Source: Hymenobacter sedentarius (lineage in GTDB: Bacteria > Bacteroidota > Bacteroidia > Cytophagales > Hymenobacteraceae). From it: DNA of 64,000 nt. The stretch's first letter is position 1, and every line of letters starts with the position of its first letter. Below the pieces are notes generated by a model. That model worked only from the letters and a program-made list of their open reading frames with translations, was not told where the DNA came from and ran no database searches. The stretch covers positions 806,001 to 870,000 of the forward strand of contig NZ_CP013909.1 of NCBI RefSeq assembly GCF_001507645.1, read 5' to 3'. Made by a program: the position numbers and the translations under genes. Below, piece after piece: positions 1 to 64,000 of the stretch.

Positions 1-695
1 CTGACCAAGTCGCCATCGTAACCGGGGCCAGCCGCGGCATTGGCCGGGCCGTGGCGCTGCTGCTCGCCCTGCAGGGAGCCAAAGTAGTGGCCGTGTCCCG
101 CAGCGAGGCCGAGCTGGCCGAACTGACTTGCAAAACCAAGGGCCTGAGCATTGTGGCCGACGTATCGGACGAGCTGGACGCCCAGCACGTAATAGCCGAA
201 ACCCTGCGCAACTTCGGGCGCCTCGACATGCTCATCTGCAACGCCGGGGTGGGGTCGTTCAATCAGCTTGAGGATTTTGCTTCGGCCGAGTGGGACCGGA
301 TATTCGACACCAACGTGAAGGGCACCTTCCTGATGTGCAAGGCCGCGGTACCGCACTTTAAAGAGCGCAAAAAGGGCCACATCGTGGGCATTACCTCCGA
401 CGTGGCCAAGCGCACCTTCCCGCACGGCACCGTGTACGGGGCCAGCAAGTTTGCCCAGGATGCGCTGCTGGCCAGCCTGCGCAAGGAGGTGCGCCCCCAC
501 GGCATCAAGGTGACCACCATTTACCCCGGGCTGGTCGATACGCACTTCAACGACACCACACCCGGCAGCCCCGAAGCCGAAAAAACCCACCTGCGCCCCT
601 CCGACATCGCCCAGGCCGTGCGCTACGTGCTCGAAGCCCCAGCCCACGTGGTAGTCGACGAGCTGATGCTGCACCCCTTCACGCAGGAATGGTAA
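1..695 (+). CDS. SDR family oxidoreductase (5' end outside window)
   Basis: NAD(P)-dependent short-chain dehydrogenase/reductase. The reading frame is open from base 3 and already encodes the TGASRGIG cofactor-binding motif at about 21-44, so the true start lies before the window and the GTG at 51 is not the start. Downstream the chain shows the NAG motif (ICNAGVG) and the catalytic YxxxK pair (YGASK, about 436-450), which fits classical SDRs of roughly 240 residues. The substrate cannot be read from sequence. The gene ends 94 bp before the amylase gene, so co-transcription is possible but not shown. Confidence 0.9.
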   Translation, partial: DQVAIVTGASRGIGRAVALLLALQGAKVVAVSRSEAELAELTCKTKGLSIVADVSDELDAQHVIAETLRNFGRLDMLICNAGVGSFNQLEDFASAEWDRIFDTNVKGTFLMCKAAVPHFKERKKGHIVGITSDVAKRTFPHGTVYGASKFAQDALLASLRKEVRPHGIKVTTIYPGLVDTHFNDTTPGSPEAEKTHLRPSDIAQAVRYVLEAPAHVVVDELMLHPFTQEW

Positions 696-789
696 TATTT
701 CACTTAATGAAGATTTTTTGGGCTTAACTGCCCACTATTAGGGGCCGATTCTTCCTTCTTCATTAAGCGCTGCGCTATCTTGCCGCACC

Positions 790-2613
790 ATGAAAAAATT
801 GTTGCTGGCTGGCGGCCTTCTCTCTTTGGCTGCATTCTCTTTGCCCAACCCTCCCGTGCCTACTAAACGCACCACCACCAACGACCCCAACACCACCGCG
901 GAGGTACCCCAGGACAACAAGTTGGTCATCTACCAGTTGATGACGCGCTTGTTTGGCAACAAGGTGGCCCTGAACAAGCCCTACGGTACCATCGCGGAAA
1001 ACGGCTGCGGCAAGTTCAACGACATCACCGACAAGGCCCTCGACGAAATCAAGAAGATGGGCGTGAGCCACGTGTGGTACACCGGCGTGATTGAGCACGC
1101 CACCATGACGGACTACGCCGCCCAGGGCATCCCCGCCGACGACGCCGACGTGGTAAAGGGCCGCGCCGGCTCGCCCTACGCCATCAAGGACTACTACGAC
1201 GTGGCGCCCGACCTGGCCGTGGTGGTGAAAAACCGCATGCCCGAGTACGAGGCCCTCATCAAGCGCACCCACGACCACGGCCTGAAGGTGCTCATGGACT
1301 TCATTCCGAACCACGTGGCGCGCTCCTACAAGTCGGACGCCAAGCCCCAGGGCGTGGTGGACCTGGGCGCCCAGGACGACAAGACCAAGGCCTTCGCGCC
1401 CAACAACAACTTCTACTACCTACCCGGCAAGAGCTTTGTGGTGCCCGCCGGCTACAACCCGCTGGGCCCGCTCCGGGGCCCGCGCGAAGACGGCAAGTAC
1501 ACCGAAACCCCCGCCAAAGCCACCGGCAACGACGTATTCTCGGAAGCCCCGCACGTCGACGACTGGTTTGAAACCACCAAGCTCAACTACGGCGTGGACT
1601 ACCAGAACGCCCGCAAAGGGTACTTCAGCCCCGTGCCCGACACTTGGAAGAAGATGCGCGACATTCTCGTATTCTGGGCTGGCAAAAAAGTAGACGGCTT
1701 CCGCTGCGACATGGCCGAGATGGTGCCCCTGGAGTTCTGGGCCTACGTCATTCCGGAGGTGAAAAAGGTGAACCCCAACATCATCTTCATCGCCGAAGCC
1801 TACAACCCCAAGCAGTACAAAACCTTCCTGGAGCAGGGCAAATTCGACTTTCTCTACGACAAAGTGGGCCTCTACGACGGCCTGCGCCGCCTCATGCGGC
1901 AGGAAGGCTCCACCGAGGACATCACCAAGGTGTGGAAGGAAGAAAGCAACGGCTTCGCGTCGCACATGCTGCGCTTTCTGGAAAATCACGACGAGCAGCG
2001 CATTGCCTCCAAGGACTTTGCCACCGACCCCAAGCGCGCCATTCCGGCCATGACCGTGACGGCCACCCTAGCCAGCGGCCCGGTGATGCTTTATTCCGGC
2101 CAGGAAGTGGCCGAGCCCGCCCACGGCAGCGAAGGCTTCAGCGGCGAAGACGGCCGCACGTCCATCTTCGACTACTGGGGCGTGCCCGAGCACCAGAAGT
2201 GGATGAACCAGGGCAAGTTCGACGGGGCCAAGCTCAGCGCGGAGCAGAAAAACCTGCGCAGCTTCTATGCCCGCTTGCTCAACCTAGCCAGCACCAGCGA
2301 CGCCATCCGCAAAGGGCGCTTCTACGAGCTGCAGGACGCCAACAACCTGGGCAAGGAATACAACCAGAAGCACCTCTACACCTACCTGCGCTACACCGAC
2401 AAGCAGCAGCTGCTGGTGGTGGTCAACTTCAGCGCCGACAAAACCTACCGGCCTACCATCAACGTGCCCGCCGAGGCCGTGGCGGCCATGGGCCTGAACA
2501 CCAAAAAATTCTACACCTACACCGACGTGCTGAACCCGGGCGAGGTCCGCAACACCCTCAACCTCACGCTAGCTCCGTTATCGGCCTATATATTTGAAAT
2601 AAAGCCCCGGTAA
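790..2613 (+). CDS. Secreted alpha-amylase family (GH13) protein
   Basis: A 607-residue glycoside hydrolase of family 13, predicted to cleave alpha-glucans outside the cytoplasm. The N-terminus (MKKLLLAGGLLSLAAFSL) is a signal peptide. The four GH13 signatures are visible in order: DFIPNH (about residue 170), GFRCDM with the nucleophile Asp (about 307), FIAEAY with the acid/base Glu (about 336), and ENHDEQ with the third acidic residue (about 399). The C-terminal part looks like the usual beta-sandwich domain. A sugar-type MFS transporter follows on the same strand after 97 bp, which suggests uptake of the released maltooligosaccharides. No SusC/SusD pair is present nearby. Exact specificity (amylase, neopullulanase or other) is not determinable. 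Confidence 0.9.
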   Translation: MKKLLLAGGLLSLAAFSLPNPPVPTKRTTTNDPNTTAEVPQDNKLVIYQLMTRLFGNKVALNKPYGTIAENGCGKFNDITDKALDEIKKMGVSHVWYTGVIEHATMTDYAAQGIPADDADVVKGRAGSPYAIKDYYDVAPDLAVVVKNRMPEYEALIKRTHDHGLKVLMDFIPNHVARSYKSDAKPQGVVDLGAQDDKTKAFAPNNNFYYLPGKSFVVPAGYNPLGPLRGPREDGKYTETPAKATGNDVFSEAPHVDDWFETTKLNYGVDYQNARKGYFSPVPDTWKKMRDILVFWAGKKVDGFRCDMAEMVPLEFWAYVIPEVKKVNPNIIFIAEAYNPKQYKTFLEQGKFDFLYDKVGLYDGLRRLMRQEGSTEDITKVWKEESNGFASHMLRFLENHDEQRIASKDFATDPKRAIPAMTVTATLASGPVMLYSGQEVAEPAHGSEGFSGEDGRTSIFDYWGVPEHQKWMNQGKFDGAKLSAEQKNLRSFYARLLNLASTSDAIRKGRFYELQDANNLGKEYNQKHLYTYLRYTDKQQLLVVVNFSADKTYRPTINVPAEAVAAMGLNTKKFYTYTDVLNPGEVRNTLNLTLAPLSAYIFEIKPR

Positions 2614-2641
2614 CGTTGCCGGAGTACACGGCGGAATTTTG

Positions 2642-2649
2642 TAAGTTTG
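2642..2649 (+). promoter_or_regulatory. Candidate -7 box (TAAGTTTG) for the MFS gene
   Basis: TAAGTTTG matches the Bacteroidota -7 consensus TAnnTTTG and lies about 60 bp before the transporter ATG. No convincing -33 TTG was found at the expected distance, so this is a weak call. Confidence 0.4.
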
Positions 2650-2710
2650 AAGGCCGTGCCGCCCCCACCACCGGAGGGCTGCGCGGCCTTCACTTTCTTC
2701 CCCTTCTCCG

Positions 2711-4123
2711 ATGGCTGCTCCCACCGCCGTTTCCTCGGTTAGTACCCGCGAAAAACCCCGCCTCAGCTTCTGGCAAATCTGGAACATGAGTTTCGGATTC
2801 CTCGGCATTCAATTCGGCTTTGCGCTGCAAAACAGCAACATGAGCCGGATTTTTGAAACCATGGGGGCCAAGACCGACGAAATAGCCTACCTGTGGCTGG
2901 CCGCGCCCATCACGGGCCTGCTGGTGCAGCCCATCATCGGCTACCTGTCCGACCGCACCTGGCACCCCACCTTTGGCCGGCGGCGCCCCTTCTTTTTCAT
3001 CGGGGCGGTGCTGGCTTCTCTGGCCCTGGTGGTGATGCCCAACGTGACGGCGCTCTGGATGGCGGCCGGCATGCTCTGGATTCTGGACTCGAGCATCAAC
3101 ATTTCCATGGAGCCCTTCCGGGCCCTGGTCGGCGACCTGCTGCCCTCGCAGCAGCGCACCACGGGCTTTGGCGCCCAAACCTTCTTTATCGGCGTGGGGG
3201 CCATCGTGGGCTCCTCACTGCCGTGGATATTCGCCAACTGGTTTGGCGTATCCAACACGCCCGAGCCCGGCCACATTTCGCTATCGCTGAAGTACGCGTT
3301 TTACGTGGGCGGGCTGGTGTTCTTCCTCGCCGTGCTCTGGACCATCCTGCGCACCAAGGAGTACCCGCCCGAAAACCTAGCCGAATTTGAAGCCGAAAAG
3401 AAGCGCACGGCCGGCTTTGCTAACGGCTTCCGGGAGTCGTTTCAGGGCATCTTCCACATGCCCAAAACCATGCGTCAGCTGGCCGTGGTGCAGTTCTTTT
3501 CCTGGTTTGCGCTGTTTTCGATGTGGATATACACCACGCAGGCCGTCACCAGCCACGTGTTCCACACCACCGACACCACCTCAGCGCTCTACAACAAAGG
3601 CGGCGACTGGGTGGGCGTGTGCTTCTCAGTCTACAACGGCTTGTCGGCGGTAGTAGCCCTGCTGCTGCCCATGGTGGCCCGGGCCACCAGCCGCCGCTTC
3701 ACCCACATGCTGGCCTTGGTAATGGGTGGCGTGGGGCTAATTTCCATCTACTTCATTCACGACTACCACTACATCCTGTTGTCGATGGTGGGCGTGGGCA
3801 TTGCCTGGGCCAGCATCCTGTCGGTGCCCTACGCCATGCTGGCCGGGGCCCTGCCCGCCAATAAGATGGGCTACTACATGGGCGTGTTCAACTTCTTTAT
3901 CGTAATTCCGCAAGGCGCGGCCGGCCTGATTCTGGGCCCGCTCACCAAGCATGTGTTTCACGACCAGCCCATTTACACCCTCATGCTAGGCGGCGTGTCC
4001 ATGATAATCTCGGGCCTGCTCACCCTGCGCGTGCACGACGCCGACGACATCCGCCTGCCCATCGAAGCGCCCGCCGAAAGCCTGGGCTACGACGCCCTCT
4101 CCCCCGCCAACCCGGAAGTATAA
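2711..4123 (+). CDS. MFS sugar transporter (SLC45/maltose-sucrose type)
   Basis: A 470-residue inner-membrane carrier with about twelve hydrophobic segments. The stretch IGYLSDRTW followed by FGRRRPF is the MFS loop 2-3 signature (GxxxDRxGRR) in the form seen in SLC45-like and GPH-type disaccharide symporters. The conserved acidic-rich segment around SSINISMEPFRALVGD also fits this group. It sits directly after a secreted GH13 amylase, so maltose or maltooligosaccharide import by cation symport is the likely role. That role is inferred from context, since substrate specificity cannot be read from the sequence. Start chosen at the ATG giving a short polar N-terminus before the first membrane helix. 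Confidence 0.85.
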   Translation: MAAPTAVSSVSTREKPRLSFWQIWNMSFGFLGIQFGFALQNSNMSRIFETMGAKTDEIAYLWLAAPITGLLVQPIIGYLSDRTWHPTFGRRRPFFFIGAVLASLALVVMPNVTALWMAAGMLWILDSSINISMEPFRALVGDLLPSQQRTTGFGAQTFFIGVGAIVGSSLPWIFANWFGVSNTPEPGHISLSLKYAFYVGGLVFFLAVLWTILRTKEYPPENLAEFEAEKKRTAGFANGFRESFQGIFHMPKTMRQLAVVQFFSWFALFSMWIYTTQAVTSHVFHTTDTTSALYNKGGDWVGVCFSVYNGLSAVVALLLPMVARATSRRFTHMLALVMGGVGLISIYFIHDYHYILLSMVGVGIAWASILSVPYAMLAGALPANKMGYYMGVFNFFIVIPQGAAGLILGPLTKHVFHDQPIYTLMLGGVSMIISGLLTLRVHDADDIRLPIEAPAESLGYDALSPANPEV

Positions 4124-4238
4124 TTGGGTATTTTCCGCTGCGTACTTCTACGGCCTTTGGCCTAGAAACCCGCACTAATCCCAGCAACAGCCGCCAGCCC
4201 TGCCTGCGTATCCAGAAGGTTCATCTTTCGGGTCTCGT

Positions 4239-5339
4239 ATGCTGCTGGCGGCTGTTTTCTTTGGGCTATTCTTTAGTGTTTGCATCGCCGCGTTGGTGTG
4301 GCCCCGGCCGCGGGCCCGGCGGCGGGGGCCCCGGCGGGTGGGCCGGCCACGGGTGAGCATTCTGGTAGCGGCCCGCAACGAGGAGGCCACCATCGAGCGC
4401 TGCCTTCGCTCGCTGGCTGCCCAGCATTACCCAGCCAGCCGCCTGGAAATCCTGATTGCCGACGATGGCTCCACCGACAACACGGCCGCGGTGGTGCGGG
4501 CCTTTATTGCGGGCAAGCCGCAGTTTCGGCTGCTGGCGGTGCCCGGCGGCGCGGGTGCCATCCGGGGCAAGACCAATGCCCTGGCCCACCTCTGCCGCGT
4601 GGCCACGGCCGACTATTTCCTGTTTACCGATGCTGACATGGCGTTGGCGCCCGACTGGGTTTCGGCCATGCTGGCTGCCGCCACGCCCGGGGTGGGCGTG
4701 GTCACGGGCATCACCACGGCCGGGGGCGGCCTGTTTGGGCGCCTGCAGGGGCTGGACTGGCTTTTTGGGCTGAACCTCATCGGCTTGCTGGCCGACCACG
4801 GCCTGCCCGCCACCGCCCTGGGCAACAACATGCTCCTCACCCGCGCGGCCTACCACGACGTGGGCGGCTACGAGGGCATGGCCTTCAGCACCCACGAAGA
4901 CCTGCAGATATTTCGGCGCATCGTGGCCCGGGGCTGGGGCTTCCGCAACCTTTGCTCGCCGGCCGTGCTGGGGGTTTCGGCCCCCCAGCCCACCGTGGCC
5001 GCCTTGCTCCAGCAACGCAAGCGCTGGATGAAAGGCACCACCGACTTGCCGTGGTATTGCAGCGGGTTGTTTGGGCTCTACGCGGCTTTTTACACCGTGC
5101 TGTTCTGGCCGGGCCTGCTGCCGCTGGCGCCGTTGGCACTGCTGTACGGCGGCAAAGTATTCCTCCAAACTTTGTTTTTGCACGCTGCCCTGCGCCGGGT
5201 GGGGCGGCGCGAGCGGCTGGGCGTGCTGCTGCTCTACGAGCCCTACCTGTGCCTGATGTCGGTGCTGGTGCTGGCGTACGTGCTGTGGCCCGGGCCCGTA
5301 GAGTGGAAGCAGCGCCGCTACACCTGGGCCGAGGCCTGA
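4239..5339 (+). CDS. Glycosyltransferase family 2, membrane-anchored
   Basis: A 366-residue processive-type GT2. An N-terminal membrane helix (LLAAVFFGLFFSVCIAALVW) leads into a GT-A domain with the nucleotide-sugar motif DDGSTDN (about residue 75), the metal-binding DAD (about 130) and the QRKRW acceptor/processivity motif (about 258-262). Two or three hydrophobic segments close the protein. This layout resembles hyaluronan/cellulose-synthase-like or carotenoid-glycosylating GT2 enzymes. The convergent FAD oxidoreductase starts only 4 bp after the stop. That enzyme is amine-oxidase/desaturase-like, so a shared carotenoid or lipid pathway is conceivable but unproven. Confidence 0.88.
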   Translation: MLLAAVFFGLFFSVCIAALVWPRPRARRRGPRRVGRPRVSILVAARNEEATIERCLRSLAAQHYPASRLEILIADDGSTDNTAAVVRAFIAGKPQFRLLAVPGGAGAIRGKTNALAHLCRVATADYFLFTDADMALAPDWVSAMLAAATPGVGVVTGITTAGGGLFGRLQGLDWLFGLNLIGLLADHGLPATALGNNMLLTRAAYHDVGGYEGMAFSTHEDLQIFRRIVARGWGFRNLCSPAVLGVSAPQPTVAALLQQRKRWMKGTTDLPWYCSGLFGLYAAFYTVLFWPGLLPLAPLALLYGGKVFLQTLFLHAALRRVGRRERLGVLLLYEPYLCLMSVLVLAYVLWPGPVEWKQRRYTWAEA

Positions 5340-5343
5340 GGCC

Positions 5344-6636
5344 CTACTCAATCAGCATTTCGGCCACTTCCCGGCCCGTGGCCAACGCCGCATTCAGCGA
5401 AGGGTAAGCCGCCCAATCGCTGCAGCGGTACAGGCCCTCGGCCAGCTTGAGGGGCTGCCGAACCGGCTGCCCCGCCAGGTACACGGGCAAGGCGGCGGCA
5501 ATGCGGTAGGTGCGCAGGTGCTGCCACTGCCGGGCCGCGGGTCCAAACCATGCCGCCAGCTCTTCGCGCAGGCGGGTTGTAAGTTCGGCTCCGTTCAGGC
5601 TGCGTTCGCCGTGGGTGCTCACCGAAACCAGCGACTTCCCCGCCGGGGCGTACGCCGCGCTGACATCGGCCGGGAAGCTCACGTTGTGGGCCAGCGCGTT
5701 GGGGCTGGCGTTCAGCCGCAAGAGTTTATCGCCCCGGCCCGGCGAATGGCCTTCGGCCGCGAAATAGGTACACGTAGTAATGCGCGCCGCCGTGGGAAAG
5801 CTGGCGGCTTTCACGCTGAAGCCGTCGTCGGCGTTGCCGCTGCGGCCGGCCAGCAGGCGCAGGGCCGTGAGCCCGTCGGTGGCCACCACCACGGCCGCGC
5901 CCTGCAGCACCTGCCCCGAGGTGAGCCGTACCTGCGTGCCCTCCACCGCCGCTACCGGTGTACTCAGGCGCACGGCTCCGGCGGGCAGGCGGCTGGCCAG
6001 CTGCTCGGGCAGCTGCTGCATGCCCAGGGCCGGGATGGCGGCCTCGCCGGTCACAAACTGCTGAAACACAAACTCGAAGAAATTGCTGGCTGTGCTCAGG
6101 TCCCGGTCGAGAAAGACACCCCCGAAGAACGGCTTGAAAAAGGTGTTTATCATCTGCTCGCTCCAGCCGTAGCGCCGCAGGAAGCTGAGCGTATCGGTGG
6201 CCGGGCGGGCCAGCAGTTCTTCCGGCGTGTACTTCAGCACGTGCCGCACCAGGCTCACGATGCGCAGCTTATCGGCCAGCGTACCGACGGGGGATTTAAG
6301 CGCCGAAAAAGCTGCCAGCGGGCGCTGCAGCGGGTTTTGCAAGGCGGTTTCCTGGCCGTCGGGCATCCGAATAACGGCGCCCGAGCGAAAGGCTTTCAGG
6401 TTCAATGCCTGGTAGTCGAACATGCGCCGCGCCTCGGGGTAGTTGGTGAGCAGCACTTGGAAGCCCCGGTCAAGCCGGAAGCCCTCGGCGGTCACGTCGG
6501 TGCGCACGCGGCCGCCCACCGCATCCGCCGCATCGAGCACCAGCACCGACTGGCCGGCGCGGTGCAGCCACGTGGCGCAAGCCAAGCCGGCCATGCCAGC
6601 GCCAACGATGATGATGGGTTTTGAACTAGAAATCAT
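5344..6636 (-). CDS. FAD-dependent amine-oxidase/desaturase-like oxidoreductase
   Basis: A 430-residue flavoprotein. The N-terminus carries the dinucleotide-binding fold (IIVGAGMAGLACA) and then GGRVRTD, the second FAD-contact motif of the amine oxidase/protoporphyrinogen oxidase/phytoene desaturase superfamily. A C-terminal motif (RCSDWAAYPSLNAALATGREVAE) is the usual FAD-closing segment with the G-S-x-N-A-A pattern partly kept. It is convergent with the upstream glycosyltransferase gene, with a 4-bp gap and no visible terminator between them. The substrate is unknown. Confidence 0.85.
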   Translation of the reverse strand: MISSSKPIIIVGAGMAGLACATWLHRAGQSVLVLDAADAVGGRVRTDVTAEGFRLDRGFQVLLTNYPEARRMFDYQALNLKAFRSGAVIRMPDGQETALQNPLQRPLAAFSALKSPVGTLADKLRIVSLVRHVLKYTPEELLARPATDTLSFLRRYGWSEQMINTFFKPFFGGVFLDRDLSTASNFFEFVFQQFVTGEAAIPALGMQQLPEQLASRLPAGAVRLSTPVAAVEGTQVRLTSGQVLQGAAVVVATDGLTALRLLAGRSGNADDGFSVKAASFPTAARITTCTYFAAEGHSPGRGDKLLRLNASPNALAHNVSFPADVSAAYAPAGKSLVSVSTHGERSLNGAELTTRLREELAAWFGPAARQWQHLRTYRIAAALPVYLAGQPVRQPLKLAEGLYRCSDWAAYPSLNAALATGREVAEMLIE

Positions 6637-6773
6637 GAATGGAAAGATGACACAGACAGCCCAATCCGGTTAGGAGAATACAGCCGGGCCCGGAAGGTGC
6701 GAATTGTTGCACTACCTGCAACTGCGTAGAATAGGCTCCATACGCAGGGAGCAGCGCAAAGGTCGAGGTTGAC

Positions 6774-7523
6774 CTAAAACAGCTTGGGCATCTTGTGTTC
6801 CTTCCACTTTTTGCGCGTTTTCATGGTCCAGAACTCGGCCACGCCGTCCCGCCGCAGGCTCATTTGCCAGGCGCCCATCTGCTGGCCCAAGCGGTAGCCG
6901 GTGGCCTGGTCCTGCGGGTACCGCTTCTGAATAAGGGCGTAGTCGGCAGGGGCAATGTCTTTGCCAACCTCGCCGTGGCAGCGCAGGCAGAGGGCATTGT
7001 TGAGCACAATGGGCCGCTGGTAGAAAAACACTTCCTGCGACTCGCGCGAGATGGTGCGGGTGGTGTCGGTGCGCATTTCGCCGGCCGGCAGCACGCCGCG
7101 GTGGGCGGGGTTGCGGGGCCGTTCGCTCACGCGGCGGGGCGTGGCCTTGAGCACGCCCGCCAGCGAATCCACGAAGCGGTAGGTTTCCGGCTTGCAAAAC
7201 GCGGCTGCCCGGGCCACGCCGCCCGCGGCCAGCTCGCGGGCCAGGGTGCGGCGCAGCAGCGTGTCGGCTGTGGCGCTGAGCGAATCGCCAGCCCAACGGG
7301 TGGCGTGCAGCAAGTCTTTGGGCATGATACGCTTCACTTCCCAGTTCTCGGCTTCGATGCCGATGCGCTTGCTGTCCTTGAGGTGCTCAATCTGGTCGGG
7401 GCGGCAGCCGGTAGCCGCCAGGGCCACGGCCAGCACAAGGGAGCTGCACCTGCCGGCACGATTGGCTGCCGGGCGCAGCAAGTTGAAGAGGCGAAAAAGG
7501 GGGTTTGACATCAAGGAGTGCAT
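6774..7523 (-). CDS. Lipoprotein with heme-type Tll0287-like (DUF3365) domain
   Basis: A 249-residue exported protein. The N-terminus has a hydrophobic stretch ending in a lipobox (LAATGC). The domain carries the RR.S...RNP pattern and a c-type heme-binding CLRCH motif, both typical of Tll0287-like/DUF3365 proteins, which bind heme c in a PAS-like fold. It is therefore likely a periplasmic heme sensor or electron carrier. ATG at 7523 is used; a second ATG four codons in is equally possible. It precedes thrC on the same strand by 38 bp only because it lies downstream of it, so it could be read through from the threonine operon. Confidence 0.78.
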   Translation of the reverse strand: MHSLMSNPLFRLFNLLRPAANRAGRCSSLVLAVALAATGCRPDQIEHLKDSKRIGIEAENWEVKRIMPKDLLHATRWAGDSLSATADTLLRRTLARELAAGGVARAAAFCKPETYRFVDSLAGVLKATPRRVSERPRNPAHRGVLPAGEMRTDTTRTISRESQEVFFYQRPIVLNNALCLRCHGEVGKDIAPADYALIQKRYPQDQATGYRLGQQMGAWQMSLRRDGVAEFWTMKTRKKWKEHKMPKLF

Positions 7524-7561
7524 GCAGTCGAAAGAAACGCGGAACGCGCCGCGGCCCGTTC

Positions 7562-8860
7562 CTACGCCATTAAGTAGGCTTTGAGTTGTTCGTAATCAAC
7601 CGCCAGCGGGACGCTTCGTTTTGGCCGGCCCTGCAGGTGCTGCACCGCCGCGGGCAGCGGAATGGCGTGGCCCAGAATTGGCTCCACTACGTCGGGAAAT
7701 TTGACGGGGTGCGCCGTGGCCAGAATCAGTCCTTCGGCCGCGGCGTGCTGTGCCTGGTAGCGGCGCAGGGCAGTGTAGGCCACGGCGCCGTGCGGGTCCA
7801 GCAGGTAGCCATCCTTGGCCCAAACCTGGCGAATCGCAGCCACGGTTTCGGCATCGGTCACGGTATCGGCGCTCAGGGCCGCCCGCATCTTGCCCAGGTC
7901 GTTGTCGAACAGCTCCAGAATGCGGGCAAAGTTGCTGGGGTTGCCCACGTCCATAGCATTGGAGAAGGTGGCCACGGCAGGGCGGGCTGTAAAATGGCCA
8001 GTGCGCAGGTACACTGGCACGGGGTCGTTGGCGTTGCAGGCCGCAATAAAATGGCCCAATGGAAGCCCCGAAGCCTGCGCCAGCAAACCAGCGCACAGGT
8101 TGCCAAAGTTGCCGCTGGGCACCGACACCACCGGCGCGGGCGCCGTGGCCGGCCACTGCTGCCAGGCAAAGCAGTAGTAAAGCTGCTGCGGCAGCCACCG
8201 CGCCACGTTGATGGAGTTGGCCGAGGTGAGGTAGCGCCGTTGGGCTAAATCCGGGTCGCGAAAGGCCTGCTTTACTAAGGCCTGGCAATCATCAAAAGTG
8301 CCGTCTACTTCGAGCGCGGCAATGTTTTGGCCCAAGGTGGTGAGCTGCTGCTCCTGCACCGGGCTCACCTTGCCCGAAGGGTAGAGTATCACCACTTCCA
8401 CGCCCGGCACGCCCAGAAAGCCGCTGGCCACCGCGCCGCCCGTGTCGCCAGAAGTGGCCACCAGCACCGTCACGGGCGGCGTGTCGCCGCGTTGGGCAAA
8501 GTAGCCCAGGCAGCGGCTCATAAACCGCGCCCCCACGTCTTTAAACGCCAGCGTGGGCCCGTGAAACAGCTCTAGCGCCGTCACGCCCGGCTCCACGGGC
8601 ACCAGCGGGAAGTCAAAGTCCACCGCCTCGGTGCAGATGCGCTGCAAGTCGCTGTCGGGCATGGTGCTGCCCACGTAGGGCCGCATCACGTTCAGGGCCA
8701 CCGTGGCTTTGCTCAGGCTGCGCAGCTCGCGCACAAAGCCCGCCGGAAACTTCGGGATGGATTCGGGGAAATACAGGCCGCCATCGGGCGCCTGCCCGGT
8801 TACGGCGGCGGTGCGAAAGTCAACCCGCGGCGACTGGTGGCGGAGGCTGTAGTATTTCAT
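7562..8860 (-). CDS. thrC: Threonine synthase
   Basis: Pyridoxal-phosphate enzyme that converts O-phosphohomoserine to threonine, the last step of the pathway. It has 432 residues, the usual bacterial length. The N-terminus (YYSLRHQSPRVDFRTAAVTG) and the PLP lysine motif FHGPTLAFKDVGARF are characteristic. So are SGDTGGAV and the SGNFGN phosphate-binding loop. It is third in a minus-strand thrA-thrB-thrC series. A long perfect hairpin lies in the 206-bp gap to thrB and may attenuate or process the transcript. Confidence 0.97.
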   Translation of the reverse strand: MKYYSLRHQSPRVDFRTAAVTGQAPDGGLYFPESIPKFPAGFVRELRSLSKATVALNVMRPYVGSTMPDSDLQRICTEAVDFDFPLVPVEPGVTALELFHGPTLAFKDVGARFMSRCLGYFAQRGDTPPVTVLVATSGDTGGAVASGFLGVPGVEVVILYPSGKVSPVQEQQLTTLGQNIAALEVDGTFDDCQALVKQAFRDPDLAQRRYLTSANSINVARWLPQQLYYCFAWQQWPATAPAPVVSVPSGNFGNLCAGLLAQASGLPLGHFIAACNANDPVPVYLRTGHFTARPAVATFSNAMDVGNPSNFARILELFDNDLGKMRAALSADTVTDAETVAAIRQVWAKDGYLLDPHGAVAYTALRRYQAQHAAAEGLILATAHPVKFPDVVEPILGHAIPLPAAVQHLQGRPKRSVPLAVDYEQLKAYLMA

Positions 8861-8938
8861 TTAACAAGTAGCAATTAACATTTAACAGCGGCCAGCGTGT
8901 AGAGCGGAGTGGTAGTAGGGCATCTTATCACGTCGTCT

Positions 8939-9023
8939 GTCATGCAGAGCGCAGCGAAGCATCTTATCACGTCACAACGTTTCGTGCAGCGGTGATAAGA
9001 TGCTTCGCTGCGCTCTGCATGAC
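8939..9023. repeat. Long perfect hairpin, GTCATGC-family copy A
   Basis: Two 32-bp arms, 8939-8970 and 8992-9023, are perfect reverse complements around a 21-bp loop. The arm begins GTCATGCAGAGCGCAG and ends with GAAGCATCTTATCAC. A partial extra copy (GCATCTTATCACGTC) lies just before at about 8920-8934. The same arm words recur at 19131, 27535, 29669 and 59179. No protein is encoded, so this looks like a non-autonomous REP/MITE-type element. Confidence 0.85.
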
Positions 9024-9034
9024 ACGAGGCCTGG

Positions 9035-9044
9035 TTGAGCTAAA
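9035..9044 (+). repeat. TTGAGCTAAA 10-mer copy 1
   Basis: Exact copy of a 10-mer that recurs six times in the window. This one lies between hairpin copy A and the thrB stop. Confidence 0.6.
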
Positions 9045-9066
9045 TAAGTCGTTCTGTTTTCAAACC

Positions 9067-9999
9067 TCACGATTCGCAAATAACCTTCGCGCCTTCCGTG
9101 CCCACTGGGCCCACGTAGGTTTTGAACTCAATGCCCAGCTCCGCAAAAACGCTGCCCAGCGCCTCCCCTACCGCCTGCGCAATGGCCTCGGTTTTGTTCA
9201 GCATGAAAATGGATGGGCCTGATCCGGAAATACCGCCCCCGATGGCGCCGGCGGCCAGCGCCCGTTTCCGCGCCTCGGCCAGGCCCGGAATGAGCGCCTG
9301 CCGGGCCGGCTCTACGATATAATCGTCCAGCGAGCGGCCAATCAGCTCATAATCTGCCGTGAGAAAGCCCGATACCAGGCCGGCTACGTTGGCCCACTGG
9401 CGCACGGCCAGCCCCAGCGGCACCGCGGCGGGCAGCACCTTGCGCGACTCGCTGGTTTTCACCTCAATTTGGGGGTGCACCACGGCCACCCACATGGGCG
9501 GCGCGGGCAGGGCCACAATGTCGATGGCCGGCTCCAGGGCCCGCACCACGGTGAACCCGCCAAAAATGGCCGGCGCAATGTTGTCGGCGTGGCGCGCACC
9601 GGAAGCCACGGCCTCGCCAGCCATGGCGAAGTCAATCAGCTCCATTTTGGTAAAGCGGTTGCCCAACAAGGCGTTGGCGCCCACCACGGCGCCCGCAGCA
9701 CTGGCCGAGCTGCTGCCCACGCCGCTGCCGGGCATAATGCCTTTGGTGATTTCGACCTCGAAGCCGATTTCTTCCGGAACCTCGCGCAGGAGCGCCAGCA
9801 GGGCCACGCCGGCCACGTTGCGGGTGGGGTCGGTGGGCAGGTTATAGCCGTCGAGGTGCCGGATGCACACGCCCGGCGTGGCGGTGCGCCGCAGGCGGAT
9901 GGTGTCGTAGGGAGCGGCCAGGGCCAGGCCCAGCACATCGAAGCCGCAGCCCAGGTTGGAAAGGGTAGCCGGTGAGTGAACGAGAACGGAATCGGGCAT
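9067..9999 (-). CDS. thrB: Homoserine kinase
   Basis: GHMP-family kinase of 310 residues that phosphorylates homoserine with ATP. The N-terminal strand (VHSPATLSNLGCGFDVLG) and the ATP-binding loop PGSGVGSSSASAAGA are diagnostic, and the C-terminal GGGISGSGPSIFML is the third GHMP motif. It is the middle gene of thrA-thrB-thrC. It is separated from thrA by 102 bp filled by an A+T-rich inverted repeat. Confidence 0.97.
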   Translation of the reverse strand: MPDSVLVHSPATLSNLGCGFDVLGLALAAPYDTIRLRRTATPGVCIRHLDGYNLPTDPTRNVAGVALLALLREVPEEIGFEVEITKGIMPGSGVGSSSASAAGAVVGANALLGNRFTKMELIDFAMAGEAVASGARHADNIAPAIFGGFTVVRALEPAIDIVALPAPPMWVAVVHPQIEVKTSESRKVLPAAVPLGLAVRQWANVAGLVSGFLTADYELIGRSLDDYIVEPARQALIPGLAEARKRALAAGAIGGGISGSGPSIFMLNKTEAIAQAVGEALGSVFAELGIEFKTYVGPVGTEGAKVICES

Positions 10000-10008
10000 A
10001 AAGAATTG

Positions 10009-10098
10009 AATTAAAAATTAACAATGAAGAATTAAAAAGGGCCTTGGCCAGCTTCCTTCATTGCCCAATTTTTAATTCTTCATTGTTAATTTTTAATT
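10009..10098. repeat. A+T-rich perfect hairpin of iterated words between thrB and thrA
   Basis: Arms 10009-10038 and 10069-10098 are perfect 30-bp reverse complements built from repeats of AATTAAAAATT and AATGAAGAATT-like words. The loop is about 30 bp. It fills almost the entire intergenic gap inside the threonine operon and could form a strong intra-operon mRNA hairpin. Confidence 0.85.
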
Positions 10099-10101
10099 GA
10101 T

Positions 10102-12546
10102 TTACACCCGCGCGGCGCGGACGATGTCGGCAAATACGCCCGAGGCAGTGACTTCGGCACCGGCGCCCGCGCCTTTCACCACGAGCGGTTGCTCCACGTA
10201 CCGGTCGGTGTAGAACAGCACCACGTTGTCTTTGCCGCGCAGGTCGTACAAATCGTGGCCGGGCGCTACCTGCTGCAGGCCCACGGCGGCGTGCCCGTCG
10301 GCGTAGCGCGCCACAAACTTCAGGCGCTTGCCCGCCGCGGTGGCCTCGTCGTACAGCGCGCGAAAGTGGGCTTCGTGCGCCGCCATCTGGGTGTAAAAGG
10401 CTTCCACGTCGCCGTCGAGGCAGGCGGGGGGCAGGAAGGTGTCGATTTCGATGTCGCTCATTTCCATCACTTCCCCGGCTTCGCGGGCCAGAATCAGGAT
10501 TTTGCGGGCCACGTCGCTGCCGCTCAGGTCGAGGCGCGGGTCGGGCTCGGTGTAGCCTTCGGTCTGGGCCTGGCGCACCACCTCGGCGAAGGGCCGGGTG
10601 CCGTCGTAGTTATTGAAGACGAAGTTGAGCGTGCCCGAAAGCACGGCCTGCATGCGCCGCACCACGTCGCCGCTGCGCGTGAGGTCGTTGAGGGTGCCGA
10701 TGATGGGTAGGCCGGCGCCCACGTTGGTTTCGAACAGGAAGCTGGCGTTGAATTCCGTCGACAGGCTTTTGAGGCGCGCGTAGTGGGCATAGTCCGAGGA
10801 GCAGGCCACCTTGTTGCAGGCCACCACGGCGATGCTTTTCTCCAGCAGATGCGGGTAGCAGCGGGCCGCGGCGGGGTTGGCGGTCACGTCAACAAAAATG
10901 GAATTGCGCAGGTTCCGGCTGATGATGAGCTGGGTAAACGCTTCCAGGCTCTGCGGCGGGGCGTCGGCCAGCTCGGCGGGCCAGGCGGTCAGGTCCAGTC
11001 CCTGCTCGTTCACAATGCAGTGACGGCTGCTGGCAATGGCCACCACGCGCACCTGCAAGCCCAGCTTCTCGAGCAGGTGCTGCTGCTGGTGCGCCAGCTG
11101 CTCGAGCAGCTTGCTGCCCACGTTGCCGGGACCCAGAATAAAGAGGTTGACCTGCTTGTAGGTGGCTTCAAAAAAGGCTTCGTGGAGCACGTTGATGGCC
11201 TTGCGCACGTCGGCAGCCCGAATCACGGTCGAAATATTTTTTTCCGAAGCGCCCTGCGCAATGGCCCGGATGTTCACGCCGTTCTGGCCCAGGGCCCCAA
11301 ACAGCTTGCCGCTGATGCCGGGGTGGTCCTTCATATTCTCGCCCACCAGCGCCACAATGGCCAGCTCGCGCTCGGGACGCAGGGGCTCGATGCGGCCCGC
11401 CGCAATTTCCACCGCAAACTCCTCATCTACCGCCACCTGGGCCGTGGCGGTATCGGCCTCGTTTACCCCCACACAGATGGAGTGCTCCGACGAGCTCTGG
11501 GTGATGAGCACCACGTTGATGCGCTCGCGGGCCAGGGCCGCAAACAGCCGCATCGAAAAGCCGGGAATGCCCACCATGCCGCTGCCTTCCAGGTTGAGCA
11601 GCGTGAGGTTGCCGATGCTGGAAATGCCCTGCACCACGGCCGCCGTGCGGGGCGGCTTTACCTCCACCAGTGTGCCGTAGTCGGCCGGGGCGAAGGTGTT
11701 TTTTATCCAGAGCGGAATGCCGCGCCGCATCACGGGCTGAATGGTGGGCGGGTAGAGCACCTTGGCGCCGAAGTGCGACAGCTCCATGGCCTCCTGGTAC
11801 GAAATGCGGTCGATGGGCCGGGCGCCGCGCACCAGGCGCGGGTCGGCGGTCATCATGCCGCTCACGTCGGTCCAGATTTCCAGCACGTCGGCGTTGAGCG
11901 CGGCGGCCAGCAGGGCGGCGGTGTAGTCGGAGCCGCCCCGGCCCAGCGTGGTGGTCACACCGTGCCCATCGGACCCGATGAATCCGGGCACCACCCAGAC
12001 TTTGCCGGGGTTTTTGGCCCGGAACGCGGCCACCTGCTGCTCGGTGGCCGCCGTGTTTACCTCGGCGGTGCCAAAGCGGGAATTGGTGCGAACCAGCTGC
12101 CGGGCGTCGGCCCACACGGCGTCCAGGCCCTGGGCTTTGGCCGCGGCCGCTACCAGGCGCGACGACAGCAGCTCACCGTAGCTCATGAGCTTGTCCAGCG
12201 TGCGGGCCGACAATTCGCCCAAGGCAAAAATGCCGTCGCAAAACCGCCGCAGCTCCACAAACTGCACGGTAATGGCGTCGGCCTCGGACTTTTGCACGCC
12301 GCCATCCAGCAGTGCCTGCGCCGCTGCTATGTGGCGGTGCTGCAGCTGGTTGAGGGCTTCGCTATAAGAAGGGTCGGCGGAAGCGGCGGCCCGGCCGGCG
12401 CCAATCAGCGCATCGGTGGTGCCACCCAGCGCGGATACCACCATTACCACTTCTCCCTGGCCCACAGCCGTGGCTACGATGGCAATCGATTTTCGAATAT
12501 TTTCGGCGGAGGCGACGGAAGTCCCCCCGAATTTTAACACTTGCAT
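10102..12546 (-). CDS. thrA: Bifunctional aspartokinase / homoserine dehydrogenase
   Basis: An 814-residue fusion catalysing the first and third steps from aspartate to homoserine. The aspartokinase domain starts at MQVLKFGGTSVAS (KFGGTS is the ATP/aspartate motif), so the ATG at 12546 is preferred over an in-frame upstream start at 12603. Two ACT regulatory regions lie in the middle (around LVGENMKDHPGISGKLFGAL). The homoserine dehydrogenase domain follows, with the NAD-binding FILGPGNVGSKLLEQL and the catalytic segment around SGTLNFVFNNYDG. Threonine feedback is expected for this family. It is the first gene of thrABC and is divergent from prfA. Confidence 0.96.
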   Translation of the reverse strand: MQVLKFGGTSVASAENIRKSIAIVATAVGQGEVVMVVSALGGTTDALIGAGRAAASADPSYSEALNQLQHRHIAAAQALLDGGVQKSEADAITVQFVELRRFCDGIFALGELSARTLDKLMSYGELLSSRLVAAAAKAQGLDAVWADARQLVRTNSRFGTAEVNTAATEQQVAAFRAKNPGKVWVVPGFIGSDGHGVTTTLGRGGSDYTAALLAAALNADVLEIWTDVSGMMTADPRLVRGARPIDRISYQEAMELSHFGAKVLYPPTIQPVMRRGIPLWIKNTFAPADYGTLVEVKPPRTAAVVQGISSIGNLTLLNLEGSGMVGIPGFSMRLFAALARERINVVLITQSSSEHSICVGVNEADTATAQVAVDEEFAVEIAAGRIEPLRPERELAIVALVGENMKDHPGISGKLFGALGQNGVNIRAIAQGASEKNISTVIRAADVRKAINVLHEAFFEATYKQVNLFILGPGNVGSKLLEQLAHQQQHLLEKLGLQVRVVAIASSRHCIVNEQGLDLTAWPAELADAPPQSLEAFTQLIISRNLRNSIFVDVTANPAAARCYPHLLEKSIAVVACNKVACSSDYAHYARLKSLSTEFNASFLFETNVGAGLPIIGTLNDLTRSGDVVRRMQAVLSGTLNFVFNNYDGTRPFAEVVRQAQTEGYTEPDPRLDLSGSDVARKILILAREAGEVMEMSDIEIDTFLPPACLDGDVEAFYTQMAAHEAHFRALYDEATAAGKRLKFVARYADGHAAVGLQQVAPGHDLYDLRGKDNVVLFYTDRYVEQPLVVKGAGAGAEVTASGVFADIVRAARV

Positions 12547-12623
12547 AAACTCGGACTTCAGGGCAGATGTTAGGTAATGGTTCTGAAGGAACGTCCAGGC
12601 CAAACGGCGGTGTTTGAATTCAG

Positions 12624-12631
12624 TACCTTTG
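12624..12631 (+). promoter_or_regulatory. Candidate -7 box (TACCTTTG) for prfA
   Basis: TACCTTTG matches TAnnTTTG and is 28 bp before the prfA ATG in the 113-bp divergent gap with thrA. No TTG was found at -33. Confidence 0.45.
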
Positions 12632-12659
12632 CAAACTACAGACTAATTACCGAACACCG

Positions 12660-13733
12660 ATGCTTGATAAACTAGAAGCCATCAGCCAGCGCTACAATAA
12701 CGTAAACGAGGAACTGATGCAGCCCGACGTCATGTCGGACCTGAAGCGTTATAAAGCGCTCAACAAAGAATATAAAGAACTGGGGAAAATTGTAACTGAA
12801 TATCGCAATTACCAGGGCGTGCTCAGCAACATCGAAAACGCCCGCCAGGTAATTTCGACCGAAAAGGACGAGGACTTCCGCCAGATGGCCAAGGACGAGC
12901 TCGACGAACTGCTGCCCGAGCAGGAGCGCCTCGAAGACGTTATCAAAGACCTGCTGCTGCCCAAGGACCCCAACGACTCGAAAGATGTCATCATGGAAAT
13001 CCGGGCCGGCGCGGGCGGCGACGAAGCCGCCATTTTTGCCGGCGACCTGCAGCGCATGTACATGCGCTTCGCCGAAAAGCAGAACTGGAAAATGGAGCTG
13101 ATTGACGCCATGGAAGGCACCGCCGGCGGCTACAAGGAAATCATTGTGGCCGTGCGCGGCGAAGACGTGTACGGCAAGCTCAAGTTTGAAAGCGGCGTGC
13201 ACCGCGTGCAGCGCGTGCCGGCCACCGAAACCCAAGGTCGCATCCACACCAGCGTGGCTTCCATTGTGGTAATTCCGGAAGTGGAGGAATTTGACGTGGA
13301 GCTGAACATGAGCGACATCCGCAAGGATTATTTCTGCTCCAGCGGCCCCGGCGGCCAGTCGGTAAACACGACGTATTCGGCCGTGCGCCTCACCCACTTG
13401 CCCTCCGGCCTCGTGGCCCAGTGCCAGGACCAGAAGTCGCAGCTCAAGAACTTCGACAAGGCCCTGGCGGTGCTGCGCTCCCGCGTGTACGACATGGAGC
13501 TGGCCAAAAAGAACGAAGCCGACGGCTTGGTGCGCAAAAGCATGATTGGCGGCGGCGACCGCTCGGATAAAATCCGTACTTACAACTACCCCCAGGGCCG
13601 CGTGACCGACCACCGCATCGGCTACACGGTGTACAACCTGTCCAGCGTGATGGAAGGCAACATCGACGACTTTGTGGAGCAGCTCCGCATCGCCGAAAGC
13701 GCCGAGCGCCTGCAGGAAGGCGTAACCAAGTAA
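12660..13733 (+). CDS. prfA: Peptide chain release factor 1
   Basis: A 357-residue class-I release factor that recognises UAA/UAG and triggers peptide release at the ribosome. The tripeptide anticodon PAT is at residues 187-189 (type 1, not the SPF of RF2). The catalytic GGQ is at residues 231-233 ([10 protein letters not shown]). Length and start agree with the family. A strong terminator hairpin follows immediately. Confidence 0.98.
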
Positions 13734-13739
13734 TAGCCA

Positions 13740-13785
13740 AACGAAAACTCCCCTCCTCATCCAGGAGGGGAGTTTTCGTTCCAGA
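13740..13785 (+). terminator. Rho-independent-type terminator after prfA
   Basis: A perfect 18-bp stem (13740-13757 with 13763-13780) and 5-base loop CATCC. The stem core is CTCCCCTCCT/AGGAGGGGAG flanked by A-rich and T-rich tracts, so it could also work for opposite-strand transcription. Confidence 0.85.
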
Positions 13786-13789
13786 AAAA

Positions 13790-13799
13790 TTGAGCTAAA
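13790..13799 (+). repeat. TTGAGCTAAA 10-mer copy 2
   Basis: Exact copy, directly after the prfA terminator and about 100 bp before the beta-helix lipoprotein start. Confidence 0.6.
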
Positions 13800-13897
13800 T
13801 GGCTCGTGGAACGCTGCCCAACGGGCCGTTCTGGCCGGCGATACTTTTCCCGCTGCCTTGCCGTTACTTGCGCTCCCCTTCGGTTCTACGCTCCATC

Positions 13898-15442
13898 ATG
13901 CGCCACCTCTTCCCGCTACTCCTTATTCTGAGCTGCCTGCTCGCTTTCCTGCCCGGCTGCGAGCCGAAAGAAGACCTGGTGCAAACCTCCGGCAGCCTCG
14001 AGTTCAGGTCGGAATTCCGGACGGACACGGTGCTGTTCGATACGGTGTTTACCACCATCAAAACAGTGACGAAGCGCTTGTGGGTTTACAACCGCAACGC
14101 GGGTGCGGTGAAGACGGACATTAACCTGGCCGGCACCGCGGGCACGGCGTTTTCGGTGGTTATCAACGGCGATGCCCGCCCCTCGGCGCAGGGCGTGACC
14201 ATCCGGGGCAAAGACAGCCTGCTGGTGCTGGTGCGGGCCGTGGTGGGCGACAACGGCCAAGCCACTTCGCCCAAGCAGTTCCTCGTCACCGACGAGCTGC
14301 GCTTTCGCACCAACGGCACCGACCAGAACGTGAAGCTGGTGGCCTACGGCCAGAACGCTTACTTCCACCGCGCCGACATCATTCGCACGAACCAGACCTG
14401 GCGCACCGACAAGCCCCACGTCATCATCAACAGCCCCTACGTGAGCCAGGGCAAAACCTACTCCGTGGGCGTGGTGGTGGCACAAGGCGTCACGCTGCGC
14501 ATTCCCAAGGGCGCCCGCATCTACTCGCACGCCGGCGCTTACCTGCAAGTCGATGGCACTCTGCTGGTAAATGACTTAACCGAGCCCTCGGCCTTTGTGC
14601 CCACCGATACGGTGAAGGCCACCAACGCCAACATCGTGCGCTTCCAGGCCGACCGGCTGGAGCCCTACTACGCCGAGGCCCCGGGCCAGTGGGGCGGCAT
14701 CGTGTTCACCGGAACCAGCAAAAACAACCGCATTCGCTACGCGGAAATCAAAAATGCCACTTTCGGCGCCCTGCTCATCAGCCCGGAAAGCATCACGCTG
14801 CCCCGCCCGAGCCTGACCATTGAGAATTCGGTTATCCGCAACATCTCCGGCGCCAAGCTTTCCTTCGCCAACACCACGGCGGCTTCCGGGGGCGGCATCA
14901 TCAGCTACTCGGGCAGCGTGACGGCCAACAACTGCCTGTTTACCAACTGCGGCGAGTTTGCCGTGCTCGGCGTAGGCGGTGGCGTGTACAACCTCAACTT
15001 CTGCACCATCGCCAACTACACGCCGGCCTTCCTCCGCGAAACGGCCTCCCTCACGTTCAGCAACGAAAGCCCTTACGATTCCAAGGTGAAACTGCCGCTC
15101 ACGCTGAACCTGCAGAATTCCATCGTCTGGGGTTCGTTTGAAGACGAGCTGCAGGTAATAAACTACGCCGACTACGCCGCCACGCTCAGCATTCGCAACT
15201 CGCTGCTACGCACCAAGCTGTACGCCACCACGCCCAGCGTCGTTGGCGCCGCCGGGGTCAACCTGCTCAACGTGGACCCGGCCTTCAAACGCACCTCCTT
15301 CGTCGACCCGGATTATACCCTGCAGGATAAATCGCCGGCTACTTCGCCCCGCCGCACGCCGGTAGCCCCCCTGCTCGCCAAGGACTTGCGCAACCTGCCG
15401 CGCCCGAGCCAGCCCAGCCTGGGCGCCTACGAGCACAAATAG
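13898..15442 (+). CDS. Right-handed beta-helix lipoprotein
   Basis: A 514-residue exported lipoprotein when started at the ATG before LFPLLLILSCLLAFLPGC, a signal with lipobox. An in-frame upstream start at 13799 would place 33 odd residues before the signal and is rejected. The middle contains repeating short strands typical of parallel beta-helices (IRYAEIKNATFGALLI, LTIENSVIRNISGA, VTANNCLFTNCGEF, LNLQNSIVWGSF). The C-terminus (NLPRPSQPSLGAYEHK) matches the end of the choice-of-anchor-Q type domain. It is probably a surface polysaccharide-interacting or structural protein; no catalytic residues were identified. Confidence 0.82.
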   Translation: MRHLFPLLLILSCLLAFLPGCEPKEDLVQTSGSLEFRSEFRTDTVLFDTVFTTIKTVTKRLWVYNRNAGAVKTDINLAGTAGTAFSVVINGDARPSAQGVTIRGKDSLLVLVRAVVGDNGQATSPKQFLVTDELRFRTNGTDQNVKLVAYGQNAYFHRADIIRTNQTWRTDKPHVIINSPYVSQGKTYSVGVVVAQGVTLRIPKGARIYSHAGAYLQVDGTLLVNDLTEPSAFVPTDTVKATNANIVRFQADRLEPYYAEAPGQWGGIVFTGTSKNNRIRYAEIKNATFGALLISPESITLPRPSLTIENSVIRNISGAKLSFANTTAASGGGIISYSGSVTANNCLFTNCGEFAVLGVGGGVYNLNFCTIANYTPAFLRETASLTFSNESPYDSKVKLPLTLNLQNSIVWGSFEDELQVINYADYAATLSIRNSLLRTKLYATTPSVVGAAGVNLLNVDPAFKRTSFVDPDYTLQDKSPATSPRRTPVAPLLAKDLRNLPRPSQPSLGAYEHK

Positions 15443-15452
15443 CCCCCGCGGT

Positions 15453-16052
15453 TTACTCTACCTGCCCCGCTGCCGCGTAGCGCAGCGTATCGAACAGCAC
15501 CAGCTTTTGGGTTCCCACCACTTCGTAGCGGCGCAGCTGCCCGTTTTGTAGCTGGAAACGCAGCTGCTTCTGGGCCGAAAACAGCGGGTTATTTTGCACA
15601 ATGGTCGCGGACACTTCCTGGGCCACGGGCCCCTGCTGCACCACCGTCAGGCGGGCCACCGGGGCGTTGGGCTGGCCGGGCAGGCGGGTGTAGGTGCGGC
15701 GCAACAGCCCCCCGGGCAGCGCCACCGAATCCACGGCATAAGCGCCGCGCAAGGCCGCTTTGTTGATGTCGGCCTGAAAGAAAATCTGCAGCTCATCGGC
15801 CCACTTTACGGCGGGCACGCGCACGGTTTCGGTGGCATTGCCGCGCAGGCTCACGCGCTTGGTAACGGCTGCCCGGCACTGGGCCAGCTGCGCCACCTGC
15901 TGCGTGAGCAGGCCTTTTACATCAAAGTAGAGCGGCCGGCGGGCGGCCGGTGCCGCGGGGCTGGCGTCGCCGCAGCTGCCCAGCAGCAAGGCGCCGGCCA
16001 CCAACGCCAGGCACGGCAACGCCCGATAAAGCGGAACCACGTGATTACGCAT
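15453..16052 (-). CDS. Predicted lipoprotein, unknown function
   Basis: A 199-residue protein with a signal peptide and lipobox (LVAGALLLGSCGD). The ATG at 16052 is preferred over one five codons earlier. Either start overlaps the end of gpmI (8 nt with the chosen one), so translation may be coupled and the gene likely shares the gpmI transcript. The mature part is beta-rich with no motif I recognise. It may bind a ligand in the outer-membrane inner leaflet, but no function is assigned. Confidence 0.7.
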   Translation of the reverse strand: MRNHVVPLYRALPCLALVAGALLLGSCGDASPAAPAARRPLYFDVKGLLTQQVAQLAQCRAAVTKRVSLRGNATETVRVPAVKWADELQIFFQADINKAALRGAYAVDSVALPGGLLRRTYTRLPGQPNAPVARLTVVQQGPVAQEVSATIVQNNPLFSAQKQLRFQLQNGQLRRYEVVGTQKLVLFDTLRYAAAGQVE

Positions 16053-17595
16053 TCGGCGCAGGCACAATAGCAGGGCGCAGCAGGCTCTGGCCGGTCATTT
16101 CCAGCGGCTGCGGCACGCCCATCAGCTCCAGAATCGTCGGGGCCAGGTCGCCCAGCTTGCCGTTGGCCAGCGTGCCTACGTAGTCGTTATCGGCCAGGAT
16201 GCAGGGCACCAGGTTGGTGGTGTGGGCGGTGTTGGGCGAGCCATCGGCGTTGCGCATGAACTCGGCGTTGCCGTGGTCGGCGATGATGATGCAGGCATAG
16301 CCAGCTGCCAGGGCCGTTTCCACCACCACTCGGCAGCAGGCATCGGTCGTTTCCACGGCTTTTACCACCGCCTCAAACACGCCGGTGTGGCCCACCATGT
16401 CGGGGTTGGCGAAGTTCAGCACCACAAAGTCAGCCGCCTTGGCTTGCAGCTCCGGCACCAAGGCCTCCACCAAGTCGCGGGCACTCATTTCGGGCTGCAG
16501 GTCGTAGGTCGCTACTTTGGGCGAGGCCCGGAGGATGCGCGTTTCGCCTTCAAACGTGTTTTCACGGCCGCCCGAGAAGAAGAACGTGACGTGCGGGTAC
16601 TTCTCGGTTTCGGCAATGCGAATCTGGGTTTTGCCGTGCGCCGCCAGCACCTCCCCCAGTGTGTTGTTGAGGTTGTCTTTCTCAAAAATGGGCGTCACGC
16701 CCGCAAAGGTGTCGTCATAGTTCGTCAGCGTCAGGTAGTGCAAGTTCAGCCGCTTCATCTGGAACGCGTGCATGTCGTGCTGCGTGAGCACCTCCGTGAT
16801 TTCGCGGCCGCGGTCGGTGCGGAAGTTGAAGCACAGCACCACGTCGCCTTCCTGAATGGTGGCCAGCGGCTGCCCGTCGGCGCCTACCTTCACGATGGGC
16901 TTCAGGAACTCGTCGGTGATGTCTTCGCGGTACTGCTCCTGAATGGTTTGAATTAGGTTTTGCGACGGCGTGCCGATGCCGTTCACCAGCAGGTCGTACG
17001 CCACCTTCACCCGCTCCCAGCGCTGGTCGCGGTCCATGGCGTAGTAGCGGCCCACCACCGAGGCGATTTTGGCGCCGCTGCGCTCCAGGGACTGTTCCAG
17101 CTCGTTCACGAAGCGCACGCCGCTCTTCGGGTCGGTGTCGCGGCCGTCGGTGAAGGCGTGCACAAGCACGCGCCGCACGCCCGCTTCGTGGGCGATGGTG
17201 CACAGGGCCTTGACGTGGTCGATGTGCGAATGCACCCCGCCATCGGACAGCAAGCCAATCAGGTGCAGGGGCTTGTCGTTGGCAATGGCGTACTCAAACG
17301 CCTTCACCAGCGCAGGCATTTGGCCCAACTTCCGCTCGCGGATGGCTTTGCCGATGCGCACGAGCTCCTGGTTGACCACGCGGCCGGCCCCGATGTTCAT
17401 GTGGCCCACTTCCGAGTTGCCCATCTGGCCTTCGGGCAGCCCCACGGCCTCGCCGGAGGCCTGCAAGGTGCTGTGCGGATACCGCTGCAACAGCTCATTG
17501 TAGAACGGCGTATTAGCCGCGTCCACGGCCGACACCGCCGAATTCTGGGGAATTCCCCACCCATCCAGAATCACCAATAAAACCTGCTTATTCAT
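16045..17595 (-). CDS. gpmI: 2,3-bisphosphoglycerate-independent phosphoglycerate mutase
   Basis: Glycolytic Mn-dependent enzyme of 516 residues (usual 510-520) that interconverts 3- and 2-phosphoglycerate. The N-terminus LLVILDGWG provides a metal-binding Asp. The phosphoserine motif GNSEVGHMNIGAGR contains the catalytic Ser at about residue 62. C-terminal NFANPDMVGHTG and IIADHGNAE carry further metal ligands of the alkaline-phosphatase superfamily. A lipoprotein gene overlaps its 3' end. Confidence 0.98.
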   Translation of the reverse strand: MNKQVLLVILDGWGIPQNSAVSAVDAANTPFYNELLQRYPHSTLQASGEAVGLPEGQMGNSEVGHMNIGAGRVVNQELVRIGKAIRERKLGQMPALVKAFEYAIANDKPLHLIGLLSDGGVHSHIDHVKALCTIAHEAGVRRVLVHAFTDGRDTDPKSGVRFVNELEQSLERSGAKIASVVGRYYAMDRDQRWERVKVAYDLLVNGIGTPSQNLIQTIQEQYREDITDEFLKPIVKVGADGQPLATIQEGDVVLCFNFRTDRGREITEVLTQHDMHAFQMKRLNLHYLTLTNYDDTFAGVTPIFEKDNLNNTLGEVLAAHGKTQIRIAETEKYPHVTFFFSGGRENTFEGETRILRASPKVATYDLQPEMSARDLVEALVPELQAKAADFVVLNFANPDMVGHTGVFEAVVKAVETTDACCRVVVETALAAGYACIIIADHGNAEFMRNADGSPNTAHTTNLVPCILADNDYVGTLANGKLGDLAPTILELMGVPQPLEMTGQSLLRPAIVPAPNA

Positions 17596-17599
17596 GGCA

Positions 17600-17607
17600 C
17601 AAAGATA
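17600..17607 (-). promoter_or_regulatory. Candidate -7 box (TATCTTTG) for gpmI
   Basis: On the minus strand TATCTTTG matches TAnnTTTG but lies only about 5 bases before the gpmI ATG, which would give a nearly leaderless message. No clear -33 element was seen. Confidence 0.4.
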
Positions 17608-17765
17608 CGGCCGACCTGCCTATGGGTTGGGATTATCTACCTTCGTGGTTACATTAACTTCCCATCCTTTTTGCGCGGGTTTATTGGCCGGCAAAAAGCC
17701 CTTTTACTTCCTGGCACCATTTTAGCTTTTAATCTGACGCGGATGACGCACTTATACCTGTACTA

Positions 17766-18167
17766 ATGAAACGCTATTTTTTTAGGACTCTATTCTTTGG
17801 TTGGCTCTTTCTGTTCGGCGCCGTAGCGGCCCACGCGCAGGTCGATAATCTCGGGGCGGTGCGCACGGCCATGCGCAATGGCTCGTCCCGCGAGCTGTCG
17901 CAATACCTCGCCCCTACCGTTGAGGTTGGCTTTGACGGCGACAAACAAGGCTACAACTCCACCCAGGCGGAGATTGTCATCAAGGACTTCTTTGCGAAGA
18001 ACACCCCCAGCAGCTTCGAATTCATTCACCAAGGCGAAAGCAAAGAGGGCATTCAATACGCCATCGGCCGCTACATCGGCCGCAACGGCACGTACCGCGT
18101 GTTCGTGAAGCTCAAGCCCTCCCGTGGTGCCCCGCTGATTGACACGCTGGACTTTACCAAAGAATAA
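17766..18167 (+). CDS. DUF4783 exported protein
   Basis: A 133-residue protein with a cleavable signal (FFGWLFLFGAVAAHAQ). The rest (RTAMRNGSSRELSQYLAPTVEV ... GKHFFAKNTP-like ... FEFIHQGES ... GRYIGRNGTYRVFVKLK) corresponds to the DUF4783 family, an SnoaL/NTF2-like small periplasmic protein widespread in Bacteroidota. No catalytic role is known. It stands alone, followed by a strong terminator, then the insertion sequence. Confidence 0.85.
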   Translation: MKRYFFRTLFFGWLFLFGAVAAHAQVDNLGAVRTAMRNGSSRELSQYLAPTVEVGFDGDKQGYNSTQAEIVIKDFFAKNTPSSFEFIHQGESKEGIQYAIGRYIGRNGTYRVFVKLKPSRGAPLIDTLDFTKE

Positions 18168-18187
18168 CCGTACTCCTTGAGCATACC

Positions 18188-18220
18188 AAGCCCCGGCCTT
18201 TTCAGGCCGGGGCTTTTTTG
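18188..18220 (+). terminator. Terminator after the DUF4783 gene
   Basis: An 11-bp perfect G+C-rich stem (AAGCCCCGGCC with GGCCGGGGCTT) and loop TTTTCA, followed by a T run. Confidence 0.9.
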
Positions 18221-18241
18221 TTTAGCAGCTAAATTGGGCTA

Positions 18242-19067
18242 GGGGGTGTTCTCAGTTAAGATAGAGGGTCATGATGCGGGCACAGATGAACGCCTGAAAA
18301 GAGGCGTCCAATTTGTCGTATCGGGTGGCCAAGCGCCGGTGCTGTTTTAGCTTGTTCACGGTTTGCTCGATATGGTGGCGCTTGGCGTAGGCGCAGGGGT
18401 CAAAATGGGGGACGTGGCGCCGCCTCGGCGTAGGCGGAATAACGGCCAGCGCGCCCGCCGCGGCAATCAGCCCGCGCAAGGCGTCGCTGTCGTAAGCCGT
18501 GTCGGCCACCACTTCGCAAGCCGGGGCCAGGTGCGGGGCCAGCAGCCACGCCGCCTGCGGGCAATCACCGGCCTGTCCCGGGGTGAGCAACCAATTGAGC
18601 ACGTTGCCGGCCCCGTCGCAGCTCAGGTGCAGCTTGCTGGTGCGCCCGCCCCGGCTGCGGCCGATGGCCTGCGCGCCTTTTTTTTGGCGGCGCCGGCCGC
18701 GTGCTGGTGCACGCGGATGCTGGTCGAATCGAGTTGCACCTGGCGCTGGCGGGCGTGGGGGATGCGGCGGTTGTGGGCGATAAGCCAGTTCGCCACCCGC
18801 TCCCACACGCCGCTGTCGCGCCAGCGGGCAAAGCGCACGTACACCCGGTGCCAGTGCCCCAAATGCGGCGGCAGGTCCCGCCAGCCCACGCCCGTGCGCC
18901 CCAGCCAGAGCACCGCTTCCACAAAGCCGCGCGTGTCGCGCGCCGTCGTGCCGCGGCAATTGGCCTGGCCCGGCAACAAAGGCGACAACTCCGCCCACAT
19001 CGAATCCGTCAGTAATGTCCGGTCTGCGTTCATTCCCCAAGTTACCCTATTAACTGAGAACACGCCC
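18242..19067 (-). mobile_element. IS5-family (IS427-type) insertion sequence, 826 bp, complete
   Basis: Terminal inverted repeats of about 18 bp are seen: the left begins GGGGGTGTTCTCAGTTAA and the right, read inward, GGGCGTGTTCTCAGTTAA, with one mismatch. The element is flanked by TA at 18240-18241 and 19068-19069, a plausible 2-bp target duplication. The single transposase is encoded in two overlapping frames. Size, ends and frameshift agree with the IS427 subgroup. Confidence 0.9.
18252..19033 (-). CDS. IS5-family transposase made by -1 frameshift
   Basis: DDE transposase in two frames. Frame 1 starts at the ATG at 19033 (MNADRTLLTDSMW) and ends at 18623; frame 2 ends at 18252. They meet at an A8 run (minus strand, 18685-18678) read A AAA AAG, a canonical -1 slippery site, after which the chain continues QAIGRSRGGRTSKLHL. 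The catalytic set is visible: Asp in QLDSTSIRVHQ, Asp in VVADTAYDSD and Glu in HHIEQTVNKLK with the downstream basic YDK. Nothing indicates decay, so the element may be active. Confidence 0.88.
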
Positions 19068-19082
19068 TAAAGGGAACAAGAC

Positions 19083-19092
19083 TTTAGCTCAA
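19083..19092 (-). repeat. TTGAGCTAAA 10-mer copy 3
   Basis: Exact copy on the minus strand, 15 bp outside the right end of the insertion sequence. Confidence 0.6.
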
Positions 19093-19130
19093 CTCCAGAA
19101 GCACTCCCAGCGCTTCTTCATTGCTTATCC

Positions 19131-19228
19131 AATCGGCTGTCATGCTGAGCTTGCGAAGCATCTTATCACCGAGGAACGAATCGTGCTGACCTGATAAGAT
19201 GCTTCCTTCGTCAGCATGACAGCCGATT
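19131..19228. repeat. Long imperfect hairpin, GTCATGC-family copy B
   Basis: The arms 19131-19167 and 19193-19228 pair over most of their length. The outer part AATCGGCTGTCATGCTGA and the inner part GAAGCATCTTATC are perfect, with a few differences between them. It lies between the insertion sequence and nadC. Confidence 0.8.
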
Positions 19229-19321
19229 AGGATGTTGCGCGCTTCACACAGCCTTCTTGTTGCTCAACACATGGTTTAAAACAGCCTGAAATCCGCGTTT
19301 TATTCGCAAAGGCAAGGGCCG

Positions 19322-19329
19322 TACCTTTG
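19322..19329 (+). promoter_or_regulatory. Candidate -7 box (TACCTTTG) just before nadC
   Basis: TACCTTTG matches the Bacteroidota -7 box but ends 4 bp before the GTG start of nadC, so a transcript from it would be leaderless or would begin at the start codon. Confidence 0.4.
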
Positions 19330-19333
19330 TCCT

Positions 19334-20200
19334 GTGCAAACCCCTACTGCTTCCTATCTCACACCCGAAGCCCTGACCAACTTCATTCGCACGGCTTTGG
19401 CCGAGGATGTGGGCGACGGGGACCATTCGGCCCTTTCCTCCATTCCGGCCGACGCCCGCAACCGGGCCCACCTGCTGGTGAAGGGCGAAGGCATACTGGC
19501 CGGCATGGCGCTGGCGCCCCTCATTTTTGAAGAAGTGGACCCGGCCCTCACCGTGACCGCACTCCTGGCCGACGGCACACCCGTTAAGCACGGCGACATC
19601 GCCTTCACCGTGGAAGGCCCCGCGCGCAGCATCCTCACGGCCGAACGCCTGGTGCTCAACTGCATGCAGCGCATGAGCGGCATTGCCACCTACACGGCCC
19701 ACCTGAACACGCTGCTGGCCGGCACCACGGCCAAGCTGCTCGACACCCGCAAAACCACCCCCAACTTCCGCCTCTGCGAGAAGTGGGCCGTGCTCATCGG
19801 CGGCGGCGTAAACCACCGCTACGGGCTCTTCGACATGATTATTCTGAAGGACAACCACGTCGATTATGCCGGCGGCATTGCCCAGGCCATTGCCGCTACC
19901 CACGCCTACCTGGCCCAAACCGGCCGGCAGCTGCCCATCGAAATTGAAACCCGCTCCCTCGAAGAAGTGGAGCAGGCCGTGGACGCGGGCGGCATCGACC
20001 GCATCATGCTCGACAATATGAGCCCCGAGCTGCTACGCGAAGCCGTGGCCCTCATCGGCGGCCGCTTCCCCACCGAGGCCAGCGGCGGCATCACCGAGCA
20101 AACCATTGCCGAAGTCGCCGGCACCGGCGTCGACTACATCTCGGTGGGCGCCCTCACCCATTCCGTAAAAAGCCTGGATTTGAGCTTGAAAGCATTTTAG
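19334..20200 (+). CDS. nadC: Nicotinate-nucleotide pyrophosphorylase (carboxylating)
   Basis: Quinolinate phosphoribosyltransferase of NAD synthesis, 288 residues, family-typical. Diagnostic parts are ALAEDVGDGDHS near the N-terminus, the PRPP/quinolinate segments RTLDTRKTTP-like (AKLLDTRKTTPNFR), GGGVNHRYGLFDMIILKDNH, and the C-terminal EASGGIT with DYISVGALTHS. The start is a GTG at 19334. No nadA or nadB is adjacent. Confidence 0.97.
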   Translation: MQTPTASYLTPEALTNFIRTALAEDVGDGDHSALSSIPADARNRAHLLVKGEGILAGMALAPLIFEEVDPALTVTALLADGTPVKHGDIAFTVEGPARSILTAERLVLNCMQRMSGIATYTAHLNTLLAGTTAKLLDTRKTTPNFRLCEKWAVLIGGGVNHRYGLFDMIILKDNHVDYAGGIAQAIAATHAYLAQTGRQLPIEIETRSLEEVEQAVDAGGIDRIMLDNMSPELLREAVALIGGRFPTEASGGITEQTIAEVAGTGVDYISVGALTHSVKSLDLSLKAF

Positions 20201-20202
20201 TT

Positions 20203-20280
20203 GTCGGTTGTTGGTTATCAGTTATCAGGGAATGACCTGGGCAAGCTGAAACTAACAACGGACAACCACCAACTACTAAC
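20203..20280. repeat. Degenerate word repeat between nadC and the YcxB-like gene
   Basis: The left half iterates GTTGT/GGTTATCAGTTATC words and the right half AACTAACAACGGACAACC words, roughly complementary to each other. It fills the 86-bp gap. This is a weaker member of the same style as 10009-10098. Confidence 0.5.
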
Positions 20281-20286
20281 AAAACC

Positions 20287-20910
20287 ATGAACCAACCCAA
20301 CCAACGCGGTGGAGGCGGCGGCTTCCGCCAGGCACAGCAGGCCTCGCCGCTGGCCATTCGCACCAAGAAAACGCAGTTTGACACCAACACCTACACCCGC
20401 CTAGCCATGGCCGAAGTGTGGAAAAAGGATTGGGTGTACGCCTTGATTCCGTTTGCCCTGGGGCTGCTGCCGGCCGTTTTTGTGCACTCGTGGTGGTGGC
20501 TGGCCCTGGCGCTGGTGCTTACGCTGCTGTTTGTGCTGTTCCGCTCGGCCCAGGTCACGGGCGTGACGCAAATGGAGCAGAGCAAGCCGCTGTTTGAGCG
20601 CATGAACTTTGAGATGGACCAGAAGCAGCTGTTGCTGCGCGTGGGCCCCGAAAAAGCCATGCAGCTGACCTGGGACATGGTGGGCCGCGCCCGCCGCGAT
20701 GCCGACGCCTACCTGCTGTACCTCAAGCCCGGCACGCCGCCCGAGGGCCTGGCTCCCTGGCGCCTGTGGCTGGCGCGCACGTTCGACGTGCCCGTGTTTT
20801 TACATTTGCCCCTGCGCATCTTCAATTCGCCCAACGACGTGAAGCTGTTTGAGGCCCTGCTGCGCCGCAAGAACCTGCTGCCGGCCGATGGCACGGCCAC
20901 AACCGTTTAA
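20287..20910 (+). CDS. YcxB-like membrane protein
   Basis: A 207-residue protein: a glycine-rich N-terminus (RGGGGGF), two adjacent transmembrane helices around residues 48-85 (WVYALIPFALGLLPAVFV, WWWLALALVLTLLFVLF), then a cytoplasmic soluble domain resembling the YcxB-like C-terminal domain (LTWDMVGRARRDADAYLLYL). Function of the family is unknown. It may be co-transcribed with nadC across an 86-bp gap occupied by a degenerate repeat. Confidence 0.72.
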   Translation: MNQPNQRGGGGGFRQAQQASPLAIRTKKTQFDTNTYTRLAMAEVWKKDWVYALIPFALGLLPAVFVHSWWWLALALVLTLLFVLFRSAQVTGVTQMEQSKPLFERMNFEMDQKQLLLRVGPEKAMQLTWDMVGRARRDADAYLLYLKPGTPPEGLAPWRLWLARTFDVPVFLHLPLRIFNSPNDVKLFEALLRRKNLLPADGTATTV

Positions 20911-20992
20911 GGTTCAGCCTCGTTTTGTAACCAGTAGCGACACGGCGCCTGCCGCTTTTCTCTGTACTTCAACCCCTGCTAATTTTTCTCCG

Positions 20993-21358
20993 ATGAAATT
21001 GACCCCCACCTTGTTGCTGGCCGTAGCCACCGCCTCCCTGGCCCTGACCTCCTGCAGCAGCGAGCCCTCCGACTGGCGCCCCGACGACAAAGTATCGCTC
21101 GATATGGTTGCGCCCGGCACCCGTCCTTCCGACAATTACGACCAGAACACAGCCTACGCGCCCAACCAGGCCAAAGGCGGCGCCATCACGAAGCCCATCA
21201 GCTCATCGGCCGACCTGGACCAGCGCCCCGCTCCTTCGGCGAAGTCGGCCATGACGGCCAATGCGGAGGAAGGCCTGCGCAAGCGCGGCCTGCTGCACGA
21301 CGCCGGCAAGTCGACCCAGGAAGATACTACCGCCAGCGGCCATCAGATACAGCGCTAG
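20993..21358 (+). CDS. Small predicted lipoprotein
   Basis: A 121-residue lipoprotein starting at ATG 20993 (LLLAVATASLALTSC is signal plus lipobox). An upstream in-frame start inside the preceding gene is rejected because it lacks a signal. The mature part is polar and low in hydrophobics, with no recognised domain (ends TTASGHQIQR). It may be a Hymenobacteraceae-specific protein. Confidence 0.7.
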   Translation: MKLTPTLLLAVATASLALTSCSSEPSDWRPDDKVSLDMVAPGTRPSDNYDQNTAYAPNQAKGGAITKPISSSADLDQRPAPSAKSAMTANAEEGLRKRGLLHDAGKSTQEDTTASGHQIQR

Positions 21359-21390
21359 AGCTTCGGCCCGTTGCAATAATTAGTTGGGTG

Positions 21391-21426
21391 GCAGCTTTGC
21401 CCGCCGGCCGGCGGTCGCAAAGCTGC
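21391..21426 (+). terminator. Hairpin after the small lipoprotein gene
   Basis: GCAGCTTTGC (21391-21400) pairs with GCAAAGCTGC, with an inner CCGCC/GGCGG pairing. There is no clean T run, so termination is only possible. Confidence 0.5.
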
Positions 21427-21462
21427 CGCTTTGCGTCTGCTGGTAGCGGACGTTTTTCCTTT

Positions 21463-21550
21463 GAATGGGGAATGAAGAATGAGGAATGAGGAATTGGCCG
21501 GTGCGGCTCAACTCCTTCATTCCTCGTTCTTCATTCTTCATTTCTCATTC
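21463..21550. repeat. Hairpin of iterated GAATGAGGAAT-like words
   Basis: The left arm 21463-21493 repeats GAATGAAGAATGAGGAATGAG words and the right arm 21513-21550 is largely complementary (ATTCCTCGTTCTTCATTC). It ends 8 bp before the ZIP gene and so occupies its leader. Confidence 0.75.
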
Positions 21551-21558
21551 TGTTTTGC

Positions 21559-22308
21559 ATGGGGTTTGCTATTTTTTTGCTGCTGCTCACGGTGCTGGGC
21601 GCGGGCGCCGCGGCGGCCTGGGTGCCGGTGGCCTGGGGCAGCCAGTGGCTGAAGCCGCTGCTGGCTTTTAGCGGCGCGTACCTATTTACGCTCACGGTCA
21701 CGCACATTTTGCCCGAAGCCCTGCAACTGCTGCCGGCCCACCCGGAGCGGGTGGGGTACTGGGTGCTGGCCGGTTTTTTTGGGCAGTTGCTGCTGGAGGT
21801 GCTGTCGCAGGGCGTGGAGCACGGGCACGTGCACCACGAGGCGGCCCACGGCCCCCACGACCCGGCCGGCCGGGTGCCATTTCTGCTGCTGGCCGCGCTG
21901 GTGGTGCACTCTTTTCTGGAAGGCAGCATCCTGGTGCGCACCCCGGAAGTGGGGCAAATGAGCCAGAACTTCTACGCCATCGTGGTGGGCGTGGCCTTGC
22001 ACCACATGCCGGCGGCTTTTGCACTGGCCACGCTGCTGCGGCTGCGGCTGGGCTCCTTCCGGCGGGTGTGGCCGTGGCTGCTGGTGTTTGCGCTGGCCTC
22101 GCCGGTCGGCATAGTGTTCAGCAACTACGTGGTGCTGACGGAACTGCTGCGCGGGGGCTTGTATGCGGCGCTGCTGGGGCTGGTGGCCGGCAATTTCCTG
22201 CACGTGTCCACCACCATTCTGTTCGAAACCAGCCCCGAGCACCGGCTCAACTGGCCGAAGCTAAGCGCTACCATGGGCGGGCTGCTGCTGGCCCTGGCCG
22301 TGGCGTAG
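21559..22308 (+). CDS. ZIP family metal transporter
   Basis: A 249-residue inner-membrane carrier with about eight hydrophobic segments, predicted to move Zn(II)/Fe(II) into the cytoplasm. A His-rich loop (EHGHVHHEAAHGPHD) lies near residues 90-107. Helix 4 has VVHSFLEG and helix 5 ALHHMPAAFA, where the usual HxxPEG metal site reads HHMPAA. The missing Glu-Gly is unusual for a ZIP and could change metal preference. Gene is separated from cbpM by a small inverted repeat. Confidence 0.82.
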   Translation: MGFAIFLLLLTVLGAGAAAAWVPVAWGSQWLKPLLAFSGAYLFTLTVTHILPEALQLLPAHPERVGYWVLAGFFGQLLLEVLSQGVEHGHVHHEAAHGPHDPAGRVPFLLLAALVVHSFLEGSILVRTPEVGQMSQNFYAIVVGVALHHMPAAFALATLLRLRLGSFRRVWPWLLVFALASPVGIVFSNYVVLTELLRGGLYAALLGLVAGNFLHVSTTILFETSPEHRLNWPKLSATMGGLLLALAVA

Positions 22309-22318
22309 CTTCAGTGAG

Positions 22319-22361
22319 CAATTAGCAGTGAACAGTTATCAGTGGTAATAACTGCTAATTG
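22319..22361. repeat. Small hairpin between ZIP and cbpM genes
   Basis: CAATTAGCAGT (22319-22329) pairs with ACTGCTAATTG (22351-22361), and a nested CAGTTAT/ATAACTG offers an alternative pairing. It lies in the convergent gap and may terminate both transcripts. Confidence 0.6.
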
Positions 22362-22368
22362 TTCATTA

Positions 22369-22695
22369 CTAACTGAATTCTTCCAGTGGCCCGGCCCCGC
22401 GCAAGAAGTTTTCCAGCTGGCGGGCCCGGGCGGTTTCGTATTCCAGCCGGGCCTGGAGCCGCACCAGTCGCTGCCGCATGGCCAGCACGATGTCGAGCGC
22501 CTCCGGGGAAAGGCCCAGCTCGTAGTGCAAGCGGGCCAGGCGGGGCAAGTCGTCGGGCTCGTCTACGATGATGGTTTCGGGAGTAGAGGCCAGGCGCAGC
22601 AAGCCGGCTTGCAAAAACTCCTGCAAATCGGCCGGCCCCAGGCCATAGCGCGCCGAGCATTCCTGAAAAGTGAGGGTGAGGAAGTGCGTTTCCAT
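22369..22695 (-). CDS. cbpM: Chaperone modulator CbpM
   Basis: A 108-residue MerR-like winged-helix protein that in characterised bacteria binds and inhibits the J-domain of CbpA. The N-terminal helix-turn-helix-like part (LTFQECSARYGLGPADLQEFLQAGLL) and the C-terminal helix (GLSPEALDIVLAMRQRLVRLQARLEYE) match the family. It lies directly downstream of cbpA on the same strand (18-bp gap), the expected operon order. Confidence 0.9.
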   Translation of the reverse strand: METHFLTLTFQECSARYGLGPADLQEFLQAGLLRLASTPETIIVDEPDDLPRLARLHYELGLSPEALDIVLAMRQRLVRLQARLEYETARARQLENFLRGAGPLEEFS

Positions 22696-22713
22696 GGCAA
22701 TGAAACTTAGGAG

Positions 22714-23658
22714 TTAGTCTTCGGGCCGGAGGGCCGCCAGCTGCTGTATCAGCTCCTTTTCCTGCGGCGTCAGGTGCTGGGGCAGCGTCAGGGTTAGGCG
22801 CAGGTACAGGTCGCCGAACTGGCCCGGGTGCTTGTACACCGGGAAGCCCTTGCCGCGCAGGCGCAGGCGGGTGCCGTTCTGGGTTTCGGGCTTGAGCTTG
22901 ATTTTGACGGGCCCGCTGAGCGTCTCAACGGTTTGCTCGCCGCCCAGCAGGGCCTTGTAAATGCTTACGGGCACGTCCTGGGTCAGGTCGTCGCCGGTGC
23001 GCACGTAGCGGGCGTCGGGCGTGATGCGGAACGTGATGAGCAGCGAGCCGTTGGGCCCGCCGTTGCGGCCGGGCCCGCCCTGGTCGCGCAGCCGGATGGT
23101 CTGGCCATCGGCCACGCCGGGCTGAATGTTGAGCCGCAGGTTTTTGCCGTTCACCGTGATGGTGCGCGGCCCGCCGTGGTAGGCCTCTTCCAGGCTCAGC
23201 TCCAGCTCGGCCTGGTAGTCGGCGCCGGCCCCGGGCCGGGTACCGCCGCCTCCGGCCCGGCGCCCGCCCCCGCCCATGCCCCCAAACAGCGAGCTAAAGA
23301 AGTCGGAAAAGTCTTCGCCCTCGCCAAACTGGCCGCCCTGGCCAAAGCCCCCGCCGCCCTGCGTGTACTGGCTCCAGTCGAACCCACCGCCGGGCTGGCC
23401 GCCGCGGCCCGCGCCACTCGGCTGCTGCTGGTAGCGCTGCCAGTCAGCCCCAAACTGGTCGTACTTTTTCCGTTTCTCGGGGTCGCTGAGGACCTCGTGG
23501 GCCTCGTTGATGTCCTTAAATTTTTGCTCCGCGCTCTTATCGTTCGGGTTCACATCGGGGTGATGCTGCCTAGCCAACTTGCGGTAAGCCTTTTTGATTT
23601 GCTCAGCGGTGGCCGTTTTTTCTACACCCAGCGCTTTGTAGTAGTCTTTGTAATCCAT
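22714..23658 (-). CDS. cbpA: DnaJ-type co-chaperone / curved DNA-binding protein
   Basis: A 314-residue type-II J-protein. The J-domain is N-terminal ([25 protein letters not shown]) with the HPD motif for DnaK stimulation at about 35. A Gly/Phe-rich linker follows ([22 protein letters not shown]), then two C-terminal substrate-binding domains with no zinc finger, as in CbpA. The ATG at 23658 is chosen because the 46 residues upstream do not belong to the fold. Forms an operon with cbpM. Confidence 0.95.
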
Positions 23659-24098
23659 CTTGTTGGTGAGCGATGAGGTGACGGGGTCATATGCACACGA
23701 GCTGCTCGTCCCAATGGTGGCCAATGCCGCAACTTCCTCCGCTGGGCGGCCCAACCGGCGGCAACCCCTTGGTTTTGGGCCCGCGTGCCGGCTCAACTAA
23801 CGGCCGAATCACTTCGCGGCGGAAGCAACACCGAGCAGCAGCGGGTGGTAGTAGGGTATTCGGGTTGCTCATGTTAACCAACCGAAAAAGCAGTTGCCAC
23901 CATTGCCAGGCGAACCTACCCCGGTGAACTTAATTGAACGAATGCGGCCCCTGAAAGTTAATGGGCCAGCTTGGGCAAAACTGGTCTTGCTTTTGCACTA
24001 ATACATTGTTGGCGGGCCAGGTGCTAGCACAAAGTATAGTATATTGCGCTATTATCCCACTCAACCTTTATTTCTTTTTTCTACCTCAACTCTTCCTT
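23659..24098. other. Divergent intergenic region cbpA / 24099 gene, no gene seen
   Basis: A 440-bp region. A short open frame at 23691-23927 has no ribosome site or family resemblance and is not called. A possible hairpin (GGCCCAA about 23748 pairing with TTGGGCC about 23775) lies in the cbpA leader. The word GGCTCAACTAACGG at 23790-23803 recurs exactly at 26194-26207. The last 100 bp before 24099 are A+T-rich and probably hold the promoter. Confidence 0.6.
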
Positions 24099-24617
24099 AT
24101 GAACTCCCGCTTCCTCATTAATAGCACTCTACTGGTGGCGCTGCTGACCGGCACCGCTGCCCAGGCCCAGACCCGCGTACCCCCACGCCGCCCCGGCAGC
24201 GTGGCCCCGAAGCCCCGCGTGACGGCTAATGCCGGCGTCGGCCTCAAAGACGGCCTGACCATGCAAAAAGGACGGGTCGTGCTCACCGAGCTCGGCATTA
24301 CCAACCCCCTCACGGCTGACAAGAAGCTGATTAATGGCACTATCATTACCCCCGCTGGCTTGGTGACCGCCACCGACGGCACCACCACCCAAATGAACGA
24401 GGGCGACATGGTATCGCTCACGGGCCGCGTTACCACCCGTGCGTCGATAGTTGAGGCCGACAGCCTGCTCAAAATCAAGACGTTTGACCTGAGATACCCC
24501 GGCAAGCGCAAGAAAATGGAAGAAGAAAAGGAGCGCAAGGACAAGGCCAAGGCCAAGCTGGCAGAGGAGAAAGCCAAAGCGGCCGAAAAGCGGGCCAAAG
24601 CAAAAGCCAAGCGCTAA
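24099..24617 (+). CDS. Exported protein with DUF6799-like domains and basic tail
   Basis: A 172-residue protein starting at ATG 24099 with a signal peptide ending AAQAQ. The central part (LKDGLTMQKGRVVLTELG and LINGTIITPAGLVTATDGTTTQMNEGDMVSLTG) contains two strands-loop units like those of DUF6799 proteins. The C-terminus from about residue 135 is a charged Lys/Glu/Ala helix (EEEKERKDKAKAKLAEEK) that may be a coiled coil or nucleic-acid/lipid-binding tail. Function unknown. A strong terminator follows. Confidence 0.75.
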   Translation: MNSRFLINSTLLVALLTGTAAQAQTRVPPRRPGSVAPKPRVTANAGVGLKDGLTMQKGRVVLTELGITNPLTADKKLINGTIITPAGLVTATDGTTTQMNEGDMVSLTGRVTTRASIVEADSLLKIKTFDLRYPGKRKKMEEEKERKDKAKAKLAEEKAKAAEKRAKAKAKR

Positions 24618-24646
24618 GCCGAACCCGCACTGCCCAAGTGTATTAG

Positions 24647-24684
24647 TCGCCGCCATGCCTTCGGGCCGGGCGGCGATTTTTTTT
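24647..24684 (+). terminator. Rho-independent terminator
   Basis: TCGCCGCC (24647-24654) pairs perfectly with GGCGGCGA (24669-24676), followed by eight T at 24677-24684. Confidence 0.9.
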
Positions 24685-24752
24685 GCACTTACCGTAGCAC
24701 GCCGGGGCACCGGCGGCGCCCCTACCTTAGCGGTTCTAACCCCTTTTGGCCC

Positions 24753-26120
24753 ATGCTCTTTTATACCGTTATCAAGCCAGTGGTGCAGGTGGCCCTGCGG
24801 GTATTTTTCCGGCACATTGAGGTACGGCACCGGGACCGGCTCAACCTGCCCGGGCCGCTGCTGTTTGCCGGCAACCACCCCAACACCCTGATGGACCCGC
24901 TCCTGACCGCCATCCAGTGCCGGCAGCCGGTGGCTTTTCTGGCCAAAAGCACGTTTTTCCAGAACCCCATTTTGCGGGCCATCATGGAATCGGGCAACTC
25001 TATTCCCATCTACCGGCGGCACGACGCCGAGGTGGGCGGCGCCCCGGCCACGGCCGAGCAGGTAGCGGCCCAAAACGAAGCCAGCTTTGGCCGCTGCTAT
25101 GATTATTTGAGCGCGGGCGGCACCATCATGATTTTTCCGGAGGGCTCCAGCGTAAGCGAACGCCGGCTGCGCCCCCTCAAAACCGGCGCCGCACGCATTG
25201 CCCTGGGCGCCGAGGCCCGCAATCACTTTAAGCTGGGACTGAGGGTGGTGCCCATTGCCATCAATTACTTCGACCCTTCGCGCTTTCGGTCCGACGTGCT
25301 GCTCAACGTGGCCACGCCCATTGTGGTGGCCGATTACGCCGAGCTATATGCCCAGGACCCCGAAGCGGCCGCCGACCAGTTCACCGATGCGATACGCGAA
25401 GCGCTGGAGCGGCGCCTCGTTATCACACGCGACGCGGCCGAAGATGTCTTTGTGCAACAGGTGGAGCGAACGTTTGGTGACCACCTCAACCCGAACGACG
25501 ATGCATCAACCCTCTACGACAACTTCCAGCTGAGCCAGACGCTGCTGCAAGCCCTGGCCTGGTTTGAGCAGCACGCGCCTTCCCGGCTGGTGGCCATGCG
25601 CATGCAGTTCCAATCGTACCTGGAAAACCTGCGCCGCTACCGCCTCACCGACGATGCCCTCGAAAGCCAGCAGCGGGGCACCGTGGTGGGCCTGCTCAAC
25701 CTGGTGTTTGGCGCGCCCGTGTGGCTGTATGGGGTACTGAATAATTACCTGCCCTACATTCTGCCCTCCATGGTGGCGCGACGGGCCACTAAAGACGTAG
25801 AGTTTGTGGCCCCCATCATGCTGGTAATGGGCATGCTAACGTTTCCTCTGGCTTACACCCTGCAAGCGGCGGCGGTGCAACACTGGCTCACGCACGACTG
25901 GCGCCTGACGGCCCTATACGTGCTGAGCCTGCCCCTTAGCGGCTTCTACGCCCTGAGCTATTGGGAAACGCTGACGGTCCGCCTGGACCGGCTCCGCGCG
26001 CTGCGCCTGTTCCGAAGCGCCCCGGCCGTGGGCAAAGAGCTGCTGAGCCAGCGGGCCACCCTGGTGGAGCAGCTGGAAGAAGCCCGCGAAGCTTATTTAG
26101 CACGCGTGGCTAAGCAATAA
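24753..26120 (+). CDS. PlsC-like lysophospholipid acyltransferase with C-terminal membrane domain
   Basis: A 455-residue protein. The acyltransferase domain is N-terminal: NHPNTLMDP at residues 41-49 and FPEGSS at about 128, the catalytic and glycerol-phosphate motifs. The catalytic pair is spaced H42-x5-D48 rather than the standard Hx4D. The C-terminal half holds two to three membrane helices (IMLVMGMLTFPLAYTL, ALYVLSLPLSGFYAL). It probably acylates a glycerophospholipid or other membrane lipid. A near-consensus -7 box (TACCTTAG) lies at 24723-24730. Confidence 0.85.
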   Translation: MLFYTVIKPVVQVALRVFFRHIEVRHRDRLNLPGPLLFAGNHPNTLMDPLLTAIQCRQPVAFLAKSTFFQNPILRAIMESGNSIPIYRRHDAEVGGAPATAEQVAAQNEASFGRCYDYLSAGGTIMIFPEGSSVSERRLRPLKTGAARIALGAEARNHFKLGLRVVPIAINYFDPSRFRSDVLLNVATPIVVADYAELYAQDPEAAADQFTDAIREALERRLVITRDAAEDVFVQQVERTFGDHLNPNDDASTLYDNFQLSQTLLQALAWFEQHAPSRLVAMRMQFQSYLENLRRYRLTDDALESQQRGTVVGLLNLVFGAPVWLYGVLNNYLPYILPSMVARRATKDVEFVAPIMLVMGMLTFPLAYTLQAAAVQHWLTHDWRLTALYVLSLPLSGFYALSYWETLTVRLDRLRALRLFRSAPAVGKELLSQRATLVEQLEEAREAYLARVAKQ

Positions 26121-26149
26121 GACACGGCCTGCGCGGGACCGTTACAGGC

Positions 26150-26159
26150 TTTAGCTCAA
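26150..26159 (-). repeat. TTGAGCTAAA 10-mer copy 4
   Basis: Exact copy on the minus strand in the 88-bp convergent gap between the acyltransferase gene and chrA. Confidence 0.6.
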
Positions 26160-26207
26160 CTTTAATTTAAAGCAAAAACGGTCCAATAACTTTGGCTCAA
26201 CTAACGG

Positions 26208-26217
26208 TTTAGCTCAA
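26208..26217 (-). repeat. TTGAGCTAAA 10-mer copy 5 overlapping the chrA stop
   Basis: Exact copy on the minus strand. It encodes the last codons of chrA (L-S-stop). Together with the preceding GGCTCAACTAACGG it forms a 24-bp motif block from 26194. Confidence 0.6.
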
Positions 26218-27519
26218 CATGACGCCAGCCAATAAGGCAGCCGCTATGATGGCAACGCTCGGCACTTTTTCCCAGAGCAGCAGCAGGAAGGTGGTGCCCA
26301 CCAGCAGCGGGTTCAGGGGCAGGGTATTGATGGGGCCCAAGTGAAACGGCAAGGCCATCATTTTGTCGGGCAGGGGGTGATACAGCAGGAAGGTGGCCGC
26401 GCACACCAGCCCGGCACTCACGGCGTTGATGCCTTCCAGCGAAGCCTGCACCACGCGGTATTGTCGTAGCCGGTCCCAGAACCGAATCACGAAGAATATC
26501 AGAAACGTGCCCGGCAAAAAGATGCCCGCCGTGCCCACCAGCGCGCCTATCACCTGCATGCCGGCCCCGCCCGCGGGCCGCATGGCCAGCGCGCCGATGT
26601 AGGCGGCAATCGAAAAGTTTGGGCCCGGCATGGCCTGCACCAGCCCCAGCCCCGACAGGAATTCAGGGCCCGTGAGGTAGTGCTTAAACTCCACAAACTC
26701 CGCGTATAGCAGCGGCGCCAGCACCTGCCCGCCCCCAAATACCAGCGAGCCGTTGCGGTAAAAGTTCTCGAAGAGCCGCACCGGCAACAGCCGGGTATAA
26801 TGCCCCAGCATGGCCGCCCCCACCAGAATGCCCAGCCAAAGCAGGAAGTTGGCCCACTCCACCCGCAACGGCTTTTTCTCCTGAATGATGGCGTGTTTGC
26901 GGTAGCGCACCGTGGTAACGGCGCCGCCGGCCAGCAGCAGCAGCGGCAGCATCCACGGCAGCTGGAAAAAGTAGGCCAGCATGGCCGAGGCCACCATCAG
27001 GGCCACTGCCATTTTGGTATGAATGACTTTTTCGGCGATGCGGTAGGCCGAGAATGCCACAAAGCCCACCGCCACGGGCTGCACAAACTGCACCAGCGCC
27101 GCGACCCGGGCGGGGTCGAGGTGGCTGAGGGTGAGGCCGGCCAGCGTCATCAGGGTCACGGCGGGCGTCACCCAGACCAGCAGGGTGAGGTAGGCCAGGT
27201 TGGGCCCGCCGAGCCGGAAGCCGATGACGGTGATGGTTTGGGTGGAGGTGGGGCCCGGCAGCAGCGCGCACAAGGCCTGCAATTCCAGCAGTTCGGCCGC
27301 GCTCAGGTAGCGGCGCTTGTCGACCAGCAGCCGGAACATCATGGCCAGGTGCGCCTGCGGCCCCCCAAAAGCCGTGAAGGCCAGCGCGGCCACGTCCTTC
27401 AAAAAGATAAGGCCCCGCACCCGCCGGGTGCGCTTGCCCGAGCGCCGCGGGGGCGGCGTGAGCGAAACGGGGGCGGGGGGGTCCGAAGCGGAAGGCGGAA
27501 CAGAAGCCGGAAAGGTCAT
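26209..27519 (-). CDS. chrA: Chromate transporter ChrA
   Basis: A 436-residue long-chain CHR-family membrane protein with two homologous halves, predicted to export chromate (or transport sulfate) across the inner membrane. The half-signatures are visible as AFTAFGGPQAHLAMM near the N-terminus and GSLVFGGGQVLAPL in the second half, with PGP-containing loops (LLPGPTSTQT, AMPGPNFSIAA). The ATG at 27519 is preferred over a TTG three codons upstream. No ChrB regulator is nearby. Confidence 0.93.
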   Translation of the reverse strand: MTFPASVPPSASDPPAPVSLTPPPRRSGKRTRRVRGLIFLKDVAALAFTAFGGPQAHLAMMFRLLVDKRRYLSAAELLELQALCALLPGPTSTQTITVIGFRLGGPNLAYLTLLVWVTPAVTLMTLAGLTLSHLDPARVAALVQFVQPVAVGFVAFSAYRIAEKVIHTKMAVALMVASAMLAYFFQLPWMLPLLLLAGGAVTTVRYRKHAIIQEKKPLRVEWANFLLWLGILVGAAMLGHYTRLLPVRLFENFYRNGSLVFGGGQVLAPLLYAEFVEFKHYLTGPEFLSGLGLVQAMPGPNFSIAAYIGALAMRPAGGAGMQVIGALVGTAGIFLPGTFLIFFVIRFWDRLRQYRVVQASLEGINAVSAGLVCAATFLLYHPLPDKMMALPFHLGPINTLPLNPLLVGTTFLLLLWEKVPSVAIIAAALLAGVMLS

Positions 27520-27534
27520 ACCAGGCAAAAAAAC

Positions 27535-27629
27535 GTCATGCTGAGCGCAGCCGAAGCATCTCTCCCGCTTCGTTGCAAGTGCATTGATTGGGTACGCGGG
27601 AGAGATGCTTCGGCTGCGCTCAGCATGAC
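27535..27629. repeat. Long perfect hairpin, GTCATGC-family copy C
   Basis: Two perfect 34-bp arms, 27535-27568 and 27596-27629 (GTCATGCTGAGCGCAGCCGA... and complement), with a 27-bp loop. It lies between chrA and the oxygenase gene. Confidence 0.88.
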
Positions 27630-27658
27630 TTGCTGGGGGCGGTTTCGCGCCGATTGTG

Positions 27659-28636
27659 CTATTTCTTCTTCAAGCCCAGCTCAATCAGGCGCTCGTTGAG
27701 GAACTCGCCGGCCGTGATGTCGGCCTCCTTCTTGGGGTTGTCGGGCGTGATGCAGTGCTCCAGGGCGGCGAGGCTCATTTCGGAGCGCGGGTGCATGAAG
27801 AACGGAATGCTGTAGCGCGAGGTGTTCATCTTCTCGCGGGCGGGGTTCACCACGCGGTGAATGGTCGACTTGAGCACGCCGTTGGTGAGGCGCTGGAGCA
27901 TGTCGCCCACGTTCACCACAATCTGGTCGGGCAGGGCCGTGATGGGAATCCACTTGTCGTCGCGGCGCTTCACTTGCAGGCCGTCGGCGCTGGCGCCCAT
28001 CAGCAGGGTGATGAGGTTGATGTCGCCGTGTTCGGCGGCGCGCACGGCGTCGGCGGGCACAGCGTCCGGGTTTTCAATGGGGAAGTAGTGAATGGGGCGC
28101 AGGATGCTGTTGCCGTGCTTCACCTTGTCGTCGAAGTAGTTTTCGGGCAGGTGCAGGTACAGCGCAATGGCGCGCAGCACGTCCTGGCCCGCCGCCTCCA
28201 GAGTACGGTAAGCGGTGAAGGTGCTCTCCTTAAAGCCGGGCACTTCCTGGGGCCAGATGTTCTCGGGGTATTCGCTTTTGATGGGGTCGGTTTCGTCTTC
28301 TACCTCCTGGCCCACGTGGTAGAATTCCTTCAGGTCGCCGGTGTTGCGCCCCTTGGCGTGCTCCTTGCCCTTGCTGATGTAGCCGCGCTGGCCGGCCAGC
28401 TCGGGGTTCTCGTAGCGCTGCTTGGCTTCGTCGGGCAGCTGGAAGAAGGCTTGCACGTCGGCGTACAGCTTTTTGGTTTGCTCGTCGTTGAGGCCGTGGT
28501 TCTTCAGGGCGACGAAGCCAATGTTTTGGTAGGCTTCGCCGAGCTGCTGCACGAAGTGAGCCTTGCGCTGCGGGTCCCCGGAGCGGAAATCGGCCAGGTC
28601 GAGCGAGGGAATTTGGTCAAGAAGTTGGTCTTGCAT
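27659..28636 (-). CDS. 2-oxoglutarate/Fe(II)-dependent oxygenase, isopenicillin-N-synthase-like
   Basis: A 325-residue cytosolic dioxygenase. The N-terminal part (IPSLDLADFRSG, NIGFVALKNHGL) is the DIOX_N domain. The Fe(II) site is formed by the HGD pair in AAEHGDINLITLL and the distal His in STIHRVVNP, and the co-substrate is bound by the Arg of SRYSIPFF. This set is intact. The substrate is unknown; small-molecule or amino-acid hydroxylation is typical of the family. Confidence 0.9.
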   Translation of the reverse strand: MQDQLLDQIPSLDLADFRSGDPQRKAHFVQQLGEAYQNIGFVALKNHGLNDEQTKKLYADVQAFFQLPDEAKQRYENPELAGQRGYISKGKEHAKGRNTGDLKEFYHVGQEVEDETDPIKSEYPENIWPQEVPGFKESTFTAYRTLEAAGQDVLRAIALYLHLPENYFDDKVKHGNSILRPIHYFPIENPDAVPADAVRAAEHGDINLITLLMGASADGLQVKRRDDKWIPITALPDQIVVNVGDMLQRLTNGVLKSTIHRVVNPAREKMNTSRYSIPFFMHPRSEMSLAALEHCITPDNPKKEADITAGEFLNERLIELGLKKK

Positions 28637-28787
28637 GGAAAAATAAGGTTTACTTTGAGGCCAATAAGCCCCACGGTGGGCAACGATGCAAGTTAAGCAA
28701 AACCCTGCACAGGGCCCGACCCGTAAGCTGTTCAGCTTAGGGAAGTACGCCTAAACTACTAACACACTTTTTTCGAGCTTCTTTTAA

Positions 28788-29627
28788 ATGAAACGTCCCT
28801 TCTGGCTGCTGTGCAGCACGACCATCACCCTGGCGCTGCTGGCTAGCTGCGAAACGAGCAAGCCTACTACCGATGTAAGCGCGACCGCCGGCAGCACGAC
28901 CGCCAGCCCCGCCAGCACCGGCGAAAGCATGGAATCAAACGGTATTCGCCTGACGCCCTTCAACGATTCGCCCAAGTTCCCGGAGGCCCAGATGCAGTTG
29001 CGCGCCCCCCTTGCCGGTTCCTCCGTGCCCAGTGGCGAGGTTGCCTTCGATTATCTGATTACGAATTTTCAGCTCACCAAGATGAGCGGCGGCCCCCACA
29101 TGGCCCAAATGGCCAACTCGATGAAAGGCCAGCACATCCACAACATCGTGGACAACGAGCCCTACACGGCCCACTACGAGACCAAGTTCAAGAAGGCCAT
29201 TCCCGACGGCCAGCACGCCATCCTCTCGTTTCTGTCGCGCTCGTACCACGAGAGCCTGAAGCACCGCGGCGCCTACGACCTGCGCATCATCAACGTCGGC
29301 AATGGCACGCCGCCCGCCACGCCCGTTATCGACGTGAAGGCGCCGAACCTGTTTTACAGCCGCCCCAAAGACACCTACGCCGGTGCCGATGCCAAGCGCA
29401 TCATGCTGGACTTTTACCTCGTGAACACCACCCTCGAGCCGGGCGGAAACCGCGTGCGCGCCACCATCAACGGCAGCGAGTTCATGCTGGACCACTGGGT
29501 GCCCTACCAGATGGAAGGCCTGCCCGCCGGCGAAAACACCGTGAAGCTGGAGCTGGTAGACAGCAGCGGCACCCTGATACCCGGCCCGTACAACTCGGTG
29601 ACGCGCAAGTTCACGGTCACCCCGTAA
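28788..29627 (+). CDS. Conserved Bacteroidota lipoprotein, unknown function
   Basis: A 279-residue protein with a lipobox (ITLALLASC) and a Ser/Thr/Ala-rich linker. Two beta-sandwich-like halves follow (LRAPLAGSSVPSGEVAFDYLI ... and ...PKDTYAGADAKRIMLDFYLVNTTL). Relatives in Bacteroidota are sometimes named phosphopeptide-binding protein, a name I cannot support from the sequence. It may bind a small ligand or polymer in the periplasm. Confidence 0.7.
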   Translation: MKRPFWLLCSTTITLALLASCETSKPTTDVSATAGSTTASPASTGESMESNGIRLTPFNDSPKFPEAQMQLRAPLAGSSVPSGEVAFDYLITNFQLTKMSGGPHMAQMANSMKGQHIHNIVDNEPYTAHYETKFKKAIPDGQHAILSFLSRSYHESLKHRGAYDLRIINVGNGTPPATPVIDVKAPNLFYSRPKDTYAGADAKRIMLDFYLVNTTLEPGGNRVRATINGSEFMLDHWVPYQMEGLPAGENTVKLELVDSSGTLIPGPYNSVTRKFTVTP

Positions 29628-29668
29628 CTCATCATAATACCTTGCTTAGCCCGTTGGGCTGAACTTAG

Positions 29669-29723
29669 AGAAGCATCTTTACCTCGGAAGTAGCCTAGTT
29701 ACTTGCGCGGCAGAGATGCTTCT
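29669..29723. repeat. Degenerate GTCATGC-family hairpin, copy D
   Basis: AGAAGCATCT (29669-29678) pairs with AGATGCTTCT (29714-29723), the inner words of the long hairpin family. The outer GTCATGC part is missing, so this is an eroded copy just before mcrB. Confidence 0.6.
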
Positions 29724-29800
29724 TTTGCGTTCCGCCTTATGGGCTTTTGGGAGCCATTTGGCTGCAGCCGTTTGTTGTTCTGGTTCTACCTTGCCTGCCA

Positions 29801-31123
29801 ATGCCCCCTGCCCCACCCCTTTCCGTTGCCGCCTCCGCCGACTTGCCCGGTGCTTCGGCGCCACTGCTCACCCGCGAGCAGGTGCTGCGGGCGTTGCGCC
29901 AGATAGCCCGCGAAGGCCGCCCACTGCCCTCCGGCACGGTGTACGAGCTGGTGTACCGGGGCCGGCGCTACCCGCCCCGCGCGGTGGCCGAGCTGGCGTA
30001 CCGACTGGCTACCGGCAACCCCACGGCCCACTGGCCCCGCCCGGCTGGCGCCGCCACCAACACCCTGCTCGAAGGCCTCGACTTTACCATCAGCACCAAG
30101 CGGCCCGTGCTCACGTCCGGCTCCACGCACGACGGCGACGAAACCGCCCGCCAGCAAGCCGAGGACCTGTACACCGGCATCTCCCGCGAATCATCGGAGC
30201 CCGCCAGCAGCCCAGCCAAAGTAGCCGAGCCGCCGGCCGCTTACGAGGCGCCACCGTATGACCGGCCCGATGCGCTGGCCGAGCTATTCATCTCCGAGGG
30301 CGCGCTGGATGCGGCCTTGGCCGGCCTGGCCCGCCGCCGCAACCTGCTGCTGCAAGGCCCGCCCGGCACCGGCAAAACGTTTCTGGCACGCCGGCTGGCG
30401 TGGTTGCTGTTGGGCGCCAAAGACGAAAGCCGCATTGAGTTGGTGCAGTTTCACCCCAGCTACGGCTACGAGGACTTTATGCTGGGCTTCCGGCCCGATG
30501 CGGACGGGCGCTTTCACTTGGTGCCCGGGGTGCTCCCGCTCCTATGCCAGCGCGCAGCCGCCGACCCCGACAAGCCGTATTTCCTTTTGATTGACGAGGT
30601 AAACCGTGGCAATGTGCCCCGCGTGTTTGGCGAATTGCTCCTGCTGCTGGAAGCCGACAAGCGCGGCCCCGCCCACGCCCTGCGCCTGCCCTACGCGCCG
30701 CCCGACGCGCCCCGCTTCTTCGTGCCCGAAAATCTGTACGTCATCGGCACCCTCAACCTAGCCGACCGCTCGCTGAGCCCGCTCGACTACGCGCTGCGCC
30801 GGCGCTTTGCCTTCGTGGAGCTGGGGCCGCAGTTTGGCGCGCCGCTGCAGGAGTTTCTCGCGGCCCGGCAAGTACCCGGCGCCATCATCGAGCAGCTGTG
30901 CACCCGCATGGCCGCCCTCAACCAAACCATTGCCGACGACCCCGAGCTGGGCCCTGATTTCGTCATTGGCCACAGCTATTTCTGCCAGCCCCCACCCCAG
31001 CCAGAACAAGCCGCCGAGTGGCTACGGCTGATTATTGAGCAGGAAATTGGGCCACTGCTGGCCGATTATTGGCGGGAGCAGCCGGCTACGGCGGCGGCCC
31101 AGCTGCGCAAGCTGCTGGTTTAG
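29801..31123 (+). CDS. mcrB: McrB-type AAA+ GTPase of a modification-dependent restriction system
   Basis: About 440 residues from the ATG at 29801; an in-frame ATG at 29747 adds a hydrophobic stretch not expected in McrB. The N-terminal region (REQVLRALRQIAREGR, ELVYRGRRYPPRAV) resembles the ScoMcrA-type head domain that reads modified DNA. The AAA+ core has Walker A GPPGTGKT at 186-193, QFHPSYGYEDFMLGF, the Walker B LIDEVNRGNVP, and GTLNLADRS where McrB proteins usually read MNTADRS. The GTPase drives the McrC nuclease. It is separated from mcrC by an antisense barrel gene and shares 4 nt with that gene's full-length 3' end. Confidence 0.87.
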   Translation: MPPAPPLSVAASADLPGASAPLLTREQVLRALRQIAREGRPLPSGTVYELVYRGRRYPPRAVAELAYRLATGNPTAHWPRPAGAATNTLLEGLDFTISTKRPVLTSGSTHDGDETARQQAEDLYTGISRESSEPASSPAKVAEPPAAYEAPPYDRPDALAELFISEGALDAALAGLARRRNLLLQGPPGTGKTFLARRLAWLLLGAKDESRIELVQFHPSYGYEDFMLGFRPDADGRFHLVPGVLPLLCQRAAADPDKPYFLLIDEVNRGNVPRVFGELLLLLEADKRGPAHALRLPYAPPDAPRFFVPENLYVIGTLNLADRSLSPLDYALRRRFAFVELGPQFGAPLQEFLAARQVPGAIIEQLCTRMAALNQTIADDPELGPDFVIGHSYFCQPPPQPEQAAEWLRLIIEQEIGPLLADYWREQPATAAAQLRKLLV

Positions 31124-31224
31124 AAGGATACGGTGGCTTGCAGCCGCATCGCCGCCGAGTGTTCCGTAGTCCGCTGGCTCGACGTCGCGGTAGTGCCCGT
31201 GCGGTTATCGACGATTGAGCTGGA
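31120..31224 (-). pseudogene. In-frame 3' continuation of the truncated barrel gene
   Basis: Directly after the TAA at 31225-31227 the same minus-strand frame stays open for 34 codons and ends at TAA 31120-31122. The last residues (AAMRLQATVSF) form an alternating strand ending in Phe, the typical C-terminal signal of outer-membrane beta-barrels. The stop lies in a 9-bp direct repeat TCCAGCTAA/TCCAGCTCA, so a TCA to TAA change explains it. Confidence 0.65.
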
Positions 31225-31770
31225 TTAGCTGGATTTTTGGCCCACAAAGCCTTCATAATACACCTCGGGCCCGAAGAAAAGCCGGGAGAAGATGCGAAAG
31301 CGCGCCCCCACACCGCCCATGCCTCCGATGGCGCGGGTCGTTGCAGTAAAGGTGTTATCCAGGCACCCGCAAAAGCCGCCCGTAAAGCGTCCAGCGGCAC
31401 CCGTATTGCGGTAGGCCACGTCCAGAAACGGATAGAGCCACGGCGTATTCGGCAACACGATGTATTGGGCACCGGCGCGCAGGGTAACCCTTCGGTAGCT
31501 GGTTTCTCCGGTTACGCAGTCGGCACAATTCCCGATTTCGGGCAGATTGGTGCGGTGGCTGTAAGCCAGGCCGGCGCGCACCCCCAGCCGCTGGGGCATG
31601 TAGCGCAAGACCACGCCTGAAAACGCCTGAAACCGGGGGTAGGTTGGCGAGGAAATGGCTGCGTAGCGCGCACCCTCCAGCCCAACTTCGGTCGGGTGCA
31701 GCCGCGGCGCTTGGGCATTGGCCCCGAGCACGGACCCCAGCAGCATTGCCCGCAGTAGTATTTTTTTCAT
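31225..31770 (-). CDS. Outer-membrane beta-barrel protein, truncated by an in-frame stop
   Basis: A 181-residue product as it stands. The start at ATG 31770 gives a signal peptide (MLLGSVLGANAQA). The mature part has amphipathic strands (GVVLRYMPQRLGVRAGLAYS, RRVTLRAGAQYIVL, ARFRIFSRLFFGPEVYYEG) like porin-type OmpW/OmpA barrels. It ends FVGQKSS without the C-terminal Phe strand, which lies in frame beyond the stop. An earlier in-frame start at 31917 is rejected because it precedes the signal. It lies antisense between mcrB and mcrC. Confidence 0.7.
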   Translation of the reverse strand: MKKILLRAMLLGSVLGANAQAPRLHPTEVGLEGARYAAISSPTYPRFQAFSGVVLRYMPQRLGVRAGLAYSHRTNLPEIGNCADCVTGETSYRRVTLRAGAQYIVLPNTPWLYPFLDVAYRNTGAAGRFTGGFCGCLDNTFTATTRAIGGMGGVGARFRIFSRLFFGPEVYYEGFVGQKSS

Positions 31771-31939
31771 TTTACAAGGATAAGCGAGTGAAAAGCATTG
31801 GTAAAAGACGCTAACGCGATGACCGGCGGCGCCCAGTCCGGGTTGCGTGGCGGCCCACCCAGCCGCAAACTTGGCCCAGAAACCAACGCCCCGAGCCCCT
31901 GCGCAGTAGATCAGCAAAAAACCGGACCTTTATTTCTGC

Positions 31940-32977
31940 GTGATACCACTCCCCACCCTTTACTATTTTCTGTGCTACGCCTGGAACCGACTGCCCGAGC
32001 CCGCCGTGCTGCAGGCCAGCGAAGCAGCTCAATTTCACCGGCCGCTTGGGTTGCTGGCCCAAGTGCTGTTGCACGGCACGCGGCGCTTGCTCCGAAATGG
32101 CCTTCCGCGCACTTTTCAGCCCCAGGAAGCCGAGCTAACCAGCTTGCGGGGCCGAATTGAGCTAGCCCCTAGCCTGGGCCGGGGTCTGCTGGAGCGGGGC
32201 CGCGCCATCTGCACCTTCGACGAACTAAGTCCCGACTCGCCCCTGCACCGCCTGCTGGCCCAGACGCTGGGCGCCTTAGCCAGTGCCGCCGACTTGCCCT
32301 TGACCCTGCGGCGCGAGGTGAGCCAAGTCCGTCAGCGGTTTCCGGCGTCGTTCACTGCAGCCCCGACGGTGCCGCCCACTACCGCCACCTTCCGGGAGCT
32401 GCGGCGGCAGCGGCTGGGTAGTCAGGCGGCCTTTCTGCTGCACGTATGCGAGCTAGTGTGGCAAACGGCCCTGCCCGAGCCCACCGCCCGCGGCCGAAAC
32501 CGCTTCAGCGACTTCCGGCGCGACGAAGCCCTGATGGCGCGCCTGTTTGAGCAGTTTACCCGCAATTTCTTCCGCCGCGAGCAGCGCCGCTACCGCGTGT
32601 ATGCCGAAACCATTGCCTGGCAGGCCGCGGGGCAGTCCGAAGACCTGGCCTTGTTGCCCACGATGCTAACGGATACTACCCTGGAGGCGCCCGACCGCAA
32701 AATAATCCTCGACACCAAGTACTACGCCGCGGCCCTGCGCTCGCGCTACGACCGACAGCGCCTCATTGCGCCACACCTCTACCAGCTCTATGCCTACCTC
32801 CAGAACCAGCGGCCCGCCCCCGGCCAGGCCTTGGAAGGGATTCTGCTGTACCCCGCGGCTACTCAGGCCGTTGACCTGCGCTACACCTTGGGCGGGCACC
32901 CGGTGCGCGTTGTCACCCTCAACCTGCACCAGCCTTGGGATGGTATTGCGGCCGATTTATTGAGCTTGATTGCCTGA
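31940..32977 (+). CDS. mcrC: McrC-type nuclease subunit
   Basis: A 345-residue protein with a GTG start. McrC subunits supply the nuclease that cuts modified DNA when assembled with McrB. The N-terminal part (PTLYYFLCYAWNRL) matches McrC-like starts. The C-terminal PD-(D/E)xK core is LLPTMLTDTTLE followed by IILDTKYY with D-T-K at about 257-259. It does not overlap mcrB; the barrel gene and a 169-bp leader lie between. No partner methyltransferase is present, as expected for a modification-dependent system. Confidence 0.85.
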   Translation: MIPLPTLYYFLCYAWNRLPEPAVLQASEAAQFHRPLGLLAQVLLHGTRRLLRNGLPRTFQPQEAELTSLRGRIELAPSLGRGLLERGRAICTFDELSPDSPLHRLLAQTLGALASAADLPLTLRREVSQVRQRFPASFTAAPTVPPTTATFRELRRQRLGSQAAFLLHVCELVWQTALPEPTARGRNRFSDFRRDEALMARLFEQFTRNFFRREQRRYRVYAETIAWQAAGQSEDLALLPTMLTDTTLEAPDRKIILDTKYYAAALRSRYDRQRLIAPHLYQLYAYLQNQRPAPGQALEGILLYPAATQAVDLRYTLGGHPVRVVTLNLHQPWDGIAADLLSLIA

Positions 32978-33005
32978 TTACAGCCTGACTGTAGCAGGGC
33001 ACAAA

Positions 33006-33045
33006 AAACAGCCCAGACTTTCCAAAAGGAAAATCCGGGCTGTTT
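33006..33045 (-). terminator. Terminator for the Thr/Ala-rich lipoprotein gene
   Basis: AAACAGCCC pairs with GGGCTGTTT (33006-33014 and 33037-33045) with a further TTTCC/GGAAA inner pairing. On the minus strand a T run follows. Confidence 0.75.
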
Positions 33046-33086
33046 CAAAAGCCGAAGCATGGAGCTGGCACAAGGCCAGCGGCCAA

Positions 33087-33350
33087 TTACTTCTTAACCT
33101 CTTCGGTCGTGGTGGTGGTGGTACCGGTGGTGGTGCCAGCAGCAGGAGCAGCAGCGTCCGTAGCAGGAGCGGTGGTTGCGTCAGCAGCAGGAGCAGTGGT
33201 AGCAGTGCTGTCGGTGGTGGTAGAGGTCGAGGTCTCGGTGGTAGCAGCAGGAGTCTCAACGGTGGTCGACTCGGTCGACTTCGACTCGCACGAAGACAGA
33301 CCAGCGGTCAGGGCCAGGCCCAGGGCAGCAACTTTGAACAGGTTGTTCAT
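33087..33350 (-). CDS. Small Thr/Ala-rich lipoprotein
   Basis: An 87-residue protein. MNNLFKVAALGLALTAGLSSC is a signal peptide with lipobox. The mature 65 residues are almost only Thr, Ala, Ser, Glu and Asp (TTTTTTEEVKK at the end), a low-complexity, probably disordered tail. Such small lipoproteins are common in Bacteroidota and may coat the outer membrane; no function is known. The opposite strand shows a long Ser/Arg frame that is only a shadow of this composition. Confidence 0.78.
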   Translation of the reverse strand: MNNLFKVAALGLALTAGLSSCESKSTESTTVETPAATTETSTSTTTDSTATTAPAADATTAPATDAAAPAAGTTTGTTTTTTEEVKK

Positions 33351-33486
33351 TTTGAAGGTAATTTTGAAAATGGGTTAACATAAAAGACGCCCTTTATCCC
33401 GGCTTACTGGAAAGGTAACCCGGCCTAGAAAAATATTTTTTCGGCGGGTTACTTGTGCCCCGTATTTGTATTAACTACCAAAGTGA

Positions 33487-34095
33487 ATGAGCAGGGGTAA
33501 TTCAACTTCCTCTTCGTTAACTCCTACCGACGACGCGCTGATTGCCGCCATTCGTGACGGCGATGAGCGGGCGCTGGCCCACCTCTACCGGTTGCACTGG
33601 CCCATGGTATCGCACTTCGTGCTGCAAAACAGCGGCTCCGAAGACGACGCCCAGGACGTGTACCAGGAAGGCGTGATGGTGTTTTATGAAAAAGTACGCG
33701 ATGGCTCGCTTGAGCTGAGCTGTCAGATTAAAACCTACCTCTACGCCGTGTGCCGCCGCCTGTGGCTCAAGCGCCTGACCAGCAAAAGCCGCTTTGGCGT
33801 GCGCTTGCTCGACGATGAGGAGCACGGTCCCTACCTGAACACAGGAGCCGAAGAAGACTTGCTTGCTGCCGAGGAACAGGACCGCCGCTTCACCACCATG
33901 AGCGAGGCCCTCAACCACCTCGGCGAGCCCTGCCGCTCGCTTCTGGAAGGCTTCTATCTGCTTGACAAATCGATGCAGGACTTAACTGCAGAGTTTGGCT
34001 ACACCAATGCCGACAATGCTAAGAATCAAAAGTATAAGTGCCTGGTGCGCTTGAAAAAGTTATTCTTTACCCATTATAAAGAAGAGCCTATCTGA
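33487..34095 (+). CDS. ECF-type sigma-70 family RNA polymerase sigma factor
   Basis: A 202-residue factor. Region 2 is at the N-terminus (ALAHLYRLHWPMVSHFVLQNSGSEDDAQDVYQEGVMVFYEKV) and region 4 at the C-terminus (LLEGFYLLDKSMQDLTAEFGYTNADNAKNQKYKCLVRLKKLF), separated by a short acidic linker. The 78-bp downstream protein has an anti-sigma-like cytoplasmic head and an external protease, so the pair probably forms a membrane-stress regulatory unit. Which stimulus it serves is unknown. Confidence 0.92.
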   Translation: MSRGNSTSSSLTPTDDALIAAIRDGDERALAHLYRLHWPMVSHFVLQNSGSEDDAQDVYQEGVMVFYEKVRDGSLELSCQIKTYLYAVCRRLWLKRLTSKSRFGVRLLDDEEHGPYLNTGAEEDLLAAEEQDRRFTTMSEALNHLGEPCRSLLEGFYLLDKSMQDLTAEFGYTNADNAKNQKYKCLVRLKKLFFTHYKEEPI

Positions 34096-34173
34096 TATCC
34101 ATTAGCTGCGAGCCCGTTGCCCGCAGAACCCCCGTTGCTTACCGCCGCCGGCCCCGCGCCGGCAGCTTTTCCC

Positions 34174-35358
34174 ATGATGACTGAAGCAGACTACTACGCC
34201 TTATTTGAAGCCTACGCCGATGGCGAGCTGGCCGGGCCCGCCCGTGCCAATCTCGAAGCGCGGCTGGCGGCCGACCCTTCCCTGGCGTTGCGCTACGCTG
34301 ACTTCACGGAAATGACCGGCACCCTGCGGGCCTACCGCCAGCGCCAAAACGTGCGCCAGCAGCTGCAGGGCATCCACGCCGCTATGCTGGCGGCCGAAAC
34401 GCCGGAAGAAATTACCACGACTAAAACCAATGAGCCGGCTTCGCCGCTAACCCACTCGGTGAACCCGATGCTGCGCATCTCGCGCACCGAGCGGCGGCTG
34501 CGCGACTTCTGGAGCGGGCACCGCGCCACGGTGGGCGTCGCGGCTTCGGTGGCCATCCTGGCCGTGTTCAGCACGTTGCTGGGCCTGGAGTGGTGGCGGG
34601 CCGCCAAAACGGCCCCTTCGCTGTACGGCTACACGGTGCTGCGCCGCGAAGTAGAGCGCATCAAAAAGAGCCAGAAAGACCTGACGCTGACCCTGAACCA
34701 GTTCGGCAAGTCGGGCATCAGCGCCCCCGCCCCGAAGGAAAGTAAGTTCAGCGGCACGGGCTTTGCCCTCACCTCCGAAGGCTACCTGGTTACCAGCTTC
34801 CACGTCATTCAAGGGGCTGATTCGCTGCTGGTAGAGGGCCGCGACCGGCAGCGCTACCACGCCGAGCCCGTGTATTCCGACGTGAAACACGACCTGGCCA
34901 TTCTGCGCATTACCGACAAGAAATTCACTGGCTTCGGCCGCCTGCCCTACGCCATCAAGTCGGGCCAGGCCGATTTGGGCGAGCGGGTGTTCACCCTGGG
35001 CTACCCCCGCGAAGACGTGGTGTACGGCGAAGGGGCCCTGAGTGCCCGCTCGGGCTTTGAGGGCGACACTGCGTTTTACCAAGTGAGCATTCCGGTGAAC
35101 CCCGGCAACTCGGGCGGCCCGCTGCTCGACGAGCGCGGCAACCTGATTGGGGTGGTAAGCGGCCGCCAGAACGACGCCCAGAGCGCCGCCTTTGCAACTA
35201 AGTCCTCTTACCTGGTGCGCTTGGTCGACTCCCTGGATGCTGCCAAGCCGGCCGTCGCTTTTCACCTGCCGCATTTCGGCCAGTTGGCTGGCACGGGGCG
35301 CCCCCATCAGGTGAAAAAGCTGCAGGACTACGTGTTTGTGGTGAAGGTTTTCGAATAG
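34174..35358 (+). CDS. Anti-sigma-like membrane protein fused to trypsin-like protease
   Basis: A 394-residue protein; the ATG at 34174 is preferred to a TTG 19 codons earlier. The cytoplasmic head (TEADYYALFEAYADGELAGPARANLEARLAADP) has the helical pattern of zinc-less anti-sigma factors. One membrane helix lies at about 117-141 (GVAASVAILAVFSTLLGLEWW). The periplasmic domain is a trypsin/HtrA-like protease with His210 (TSFHVI), Asp240 (KHDLAIL) and Ser313 (PGNSGGP). No PDZ domain follows. Because it directly follows an ECF sigma gene, it may hold the sigma factor and release it on an extracytoplasmic signal. Confidence 0.85.
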   Translation: MMTEADYYALFEAYADGELAGPARANLEARLAADPSLALRYADFTEMTGTLRAYRQRQNVRQQLQGIHAAMLAAETPEEITTTKTNEPASPLTHSVNPMLRISRTERRLRDFWSGHRATVGVAASVAILAVFSTLLGLEWWRAAKTAPSLYGYTVLRREVERIKKSQKDLTLTLNQFGKSGISAPAPKESKFSGTGFALTSEGYLVTSFHVIQGADSLLVEGRDRQRYHAEPVYSDVKHDLAILRITDKKFTGFGRLPYAIKSGQADLGERVFTLGYPREDVVYGEGALSARSGFEGDTAFYQVSIPVNPGNSGGPLLDERGNLIGVVSGRQNDAQSAAFATKSSYLVRLVDSLDAAKPAVAFHLPHFGQLAGTGRPHQVKKLQDYVFVVKVFE

Positions 35359-35405
35359 CCTTGCCGGCGTCGGTAAGCCCCCGAAAATTGAGCTAATGCT
35401 TAACT

Positions 35406-35437
35406 AAAGGCCTGTTTCTTCATTGAAGCAGGCCTTT
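35406..35437 (+). terminator. Terminator-like hairpin after the protease gene
   Basis: AAAGGCCTG (35406-35414) pairs with CAGGCCTTT (35429-35437), with an inner CTTC/GAAG pair; the downstream T tract is short. Confidence 0.65.
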
Positions 35438-35622
35438 GCTTCTTTGGCTTTTCCTGGGTAGCCATGCGGCTGTGCTTAGAAAGGGACATAAGCGCCTCAT
35501 TTCGCTGCCTGAAACCGAAAATAGCCGCTTTCTCAAAAACCTTGCACCTCCGAAACGAGTACTTAGGCCTAGGCCGACAGCGCCGATATTCCCTTCTTTT
35601 GCATTCCTTAATTCCGCTCTCC

Positions 35623-36402
35623 GTGGCTCAAAATCAACAAACCCCACCTACCAGCAACGACGTTGCCGGCTCGGCTATTTTCAAGAAGTTTCTGCGCACC
35701 GCCGAGGGCTACGTTCGGCAGCCCACCCGCATGAAGCAGCTGCTGACGGATGCCTACAAGAAAGCCAGCGAAAAGAACGAAGTGGGCACCTTGGCCCACG
35801 AAGCCTGGGAAACACTCCAGACCATGTTCCGGCTCATTAAAGCGTCGATGTCGGGCGAGTACACGGGTGTACCCGGTACCACCGTGGCCGCGGCCGTGGC
35901 GGTGCTCATCTACTTTCTGAGTCCCATTGACCTGATTCCGGATTTTATTCCGGTGCTGGGCCTGCTCGACGACGTAGCCTTAGTGGCGTGGTTCTCGACC
36001 ACCCTCAAGCACGAGCTCGACAAGTTTCACGAATGGGAAACCACGCGCCCGGCTCTAGCCGTCAATGCCAATGTGGACACCAAAAGCCACAAAGCCGCCG
36101 CCGAGCAGGCCGCAACCGCCATGAGTGCCGGCCCGGCTTCGCCCCACGCCCCCGAGCGCCCGCAGCCCGCGCGGGAGTCGGCCAAGCAGCACGGCACCGT
36201 CGACCTGCCCTCCACGCCTTCGCACTCCAACACCGACTCGGGGCTGGGCACGCCCGAAAGCAGCAGCCCGCGCCCGGTGCACGAGGCCGGCCCCGACGTA
36301 CAGCCCACCGGCCCCACCAGCGGCGCCACCGTGCGCACCTGGGAAGGCAGCCGCAACAGCACCGACCCCGGCAACCTCGACTCCGGCGGCAACGTGCGCT
36401 AA
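35623..36402 (+). CDS. YkvA-family (DUF1232) protein with long disordered tail
   Basis: A 259-residue protein when started at the GTG at 35623; the 53 residues upstream in frame look non-coding. Residues about 70-140 contain the DUF1232 core (YFLSPIDLIPDFIPVLGLLDDVALVAW), a conserved membrane-associated hairpin of unknown function. The C-terminal 110 residues are Pro/Ser/Ala-rich and likely disordered. The family has been linked to phospholipid membranes only loosely, so no role is assigned. Confidence 0.78.
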   Translation: MAQNQQTPPTSNDVAGSAIFKKFLRTAEGYVRQPTRMKQLLTDAYKKASEKNEVGTLAHEAWETLQTMFRLIKASMSGEYTGVPGTTVAAAVAVLIYFLSPIDLIPDFIPVLGLLDDVALVAWFSTTLKHELDKFHEWETTRPALAVNANVDTKSHKAAAEQAATAMSAGPASPHAPERPQPARESAKQHGTVDLPSTPSHSNTDSGLGTPESSSPRPVHEAGPDVQPTGPTSGATVRTWEGSRNSTDPGNLDSGGNVR

Positions 36403-36450
36403 CCTAGTATAAAAAGCAAAGCTCCTGCTTAAGCAGCAGAAGTTAAATAC

Positions 36451-36486
36451 AAAAAGCCCCGGCAACTTTGGTTGCCGGGGCTTTTT
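36451..36486. terminator. Bidirectional terminator between YkvA and ACP genes
   Basis: AAAAAGCCCCGGCAAC pairs perfectly with GTTGCCGGGGCTTTTT around a TTTG loop, serving the two convergent genes. Confidence 0.9.
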
Positions 36487-36514
36487 GTATGATATGACAC
36501 CAGGGAATACGGCC

Positions 36515-36781
36515 TTAGGCGGCTACGGCGTGGTCGCGCACGTAGCGCACAAAGTCACCCACTGTATACAGGGGCACTTCGTCGGGAATGACGATGCTGA
36601 AGTTGCGCTCCAGCTCAAGAATAATATCCACTACGTCGACGGTGTCGAAGCGCAGGTCGCGGGCGAGGCTGGCTGTTTTGCGCACGCGGCTGGCCCGGAT
36701 GGCCTTGCGCTTGCTGATAATGCGAAAAACCTGCTGCTCGATAGAAGGGCCAGGCGTTGGAATAGTGGTGGATACGTACAT
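36515..36781 (-). CDS. Acyl-carrier-protein-like protein lacking the attachment Ser
   Basis: An 88-residue four-helix ACP fold: helix I SIEQQVFRIISKRKAIR, helix II entry SLARDLRFDTVDVVDIILELERNF, then IPDEVPLYTVGDFVRYVRDH. In ordinary ACPs helix II begins D-S-L, and the Ser carries 4'-phosphopantetheine. Here the aligned position is Thr47 (D46-T47-V48). The protein may therefore not be modified in the usual way, or Thr may be used. No fatty-acid or polyketide genes are beside it, and the 3' neighbour is convergent. Confidence 0.8.
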   Translation of the reverse strand: MYVSTTIPTPGPSIEQQVFRIISKRKAIRASRVRKTASLARDLRFDTVDVVDIILELERNFSIVIPDEVPLYTVGDFVRYVRDHAVAA

Positions 36782-36896
36782 AATAGCGGACGAAAAAAGG
36801 TGTCGTAGAAGTAGCAGGCGGAGCGCGCCGATGGAGCCCGCCGGTAATTAATGCTGCAACAAAAACTACCGACGAGCTTCAACAACGCATAAATTG

Positions 36897-39800
36897 TTAA
36901 GCTAGTACCCGCGGCGAAGCCGCATGTACTTGTTCAGAGTCCACCTCCTCCGAATTGGTTGCAAGACGGTCGGGGTTTTTTCCGGTTATTTTTCCTTTTA
37001 GCGTTTCGCTTAATAAATACATCACGGGCACCACCACCAGCGTAATGACGGTGGCGAAGCTCAGGCCGAAAATGATGGTCCAGGCCAGGGGCCCCCAGAA
37101 CACGACCGATTCGCCCCCGATGAAGAAATGGGGGTGGCCAGAGTTGAAGAGCTCGTAGAAGTCGACGTTCAGGCCAATGGCCAGGGGGATAAGGCCCAGG
37201 ACGGCCGCGGTGGCCGTCAGAATTACCGGGTTGAGGCGGGTGCGGCCAGCCAGCACAATGGCTTCGCGCAGGGGCATGCCCTGTGAGCGCAGCATGTCGG
37301 TGAATTCAACCAGCAGAATGCCGTTTTTCACCACAATACCGGCCAGGGCGATGATGCCGACGCCGGTCATTACGATGCTGATGTTCATGCCCGTAATGGC
37401 CAGGCCGAAGAACACCCCGGCAATGGAGAACAGCACCTCGGAGAGGATGATGAGCGGCTTGCTGAACGAGTTGAACTGCGTAACGAGAATCAGGAAGATG
37501 AGGCCGAGCGAAAGCATGCCGGCAATGGGCAGGAAGTCGCTGGTTTCCTTCTGATTTTCCTGGGCGCCGCCCATGCGGATTTCGTAGCCGGGCGGCGTGG
37601 GGAAGGCCTTGAGGGCTTTCTGGATATTAGCCACCACGTCGGGCCCGGTGAAGCCATTGAGCACGTTGGAGGAGATGGTGATGACGCGCTTCACGTCCTT
37701 GCGCTTGATGCCGCCGTAGGTGGTGCCGTAGGTGACGTCGGCCACCGAGCTGATGGGAATTTGGCGTACGGCTCCGGTGGCGTCGCGGAAGGTGAGCGGC
37801 GCGTTCACAATGGCGTTCACATCGGAGCGGTAGGGCTCGGCGTAGCGCACTTGGATGGGATATTCGTCGTCGGGCGTCTTGAATTTGCTGGCTTCTGAGC
37901 CGTAGATGGACGTGCGCACCTCCATGCCAATCTGGGCGGTGCTGATGCCTTCGCGGTTGGCGCGGGTGCGGTCGATGTTGACGGCAATTTCGGGGTTGCG
38001 GTCTTCCAGGTTGGAGCGTAGCTGCTCCACGCCGCCGATTTTCAGCGAGTCGACGTAGCGGGTCACTTTCTTGGAGAGCTTGGCCAGGGCCACGTAGTCG
38101 TCGCCGGCCACTTCGATGGCGATTTCCTTGCCGGTGGGCGGGCCGGCGGCTTCCTGGTCGACCGATACCTCGGTGCCGGGAATGCCTTTTACCACCTTGC
38201 GGATTTCATCCATGTAAATGGCCGACGACTTGCCCTTGCGCTCGCTCAGCTCCTTGAACGCCACGCCCACTTTGCCCAGGTGCGACTGCGACACCCCCGG
38301 GGCGCCGCCCTCGGTGCCATCGGTGGCACCAATGGCCACGTTGGTAATCACCGACTCGACGTCGGGGTTGTTGCGGCCGATGACGCCGTAAATGCGGTTT
38401 TCCAGCAACCGCGTCACCGAGTCAGTTACCTCCACGCGGGTGCCCACGGGCATCTTCAGGTAGGTGTAAATGAACTTCGGGTCGCCCTTGGGGAAGAAGG
38501 CCACCTTGGGGCCACGCACGGCCACCGCCGCAAACGAGCCGAAAAACAGCACCACCATGCCCACCATCACCAGGGCCGGGTGGCCGATGGCCCAGCGCAC
38601 CAGGCTGGCGTAGCCGTTCTGGAAGCGCGGCAAAGCGCGGGTCTGGAACCAGGCAATCATCTTCGAGAACACGAACACGTTGAGGAAGCAGAACAGGATG
38701 ATGGTCAGCGTGAGGTTGCCCACGAAAGTTGAGCCAGCCAAGTAGCCGATAACGGCAATGGCCGCCAGCACGCCCATGGCGATGAGGAAGTTCCGGGTCA
38801 GCTTGGGCTTGCTTTCCTCGCTGTGGTGGTCTTCGCGCTCCATGAAGCTCACGGCAAACACCGGGTTCATGATGAAGGCCACGACCAGCGACGACATCAG
38901 CGTCAGAATGAGCGTAACGGGCAGGTAATACATGAACGAGCCCACGATGCCGGGCCAGAACAGCAGCGGCACAAAGGGCGCCACCGTGGTGAGCGTACCG
39001 GCCAATACGGGCACGAACACTTCGCCGGCCGCAAACTTGGCCGCTTTGCTGGTGCTCAGGTTGGGGTGCTCGTGCAGGATGCGGTGGGTGTTTTCAATCA
39101 CCACAATGGCGTCGTCGACCACGATGCCGAGCGCCAGCAGGAAGGCAAACAGCACAATCATGTTCAGCGAAAAGCCGAAGATGGGAATGAGCAGGAAGGC
39201 CAGGAACATCGAAATCGGCACCGAGAGGCCCACAAACAGGGCGTTGGTGGTGCCCATGAAGAACATCAGAATCAGCGTCACCAGCAGGAAGCCGATGATG
39301 ATGGTGTTGATGAGGTCGTGCAGGGTCACGCGGGTGTCGTTCGACGTGTCGCCGGTGATGGTGATGGTCAGCTCCTTGGGCAGGGTTTTTTTCGATTCCT
39401 CCACAATCTGCTTGATTTTGTCGGAGGCGTCGATTAGGTTTTCGCCCTGGCGCTTCACCACGTTCAGGGCAATGGCTGTCTTGCCGTCGAGGCGGGCGTA
39501 CGATTCCCGGTCCTTAAAGGCGTCTTCCACGGTGGCAATGTCGCCGAGACGCACGGCCGCGCCGTTCAGGTTTTTCACCTGAATGTCGGCGATGTCCGAA
39601 GCCTTAGTGTACTGGCCGGCCACGCGCACGGCGCGCTTCTGGTTGCCCACATCAATGGAACCACCCGAAATGGTCACGTTCTCGGAACCAATGGCCCGGG
39701 TGATGTCGCTGAAGCCCAGACGCGAAGCCCGCAGCTTGTTCAAGTCCACGTCCACGTTTACCTGGGGCTCCAAAGCCCCCACGATGTCGACGCGGGTGAT

Positions 39801-40328
39801 TTCGGGGAGGGCCTCAATCTTGTCCTGGAAGTCGTCGGCGTACTTCTTGAGCTGGTTCAGCGGCAGGTTGCCGGCCAGGTTAATGTTCATGATGGGAAAC
39901 TCCGAGAAGTTTACCTCGTTCACGGACGGCGGCGAGGGTAGGTCGTTCGGCAGCTCGTTGCTGGCCTTGTCCACGGCGTCCTTGATGAGCTGCTTGGCGT
40001 ACTGCACGTCCACGCCGGAGTTAAACTCCACGTCCACTACGCAATAGTCCTGGTTCGAAGTGGAGTTGATTTTCTTCACCCCGTTAACGCTCTTGATTTC
40101 CTTTTCGAGCTGGCGCGTCACCAGGTTTTCGATGTCGGTCGGCGAGGTACCGGGATAAATCGTGGCCACGATGATGCGCGGAATCACGATGTCGGGAAAC
40201 TTCTCTTTGCCCAACCGGACGTAGGCGAAGATGCCCGAGATGCACAGCAGCACCGTGATGATGTAGATGCTGGTCTTGTTGTTAATGGACCAACTGGTGG
40301 GGCCAAATTCTTTTTCGATGTCCTGCAT
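36897..40328 (-). CDS. RND-family multidrug efflux permease
   Basis: A 1143-residue inner-membrane proton-driven pump. The N-terminus (SINNKTSIYIITVLLCISGIFAYVRLG) is the first membrane helix, followed by the periplasmic porter. The proton relay is in helix 4 as ALGIVVDDAIVVIENTHR, with the two Asp residues. Motifs for the second half (VVKNGILLVEF, RLNPVILTATAAVLGLIPLAIG) are intact. It is somewhat longer than AcrB, with a charged C-terminal extension. It is the last gene of the minus-strand tetR-tolC-adaptor-permease cluster, 17 bp after the adaptor gene. Confidence 0.95.
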   Translation of the reverse strand: MQDIEKEFGPTSWSINNKTSIYIITVLLCISGIFAYVRLGKEKFPDIVIPRIIVATIYPGTSPTDIENLVTRQLEKEIKSVNGVKKINSTSNQDYCVVDVEFNSGVDVQYAKQLIKDAVDKASNELPNDLPSPPSVNEVNFSEFPIMNINLAGNLPLNQLKKYADDFQDKIEALPEITRVDIVGALEPQVNVDVDLNKLRASRLGFSDITRAIGSENVTISGGSIDVGNQKRAVRVAGQYTKASDIADIQVKNLNGAAVRLGDIATVEDAFKDRESYARLDGKTAIALNVVKRQGENLIDASDKIKQIVEESKKTLPKELTITITGDTSNDTRVTLHDLINTIIIGFLLVTLILMFFMGTTNALFVGLSVPISMFLAFLLIPIFGFSLNMIVLFAFLLALGIVVDDAIVVIENTHRILHEHPNLSTSKAAKFAAGEVFVPVLAGTLTTVAPFVPLLFWPGIVGSFMYYLPVTLILTLMSSLVVAFIMNPVFAVSFMEREDHHSEESKPKLTRNFLIAMGVLAAIAVIGYLAGSTFVGNLTLTIILFCFLNVFVFSKMIAWFQTRALPRFQNGYASLVRWAIGHPALVMVGMVVLFFGSFAAVAVRGPKVAFFPKGDPKFIYTYLKMPVGTRVEVTDSVTRLLENRIYGVIGRNNPDVESVITNVAIGATDGTEGGAPGVSQSHLGKVGVAFKELSERKGKSSAIYMDEIRKVVKGIPGTEVSVDQEAAGPPTGKEIAIEVAGDDYVALAKLSKKVTRYVDSLKIGGVEQLRSNLEDRNPEIAVNIDRTRANREGISTAQIGMEVRTSIYGSEASKFKTPDDEYPIQVRYAEPYRSDVNAIVNAPLTFRDATGAVRQIPISSVADVTYGTTYGGIKRKDVKRVITISSNVLNGFTGPDVVANIQKALKAFPTPPGYEIRMGGAQENQKETSDFLPIAGMLSLGLIFLILVTQFNSFSKPLIILSEVLFSIAGVFFGLAITGMNISIVMTGVGIIALAGIVVKNGILLVEFTDMLRSQGMPLREAIVLAGRTRLNPVILTATAAVLGLIPLAIGLNVDFYELFNSGHPHFFIGGESVVFWGPLAWTIIFGLSFATVITLVVVPVMYLLSETLKGKITGKNPDRLATNSEEVDSEQVHAASPRVLA

Positions 40329-40344
40329 AGTCTTCGCGATTGGC

Positions 40345-41475
40345 TTATAAACTCACTACTTGGCCTTCGTTCAAATTCTGGTAGCCGGCCGAAATCACCT
40401 TATCGCTGGCCGTCAGGCCGCTGGTTACTTCCACCTTGCCGTTGTAGGTGTTGCCGGTTTTGATGATGCGCCGCTTGGCCACCGACTTATTGCCTTCCTG
40501 GCCCACCACATAGACGTAGCTGTTCTGCTCGTCTTTCTGCACCAGGTCCACGGGGATGACCGTGGCGTTGGGGCGGTCGTAATTCAGGATGCGCACCGTG
40601 GCCACCATGTTGGGGCGCAGGTTGGCGGCTTTGGCACCGGTCAGGCGCACCTCTACCGTAAAAGTGCGGCTGGTGGCGTTGATGGTGCGGCTCACCACGC
40701 GCACTGTGCCGGGCAGTTCCTCGTCGCCCAGGTCTGGGATGGTCACCAGGGCTTTGTCGCCGGCTTTGATGCTGTTGCCATAGGCTTCCGACACGTCGGC
40801 CAGGATTTTGCCGCCCGCGCCGCTGGTCAGGCGCACCACCGGCGAGCCGGGGGCCACCACTTCGCCCAGCTTGGGCAGTACCTCGTCCACGGTGCCGCTG
40901 AAGGGCGCCACCACGTTGTAGAGGGCGCGCTGCTGGTTGAGCGTGGCCAGGTTGCGCCGCAGGGCATCGTAGTTGTTCTTGGCTTGCAGGTACTGGATTT
41001 CGGTCCCGATTTGCTGGGCCCACAGGCTTTTTTGCCTTTCGTACACCGTTTTGGCTAAATCCATGCGGGTGCGGAGCTCGGCAATGCTGGCGTCGAGAAT
41101 GGAAGCGTCAATCGTGGCCAGTACCTGGCCTTTGCCCACCCGGTCGCCGCGCTGCACGCGCAGGCTGGTGAGGGTGCCAGCCGCGCGGGCGCCCACGGCG
41201 GCGTTCTGGTCAAAATCGACACGGCCCTGCACTTCGAGGTAGCTCTTGAAGCTTTCGGGCTGCACGTTCATCACCGCCACGGGCGTGGCCGTGACGGCGG
41301 GTTTGTCGGGGGTGCCGGTTTTGGCTTCCAGCTCGGCAATCTTGGCTTGATTGGAAGCCTGCTCCTGTTTCAGTTTGGCCAGTTCGGCTTTGGGGTCTTT
41401 TGAGCCGCCGCAGGCAGCCATGAGCAACGAACCGGCGAGGAACAGGGCAGCAGAGTAATTCTTATTGAGTCGCAT
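40345..41475 (-). CDS. RND efflux periplasmic adaptor (membrane fusion protein)
   Basis: A 376-residue lipoprotein adaptor that bridges the inner-membrane permease and the outer-membrane channel. Signal and lipobox are [14 protein letters not shown] coiled helix ([23 protein letters not shown]) follows. Then comes the lipoyl/barrel-sandwich region ([40 protein letters not shown]). A helical hairpin and beta-barrel domain follow ([20 protein letters not shown]). Located between tolC-like and permease genes of the same transcript. Confidence 0.95.
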
Positions 41476-41596
41476 GAGAAGCGGATGTTTTTGGGGTTAT
41501 GCCGGGCAGAGTATCCGCGCCCGTTGGCATATATGAAGGGGAGCATCCGGAGCTTGGGAAGAAGGGAGTGCAACCACAAGCTTCGGACAACAATTG

Positions 41597-43291
41597 TTAC
41601 TTTTTAACCTGGTTGTACAGCTCGCCGGTGGCTTTGTCGCGGTCCACTTTGGCCACCAGCACGTCGTAGATGGCGCCGTAGTAGTTGGTTTGGGCCGCAC
41701 GCAGCTCGGTTTCGGCGGTGATGACTTCCAGGTTGGAACCCACGCCCGCGTTGAACTTGATGCGGGTGACGCGGGCCACGTCGGCCGCCAGGTCGAGGTT
41801 GGCCTTTTGGTTGTCGAGCACGTCCAGGGCATTCACCAGCGTGGTCCGGCTCTGGGCGTCCTGCAGGTCGATGCTCTGGCGCAGGGTGTTGAAGCCCTGC
41901 TCAATCGTCTGCTGGGCCAGGCGGCCCTGCTGCACCTGGTACTTGCGGCGGAAGCCGTCGAACACCGGCACCTGCAAGGTGAGGCCCACGTTGCCGAAGC
42001 CAAACCAGTTCTGGTTCAGAAAGCCCCTGCTGCTCCGCGAGTTGGGCCCGCGGAACTCCAGCAGCCCGCCCAGCCGCGGGTCGGACCCCGTGAAGCCGTA
42101 GGCCCCGGTGAGCAGCAGGCGCGGGTAGGCGCTGGCGCGGCGGTTGCGCAAGTCCAGGCCGGCCAGGGCCTGCTGGGTTTCCAGCACCGAGAACTCCACA
42201 CGGTTGTTGTAGTTGCCCGCGGCCACGGCCTGCGGCGCACGGCCGCCGCTGAGGGCGGCTTGCTGGTCGAGGCGGGTTTGCTCGGCCGCGTTTTCCTGGC
42301 CGGGCGTGGCGGTGGGCTGGCCGGGCAGGGCCGAGGTGCCGGCCACGCCGCCACCGGTGTTGAAGTTGGCCACGCCCAGGCGCTTGCGCAGGGCGCCGGC
42401 GTCTACCAGCGCAGCTCCTAAGGAGTCGGTGAGTACCACGGGCTGCTGCTGGGGCAGGCCCATCTGGAACTTGAGCAGCGCCAGGCTCAACTCGGTCAGG
42501 CGCTGGGCTTTCTGCTGCTCCACCACCAGGTTGTTGCGCTGCACCTGCAGGCGGTCCACGTCGAGCTTCTCGGCGAAGCCCGCCTTGAAAATCTTCCGCG
42601 TTTGGTTGAGCACCGTGTCGAGGCGCTGCACATTGCGGCCCAGCAGGGCCAGGCGCGAGCGGGCCACCAGGGTGCTGTAGTACGCTTTGCTCACCTGCTC
42701 CACCACGTCTATCTCGGCCTGCTGGGTCTGGCGTTGGGCCAGCTGCTCGTACACTTTGGCCGCTTTCAGCCCAATGAGGTAAGAGCCGTCGAAGAGCAGC
42801 TGCGAGACGCTGGCACTCGTGGAGCCAGCGTACTGCAGGCCAAACGCCAGGGGGGTAGGTCCGGTTTGCGGCGCTTCGCCGTAGGCGGGGCTCAGGGTAA
42901 CGGCGGTGCCGGCTTGCGCGGCGGCAATGTCCTGGGCCGTGAGCTTGGTGCCCTGCAGCGGCGCGCCGCCGAAGCGGGAAAAGTCAACCAGCGACTTCTG
43001 CAGCTTGAAGTTGTCGGCCACGTTGGCGCCCACGTTTACCTGGGGCAGGCCGGCGCTCTTGATTTCGCCCACCCGGGCCCGGGCCGTTTGCTCGGCCAGG
43101 CGCGTGGCTAGCAGCGTGGATTTGTTCTGAACGGCATAGCTCACGGCCTGGGGCAAGCTCAGGGCCATGACGCCGGCGGCGGGCGGCGCCGCGGGCAGCG
43201 CGCCCTGCGCCGACTGGGCCCGGAGCGCGGTGGGTGCCACGCCGGCCAGCGCGGCCAAAAGCAGCAGCTTGGGTGAAAACAACTTTTTCAT
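41597..43291 (-). CDS. TolC-family outer-membrane efflux channel
   Basis: A 564-residue outer-membrane factor with a signal peptide (LLLLAALAGVAPTALRAQ). Two repeats of long alpha-helical segments plus strands are seen (LPQAVSYAVQNKSTLLATRLAEQTARARVGEIKSAGLPQVNVG; VRRYKYQVQQGRLAQQTIEQGF-like second copy). The ATG at 43291 is preferred over one three codons earlier. The middle contains a Gly/Pro-rich insertion between repeats. It is the outer part of the tripartite pump encoded downstream. Confidence 0.92.
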   Translation of the reverse strand: MKKLFSPKLLLLAALAGVAPTALRAQSAQGALPAAPPAAGVMALSLPQAVSYAVQNKSTLLATRLAEQTARARVGEIKSAGLPQVNVGANVADNFKLQKSLVDFSRFGGAPLQGTKLTAQDIAAAQAGTAVTLSPAYGEAPQTGPTPLAFGLQYAGSTSASVSQLLFDGSYLIGLKAAKVYEQLAQRQTQQAEIDVVEQVSKAYYSTLVARSRLALLGRNVQRLDTVLNQTRKIFKAGFAEKLDVDRLQVQRNNLVVEQQKAQRLTELSLALLKFQMGLPQQQPVVLTDSLGAALVDAGALRKRLGVANFNTGGGVAGTSALPGQPTATPGQENAAEQTRLDQQAALSGGRAPQAVAAGNYNNRVEFSVLETQQALAGLDLRNRRASAYPRLLLTGAYGFTGSDPRLGGLLEFRGPNSRSSRGFLNQNWFGFGNVGLTLQVPVFDGFRRKYQVQQGRLAQQTIEQGFNTLRQSIDLQDAQSRTTLVNALDVLDNQKANLDLAADVARVTRIKFNAGVGSNLEVITAETELRAAQTNYYGAIYDVLVAKVDRDKATGELYNQVKK

Positions 43292-43345
43292 CGACAACAA
43301 AAGGGAAATGGGGTAAGCGTAATCGTAATAAGGGGCAGCGGGGGG

Positions 43346-43960
43346 TTATTCTTCTTCGGTGACGTGGCGGTATTTATTGATGAGCTTGTGGCCCTTGAGC
43401 GTGGCCACGCCCAGCAGAAAATGCTCGTCGAATACCCGGCGCACGCGCTGGGCCTCAAACTGGGCCGGCGGGTACACGTCATGGTCAAACGTCAGGTCAA
43501 TCTGGGACAGGTGCAGGCGGGCCAGCACGTCCACGTCCAGGTCGGGGCGATAAAAGCCTTCGGTCATGCCCCGGCGCAGGTTCTGGGTGATTTGGGCCAG
43601 GACGTAGGTGTTTTTGTGGGCGGCCAGCAGCTGCCAGGCCGCCGGGTAGTACTTCTGCAGGTCGTAGAAAATACTGGGGTGAACGCCGGTAAACTGCTGT
43701 TCGGCCCAGGCCGTGATGCGCACCATTTGTTCTACCGCGTTGGTGGAGTGCCCGGCCATGGCCTCGCACTCGCCTTGCACCTTGTGCAGGTGCTGTTCCA
43801 TGGTAGCAAGTACAATCTGGTCCTTGTTCTCGAACCATTTGTAGAGGGTCTTCTTTGACATGGCCATGCTGGCGGCGATGTCGTCCATACTCACGCTCTT
43901 GATGCCGTTCCGCATGAAAAGCGTGGAGGCGTGGTTGAGGATTCGTTCTTTGATTTCCAT
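43346..43960 (-). CDS. TetR/AcrR-family transcriptional regulator
   Basis: A 204-residue repressor. The N-terminal helix-turn-helix (SMDDIAASMAMSKKTLYKWFENKDQIV) is typical, and the C-terminal ligand domain is helical. It is first in a minus-strand cluster with the three pump genes, so autoregulation plus control of the pump is likely. An 8-bp inverted repeat just upstream (43984-44011) is a good operator candidate. Inducing ligand unknown. Confidence 0.92.
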   Translation of the reverse strand: MEIKERILNHASTLFMRNGIKSVSMDDIAASMAMSKKTLYKWFENKDQIVLATMEQHLHKVQGECEAMAGHSTNAVEQMVRITAWAEQQFTGVHPSIFYDLQKYYPAAWQLLAAHKNTYVLAQITQNLRRGMTEGFYRPDLDVDVLARLHLSQIDLTFDHDVYPPAQFEAQRVRRVFDEHFLLGVATLKGHKLINKYRHVTEEE

Positions 43961-43971
43961 GATTTGCGGTG

Positions 43972-43979
43972 CAAAGATA
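43972..43979 (-). promoter_or_regulatory. Candidate -7 box (TATCTTTG) for the tetR-pump cluster
   Basis: TATCTTTG on the minus strand matches TAnnTTTG, 12 bp before the tetR ATG and abutting the operator candidate, so a bound repressor would block polymerase. Confidence 0.5.
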
Positions 43980-43983
43980 CCAT

Positions 43984-44011
43984 GGAAACTTTTATTGTGT
44001 TTGAAGTTTCC
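43984..44011. promoter_or_regulatory. Candidate TetR operator (GGAAACTT - 12 bp - AAGTTTCC)
   Basis: Perfect 8-bp inverted repeat, arms 43984-43991 and 44004-44011, directly upstream of the -7 box of the regulator gene. Position and symmetry fit a repressor site. Confidence 0.6.
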
Positions 44012-44257
44012 GTTTGGTTTTTTTGCAGCCGGCTCCTTGGGCGTTTTTCCTGTTCCTTGTCCCGACGGATTACCGGCTGATTTACTTTAGCCCCATCAGC
44101 CCCGCCCCCGAATATCCGTAGCTCAACCATACAATAAACTAAATTTGTTGGTATTGCAAAGCTAATTAAATTAGTTTTAATAACACCAATACCCTGTCGA
44201 TTAAGGGCGTAATTATTTTCCAACGCCGCCCAGGCCCGCTGAGAAACGGCCGGCGGG
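44012..44257. other. Divergent intergenic region tetR / ispF, no gene seen
   Basis: The divergent gap holds no convincing reading frame. It is A+T-rich at 44130-44220 and contains a perfect palindrome CTAATT-A-AATTAG at 44162-44174, a second possible protein-binding site. The tetR promoter and operator lie on the left and the ispF -7 box on the right. Confidence 0.6.
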
Positions 44258-44265
44258 TACTTTTG
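44258..44265 (+). promoter_or_regulatory. Candidate -7 box (TACTTTTG) for ispF
   Basis: TACTTTTG matches TAnnTTTG, 34 bp before the ispF ATG. Confidence 0.5.
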
Positions 44266-44299
44266 CGGTGGCCCCGCTGGCCTGCTCTTATTTGACCTT

Positions 44300-44779
44300 A
44301 TGAAAATCCGCACCGGTTTCGGCTACGACGTTCACCAATTGCAAGAAGGCCTGCCGTTTTGGCTCGGCGGCATCCAGGTGCCGCACACCCACGGTGCCCT
44401 CGGCCACTCCGATGCCGACGTGCTTATCCACGTCATCTGCGACGCGCTGCTGGGCGCGGCCAATCTGCGCGACATCGGCTTCCATTTCCCCGACACCGAC
44501 CCGCAGTACAAGGGCATCGACTCGAAGCGCCTGCTGAGCGAGGTGATGCGCCTGCTGCGCGCCAAGGGCTACGAAGTCGGCAACATCGACTCCACCATTT
44601 GCCTGGAGCAGCCCAAGGTGAACCCGCACATTGCCGAAATGCAGCGCGTGCTGGCCGCCGTGATGGGCATCGCGGAGGAGGATATTTCCATCAAAGCAAC
44701 CACCACCGAGAAATTGGGGTTTGTGGGCCGGCAAGAAGGCGTGGCCGCCTACGCCGCCGTGCTCATCCAGCGCAGTTAG
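44300..44779 (+). CDS. ispF: 2-C-methyl-D-erythritol 2,4-cyclodiphosphate synthase
   Basis: Non-mevalonate isoprenoid pathway enzyme, 159 residues, trimeric zinc enzyme. The metal ligands are visible in GYDVHQL (Asp and His) and HSDADVLIHVICDALLGA (His at the active site). FPDTDPQYKG and the C-terminal KATTTEKLGFVGRQEGVAAYA complete the family pattern. It is separated from the first M28 peptidase gene by 28 bp. Confidence 0.97.
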   Translation: MKIRTGFGYDVHQLQEGLPFWLGGIQVPHTHGALGHSDADVLIHVICDALLGAANLRDIGFHFPDTDPQYKGIDSKRLLSEVMRLLRAKGYEVGNIDSTICLEQPKVNPHIAEMQRVLAAVMGIAEEDISIKATTTEKLGFVGRQEGVAAYAAVLIQRS

Positions 44780-44807
44780 TTTACCCTCAGAATTCCCGCC
44801 ATTTCCA

Positions 44808-46472
44808 ATGACCAACAAAGCCCTCCTTATTGCCCTCCTGGCCCTGGCCAGCGCCGCCCCGGGATACGCCCAGAGCAAAGTAAAAATCAAAACCAAGCCC
44901 GGGAAAACCACGGCGGCTCCGGCCGCCGCCGTGGCTCCCGCCCCGGCCCCCACCGACTGGAGTGTTAAGTACGCCGACCTGGTTACGGCCGAACGCCTGC
45001 GCGCACACCTGGCCGTGCTGGCTTCGGATGAGTACGAAGGCCGCGAAACCGGCACCAAAGGCCAGCACATGGCTGCGGCCTACGTAGCCGAGCAGTTTAA
45101 GAATGCCGGCCTCACCGGCCCCATTGCCAACCCAGCCGACCCTTACCAGCAGCACTTCAACGTGGAGCAGGTAACCTGGGCCGACGGCGCCAGCCTGAAA
45201 GTGGGCAAGAAAAGCTACCAGTGGCTGGTGGATTTCTACGGCATGGGCGACTCGCCGTTTGCCACCGAAACCACGGTGAAGCCGGTTTTCTTGGGCTACG
45301 GCATCGAGCAGCCCGGCTACTCCGATTACGCCGGCCAGGACGTGACGGGCAAGGACGTGCTCATCCTGCTGGGCGAGCCCACCAGCGCCGATGGCAAAGC
45401 CCTGCTGAGTTCCGACGGCTCGCCCACCAAGTGGGCCAACGACTACCGCGCCAAAGCCCAGCTGGCTGCCCAGAAAGGCGCCCGCACGGCGTTTTTTGTG
45501 AGCTTTAACCCCACCAGCAATTTTGCCAAGCACACGGCCCGCCTCGCGCCGATGATAGCGCACCCCTCCACCGTGATGGTGAGCGACGCCAAGCCGAGCC
45601 GCGTGCCGTCGTTCTTTATTTCGCCGGCCGTGGGCCTAGAGGTGCTGGGCACGAAAGACGCCGCCATGCAGGCCTACCTGGCCAAAATCAACAGCACGAA
45701 GCAGCCGGTGAAGTCCACGTTCAAAGTGGTGCCGCTGCAGGTTAAAGCGGAGCGCAAGCGCACGCCCGTGCAGACGGAGAACGTGCTGGGCTTCATCGAA
45801 GGCACCGACAAGAAGGAGGACATCATCGTGATTTCGGCTCACCACGACCACTTGGGCACTCAGAACGGCGTGGTGTTCAACGGCGCCGACGACGACGGCT
45901 CCGGCACCTCGGGCATTATTACCATTGCCGAAGCATTTGCCCAGGCCAAGAAAGAAGGCCACGGCCCGCGCCGCAGCTTGCTTTTCCTGAGTGTGACGGG
46001 CGAGGAAAAGGGCCTGTTTGGCTCGGAGTACTACTCCAAGCACCCGGTGTTCCCCTTGGCCCAGACGGAGGCCGACCTGAACGTGGACATGATTGGGCGC
46101 ACCGACGTGGAACACGAGGGCAAGCCGGACTACGTGTACGTCATTGGCTCCGACAAGCTGGCCTCGGAATTGAAGGTGATTCAGGAGGAGCAAAACAAGA
46201 AGTACACCCAGCTCGACCTAGACTACCGCTTCGACGACCCCGCCGACCCGAACCGCTTTTACTACCGCTCCGACCACTACAACTTTGCGGTGAACAAGGT
46301 ACCCGTCGCCTTTTTCTTCAACGGCGTGCACGCCGATTACCACAAGGAGAGCGACGAAATCAGCAAAATCGAATTCCCGAAAATGGAGAAACGGGCCAAG
46401 CTGGTGTTCCACCTCGCCTGGGAGCTGGCAAACCGCGACGGCCGTATTGTCGTTGATTCCAACAAGCTGTAA
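44808..46472 (+). CDS. M28-family zinc metallopeptidase, copy 1
   Basis: A 554-residue exported peptidase starting at ATG 44808 with signal ALLIALLALASAAPGYAQ. The dinuclear zinc site is spelled by VISAHHDHLG, FNGADDDGSGT, the general base in SVTGEEKGLFGSEYY, the Asp of NVDMIGRTD and the His of NGVHADYH. An inserted segment before it resembles a PA domain (VKPVFLGYGIEQPGYSDYAGQDVTGKDV). The next gene is a paralogue with the same layout. Probably an aminopeptidase acting outside the cytoplasm. Confidence 0.92.
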   Translation: MTNKALLIALLALASAAPGYAQSKVKIKTKPGKTTAAPAAAVAPAPAPTDWSVKYADLVTAERLRAHLAVLASDEYEGRETGTKGQHMAAAYVAEQFKNAGLTGPIANPADPYQQHFNVEQVTWADGASLKVGKKSYQWLVDFYGMGDSPFATETTVKPVFLGYGIEQPGYSDYAGQDVTGKDVLILLGEPTSADGKALLSSDGSPTKWANDYRAKAQLAAQKGARTAFFVSFNPTSNFAKHTARLAPMIAHPSTVMVSDAKPSRVPSFFISPAVGLEVLGTKDAAMQAYLAKINSTKQPVKSTFKVVPLQVKAERKRTPVQTENVLGFIEGTDKKEDIIVISAHHDHLGTQNGVVFNGADDDGSGTSGIITIAEAFAQAKKEGHGPRRSLLFLSVTGEEKGLFGSEYYSKHPVFPLAQTEADLNVDMIGRTDVEHEGKPDYVYVIGSDKLASELKVIQEEQNKKYTQLDLDYRFDDPADPNRFYYRSDHYNFAVNKVPVAFFFNGVHADYHKESDEISKIEFPKMEKRAKLVFHLAWELANRDGRIVVDSNKL

Positions 46473-46489
46473 ACCCGGCTAAAAGCTCG

Positions 46490-46621
46490 AACGTCATGTC
46501 GGGCTTGCCGCCCGCCCCGCTACCGCAGCCAAGCATCCTGCCTTACCCAAACGAGCCGTTTGGTGGGAAGCAGGTGCTTTGCCGGCTTGGCAGGGCGGGC
46601 GGCAAGCCCGGCATGACGTTT
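46490..46621. repeat. Long imperfect hairpin between the two M28 genes
   Basis: Outer arms 46490-46517 and 46594-46621 pair with one mismatch over 28 bp (AACGTCATG.CGGGCTTGCCG...). Inner pairings (GCCAAG/CTTGGC and CAAACG-AGC-CGTTTG) continue almost to the centre, giving one long stem of about 130 bases. It lies in the leader of the second peptidase gene. Confidence 0.8.
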
Positions 46622-46666
46622 TACTTGTGGCTCTGCGGCCAACTCAATTCCGCACTCTTTTTCCTA

Positions 46667-48358
46667 ATGAAAAAACTCGTCTTGTGCGGGCTGTTGGCCT
46701 TGGCCAGCGTACTTCCGGCCATGGCCCAACAGGCCCCGGCCAAGGTCAAAATCAAGCTTAAGGATCTGGCTAGGAGGGGCAAGGCGACGGCTTCGACCGC
46801 CACGGATTGGTCGCGCACGTATGCCGCTACCATCCGGCCCGAAGAGCTGCGCCAGCACCTGACCGTTGTGGCATCGGACTCGTTTCAGGGCCGCGAAGTG
46901 GGCCGGCCTGGGCAGAAACTGGCGGCTGACTACTTAGTGAAGCAGTTTGCGGCGCTGGGGTTGCAAGGCCCCGTGCCGGGCAGCGACAACCCGTACTTGC
47001 AGCATTTCCCGCTCATCCGCAGCACTCCTGTGGACGGAGGCTATGTGCGCGTGAGCGGCCAGCGCTACGAGTGGCTGAGCGACTTTTTCAGCTATGGCCC
47101 CATGCCGTCGCCCTTCCGCACCGAGACGGTTTCAAAGCCGGTCTTTGTGGGTTTTGGGGTGGAGCAGGGCGCGTATTCCGATTACGCCGGGCTCGACGTG
47201 CAGGGCAAGGACGTGGTGGCCATCATGGGCGAGCCGCAGGACGAGCGGGGCCGCAAGCTGCTCAAGCCCAACGGCCGCCCGGCCGACTACTGGGAATCGG
47301 GCCTGCGCAAAGCCGTTCTGGCCAAAGCCAAAGGTGCGCGCAGCATCTTTCTGATGACGTTTGCGCCCACGGCGGCGTTCCAGCAGGAGGCGGCCAAGTT
47401 TGCCCCATCGTTGCGGGAGCCGGCTTATTCACTGCCGGACCCCGGCCCGGCCATCGTCGATACCGTGCGCGAGGACCTGCCGCCGGGCATCGGCGTGTAC
47501 CTGACCTCGCAGGAAATGGGGCTGCAGCTGGCCGGCACCGACCTGCCGGGGCTGATTGAATACGTCCGGGCCGTTGGGCGGGCGGGCAAGCCGGTACCGG
47601 CCGCTTTTGCGCCCCCGGCCGTGACCATCTACGTGCCCCAGACCCAGGAGCCGCTCATCACCGAAAACGTGCTGGGCTTCTTGGAAGGCACCGATAAGAA
47701 GGACGAGGTATTGGTAATATCCGCCCACTACGACCACCTGGGCGTGAAGCACGACACCATCTATAACGGGGCCGACGACGACGGCTCAGGCACCGTGGCC
47801 TTGCTGGAAATAGCTCAGGCTTTTGCTAAGGCCAAGAAGGAAGGCCACGGCCCGCGCCGCAGCATCCTGTTCATCGCCATGACAGCGGAGGAAGAAGGCC
47901 TCTTCGGCTCCGAGTACTACACCGCGCACCCGGTGGTGCCGCTGGCCAATACCATTGCCGACCTGAACATCGACATGGTGGGCCGCACCGACCGCAAGCA
48001 CAGCCCCAAGAAGCACTTCGTGGACATCGTGGGCTCAAACAAGCTGTCGTCGGAGCTGCACCGCATCAACGAAGCGGCCAACCGCACCTACACCCACCTG
48101 GAGCTGGACTACCGCTACAACGTACCCAACGAGCCGGAGCACATCTACTACCGCTCCGACCATTACAACTTTGCGCGGCGCAAAATCCCGGTCATTTTTT
48201 ATACCACCGGGGAGCACGCCGACTACCACAAAGCCACCGACGACGTGGACAAAATTGAGTTCGACAAGCTTACCGAGCGGGCGCAGCTGGTGTTTCATAC
48301 GGCCTGGGAACTGACGAATCGGGACCGGCGGATTGTGGTGGATTCTAATCGGCCTTGA
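46667..48358 (+). CDS. M28-family zinc metallopeptidase, copy 2
   Basis: A 563-residue paralogue of the preceding gene, same order of signal, PA-like insertion and peptidase core. The start at ATG 46667 gives the signal VLCGLLALASVLPAMAQQ; an upstream in-frame start at 46496 lies in the hairpin and is rejected. Zinc ligands are kept: VISAHYDHLG, NGADDDGSGT, MTAEEEGLFGSEYY, NIDMVGRTD, TGEHADYH. The identical layout shows a tandem duplication that has since diverged. Confidence 0.92.
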   Translation: MKKLVLCGLLALASVLPAMAQQAPAKVKIKLKDLARRGKATASTATDWSRTYAATIRPEELRQHLTVVASDSFQGREVGRPGQKLAADYLVKQFAALGLQGPVPGSDNPYLQHFPLIRSTPVDGGYVRVSGQRYEWLSDFFSYGPMPSPFRTETVSKPVFVGFGVEQGAYSDYAGLDVQGKDVVAIMGEPQDERGRKLLKPNGRPADYWESGLRKAVLAKAKGARSIFLMTFAPTAAFQQEAAKFAPSLREPAYSLPDPGPAIVDTVREDLPPGIGVYLTSQEMGLQLAGTDLPGLIEYVRAVGRAGKPVPAAFAPPAVTIYVPQTQEPLITENVLGFLEGTDKKDEVLVISAHYDHLGVKHDTIYNGADDDGSGTVALLEIAQAFAKAKKEGHGPRRSILFIAMTAEEEGLFGSEYYTAHPVVPLANTIADLNIDMVGRTDRKHSPKKHFVDIVGSNKLSSELHRINEAANRTYTHLELDYRYNVPNEPEHIYYRSDHYNFARRKIPVIFYTTGEHADYHKATDDVDKIEFDKLTERAQLVFHTAWELTNRDRRIVVDSNRP

Positions 48359-48392
48359 GTGGTTTTCGCACAGAGTGAGCCTGAGCTAAAAA

Positions 48393-48785
48393 ATGAGTTT
48401 CACCGAGCATTCTATGGAAAAAGATGAATTGACCGGGCGCATACTGGGCATTGCTTTTCGAGTACATACTGTGCTAGGGCCGGGGCTGTTGGAATCGGTT
48501 TACGAAGTGGCACTGGCGCACGAGCTGCGCAAGGCCGGACTGCTGGTAGCCACGCAAGTAGAGATGCCCGTGGTGTACGACGGCATCCGGCTGGATTTAG
48601 CTTTCCGGGCAGATATTGTGGTAGAAGGCCGCGTTATTCTAGAGCTAAAATCAGTTGAAGCTTTGGCGCCTGTCCACTCCAAGCAACTGCTGAATTACCT
48701 GAGGCTTTCCGGCTTAAAGACTGGCTTGTTGATTAACTTCAACACCATCTCCCTGAAAGACCAGCTCATTCGCCTTTCAAACTGA
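48393..48785 (+). CDS. GxxExxY protein
   Basis: A 130-residue small protein of the GxxExxY family: FRVHTVLGPGLLESVYEVALAHEL carries the defining G-L-L-E-S-V-Y. The rest has a nuclease-like alpha/beta pattern (DLAFRADIVVEGRVILELKS with D..E.K) resembling a PD-(D/E)xK fold. The family is common in Bacteroidota but its function is not established. Start may be ATG 48393 or the one seven codons later. It is 34 bp after the M28 gene and 43 bp before lutB. Confidence 0.82.
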   Translation: MSFTEHSMEKDELTGRILGIAFRVHTVLGPGLLESVYEVALAHELRKAGLLVATQVEMPVVYDGIRLDLAFRADIVVEGRVILELKSVEALAPVHSKQLLNYLRLSGLKTGLLINFNTISLKDQLIRLSN

Positions 48786-48828
48786 CTCGGTGAAACTTCC
48801 CTTCCCTCTTTTTTAACTCTGTGCTAAA

Positions 48829-50211
48829 GTGAAGGCAGAACAATTCCAAAAGGACTCCGAAGCCAAGGCCTTCGACCGCGAGCACCGCCGCAAAATCCGG
48901 TTCAACATCGGCAAGTATGACGCGGCCGTGAGCGCCGGTATGAAGCTCTACGACCACCACGAGCTGGCCCGCGACCGCGGCGCCTACCTCAAGGCCACCG
49001 TGCTCGAGAAGCTGGACGAGTACCTGCTGCAGTTCGAAGCCGCCTTCACGGCCCGGGGCGGCCGGGTCATCTGGGCGCGCGACGCGGCGGAGGCCCTGGC
49101 CGAAATCGGCAAGCTCACCAAGGCCCGCAACGCCAAAACGGTGGTAAAGGCCAAGAGCATGACCACCGAAGAAATCCACCTCAACAAGTACCTCGCGACG
49201 CAGGGCGTGGAATCGGTGGAAACGGACCTGGGCGAATACATTGTGCAGCTCAACGGCGAGCGGCCCTACCACATCGTGACGCCGGCCATGCACCTGAGCA
49301 AGGCCGACATCAACGACATCTTCGTGAAGCACCTGGGCACGGAGAGCACCGACGACGCTCAGCAGCTGGTGCTCACGGCCCGCCACTTGCTGCGAAACAA
49401 GTACACCGCGGCCGAAGTGGGCGTGACCGGCGGCAACTTCCTTATTGCCAAAGAAGGCGCCGTGGCCGTGACCGAAAACGAAGGCAATGCCCGCCTGTCG
49501 GCCACTTTTCCCAAGCTGCATATTGCGGTGGTGGGCATCGAGAAGGTCATTCCGCAGCTGACGGACCTGGACTTGTTCTGGCCGCTGCTCAGCACCAGCG
49601 GCACGGGTCAGCAGGTCACGGTGTACAACACGGTGTACTTCGGCCCGCGCCAGCCCGGCGAGACCGACGGCCCGGAAGAAATGGTGGTCATTCTGCTCGA
49701 CAACGGCCGCACCAACCTGCTGGCCCAGCCAGACAAGCGCGCCGCCCTGCGATGCATCCGCTGCGGCGCTTGCCTGAACGTGTGCCCCGTGTACAAGAAC
49801 ATCGGCGGCCACACCTACGAAACCACCTACTCCGGGCCCATCGGCTCGGTCATCAGCCCGCACCTGAGTGGCCTGCCCGAGCACAAGCACCTGAGCTACG
49901 CCAGCAGCCTGTGCGGCGCCTGCACCAGCGTGTGCCCGGTGCGCATCCCACTGCACAACCTTTTGCTGCTCAACCGGCAGCAGAGCGTGGAGGAAGGCTA
50001 CGCGCCCACCGAAGAGAAAATAGCCATCGGCCTGTGGAAGTGGAGCATGCAGCACCGCTGGGCCCTGGATTTGCTGCCCGCCACCGTGAAGGACTGGAGC
50101 CTGAGCCGCCTGCTGGGCCAGGTGGGCTGGAGCAAGCGGCGCGAGGCCCTGGCCATTGCCCCGCAGTCGTTTCGGGAGATGTGGAAGCAGCGACGGCCGG
50201 CTCAACGCTAA
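48829..50211 (+). CDS. lutB: LutB-type iron-sulfur protein of lactate utilisation
   Basis: A 460-residue protein with a GTG start. The N-terminal part is a LUD domain (RPYHIVTPAMHLSKADINDIFVK, GVTGGNFLIAKEGAVAVTENEGNARL). Two Fe-S motifs follow: CIRCGACLNVCP at about 309-319 and CGACTSVCP at about 362-369. In LutABC systems this subunit passes electrons during L-lactate oxidation. No lutA or lutC is next to it here, so either the partners lie elsewhere or the protein works alone. Confidence 0.92.
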   Translation: MKAEQFQKDSEAKAFDREHRRKIRFNIGKYDAAVSAGMKLYDHHELARDRGAYLKATVLEKLDEYLLQFEAAFTARGGRVIWARDAAEALAEIGKLTKARNAKTVVKAKSMTTEEIHLNKYLATQGVESVETDLGEYIVQLNGERPYHIVTPAMHLSKADINDIFVKHLGTESTDDAQQLVLTARHLLRNKYTAAEVGVTGGNFLIAKEGAVAVTENEGNARLSATFPKLHIAVVGIEKVIPQLTDLDLFWPLLSTSGTGQQVTVYNTVYFGPRQPGETDGPEEMVVILLDNGRTNLLAQPDKRAALRCIRCGACLNVCPVYKNIGGHTYETTYSGPIGSVISPHLSGLPEHKHLSYASSLCGACTSVCPVRIPLHNLLLLNRQQSVEEGYAPTEEKIAIGLWKWSMQHRWALDLLPATVKDWSLSRLLGQVGWSKRREALAIAPQSFREMWKQRRPAQR

Positions 50212-50277
50212 TATGGCTACCGGCTGGACTGCTAGCCGTTTCGGGCGGTTTGCTCGTACTAGGCTTTTTCCTTGACG

Positions 50278-51333
50278 ATGCAGCACTACCTGTTTCTGGC
50301 CCTGCGCGTGATTACCGGCTTGGGAGGCATCATCTTGGTTATTACCACGCTGTCGGCGGCCATTCGCTCGTTCATCCTGCCGCGCAATGAGGTAGTGCGG
50401 CTAAACGTCTGGGTGTTTGTGGGCATCCGCGTCTTGTTCGACACGGCCGCCAAGCTGGCCAACTCTTACGAGCGGCGCGATAAAATCATGGCCCACTATG
50501 CCCCGGTGGCCCTGGTGGCGCTTCCGGTAGTGTGGGAGGCCCTCGTTGGGCTGGGCTACACCAGCCTCTATTGGGCCCTGGGCGAAGGCAGCTGGCAACG
50601 GTGCTACACCCTAAGCAGCAGCTCCTTGCTCACGCTGGGCACCACCAGTACCCGTCACCTGTCCATGGCGGTGCTTAGCTACTCCGAGGCCACGCTGGGG
50701 CTGCTGCTGCTCACGCTGCTCCTCTCCTACCTGCCCACCATCTACCAGGCTTTTTCGCGGCGCGAGGTAACGGTGGCGCTGCTGGAGCTGCGGGCCGGCA
50801 CACCGCCCACGGCCTCCTGCCTGTTGGGCTGGCTCAATCAGGACGGCTCGGTGCTCAACGACAACCAGCAGTGGGCCGACTGGGAGCGCTGGTTTGTGGA
50901 GATTGAAGAAAGCCACACCTCGCTGCCCATCCTCTCGTTCTTCCGCTCGCCGCAGCCGGGCCGCTCCTGGGTCACGTGCAGCGGCCTGATACTGGACTCG
51001 GCCGCGCTGTTCTTCGCGGCAGTGGCCGGCACCCGCCCCCGGCAGGTCGAAATCACCTTCAAAGCCGGCTGCCTGGCCCTGAACCGAGTGTACCGCTTCT
51101 TCGACGACAAAGCCGGCACCGAACCCAAAAGCCTGCAGCCCGGCCAAGACGAAGACGAGCCCGGACGAGCCGATTTCGATTTGGCCTGCAAGGAGTTGGT
51201 TGACCATGGCCTTACTGTGGTAGAAGACCGCGACGCAGCCTGGAAAAGCTACCGCGAATTGCGCAGCCGCTACGTGCCGGCCTTGCGGTTCATGGCCCAC
51301 CTCACCATGGCGCCCAGCTTAAAGATGACGTAA
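50278..51333 (+). CDS. Potassium-channel-like membrane protein
   Basis: A 351-residue protein; ATG 50278 is preferred to a TTG two codons earlier. Three hydrophobic segments occur in the first 155 residues (LRVITGLGGIILVITTLSAAI, APVALVALPVVWEALVGLGY, TLGLLLLTLLLSYLPTIYQAF). Before the last is TLSSSSLLTLGTTST, positioned like a channel pore loop but without the GYGD filter. The segment SYLPTIYQAFSRREVTVALLELRAG resembles ion-channel-like families of Actinobacteria. The rest is a cytoplasmic alpha-helical domain. Function as a channel is tentative. Confidence 0.65.
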   Translation: MQHYLFLALRVITGLGGIILVITTLSAAIRSFILPRNEVVRLNVWVFVGIRVLFDTAAKLANSYERRDKIMAHYAPVALVALPVVWEALVGLGYTSLYWALGEGSWQRCYTLSSSSLLTLGTTSTRHLSMAVLSYSEATLGLLLLTLLLSYLPTIYQAFSRREVTVALLELRAGTPPTASCLLGWLNQDGSVLNDNQQWADWERWFVEIEESHTSLPILSFFRSPQPGRSWVTCSGLILDSAALFFAAVAGTRPRQVEITFKAGCLALNRVYRFFDDKAGTEPKSLQPGQDEDEPGRADFDLACKELVDHGLTVVEDRDAAWKSYRELRSRYVPALRFMAHLTMAPSLKMT

Positions 51334-51408
51334 AGCGCCATGGGGCGGCGCACAATCGCAGAAGAAAAGCAGAATGTCCCGAAGCGTGGAGCATTTGCCC
51401 AGCCGGAA

Positions 51409-51540
51409 CCTCACCCCCGGCCCCTCTCCCGCGGAGAGGGGAGCCACGGCACAACATTTTAGCTCAATTGAGCTGGGGCTTTCTGTTCAGTGAACTGACG
51501 TGAGGCTCCCCTCTCCGCGGGAGAGGAGCCGGGGGTGAGG
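51409..51540. repeat. Long hairpin with nested palindromic arms
   Basis: The 37-bp arms 51409-51445 and 51504-51540 pair with one mismatch. Each arm itself holds a palindrome CTCTCCCGCGGAGAG. The loop contains TTTAGCTCAATTGAGCT. It lies in the convergent gap between the channel-like gene and sdaAA. Confidence 0.85.
51458..51467 (-). repeat. TTGAGCTAAA 10-mer copy 6 in the hairpin loop
   Basis: Exact copy on the minus strand inside the loop, extended by TTGAGCT on the other strand into the palindrome AGCTCAATTGAGCT. Confidence 0.6.
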
Positions 51541-51598
51541 TGCCCCACGAGAGGCTACCCGCTGCAGGACTGCCAGTATCTACCCACGCTTAACCTAC

Positions 51599-52501
51599 CT
51601 ATTCCCCATCATCGGGCAGAATATTGATGTCCTGCACCAGCACGCGCTGCTCAATTTCGCGGCCCCGCTTGGTATTTGCCAGGCCACCGAGGGCCGTTTC
51701 CTTGTAGCGGGTTTCCATGGCCTGGCCCACTTCGCCGAGGGCTGCCACGCACTGGTCGACGGGAATAACCGGGTCAATGCCGGCAATGGCAATCTGGGCC
51801 GAGCTAAAGGCAATGGCGGCGGCCGATGCGTTGCGCACCACGCACGGCACTTCCACCAGCCCGGCCACGGGGTCACACACCAAGCCCAGCATGCACTGAA
51901 TGGTGACGGCCACGGCCGCAAACACCTGGTCTACGGGCCCGCCGAGGCAATACACAATGGCACCGCTGCCCATGGCGGCGGCCGAGCCGGTTTCGGCCTG
52001 GCAGCCGCCCACGGCGCCGGCCAGCGAGGCATTTTGCTCAATAATGAGGGCGATGCCGGCCGCCACGAGCAGCCCTTCCAAAATCTGCCGGTCCGAGAGC
52101 TTATGCAAATCCTGCAGCGTAACGAGCACGCCGGGCAGAATGCCCGAGGCCCCGGCCGTGGGCGCGGCCACTACGCGGCCCATGCAGGAGTTCACCTCCT
52201 TGGCCCCGAGGGCGCGGGTGATGAGCTGCTTGAACTCGGGTGAGAGCACGGTAACGGGCGAGGCGGCAATCTTCTTGGCGCCGTTGTTTATCATGCCCGA
52301 GCGCGACGTCATGTCGCCGGTCAGGCCCTCGTGCACGGCGTCGCGCATCACGTCGTAGGCGCGCTGCAGGCCGCTCCATATTTCGTCCTCGGTGCGGCCT
52401 TTCTGCTCAATTTCGTAGGCCAACACCGGTTGGTACAGGGGCTCGCCGGTAGCGGCGCAGTGCTCGCCCCAGGAGGCGAAGTCGTTGAAGAGAAGGGACA
52501 T
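51599..52501 (-). CDS. sdaAA: L-serine ammonia-lyase, iron-sulfur type, alpha subunit
   Basis: A 300-residue protein that deaminates L-serine to pyruvate. The 4Fe-4S Cys motifs are NSCMGRVVAAPTAGASG and GGCQAETGSAAAMGSG, with a third Cys in LVCDPVAGLVEVPC. Only the alpha domain is present, as in two-subunit enzymes; the beta subunit is not in the window. A 4-bp-scale gap to other genes is absent, so it is probably a single-gene unit. Confidence 0.9.
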   Translation of the reverse strand: MSLLFNDFASWGEHCAATGEPLYQPVLAYEIEQKGRTEDEIWSGLQRAYDVMRDAVHEGLTGDMTSRSGMINNGAKKIAASPVTVLSPEFKQLITRALGAKEVNSCMGRVVAAPTAGASGILPGVLVTLQDLHKLSDRQILEGLLVAAGIALIIEQNASLAGAVGGCQAETGSAAAMGSGAIVYCLGGPVDQVFAAVAVTIQCMLGLVCDPVAGLVEVPCVVRNASAAAIAFSSAQIAIAGIDPVIPVDQCVAALGEVGQAMETRYKETALGGLANTKRGREIEQRVLVQDINILPDDGE

Positions 52502-52541
52502 GGCGGGGTGGGAATTGAGCTGATAAAAGAAGAGAACGTAA

Positions 52542-52573
52542 AGCCCCGGCCGAAGGTGTCTTCAGCCGGGGCT
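52542..52573 (-). terminator. Hairpin after msrB
   Basis: AGCCCCGGC (52542-52550) pairs with GCCGGGGCT (52565-52573). The T tract on the minus strand is short. Confidence 0.6.
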
Positions 52574-52603
52574 CAAAGCTACAGGATTGGCGCAGGCGCG
52601 GCC

Positions 52604-53068
52604 TTAGGCGGCGGGTTGGTTTTCGGTTTCCGTCACCAGCTTGATGCTGGCCGAATTGATGCACAGCCGCAGGCCCCCGGGAGGCGGGCCGTCGGGAAAC
52701 ACGTGGCCCTGGTGGGCATCGCACACGTTGCAAAGCACTTCCACGCGGGTCATGCCGTAGCTGGTGTCCTTCTTGTAGCGAATGGCGCTTTCGTCGACGG
52801 GCTGGGTGAAGCTGGGCCAGCCCGTGCCCGACTCAAACTTGGTGCGCGAATCGTAGAGCGGGGTGCCGCAGCATACACAGGCGTACAGGCCGGCTTCGTG
52901 GGCCTCGCAGTACTCGCCGGTGAAGGCGCGCTCGGTGCCGTGCTCTCGCGTAACGTGAAACTGCTCCGGTGTGAGCAGCTGGCGCCACTCGGCGGGGGTT
53001 TTCTCTACGCGGCGCGGCGAGGGAATGGGGTTATTGGCAAGGCGAATGACATCGTTCCAGGTTTGCAT
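52604..53068 (-). CDS. msrB: Peptide-methionine (R)-S-oxide reductase
   Basis: A 154-residue repair enzyme that reduces methionine-R-sulfoxide. ATG 53068 (MQTWNDVIRLA) is preferred to an upstream in-frame start at 53143, whose 25 extra residues do not belong to the family. Structural-zinc Cys pairs are in CVCCGTPLY and CNVCDAHQG. The catalytic Cys is at 136 in RLCINSASI, and FESGTGWPSF is the core motif. The C-terminal tail is short and polar. Confidence 0.95.
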   Translation of the reverse strand: MQTWNDVIRLANNPIPSPRRVEKTPAEWRQLLTPEQFHVTREHGTERAFTGEYCEAHEAGLYACVCCGTPLYDSRTKFESGTGWPSFTQPVDESAIRYKKDTSYGMTRVEVLCNVCDAHQGHVFPDGPPPGGLRLCINSASIKLVTETENQPAA

Positions 53069-53215
53069 ATCGTTGGGATTGAAGATTGAAAGCGGGCAGA
53101 TGCTGGGTAAACGCGGCCACGGCCCGGAAGTTTGCCGTAGCACCTCAATAGACGAACCGCGGTTCCCTTCCTTACCAACCCCGGCCGTAACTATTGCCCC
53201 AAGCTACTTCCCTTC

Positions 53216-54745
53216 ATGAAAATTCTCACCGCCGCCCAAACCCGCGAGCTCGACCAAGCCACCATCCGCGAGCAGCACCTTACCTCGGCCGAGCTGATGG
53301 AGCGCGCTGCAGAAGCCCTGGTGGAATGGTTCTGCAGCTTGCTCGACCAGGAGCAGGCCGGTGAGGTACTGGTGCTGTGCGGGCCCGGCAACAACGGCGG
53401 CGACGGCCTGGCCGCCGCCCGGCTGCTGCACCAGGCCGGCTACCAGATGCGCGTGGCCCTGCTGCCCGCCGAGACCCAATCGGCCGACTGGCAGCACAAC
53501 CGCTTGCACCTGCCCGAAGCCATTCCCGTGGCCGACATCAGCGAGCAGCAGCTTCCCGCGATTCTGCCCGGCACGGTGGTCATCGATGCCTTGTTTGGCA
53601 CCGGCCTGGCCCGGCCGCTTGCGGGGCTGGCGGCCGCCTTGGTCGCTCACTTGAATGCCGCCCGCGCCCGCGTGGTGGCGGTCGATATTCCCAGCGGGTT
53701 GTTTACCGAAGCGCCCCAGCCCAGGGAAGACGTGGCCGTGCGGGCCCAGCACACGGTGAGCTTCGGCACGCCCAAGCTGGCGTTTCTGCTGCCGCAGAAC
53801 GCCGAATTTGTGGGCGAATGGCACGTAAAAGACATTGGGCTGAGCCAGGAGTTCATTGCCGGTTCAACCACGCCCTGGTACTATACTGACGAGGCCGCCG
53901 TGGCCGGGGCCCTGCCGGCCCGGGCCCAGTTCAGCCACAAGGGCACCTTTGGGCACGCCTTGCTGCTGGCCGGCAGCCGGGGCAAGGTGGGCGCCGCCGT
54001 GCTGGCGGCCAGGGCCTGCCTGCGCGGCGGCGTGGGCCTGCTCACGGCGCGGGTACCGGGCTGTGGGTACGACATCTTCCAAACCAGCGTGCCCGAAGCC
54101 ATGTGCCTGGCCGACCCGCAGCCCAATTTTATCAGCGCGCTGCCCGACCTGCAGCCCTACCAGGCCGTGGGCATCGGCCCCGGGCTGGGCCAGGACGCAG
54201 CCAGCCTCGCTGTGCTGCAGCAGCTCTTGCAAACCGCCGCGGCTACCACCGCCCACCAGAAACCCCTACCCCTCGTCATCGACGCTGACGCGCTCAACCT
54301 TTTGGGCCAGCACCGCGAGCTGCTGGCGCTACTGCCCGAAAACACCGTGCTCACTCCCCACCCCAAGGAGTTTGAGCGCCTCACCGAGCCCGCCCGCGAC
54401 GACTACCACCGCCTGGAACTGCTGCGCCAATTTGCCCAGCAGCGCCGCTGCCTGGTGCTCCTGAAAGGCGCGTACTCCTGCCTGGCCACGCCCACCGGCG
54501 AACTTCACTTCAATAGCACCGGCAACCCCGGCATGGCCACCGGCGGTAGCGGCGACGTGCTCACCGGCCTGCTGCTGGCCCTGCGCGCCGACGCCCGCCT
54601 ACTCCCTTTCCAGGCTGCCCAGCTTGGCGTGTATGCCCACGGCCGTGCCGGCGACCTAGCCGCTGCCAAGACCGGCCAGGCAGGCCTGATAGCGGGTGAC
54701 ATCGCGCACTACATCGGACCAGCACTGCGGGAGGCGGAGGCGTAA
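53216..54745 (+). CDS. nnr: Bifunctional NAD(P)H-hydrate epimerase / ADP-dependent dehydratase
   Basis: A 509-residue fusion that repairs hydrated NAD(P)H. The N-terminal epimerase (YjeF_N) has LCGPGNNGGDGLAAARLL and ALFGTGLARPLAG. The C-terminal carbohydrate-kinase-like dehydratase has FSHKGTFGHALLLAGSRGKVGAA, GPGLGQDAA and the ADP-site loop NPGMATGGSGDVLTGLL. Both halves look intact. Upstream gene is divergent; downstream the 3' end meets a palindromic repeat. Confidence 0.95.
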   Translation: MKILTAAQTRELDQATIREQHLTSAELMERAAEALVEWFCSLLDQEQAGEVLVLCGPGNNGGDGLAAARLLHQAGYQMRVALLPAETQSADWQHNRLHLPEAIPVADISEQQLPAILPGTVVIDALFGTGLARPLAGLAAALVAHLNAARARVVAVDIPSGLFTEAPQPREDVAVRAQHTVSFGTPKLAFLLPQNAEFVGEWHVKDIGLSQEFIAGSTTPWYYTDEAAVAGALPARAQFSHKGTFGHALLLAGSRGKVGAAVLAARACLRGGVGLLTARVPGCGYDIFQTSVPEAMCLADPQPNFISALPDLQPYQAVGIGPGLGQDAASLAVLQQLLQTAAATTAHQKPLPLVIDADALNLLGQHRELLALLPENTVLTPHPKEFERLTEPARDDYHRLELLRQFAQQRRCLVLLKGAYSCLATPTGELHFNSTGNPGMATGGSGDVLTGLLLALRADARLLPFQAAQLGVYAHGRAGDLAAAKTGQAGLIAGDIAHYIGPALREAEA

Positions 54746-54796
54746 TCTAGCAGTTGTTGCGAGCAGCTCAAGAAGCTGTTTGGGCCACCAGCACGA

Positions 54797-54896
54797 TGTA
54801 GAGACGCGACACTTCGCGTCTCGTCGTTGAACAATCGCCATCTGGACAACACCTAAACGGCGCAGACGAGGAGACGCGAAGTGTCGCGTCTCTACA
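54797..54896. repeat. Hairpin with TGTAGAGACGCGACAC arms
   Basis: The first 25 bp of the left arm (from 54797) pair perfectly with the end of the right arm (to 54896), and the inner parts pair with a 3-bp shift. Each arm again holds an inner palindrome (GACGCGA...TCGCGTC). It lies in the convergent gap between the nnr and UbiA-like genes. Confidence 0.8.
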
Positions 54897-54930
54897 CTGT
54901 TCTGACATGCGAACGATTAACGCAAACCAC

Positions 54931-55872
54931 CTAAAACACAAAATACGCAGCTGCCTGCACGATGAGCAGGCCATCAGTCAGCAAGGCATAGAAGTAGTCG
55001 CTGCGAGTTTCGGCGGCGGCGTTTACCACTACGGCCGTGAGCACCGCGGGCAGCAGTACGGCCAAAGGCGAAGCGCCGCGCGCTAGCCCCAGCGCCACCG
55101 AGGCCACCAGAAACCCCAGCGCCAGCCGCTTAGCCGCCCTCACGCCCAGCACGCCTGGAAACGTGCGGGTGCCCGCCCGACGGTCGCGCCCGTAGTCGCG
55201 AATGTCGAACACGATGGCAATGACCATTATCAGGCAGAACCGTTGGCCCATCAGCCCCGCCACGGTCGCCACCGAATGGTGCAGCACCAGCGCTGGCAGG
55301 CCCACCGTCACAGCGGTCCACACGGTGGCTATCAGAAAGCCTTTCAGCAGCGGTACTTCGCGCAGGGCGCGAGGCCGTCCGTGCCACCGCCACAACGGCC
55401 ACGAATACAGCAGCGCTAGCGCCCCCAGCGGTGCCAGCAAGGGCAGGTAGCGCCACCAGCCATCGGCAAAAAAGAAAAAGCCGGCCACCAGCGCGGCCGT
55501 GCCCGCCAGCTCCAGCATGAGCAGGCGGTGGCGCTGCTGCCAGGCTTTGCGGGCCGAGTTGCCGGCCGGCTCGCGGTGCTTGAAGGGCAGCGCCGCATCC
55601 AGGTTGTACACGAGCAGGGTAGCCGCAAATACCAGCGTAACCAGCCGGCCCCCGCTTGGCCCAAGCGGGGGCCACTGGTGCAGGGTAGCCGCCGTTTGGG
55701 CCGCCGCAGCGGCTGCCAGCCACGCGCTGCTGTAGAGCACGGCATCGAGCAGCCGGCCCAGCGGGTGACGGGGCGCAGCAGAAGCAGATAGCGTTGAGTG
55801 GGCCACGGGCGAAATTAGCTCAGCGGCCGCAGTCTGGGCCGGTTTACTTCCCGGTTTCGGCGTGCTCGGCAT
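54931..55872 (-). CDS. UbiA-like membrane prenyltransferase-type protein
   Basis: A 313-residue protein with about eight membrane helices. The second Asp motif of UbiA enzymes is present as DIRDYGRDRRAG. The first (NDxxDxxxD) is reduced to YNLDAALPF, so prenyl transfer may be altered. Such UbiA-like proteins are frequent in Bacteroidota without assigned substrate. Its start overlaps the end of the DUF6766 gene by 29 nt, so the two are co-transcribed and translationally coupled. Confidence 0.75.
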   Translation of the reverse strand: MPSTPKPGSKPAQTAAAELISPVAHSTLSASAAPRHPLGRLLDAVLYSSAWLAAAAAAQTAATLHQWPPLGPSGGRLVTLVFAATLLVYNLDAALPFKHREPAGNSARKAWQQRHRLLMLELAGTAALVAGFFFFADGWWRYLPLLAPLGALALLYSWPLWRWHGRPRALREVPLLKGFLIATVWTAVTVGLPALVLHHSVATVAGLMGQRFCLIMVIAIVFDIRDYGRDRRAGTRTFPGVLGVRAAKRLALGFLVASVALGLARGASPLAVLLPAVLTAVVVNAAAETRSDYFYALLTDGLLIVQAAAYFVF

Positions 55873-56527
55873 CCACCGGCTTGCTTTCCGGCGAGCCTTG
55901 CTGGCGCAGAAAGATGCTCAGCCCAACGATGCTCACAATGCTGAGAAACTCGCTCTGCCAGTTCTGAAAGGACTCAAACCAGAAGCGCGATGTGCCCAGG
56001 TACTGCAGCGTGCTCACCGGCGCCTTGCCCTCGTGCGCCTGCTCGATGGTGTACACTTCGGCCCCGCCCTTGGCATGCAGCCACACGCAGCCGAAAAACA
56101 ATGCGAAGAGCGCAATGCTGAGCGAGCTTTTGTAGATGGTCAACACCCAGCCGCCCTGGCGTACGGGGCCCGGCGCATTTGGCTTGTTGGGGTCGGGCTC
56201 GGCATCCACGTCTTCGTCTTCGTAGAGCTTTTTCGATTCGGAGGAGCCCTTCTGGCGCAGCCACACGGTGAGCACCACGTAGAGGCCCATTTGCAGGAAC
56301 TCGCTTTCCCAGTTTTCGAAGGTTGCTTCCAGGAAATGGCCGGAAGTGAAGTACTGCCCGGCCGATAGCTGGGCCAGCCCCATTTCCTTTAGCTCGTCGT
56401 TGTAGTCGTGCCAGCCCGTGAAGAATTGCCCCGTTAAGGTCAGCAGTACTAACAGGCTAACGACCAGCAACAAACCGTTTTCGTAACAAAAACGCCAAAA
56501 AGGCGAAGCAGGACGCTTGATAGTCAT
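55844..56527 (-). CDS. DUF6766 membrane protein with internal duplication
   Basis: A 227-residue protein with four hydrophobic segments. Two halves are similar: ENWESEFLQMGLYVVLT then LRQKGSSESK, and QNWQSEFLSIVSIVGLS then LRQQGSPESK, so the gene arose by internal duplication. It matches DUF6766, a family of unknown function. An acidic loop (YEDEDVDAEPDPN) joins the halves. Its 3' end overlaps the UbiA-like gene. Confidence 0.8.
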   Translation of the reverse strand: MTIKRPASPFWRFCYENGLLLVVSLLVLLTLTGQFFTGWHDYNDELKEMGLAQLSAGQYFTSGHFLEATFENWESEFLQMGLYVVLTVWLRQKGSSESKKLYEDEDVDAEPDPNKPNAPGPVRQGGWVLTIYKSSLSIALFALFFGCVWLHAKGGAEVYTIEQAHEGKAPVSTLQYLGTSRFWFESFQNWQSEFLSIVSIVGLSIFLRQQGSPESKPVDAEHAETGK

Positions 56528-56605
56528 GCTTCGCCTTTACGTGAAAAGTGCCTGGAGGGTGGAACCGGCGCAACAAAGCCGGACCATGGCCCGACCGGAC
56601 GCTGG

Positions 56606-57172
56606 TTATTCGGCCTTTACCAGCTTCTTCTCGCCGAAGGTTTCTTCGTAGAGCGTAATGCTGTCGTTGATGATGCGGTAGGCATCTTCACGGCCCATAA
56701 ACCGTTCCACCACCACGTGCTTGTTGTGTTCCAGGGCCTTGTAGTCCTCAAAGAAGCGCTGCATTTCCAGCAGCGTGTGCGGGGGCAGGTCGCTGATGTC
56801 GTTGTAGTGGTTGACGGAAATGTCGTGGGCGGCAACGGCGATAATTTTATCGTCCTCCTCGTCTTGGTCCACCATCTGCATCACGCCAATGACTTTGGCC
56901 TCCACGAGGCACATGGGCACGATGTCGACGGAGCAGAGCACCAGAATGTCGAGCGGGTCCTTGTCATCGCAATAGGTTTGCGGGATGAAGCCATAGGCGG
57001 CGGGGTAGTGCACGGCCGAGAACAGCACGCGGTCGAGCTTCAGCAGGCCGCTTTCTTTATCCAGCTCGTACTTGCCTTTGCTGCCTTTGGGAATTTCAAT
57101 GATAGACTGAACGACTTTGGGGGTTTCGTCGCCGCGCGTTACATCGTGCCAGGGGTTGAAATGGGGGGTCAT
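56606..57172 (-). CDS. ppa: Inorganic pyrophosphatase
   Basis: A 188-residue family-I pyrophosphatase. ATG 57172 is preferred to an upstream in-frame start at 57223. Diagnostic residues: [13 protein letters not shown], the active-site [13 protein letters not shown] (signature D-x-D-P-x-D) and the metal site around [14 protein letters not shown]. It hydrolyses PPi released by biosynthesis and thus supports the whole cell. It is transcribed with no visible partner. Confidence 0.97.
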
Positions 57173-57207
57173 GTATCGTAAATGGATTGGGATAAGACAG
57201 AACAAAG

Positions 57208-57368
57208 CTCCCCTCCTTACCAAGGAGGGGACGCTGGCGCAAAGTGCCAGCTGGGGTGGTTGAGCCGTTGAACGATACGCGAACGATTCTAACCCGAGTC
57301 GTTCAACGATTCCGCCACCCCCATTCGAGCCACCGGCTCGAACATCCCCTCCTTAGCAAGGAGGGGAG
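57208..57368. repeat. Long hairpin with CTCCCCTCCTT ends
   Basis: Outer arms CTCCCCTCCTTACCAAGGAGGGG (57208-57230) and CCCCTCCTTAGCAAGGAGGGGAG (57346-57368) each form a local palindrome and also pair with each other. Between them are GCTGGCGC/GTGCCAGC, GTTGAACGATACG/GTCGTTCAACGAT and a TGAGCC/GGCTCGA-type pair. It sits between ppa and pafA. Confidence 0.8.
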
Positions 57369-57375
57369 TTGCTAC

Positions 57376-59091
57376 TTAGTATTTCAGTACTTCAGCTAAT
57401 GGAACTCCTGAGCAGCCGCTAGGTTCCTGGATGTGCAGGAAGCGCGCCAGGGTCGCGGCAATGTCAACCACGTGCACAGGCGCCGTGGATTCGCCGTGCT
57501 TTACGTGCCAGCCCCAAAAAAGTAGCGGCACGTGCGTATCATATTGCCAGGAAGCGCCGTGGGTCGTGCCTTTGATCACCGGAAACGAATAGGCTTCGAG
57601 CCAGCCGGGCAGCAGCACGGCCAGCACATCGCCGGAACGCGGCGCGTAGAAGCCGTTTTCCTCAAACATGCCGGCGCCGGCGCTCCAGTGCGCGTTTTGC
57701 AGGTCGGAGGCGGTGCGGGCCAGGGCCACGCCGGGCAGCGTGCGCAAGATGCCCGCTACTTCTTCCTGGGTTTTGGCCAGGTCCAGGCCTTTCTGGGCCA
57801 GCAGGGGGCGGTTGAGGTACACCTGCAGGTTCTCAAAGTCGAGCACCCAGGCACCGAGGCCGTGGCGGCGCGTGAGCACGCGCTGCACCGAGTCGCGCAT
57901 CTGGGCGATGCCCACGCCGCCGCCGGGCAGGCGGTGCTCCTGCAGGAAGCCCACCGCATGGGCAGCGCCGTGGTCGGCGGTGAGGAACACCAGGGCCTGG
58001 CCCTTGCCCACGGTCTTGTCGAGGTCGGCCAGCAAGCGGGCCAGGTCGCGGTCGAGGCGCAGGTAGGTGTCTTCGGTTTCGACGGCATTGGCGCCAAATT
58101 GGTGGCCCACGTAGTCGGTGCAGGAGAAGCTCACGGCAAGCATGTCGGTGATGCCGGCGCGCTGGCCCAACTGCTCGGCCCGCAGGGTTTCAATGGCAAA
58201 ATCGGCGGTGAGGCTGTTGCCGAAGGGCGTGGACCGAATCAGGTCCAGGTTCTGGGGAGCGGGTTGGGGCGATACTTCACCGGCCGCCTTCTCCAACGAC
58301 TTGACCGAGGCCACCGGCGCGGCGCTCAGCCGCGGTAGGTCGTGGGGGAAGGTGGGCGTGGTTTCGCCCTTAAATACGCTTTCCCACGGCACGTCGTCGG
58401 CCGAGCTTTCGGTGTATTGGGCCAAGGGCAGCAGGGTTTCCCAGGGCTTGCTGAGGTACTGCGCCGGCCGGCCCTGGGCGTTGAACTTGGTAACCCACTC
58501 CGGCAGCTGCTTCATGTAGAACGTGCTGCTGATGAAGGCGCCGTTTTCGCCGTCATACCAGTAAGCGGCGTTGGCGCCGTTGCCGGCCGGCAGAATGCTG
58601 CCCCGGTCCTTCATGCTCAGCCCAATTACCTTGCTCTGGAAGTTGGTGGCCAGCCGCAGCTCATCGCCGATGGTGGTGGTGAGCAGGTGGCGCGGGCTCT
58701 GCTGCCCGGCCAGAACGCTGCCGCCTACGGGCTGCACGGTGCGGTCCTCGGTTACGTAGGTGCCGCGGCCGGTTTCGCGCTCCCACCAGTTGTTGCCGAT
58801 GATACCGTTGGCCGAAGGCGTGGCGCCCGTGTAGATGCTGGCGTGGCCCGGCCCGGTGTAGGTGGGCACGTAGTTGTAGTGGCAGCTTTCGAAGCTAAAG
58901 CCTTGGCCCAGCAAGCGCTTGAAGCCGTCATTGCCCAGCTTGCTCCAGTAGCGGTAGAGGTAGTCGTACCGCATCTGGTCAATCACGATGCCAACGACAA
59001 GCTTGGGCCGGGGCACTGGCTTGCTCACTTTCTGGCCAAAGGAAGGAACGGCCAGCAACGCCGCCAGCGAAAAGGCTAAAATCTTTTTCAA
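57376..59091 (-). CDS. pafA: PafA-type alkaline phosphatase
   Basis: A 571-residue exported phosphomonoesterase started at TTG 59091, giving the signal KKILAFSLAALLAVPSFGQ. The frame stays open to 59325 through a palindromic repeat, which is not coding. The nucleophile Thr lies in PTYTGPGHAS and the Asn in GIIGNNWW, the Thr/Asn pair that marks PafA. Metal sites are IDQMRYDY, DMLAVSFSCTDYVGHQFG and TADHGAAHAVG. The protein should release phosphate in the periplasm. Confidence 0.92.
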   Translation of the reverse strand: MKKILAFSLAALLAVPSFGQKVSKPVPRPKLVVGIVIDQMRYDYLYRYWSKLGNDGFKRLLGQGFSFESCHYNYVPTYTGPGHASIYTGATPSANGIIGNNWWERETGRGTYVTEDRTVQPVGGSVLAGQQSPRHLLTTTIGDELRLATNFQSKVIGLSMKDRGSILPAGNGANAAYWYDGENGAFISSTFYMKQLPEWVTKFNAQGRPAQYLSKPWETLLPLAQYTESSADDVPWESVFKGETTPTFPHDLPRLSAAPVASVKSLEKAAGEVSPQPAPQNLDLIRSTPFGNSLTADFAIETLRAEQLGQRAGITDMLAVSFSCTDYVGHQFGANAVETEDTYLRLDRDLARLLADLDKTVGKGQALVFLTADHGAAHAVGFLQEHRLPGGGVGIAQMRDSVQRVLTRRHGLGAWVLDFENLQVYLNRPLLAQKGLDLAKTQEEVAGILRTLPGVALARTASDLQNAHWSAGAGMFEENGFYAPRSGDVLAVLLPGWLEAYSFPVIKGTTHGASWQYDTHVPLLFWGWHVKHGESTAPVHVVDIAATLARFLHIQEPSGCSGVPLAEVLKY

Positions 59092-59118
59092 GAGAAAACA
59101 GGTAAGGCTACGTGGGCG

Positions 59119-59126
59119 CAAAGATA
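59119..59126 (-). promoter_or_regulatory. Candidate -7 box (TATCTTTG) for pafA
   Basis: TATCTTTG on the minus strand, 28 bp before the TTG start, matches TAnnTTTG and supports that start. Confidence 0.5.
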
Positions 59127-59178
59127 CCCCCGCACTCTCTGATGCCGAGCGCCGCAACGCATCTTGCTCGCGCCGTTT

Positions 59179-59261
59179 GTCATGCTGAGCGCAGGAAGGC
59201 ATCTTATCACCGCAAAACGACCCTTGCTGACGAGATAAGATGCTTCCTGCGCCAGCATGAC
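59179..59261. repeat. GTCATGC-family hairpin, copy E, with an extra half-copy
   Basis: The arms 59179-59208 and 59234-59261 pair with small indels (GTCATGCTGAGCGCAGGAAG... and complement). A further half arm (GAGATGCTTCGCGGCACGCTGCATGAC) follows at about 59287-59313. Confidence 0.8.
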
Positions 59262-59349
59262 AGAAGATTGAATCCCTAACCCATGCGAGATGCTTCGCGG
59301 CACGCTGCATGACCGCCCAAAACAAGCTAACTCCTCATCCCTCATTGCC

Positions 59350-60063
59350 TTGAAACCCTCCCTCATCTTCGACATGGACGGCGTACTCGTCGACAACACG
59401 CCCTACCAGGCCCGAGCTTTTCAGCTCTTATTCCGCGACCTGGGCCTGACTACCAATGCCCGACAGCTACTGCGCCGGCTCAACGGCATGCCGGCTACCG
59501 ACATTCTCAAAACGGTGTTTCGCAACCCCGTGCCTGAGAAGAAGCTCAAGGAATACGCCTCGCAGCGCGAGTTCCTATACCGCACTCTCTACTGGACCAA
59601 GCGGCGCGCCATGCCCGGACTGCTTCCCTTTCTAGAGGCCGCCCGCGCCGCCGGGTTCAAAATTGGGCTGGGCACAGGCTCGGCCCCTGAAACCATCACC
59701 TATATCATCGACCACCTCGACCTGCGCCGCTACTTCGACGTGGTAGTGGGCAAGGACGATGTGGACAAAGGCAAGCCCCACGCCGATACCTTCACTGCGG
59801 TAGCCACTAAGCTGGGCGCAAAGCCCGAAAACTGCATCGTGTTCGAAGACGCCGTATTGGGCGAACAGGCGGCCTATAAAGCCGGCATGCGCGTGGTAGC
59901 CGTGGCCTCCTCGCTGAAGGAAAAGGATTTTCAGGCCCCGCTCGCCGTCATTAAAGACTTCACTGGCTTCACCCCCGAGCGGCTGCTGGAGCTACTCGAG
60001 CAGCAGGCCCAGGCCCCCAAGCCCGACAAGCAGCGCGCCCAGCGTCAGTACATGCACCTTTAA
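59350..60063 (+). CDS. HAD-family hydrolase (beta-phosphoglucomutase-like)
   Basis: A 237-residue enzyme; the TTG at 59350 (before KPSLIFDMDGVLVDN) is chosen because an ATG at 59290 falls in a half-copy of the palindromic element. Motif I FDMDGVLVDN holds the nucleophile Asp, motif II GTGSAP, motif III the Lys in KDDVDKGKPHAD, and motif IV VFEDAVLGEQAAYKAGM. The cap position and length fit beta-phosphoglucomutase/phosphatase types. Substrate unknown. Confidence 0.88.
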   Translation: MKPSLIFDMDGVLVDNTPYQARAFQLLFRDLGLTTNARQLLRRLNGMPATDILKTVFRNPVPEKKLKEYASQREFLYRTLYWTKRRAMPGLLPFLEAARAAGFKIGLGTGSAPETITYIIDHLDLRRYFDVVVGKDDVDKGKPHADTFTAVATKLGAKPENCIVFEDAVLGEQAAYKAGMRVVAVASSLKEKDFQAPLAVIKDFTGFTPERLLELLEQQAQAPKPDKQRAQRQYMHL

Positions 60064-60134
60064 GCGGCACTATAAAATCATAATAGCCAGTGGTAGAGGC
60101 CCCAAGGTTGGCACCCCTACCATTAGGCATCTGC

Positions 60135-60503
60135 TTATTCCACCGTCAGGGTGCGGGCCACGCGCTGGTCGCCGACTTGTACCTGCACCCGGTACAAACC
60201 AGCCGGGCGGCCCAACAAGGGCACCTCAGCAGCGCCGCCCGTTTCCATGAGGCTCACTGGCTGCTCAAATACCACGGTGCCCTGTGCGTCGCTCATCGTC
60301 ACGGTAGCGCGGGCTGCGCCGGGTACTGCCGGCACTTTCACCGTGGCACGGATGTGCGCCGGATTGGGGTACACGCTCAAATCCGCCAGGGTTTTGGGGG
60401 CCTGCGCACGGGCCGTTGGCCCGGCCAATAGCATAAATAATGGCAACGGCATGGCCAGTTGGCGGCTGCTTGAAAGGAGCGCAGCGGAAGTGATGGTGAA
60501 CAT
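60135..60503 (-). CDS. Small secreted protein made almost only of a T9SS sorting domain
   Basis: A 122-residue protein from ATG 60503. The signal part (MFTITSAALLSSSRQLAMPLPLFMLLAGPTARAQ) is followed directly by a Por secretion-tail type domain: LSVYPNPA, VTMSDAQGTVVF, LGRPAGLYRVQV, RVARTLTVE. Normally this domain sits behind a large passenger, but here only about ten residues precede it. It would be carried by the type IX system to the cell surface as a tiny cargo or be a decayed remnant. Candidate tandem operator repeats lie upstream. Confidence 0.8.
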   Translation of the reverse strand: MFTITSAALLSSSRQLAMPLPLFMLLAGPTARAQAPKTLADLSVYPNPAHIRATVKVPAVPGAARATVTMSDAQGTVVFEQPVSLMETGGAAEVPLLGRPAGLYRVQVQVGDQRVARTLTVE

Positions 60504-60620
60504 AGCTAAGGTGTGAAAGGACGAAAGAATAGAGGTAGCAGCTTCGCCAGCAGTGCAGCGATGCTGATTCAACGCAGCCATACACGAGTCGGTATGCGGG
60601 ACTTGCCCAATAGCGGTGCT

Positions 60621-60657
60621 TTCACGACCAACCCTGGGTCATTCACGACGAACCCTG
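60621..60657 (-). promoter_or_regulatory. Tandem 16-bp direct repeats upstream of the T9SS gene
   Basis: TTCACGACCAACCCTG (60621-60636) and TTCACGACGAACCCTG (60642-60657) differ at one base and are spaced 21 bp apart, two helix turns. This pattern resembles LytTR-type response-regulator sites. Confidence 0.5.
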
Positions 60658-60712
60658 AAAAGGGACGCTCTTAGCACAAATTTTTGGCGTTCTTCATTCT
60701 TTCGAGTGCATA

Positions 60713-60747
60713 AAAAAGGCCCACCTCTAAGAGAGACGGGCCTTTTT
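60713..60747 (-). terminator. Terminator of the atpH-atpA-atpG transcript
   Basis: AAAAAGGCCC pairs with GGGCCTTTTT; on the minus strand a T run follows the stem, about 75 bp after the atpG stop. Confidence 0.8.
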
Positions 60748-60820
60748 CTATAATTAGCGCTAAATAAAGAACAAGCGCAACCATCGAGCCACCAGTAGGC
60801 AGCTCAACCGCGTGCTTGGG

Positions 60821-61744
60821 CTAGCCAGCCGCCAGTGCTTCAGCACCGCCCACGATTTCGAGAATCTCGGTCGTGATGGCTGCCTGACGCGTCCGGTTGT
60901 AAGTCAGCTTGAGGGCCTTGAGTAGCTCACCGGCGTTTTCGGTGGCTTTGTCCATGGCCGTCATCCGGGCGCCGTGCTCCGAAGCGTTGCTTTCCAGCAC
61001 CGCCTTGTAGAGCTTGATTTTGAGCGACTGCGGAATCAGCGTTTGCACGATTTCCTCCTTGCTGGGTTCGAACAGGTAGTCCACGTTGGCCGTGGTTTCG
61101 GCCAGCACATTGGCAATTTTCGCCTCACGTGGCGTGGCAGGAGCCAGCACCGATGCCACTTGCACCAAGGGCAGCAACTGCTCCGTGCGTACAATCTGCG
61201 TGGCCACGTTCTTGAACTCGTTGTACACCATCACCACCTCGTCGTAGGTGCCGTTGCGGAAGCCATCCATGGCCACTTCCGCCGCTTCGCGCACCGTCTC
61301 AAACGAGAGCTTGGCGAATACGTGCGTGAAGTTGCCCACAATGTTGCCTTTGCGGGTGTAGTAGTCGTGTGCCTTCTTACCAATTGCCAAAAACGAAATG
61401 TTGGCGGCCGGCAGATTGGCGTAGCGCTCGGCAACGAGGGCATTCACACCCTTGAACACGTTCGAGTTGAACGCGCCCGCCAGACCGCGGTCCGAGGTAA
61501 CGGCAATGACCAGCACCTTGCGCACGTCGCGGGCTACGCCGTATTCGCTTACGATGTCGGCATCGGCCGTGCGCGTCAGGTTCGCCAGAATGGTGTTCAG
61601 GCGCTGGGCGTAAGGCCGCATCCGGATGATGTTGTCCTGGGCACGGCGCAGCTTGGCCGCCGCCACCATTTTCATGGCTTTGGTAATCTGCTGCGTGCTC
61701 GTCACCGACTGAATGCGGCTGCGGACTTCTTTTAAGCTTGCCAT
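60821..61744 (-). CDS. atpG: ATP synthase F1 subunit gamma
   Basis: A 307-residue rotor stalk subunit. The N-terminal helix (MASLKEVRSRIQSVTSTQQITKAMKMVAAAKLRRAQ) and the C-terminal helix (SEHGARMTAMDKATENAGELLKALKLTYNRTRQAAITTEILEIVGGAEAL) form the coiled-coil axle. It is downstream of atpA with a 100-bp gap filled by an A+T-rich inverted repeat, in the order atpH-atpA-atpG. Confidence 0.98.
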   Translation of the reverse strand: MASLKEVRSRIQSVTSTQQITKAMKMVAAAKLRRAQDNIIRMRPYAQRLNTILANLTRTADADIVSEYGVARDVRKVLVIAVTSDRGLAGAFNSNVFKGVNALVAERYANLPAANISFLAIGKKAHDYYTRKGNIVGNFTHVFAKLSFETVREAAEVAMDGFRNGTYDEVVMVYNEFKNVATQIVRTEQLLPLVQVASVLAPATPREAKIANVLAETTANVDYLFEPSKEEIVQTLIPQSLKIKLYKAVLESNASEHGARMTAMDKATENAGELLKALKLTYNRTRQAAITTEILEIVGGAEALAAG

Positions 61745-61750
61745 TTATCT

Positions 61751-61847
61751 TAATTATGAGTTATAAATTATGAGTTATGAGTTGAATGCTATGAATAATG
61801 AGCGCCTCTCGGCCACTCATTATTCATAACTCATAATTCATAACTTA
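61751..61847. repeat. A+T-rich hairpin of ATTATGAGTTATGA words between atpA and atpG
   Basis: The left part iterates TTATGAGTTATAAATTATGAG words; the right part (CACTCATTATTCATAACTCATAATTCATAACTTA) is its complement with an 11-bp gap in the left arm. Its edge touches the atpA stop codon (61845-61847). Confidence 0.75.
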
Positions 61848-63425
61848 AACCGCGTAGCTCGCCGACACGTCCTTGGCTACCTCGCGGATGGCCTTGGTGC
61901 CAGCGTCCTCCAGCTTACCAGCCTTCAGGGCCTTCAGCACGTCGGGGTAGCGCGAGTTCATCACCTGGCCAAACTCCTTCTCGAACTCACGCACGCGGTT
62001 AACCGGAACGCTGTCGAGGAGGCCATTGGTGGCGGCGTAGATGATGGCCACCTGGTCTTCCACCTTCACGGGCGAGAACTGGGGCTGCTTCAGGATTTCA
62101 AGGTTGCGACGGCCACGCTCGATGGTGAGCTTGGTCGAGGCGTCGAGGTCGGAACCAAACTTGGCGAAGGCTTCCAGTTCGCGGAACTGAGCCTGGTCAA
62201 GCTTCAAGGTACCGGCCACCTTCTTCATCGACTTAATCTGGGCGTTACCACCCACGCGCGATACCGAGATACCCACGTTGATGGCCGGACGCACACCCGA
62301 GTTGAACAAGTTCGTCTCGAGGAAAATCTGGCCGTCGGTGATGGAAATCACGTTGGTTGGGATGTAAGCCGATACGTCACCCGCCTGCGTCTCAATCAGG
62401 GGAAGAGCCGTCAGCGAACCGCCGCCTTTTACCAAGTGCTTGATGCTGTCGGGCAGGTCGTTCATGTTCCGGGCGATTTCGTCCGAAGCGTTGATTTTAG
62501 CGGCCCGCTCGAGCAAGCGGCTGTGCAGGTAGAATACGTCGCCGGGGTACGCCTCACGTCCGGGAGGACGACGGAGCAGCAGCGACACCTCGCGGTAAGC
62601 CACGGCCTGCTTCGACAAGTCGTCGTAAACCACGAGAGCGGGACGACCCGTATCGCGGAAGAATTCGCCGATAGCAGCACCGGTAAAGGGAGCGTAGAAC
62701 TGCAGAGGAGCCGGGTCAGCAGCCGGAGCGGCGACTACCACCGTGTAGTCCATGGCACCGCCTTTGGTCAGCGACTGCACCACCTGGGCGATGGTCGAAG
62801 CCTTCTGGCCGATGGCCACGTAAATGCAGAATACGGGCTGGCCCGCTTCGTAGAATTCGCGCTGGTTCAGGATGGTATCGATGGCCACAGCCGACTTACC
62901 GGTCTGGCGGTCGCCGATAATCAGCTCGCGCTGACCACGGCCAATCGGAATCATGGCGTCAATTGACTTGATGCCGGTTTGCATCGGCTCGGTTACGGGC
63001 TGACGGAAGATTACACCAGGAGCCTTGCGCTCGAGAGGCATTTCGTACAGCTCACCCTGGATGGGGCCACGGCCGTCGATGGGCTGGCCGAGGGTGTTTA
63101 CCACACGGCCCACGATGCCTTCGCCTACTTTAATCGAGGCAATTTTGCGGGTACGCTTCACGGTGGCGCCCTCTTGGATGCCCGAGTAGTCGCCGAGCAG
63201 TACGGCACCTACGTTGTCTTCTTCGAGGTTGAGCACGAGGCCTTGCAGGCCGTTCTCAAACTCAATCAGTTCGCCCGCTTGGGCTTTGCTCAGTCCGTAG
63301 ATGCGGGCCACACCGTCGCCAATTTGCAACACGGTGCCGACTTCTTCCAGCTCGGCTTCGGACTTGAAATTGGACAGCTGCTGCCGCAGGATTGCGGATA
63401 CTTCGTCCGGACGTACTTCTGCCAT
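61845..63425 (-). CDS. atpA: ATP synthase F1 subunit alpha
   Basis: A 526-residue regulatory nucleotide-binding subunit. N-terminal beta-barrel ([16 protein letters not shown]), Walker [47 protein letters not shown] with the catalytic-site Arg region, and C-terminal [13 protein letters not shown]. It joins atpH upstream and atpG downstream, so the cluster is the start of the usual F1 operon. Confidence 0.99.
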
Positions 63426-63454
63426 GGTTTGGGAATGTTTAGTATTAAGTATCG

Positions 63455-63552
63455 GGTAGTCAGTAGTCGGTAAAGGGCGGTTGGTGGTCGGCGGCAGGCC
63501 GTCGTTTCCGACTCTCCCCTACCGACGGGTAACTACCAGCTACAGACTACCA
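63455..63552. repeat. Word-repeat hairpin overlapping the atpH stop
   Basis: Left words GGTAGTCAGTAGTCGGTA (63455 on) are partly complementary to TACCGACGGGTAACTACCAGCTACAGACTACC to 63552. The right arm encodes the last residues and stop of atpH (S-G-S-L-stop). It lies in the atpH-atpA gap. Confidence 0.65.
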
Positions 63553-64000
63553 GAGTAACTATTTTCTTGCAAAGAGATGCGCATCTTGCGAAGGCTGGTG
63601 CGCACCGAATCATCAATCTGGATGTCGCCCACCCGCAGCACGAAGCCACCGATGAGGTCCGCATCCACCTTCTCGGCGAGTTTCACCTGCGTGAGGCCGG
63701 TGTGCTGGGTTACCAGCTTTTCCAGCTCCGCGCGTGAGGCCGCAGTCAGCGGGGTGGCCGAAGTCACTTCCGCCATCTGAATGCCCTGCATGGCGTTGTA
63801 CTGCACCTGAAACTCGGTGCCCATGCTTTCCAGCGCCGCCTCCCGGTTTTTGTCGGTGAGGATGGTGAAGAAACGCATGGTCATGTCCGACACCTTGCCT
63901 TTGAAGATGGCGTTCAAGATGGCCAGCTTCTTGTCGTGCTTCACAATCGGGTTGCGCAGCAACAGCCGCAGCTCACGGCTTTCGGCCATGGTCTTGCTCA
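63540..64000 (-). CDS. atpH: ATP synthase F1 subunit delta (5' end outside window)
   Basis: Stator subunit linking F1 to b. The frame is open to the window edge; an ATG at 63989 is internal because the conserved chain continues upstream (SKTMAESRELRLLLRNPIVKHDKKLAILNAIFKG). At least 149 residues are seen of about 180. The C-terminal VTSATPLTAASRAELEKLVTQHTG and VDADLIGGFVLRVGDIQIDDSVRTSLRKMR are family-typical. Its last residues are encoded in a repeat element. Confidence 0.95.
   Translation of the reverse strand, partial: SKTMAESRELRLLLRNPIVKHDKKLAILNAIFKGKVSDMTMRFFTILTDKNREAALESMGTEFQVQYNAMQGIQMAEVTSATPLTAASRAELEKLVTQHTGLTQVKLAEKVDADLIGGFVLRVGDIQIDDSVRTSLRKMRISLQENSYSGSL

What the first reader, a model, noticed from the sequence alone, without database searches (positions are those of the whole stretch)
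33487..35358. ECF sigma factor followed by an anti-sigma-like head fused to a periplasmic protease
Seen: sigma gene, 78 bp, then a protein with an anti-sigma-like cytoplasmic segment, one membrane helix and a complete His210-Asp240-Ser313 trypsin-like domain. Known: anti-sigma factors are normally cleaved by separate proteases (DegS-type). Inferred: sensor protease and sigma inhibitor are one chain, so a signal could trigger self- or trans-cleavage.
Basis: partly seen in the sequence, partly recalled or inferred. Interest (0 to 1): 0.6.

Follow-up and report, generated by a model that had tools for sequence, protein, structure and literature searches.

The report
Stress-gene inhibitor carrying its own protease
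In many bacteria of the class Bacteroidia, the membrane protein that appears to hold a stress-response gene switch inactive also carries a protein-cutting enzyme on its outer side, and the switch appears to turn on small envelope lipoproteins, which suggests a compact alarm system that can be tested directly.

Summary
An ECF sigma gene (33487-34095) is followed after 78 bp by a 394-aa protein (34174-35358): a ~75-residue helical head, one membrane helix, a periplasmic helix and an HtrA-like protease without a detectable PDZ (His210/Asp240/Ser313).

The pair is ancient. The sigma lies directly upstream in 43 of 43 loci of the first search and in 69 of 70 further headed loci (the miss is cut by a contig end). 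The triad is intact in 113 of 113 headed proteins. Of 30 protease-only places, 8 were examined and none has the sigma. In 11 of 13 sister-sigma loci the same head carries a non-protease periplasmic part, so the head behaves as a modular anti-sigma domain.

I also found a promoter-like motif, GGGTTAC-N15-GTATTAA, before this sigma across the class. It tracks the pair (33 of 59 genomes with it, 5 of 336 without) and often precedes small lipoprotein genes, one of them divergent from the sigma. The predicted output is an envelope-lipoprotein regulon.

That the protease itself starts sigma release is plausible but inferred. Self-cutting anti-sigma factors (RsgI) are known; one carrying an HtrA-type protease did not appear in the paper searches made. 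I rate it a new variant of a known kind.

The parts
33487..34095 (+). ECF sigma factor gene, 202 aa
   Evidence: TIGR02937 E 1.3e-15, Sigma70_r2; structural matches of region 2 (SigW, SigE) and region 4 (SigL)
34174..35358 (+). anti-sigma-type head + membrane helix + HtrA-like protease, 394 aa, start ATG 34174
34174..34398 (+). cytoplasmic head, residues 1-75 (helices 4-15, 21-33, 35-75)
   Evidence: the head profile also hits the ORF after 11 of 13 sister-sigma genes, E 1.6e-15 to 2e-7
34528..34596 (+). membrane-spanning segment, about residues 119-141, Arg-rich on the N-terminal (cytoplasmic) side
   Evidence: sequence, helix 104-146 in the model, A123/A124 invariant in 62 sequences
34621..34710 (+). 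periplasmic helix, possibly a coiled coil, residues 150-179, followed by a variable loop (candidate cleavage region, inferred)
34741..35208 (+). trypsin/HtrA-like protease domain without detectable PDZ, about residues 190-345; His210 codon 34801-34803, Asp240 34891-34893, Ser313 35110-35112
35299..35352 (+). conserved C-terminal helix and strand (VFVVKVF), residues 376-393
33446..33474 (+). promoter-like site GGGTTAC-N15-GTATTAA in front of the sigma gene
   Evidence: exact match; GGGTTAC-N15/16-G(T/C)ATTAA with at most 1 mismatch in 43 of 43 loci; at most 2 mismatches in 63 of 69 wider loci
33393..33421 (-). divergent promoter-like site (GGGTTAC-N15-GGATAAA, 2 mismatches) in front of the lipoprotein gene
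   Evidence: a reverse-strand copy with at most 3 mismatches in 37 of 37 same-genus loci and 2 of 6 others
33087..33350 (-). 87-aa Thr/Ala-rich predicted lipoprotein (lipobox LSSC), predicted regulon member
   Evidence: divergent lipoprotein genes also in relatives

Best explanation
A one-chain signalling protein. The head is the anti-sigma domain that holds the adjacent ECF sigma at the membrane. The periplasmic HtrA-like protease is the sensor and the first ('site-1') protease of its own release pathway: on an envelope signal it cuts the juxtamembrane linker of its own chain or of a neighbour in an oligomer, a site-2 protease (RseP type) then cuts the membrane helix, and the freed sigma transcribes from GGGTTAC-N15-GTATTAA promoters. 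These drive its own operon and a set of small envelope lipoproteins. Shown by sequence: the pair, the conserved catalytic triad, the modular head, the conserved motif and its position before lipoprotein genes, and site-2-type proteases in the genome. Inferred: inhibition by the head, recognition of the motif by this sigma, the signal, and the cleavage steps. My probabilities: head is an anti-sigma for this sigma 0.92; motif is its promoter 0.9; lipoprotein-dominated regulon 0.85; protease itself starts release 0.5.
For: Sigma directly upstream on the same strand in 43 of 43 loci and in 69 of 70 further headed loci, the miss being cut by a contig end. In 395 class genomes all 57 with a top-scoring sigma are among the 59 with a headed protease. 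Eight protease-only places, of 30, were examined and none has the sigma. The same head, on a part without any protease match, follows 11 of 13 sister sigmas. Triad 113 of 113. Protease fold closest to Deg1, DegS, DegP and MucD. By eye neither of the genome's two other HtrA-type matches looks like DegS; two M50 proteases are present. Motif before the sigma in 43 of 43 loci and 63 of 69. Exact motif in 33 of 59 genomes with the pair against 5 of 336 without. Examined non-sigma sites precede lipoprotein genes in 36 of 52 against 0 of 23 control sites; at one mismatch, like for like, 16 of 31 against 0 of 23. Outside the genus, 17 of 23. Model of sigma plus head pTM 0.78, head pLDDT 95-97.
Against: No binding, cleavage or transcription data. 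Head matches to known anti-sigma families are weak, and none of the 50 PDB rows shown covers the head. The modelled placement of sigma regions 2 and 4 differs from solved complexes (rmsd 8 A or more over both domains). Three headed proteins (L237, L239, L243) lack about the first 37 residues of the head yet keep the sigma. Six of 69 sigma loci lack the motif, 26 of 59 genomes with the pair lack an exact copy, and 16 of 52 and 6 of 23 examined non-sigma sites do not precede a predicted lipoprotein gene. In the own genome, sites with up to 2 mismatches (15) are not far above the reversed control (9). No PDZ, so the usual way in which DegS senses misfolded proteins is missing. Sister anti-sigmas do without a protease.
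Confidence: 0.5

Rival explanations
1. The head is an anti-sigma, but the protease does not cut its own chain. Binding of damaged or mislocalised proteins to it changes the oligomer and exposes the linker to another protease; the enzyme serves mainly for clean-up.
For: A separate Do-type protease, 500 aa, is encoded in the genome and could make the cut. Sister partners carry no protease, so the anti-sigma logic does not need one. HtrA-type enzymes commonly act on misfolded proteins (established knowledge).
Against: Fusion to the anti-sigma would be unnecessary for clean-up. All 113 headed copies keep the triad, which by itself does not tell self-cutting from clean-up.
Confidence: 0.3
2. The protease is activated by, or acts on, the small lipoproteins of its own regulon, so the system is a feedback loop gauging lipoprotein traffic rather than a general stress sensor.
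For: Most predicted targets are small lipoproteins, often encoded next to the sigma. A study of Flavobacterium links OM damage to a rise in OM lipoproteins (PMC12045153, passages read).
Against: Nothing links the protease to lipoproteins physically.
Confidence: 0.15
3. The head does not bind this sigma; the pair is a conserved operon of two unrelated envelope functions.
For: Weak family matches of the head; no solved complex superposes well on both sigma domains of the model.
Against: The same head follows sister sigmas with unrelated periplasmic parts. The 8 protease-only relatives examined have no sigma. The two genes overlap in several families.
Confidence: 0.05

Closest known systems
RseA / DegS / RseP pathway of sigmaE (Proteobacteria; established knowledge)
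   Same: ECF sigma, membrane anti-sigma, HtrA-type protease and site-2 protease; envelope output
   Different: There inhibitor and site-1 protease are separate proteins and DegS has a PDZ sensor; here they are one chain and no PDZ was found
RsgI self-cleaving anti-sigma (Clostridium thermocellum; PMC12203970, passages)
   Same: Anti-sigma whose own periplasmic part makes the first cut, followed by RseP and an AAA+/ClpP protease
   Different: RsgI uses an autocleaving domain; here the periplasmic part is a trypsin-like enzyme that could turn over and act in trans (inference)
Dma anti-sigma / Das ECF21 sigma (Bacteroides; PMC13088901, passages)
   Same: Bacteroidota, N-terminal anti-sigma domain, one membrane helix, envelope regulation, encoded with the sigma
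   Different: Dma has a disordered tether and a C-terminal beta-barrel instead of a protease
Class I anti-sigma domains (PMC7406223, passages and part 1 of 2 of one section)
   Same: Short cytoplasmic domain co-encoded with an ECF sigma, fused to varied further domains
   Different: Sequence match below curated cut-offs; no Cys, hence no Hx3Cx2C zinc motif, in the window head; no protease-fused group in the text read (its figure and table of fused domains were not seen)

Membership tests
ECF sigma factor | Sigma-70 region 2 and ECF family match | tested here: met
   Sigma70_r2 33.2 bits against cut-off 24; TIGR02937 57.4 bits against 42.9
ECF sigma factor | Region 4 helix-turn-helix | tested here: met
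   Model 129-199 superposes on SigL region 4 (3hug_K), rmsd 2.0 A over 70 residues, Z 8.4; Pfam lists no region-4 match at E <= 1
Class I anti-sigma factor | Co-encoded with an ECF sigma; N-terminal helical cytoplasmic domain (a membrane helix is common, not required) | tested here: met
   cytoplasmic side inferred from charge
Class I anti-sigma factor | Sequence or fold match of the anti-sigma domain | tested here: inconclusive
   NF052375 in 30 of 62 members at E <= 0.1, best 4.4e-7, window protein 19.8 bits against cut-off 100; zf-HC2 in 13 of 57 heads at E <= 1, best 9e-4, among 77 families mostly matching one or two heads; no anti-sigma among the 60 of 158 PDB hits shown; head not covered by the 50 rows shown
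Class I anti-sigma factor | Inhibits its cognate sigma | not testable with these tools
   Needs a binding or reporter assay
HtrA / S1C protease | Trypsin-like fold with His-Asp-Ser triad | tested here: met
   (2r3u_C DegS-deltaPDZ, TMt 0.77, 2.2 A over 170 columns)
HtrA / S1C protease | At least one C-terminal PDZ domain | tested here: not met
   No PDZ match at E <= 1; chain ends with a helix and strand at 393
DegS | Separate site-1 protease: membrane anchor, protease, PDZ | tested here: not met
   NCBIfam DegS 60.5 bits against cut-off 422.95; head present and no PDZ
Dma anti-sigma | C-terminal beta-barrel on a disordered tether | tested here: not met
   The C-terminal part is a trypsin-like protease
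RsgI-type self-cleaving anti-sigma | Autocleaving (SEAL-type) periplasmic domain | tested here: not met
   Pfam finds only peptidase-type matches in the periplasmic part; no separate search with a SEAL model was made

The most novel reading that the evidence does not exclude
A class-wide envelope-stress system of Bacteroidia in which inhibitor, sensor and site-1 protease are one polypeptide able to activate in trans within an oligomer, controlling a dedicated regulon of small envelope lipoproteins through a promoter conserved across the class.
Probability: 0.42. Interest if true: 0.82.

Novelty: new variant of a known kind. Interest (0 to 1): 0.68.

Why it matters
How many ECF sigmas of Bacteroidota are controlled is open: PMC7406223 (passages) reports that only 6% of them have a class I anti-sigma nearby. 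This pair offers a defined system: a predicted sigma, inhibitor, protease, promoter sequence and target genes, all testable in laboratory strains of Hymenobacter or Mucilaginibacter. If the protease starts its own release pathway, it collapses two steps of the DegS-RseA pathway into one chain and shows how a site-1 protease can arise by fusion. The head-swapping seen in sister loci points to a larger anti-sigma family.

Tried and rejected
Rejected: ORF start TTG 34117. Rejected: the motif as a dimer operator. In front of this sigma GGTAACCC...GGGTTACC forms an inverted repeat, and a reverse-strand copy is found in 37 of 37 same-genus loci but in only 2 of 6 others; in other families the sites before lipoprotein genes read in one direction, so the repeat looks like two back-to-back -35 elements (inference).

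Motif statistics: 70 sites at up to 1 mismatch in 15 same-genus genomes against 23 for the pattern read backwards. 62 of the 70 were examined for the gene downstream (10 are the sigma's own site, 52 are not); the 8 others lie at the sigma locus of four genomes. Of 35 exact sites, 34 were examined. Lipoprotein calls use my own lipobox rule, not a trained predictor; orthologous sites of different species are counted separately. The sigma starts used are approximate.

Led nowhere: profile search of the PDB with the head; Pfam on four sister partners. Some loci are near-duplicates (L140/L229, L241/L242); reduces 112 sigma-paired loci to 110.

Papers: the listings of ten searches (several lists were cut) showed nothing on an anti-sigma fused to a trypsin-like or HtrA protease. 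The main ECF re-classification paper was asked for and is not held, so an earlier mention there cannot be excluded. PMC8103513 and PMC7593790 were searched for passages only.

Full report
What is there. The window lies in a single-contig genome of 4.87 Mb. Its genus is probably Hymenobacter: the one named close relative found, Hymenobacter piscis, encodes a full-length relative at 64% identity, within the range of the unnamed same-genus genomes (63-87%). The sigma gene 33487-34095 is a clear ECF sigma. The second gene begins at ATG 34174: in all 43 loci compared the nearest start is an ATG, and in L039 and L041 it overlaps the sigma stop codon. The protein has a helical head (4-15, 21-33, 35-75), a membrane helix with an Arg-rich N-terminal side (head inside by the positive-inside rule, inference), a helix at 150-179, an HtrA-like protease domain and a conserved C-terminal helix and strand (model pLDDT 88.7, pTM 0.57). 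Foldseek places the protease with Deg1, DegS-deltaPDZ, DegP and MucD. No PDZ was found.

The pair is conserved. A full-length relative exists in 37 of 37 same-genus genomes (own included) and a full-length or near-full-length one in 6 of 22 other genomes of the order; all 43 have the sigma next to it, upstream on the same strand. In 395 genomes of the class 79 match at E <= 1e-40 and 59 hold a headed protease. With 13 named loci (Hymenobacter, Mucilaginibacter, Sphingobacterium, Pedobacter, Chitinophagales and others) I examined 78 loci: 70 have the head, 69 of these have the sigma, and the miss (L234) is cut by the contig end; 8 have the protease without the head, out of 30 such places, and none of the 8 has the sigma. 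Searching from the sigma side, 57 genomes have a top-scoring sigma (229 bits or more; the next hit has 214) and all 57 are among the 59. The two left over are the contig-end case and G401, whose adjacent sigma is divergent.

The head is a module. I fetched the neighbourhoods of 13 lower-scoring, sister-type sigmas plus G401 (14 loci), a part of the lower-scoring hits. The head profile hits the ORF next to the sigma in 12 of 14, G401 included (E 1.6e-15 to 2e-7; next best ORF E about 1; best of 540 shuffled sequences 0.15); L358 and L360 have no such hit. In the 11 sister partners no protease match is found, while G401's protein matches at 1e-74 over the protease part. A head that follows an ECF sigma while the outer part is swapped is how anti-sigma factors are built (PMC7406223, section 6 part 1). 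Direct family matches are weak but point the same way. Three proteins of one family (L237, L239, L243) have lost about the first 37 residues of the head but keep the sigma; I have no explanation for these.

Sigma and head together. To model them I used the chain obtained by reading the stop between the two genes as a residue, with 57 aligned rows, 21 of them paired. AlphaFold2 gave mean pLDDT 85.6 and pTM 0.78, with the head at pLDDT 95-97. As 75 residues are below pLDDT 70, this suggests a defined placement of the rest (inference; no inter-domain error was shown, and no control chain was run). Regions 2 and 4 match ECF sigmas one by one, but over both domains the rmsd to solved complexes is 8 A (BldN-RsbN) or more, so the arrangement, if right, is not the RseA one.

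The protease is kept. H210, D240, S313 and G314 are conserved in 113 of 113 headed proteins and N312 in 108. The genome's two other HtrA-type matches are a 500-aa Do-type enzyme and a 319-aa one without an evident signal peptide (by eye); neither looks like DegS. Two M50 proteases could act as site-2 proteases.

Promoter and regulon. Before the sigma, GGGTTAC-N15/16-G(T/C)ATTAA is found in 43 of 43 loci: 34 exact with 15, 7 exact with 16 and 2 with one mismatch. A reverse-strand copy (at most 3 mismatches) faces the divergent gene in 37 of 37 same-genus loci and 2 of 6 others. In the wider loci the motif is found with at most 2 mismatches, spacing 14-16, in 63 of 69; shuffles average about 4.6 mismatches, with minima of 2-4. 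In the own genome the exact motif occurs once; sites with 1-2 mismatches precede three small lipoprotein genes and, by eye, a TPR-type envelope protein, although the count of 15 at up to 2 mismatches is not far above the reversed control (9). In 15 same-genus genomes, 36 of 52 examined non-sigma sites precede predicted lipoprotein genes: 20 of 21 exact ones and 16 of 31 with one mismatch, against 0 of 23 control sites, all of which have one mismatch. In 16 genomes of other families (15 with the pair) 35 exact sites against 1 control site were found; 17 of 23 examined non-sigma sites precede lipoprotein genes, in several genomes two or three in a row next to the sigma. Two larger targets are DUF4349 lipoproteins. 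Across 395 genomes the exact motif is in 33 of 59 with the pair and 5 of 336 without (Fisher p about 1e-26); leaving out the sigma's own promoter, 24 of 59 against 5 of 336 (p about 1e-17; relatedness of genomes not corrected).

Mechanism. The most economical reading is a fused sensor, site-1 protease and inhibitor: signal, cut in the juxtamembrane part, site-2 cut, sigma release, lipoprotein synthesis. RsgI shows that an anti-sigma can make its own first cut (PMC12203970, passages); Dma shows that Bacteroidota use unusual outer parts on anti-sigmas (PMC13088901, passages). The cutting step is my inference; a clean-up enzyme or a substrate-binding sensor is not excluded. The signal is unknown. 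That OM damage is linked to more OM lipoproteins in Flavobacterium (PMC12045153, passages) fits an envelope signal.

Novelty. It is a new variant of a known kind. The parts are known; their union in one chain, its class-wide conservation, the modular head and the promoter with its lipoprotein regulon did not appear in the listings of the ten paper searches made (named under Tried and rejected); the main ECF classification paper was not available.

Noticed in passing
L348-L357 and L359 (11 sister-sigma loci): The same anti-sigma-type head sits on other periplasmic parts, many of low complexity and without a protease match: a larger anti-sigma family of Bacteroidia.
   Followed up: partly
L237, L239, L243: Headed proteases that lack about the first 37 residues of the head but keep the adjacent sigma; L237 and L239 keep an exact promoter motif.
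   Followed up: partly
L274-L281 and further protease-only places: Relatives of the protease plus its C-terminal part in other, often longer architectures; no sigma next to the 8 examined.
   Followed up: partly
L290, L292, L300, L309: Two or three neighbouring small low-complexity lipoprotein genes (most start MKNSFK, lipobox AAC), each with its own copy of the motif, next to the sigma.
   Followed up: partly
L112, L293: DUF4349 lipoproteins downstream of the motif in two distant families.
   Followed up: partly
window 29747-32977 +: By eye a McrB-like AAA+ gene followed by a McrC-like gene (restriction system); not searched.
   Followed up: no
window 35464-36402 +: Gene after the pair, by eye a YkvA/DUF1232-like membrane protein with a low-complexity tail; not searched.
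   Followed up: no
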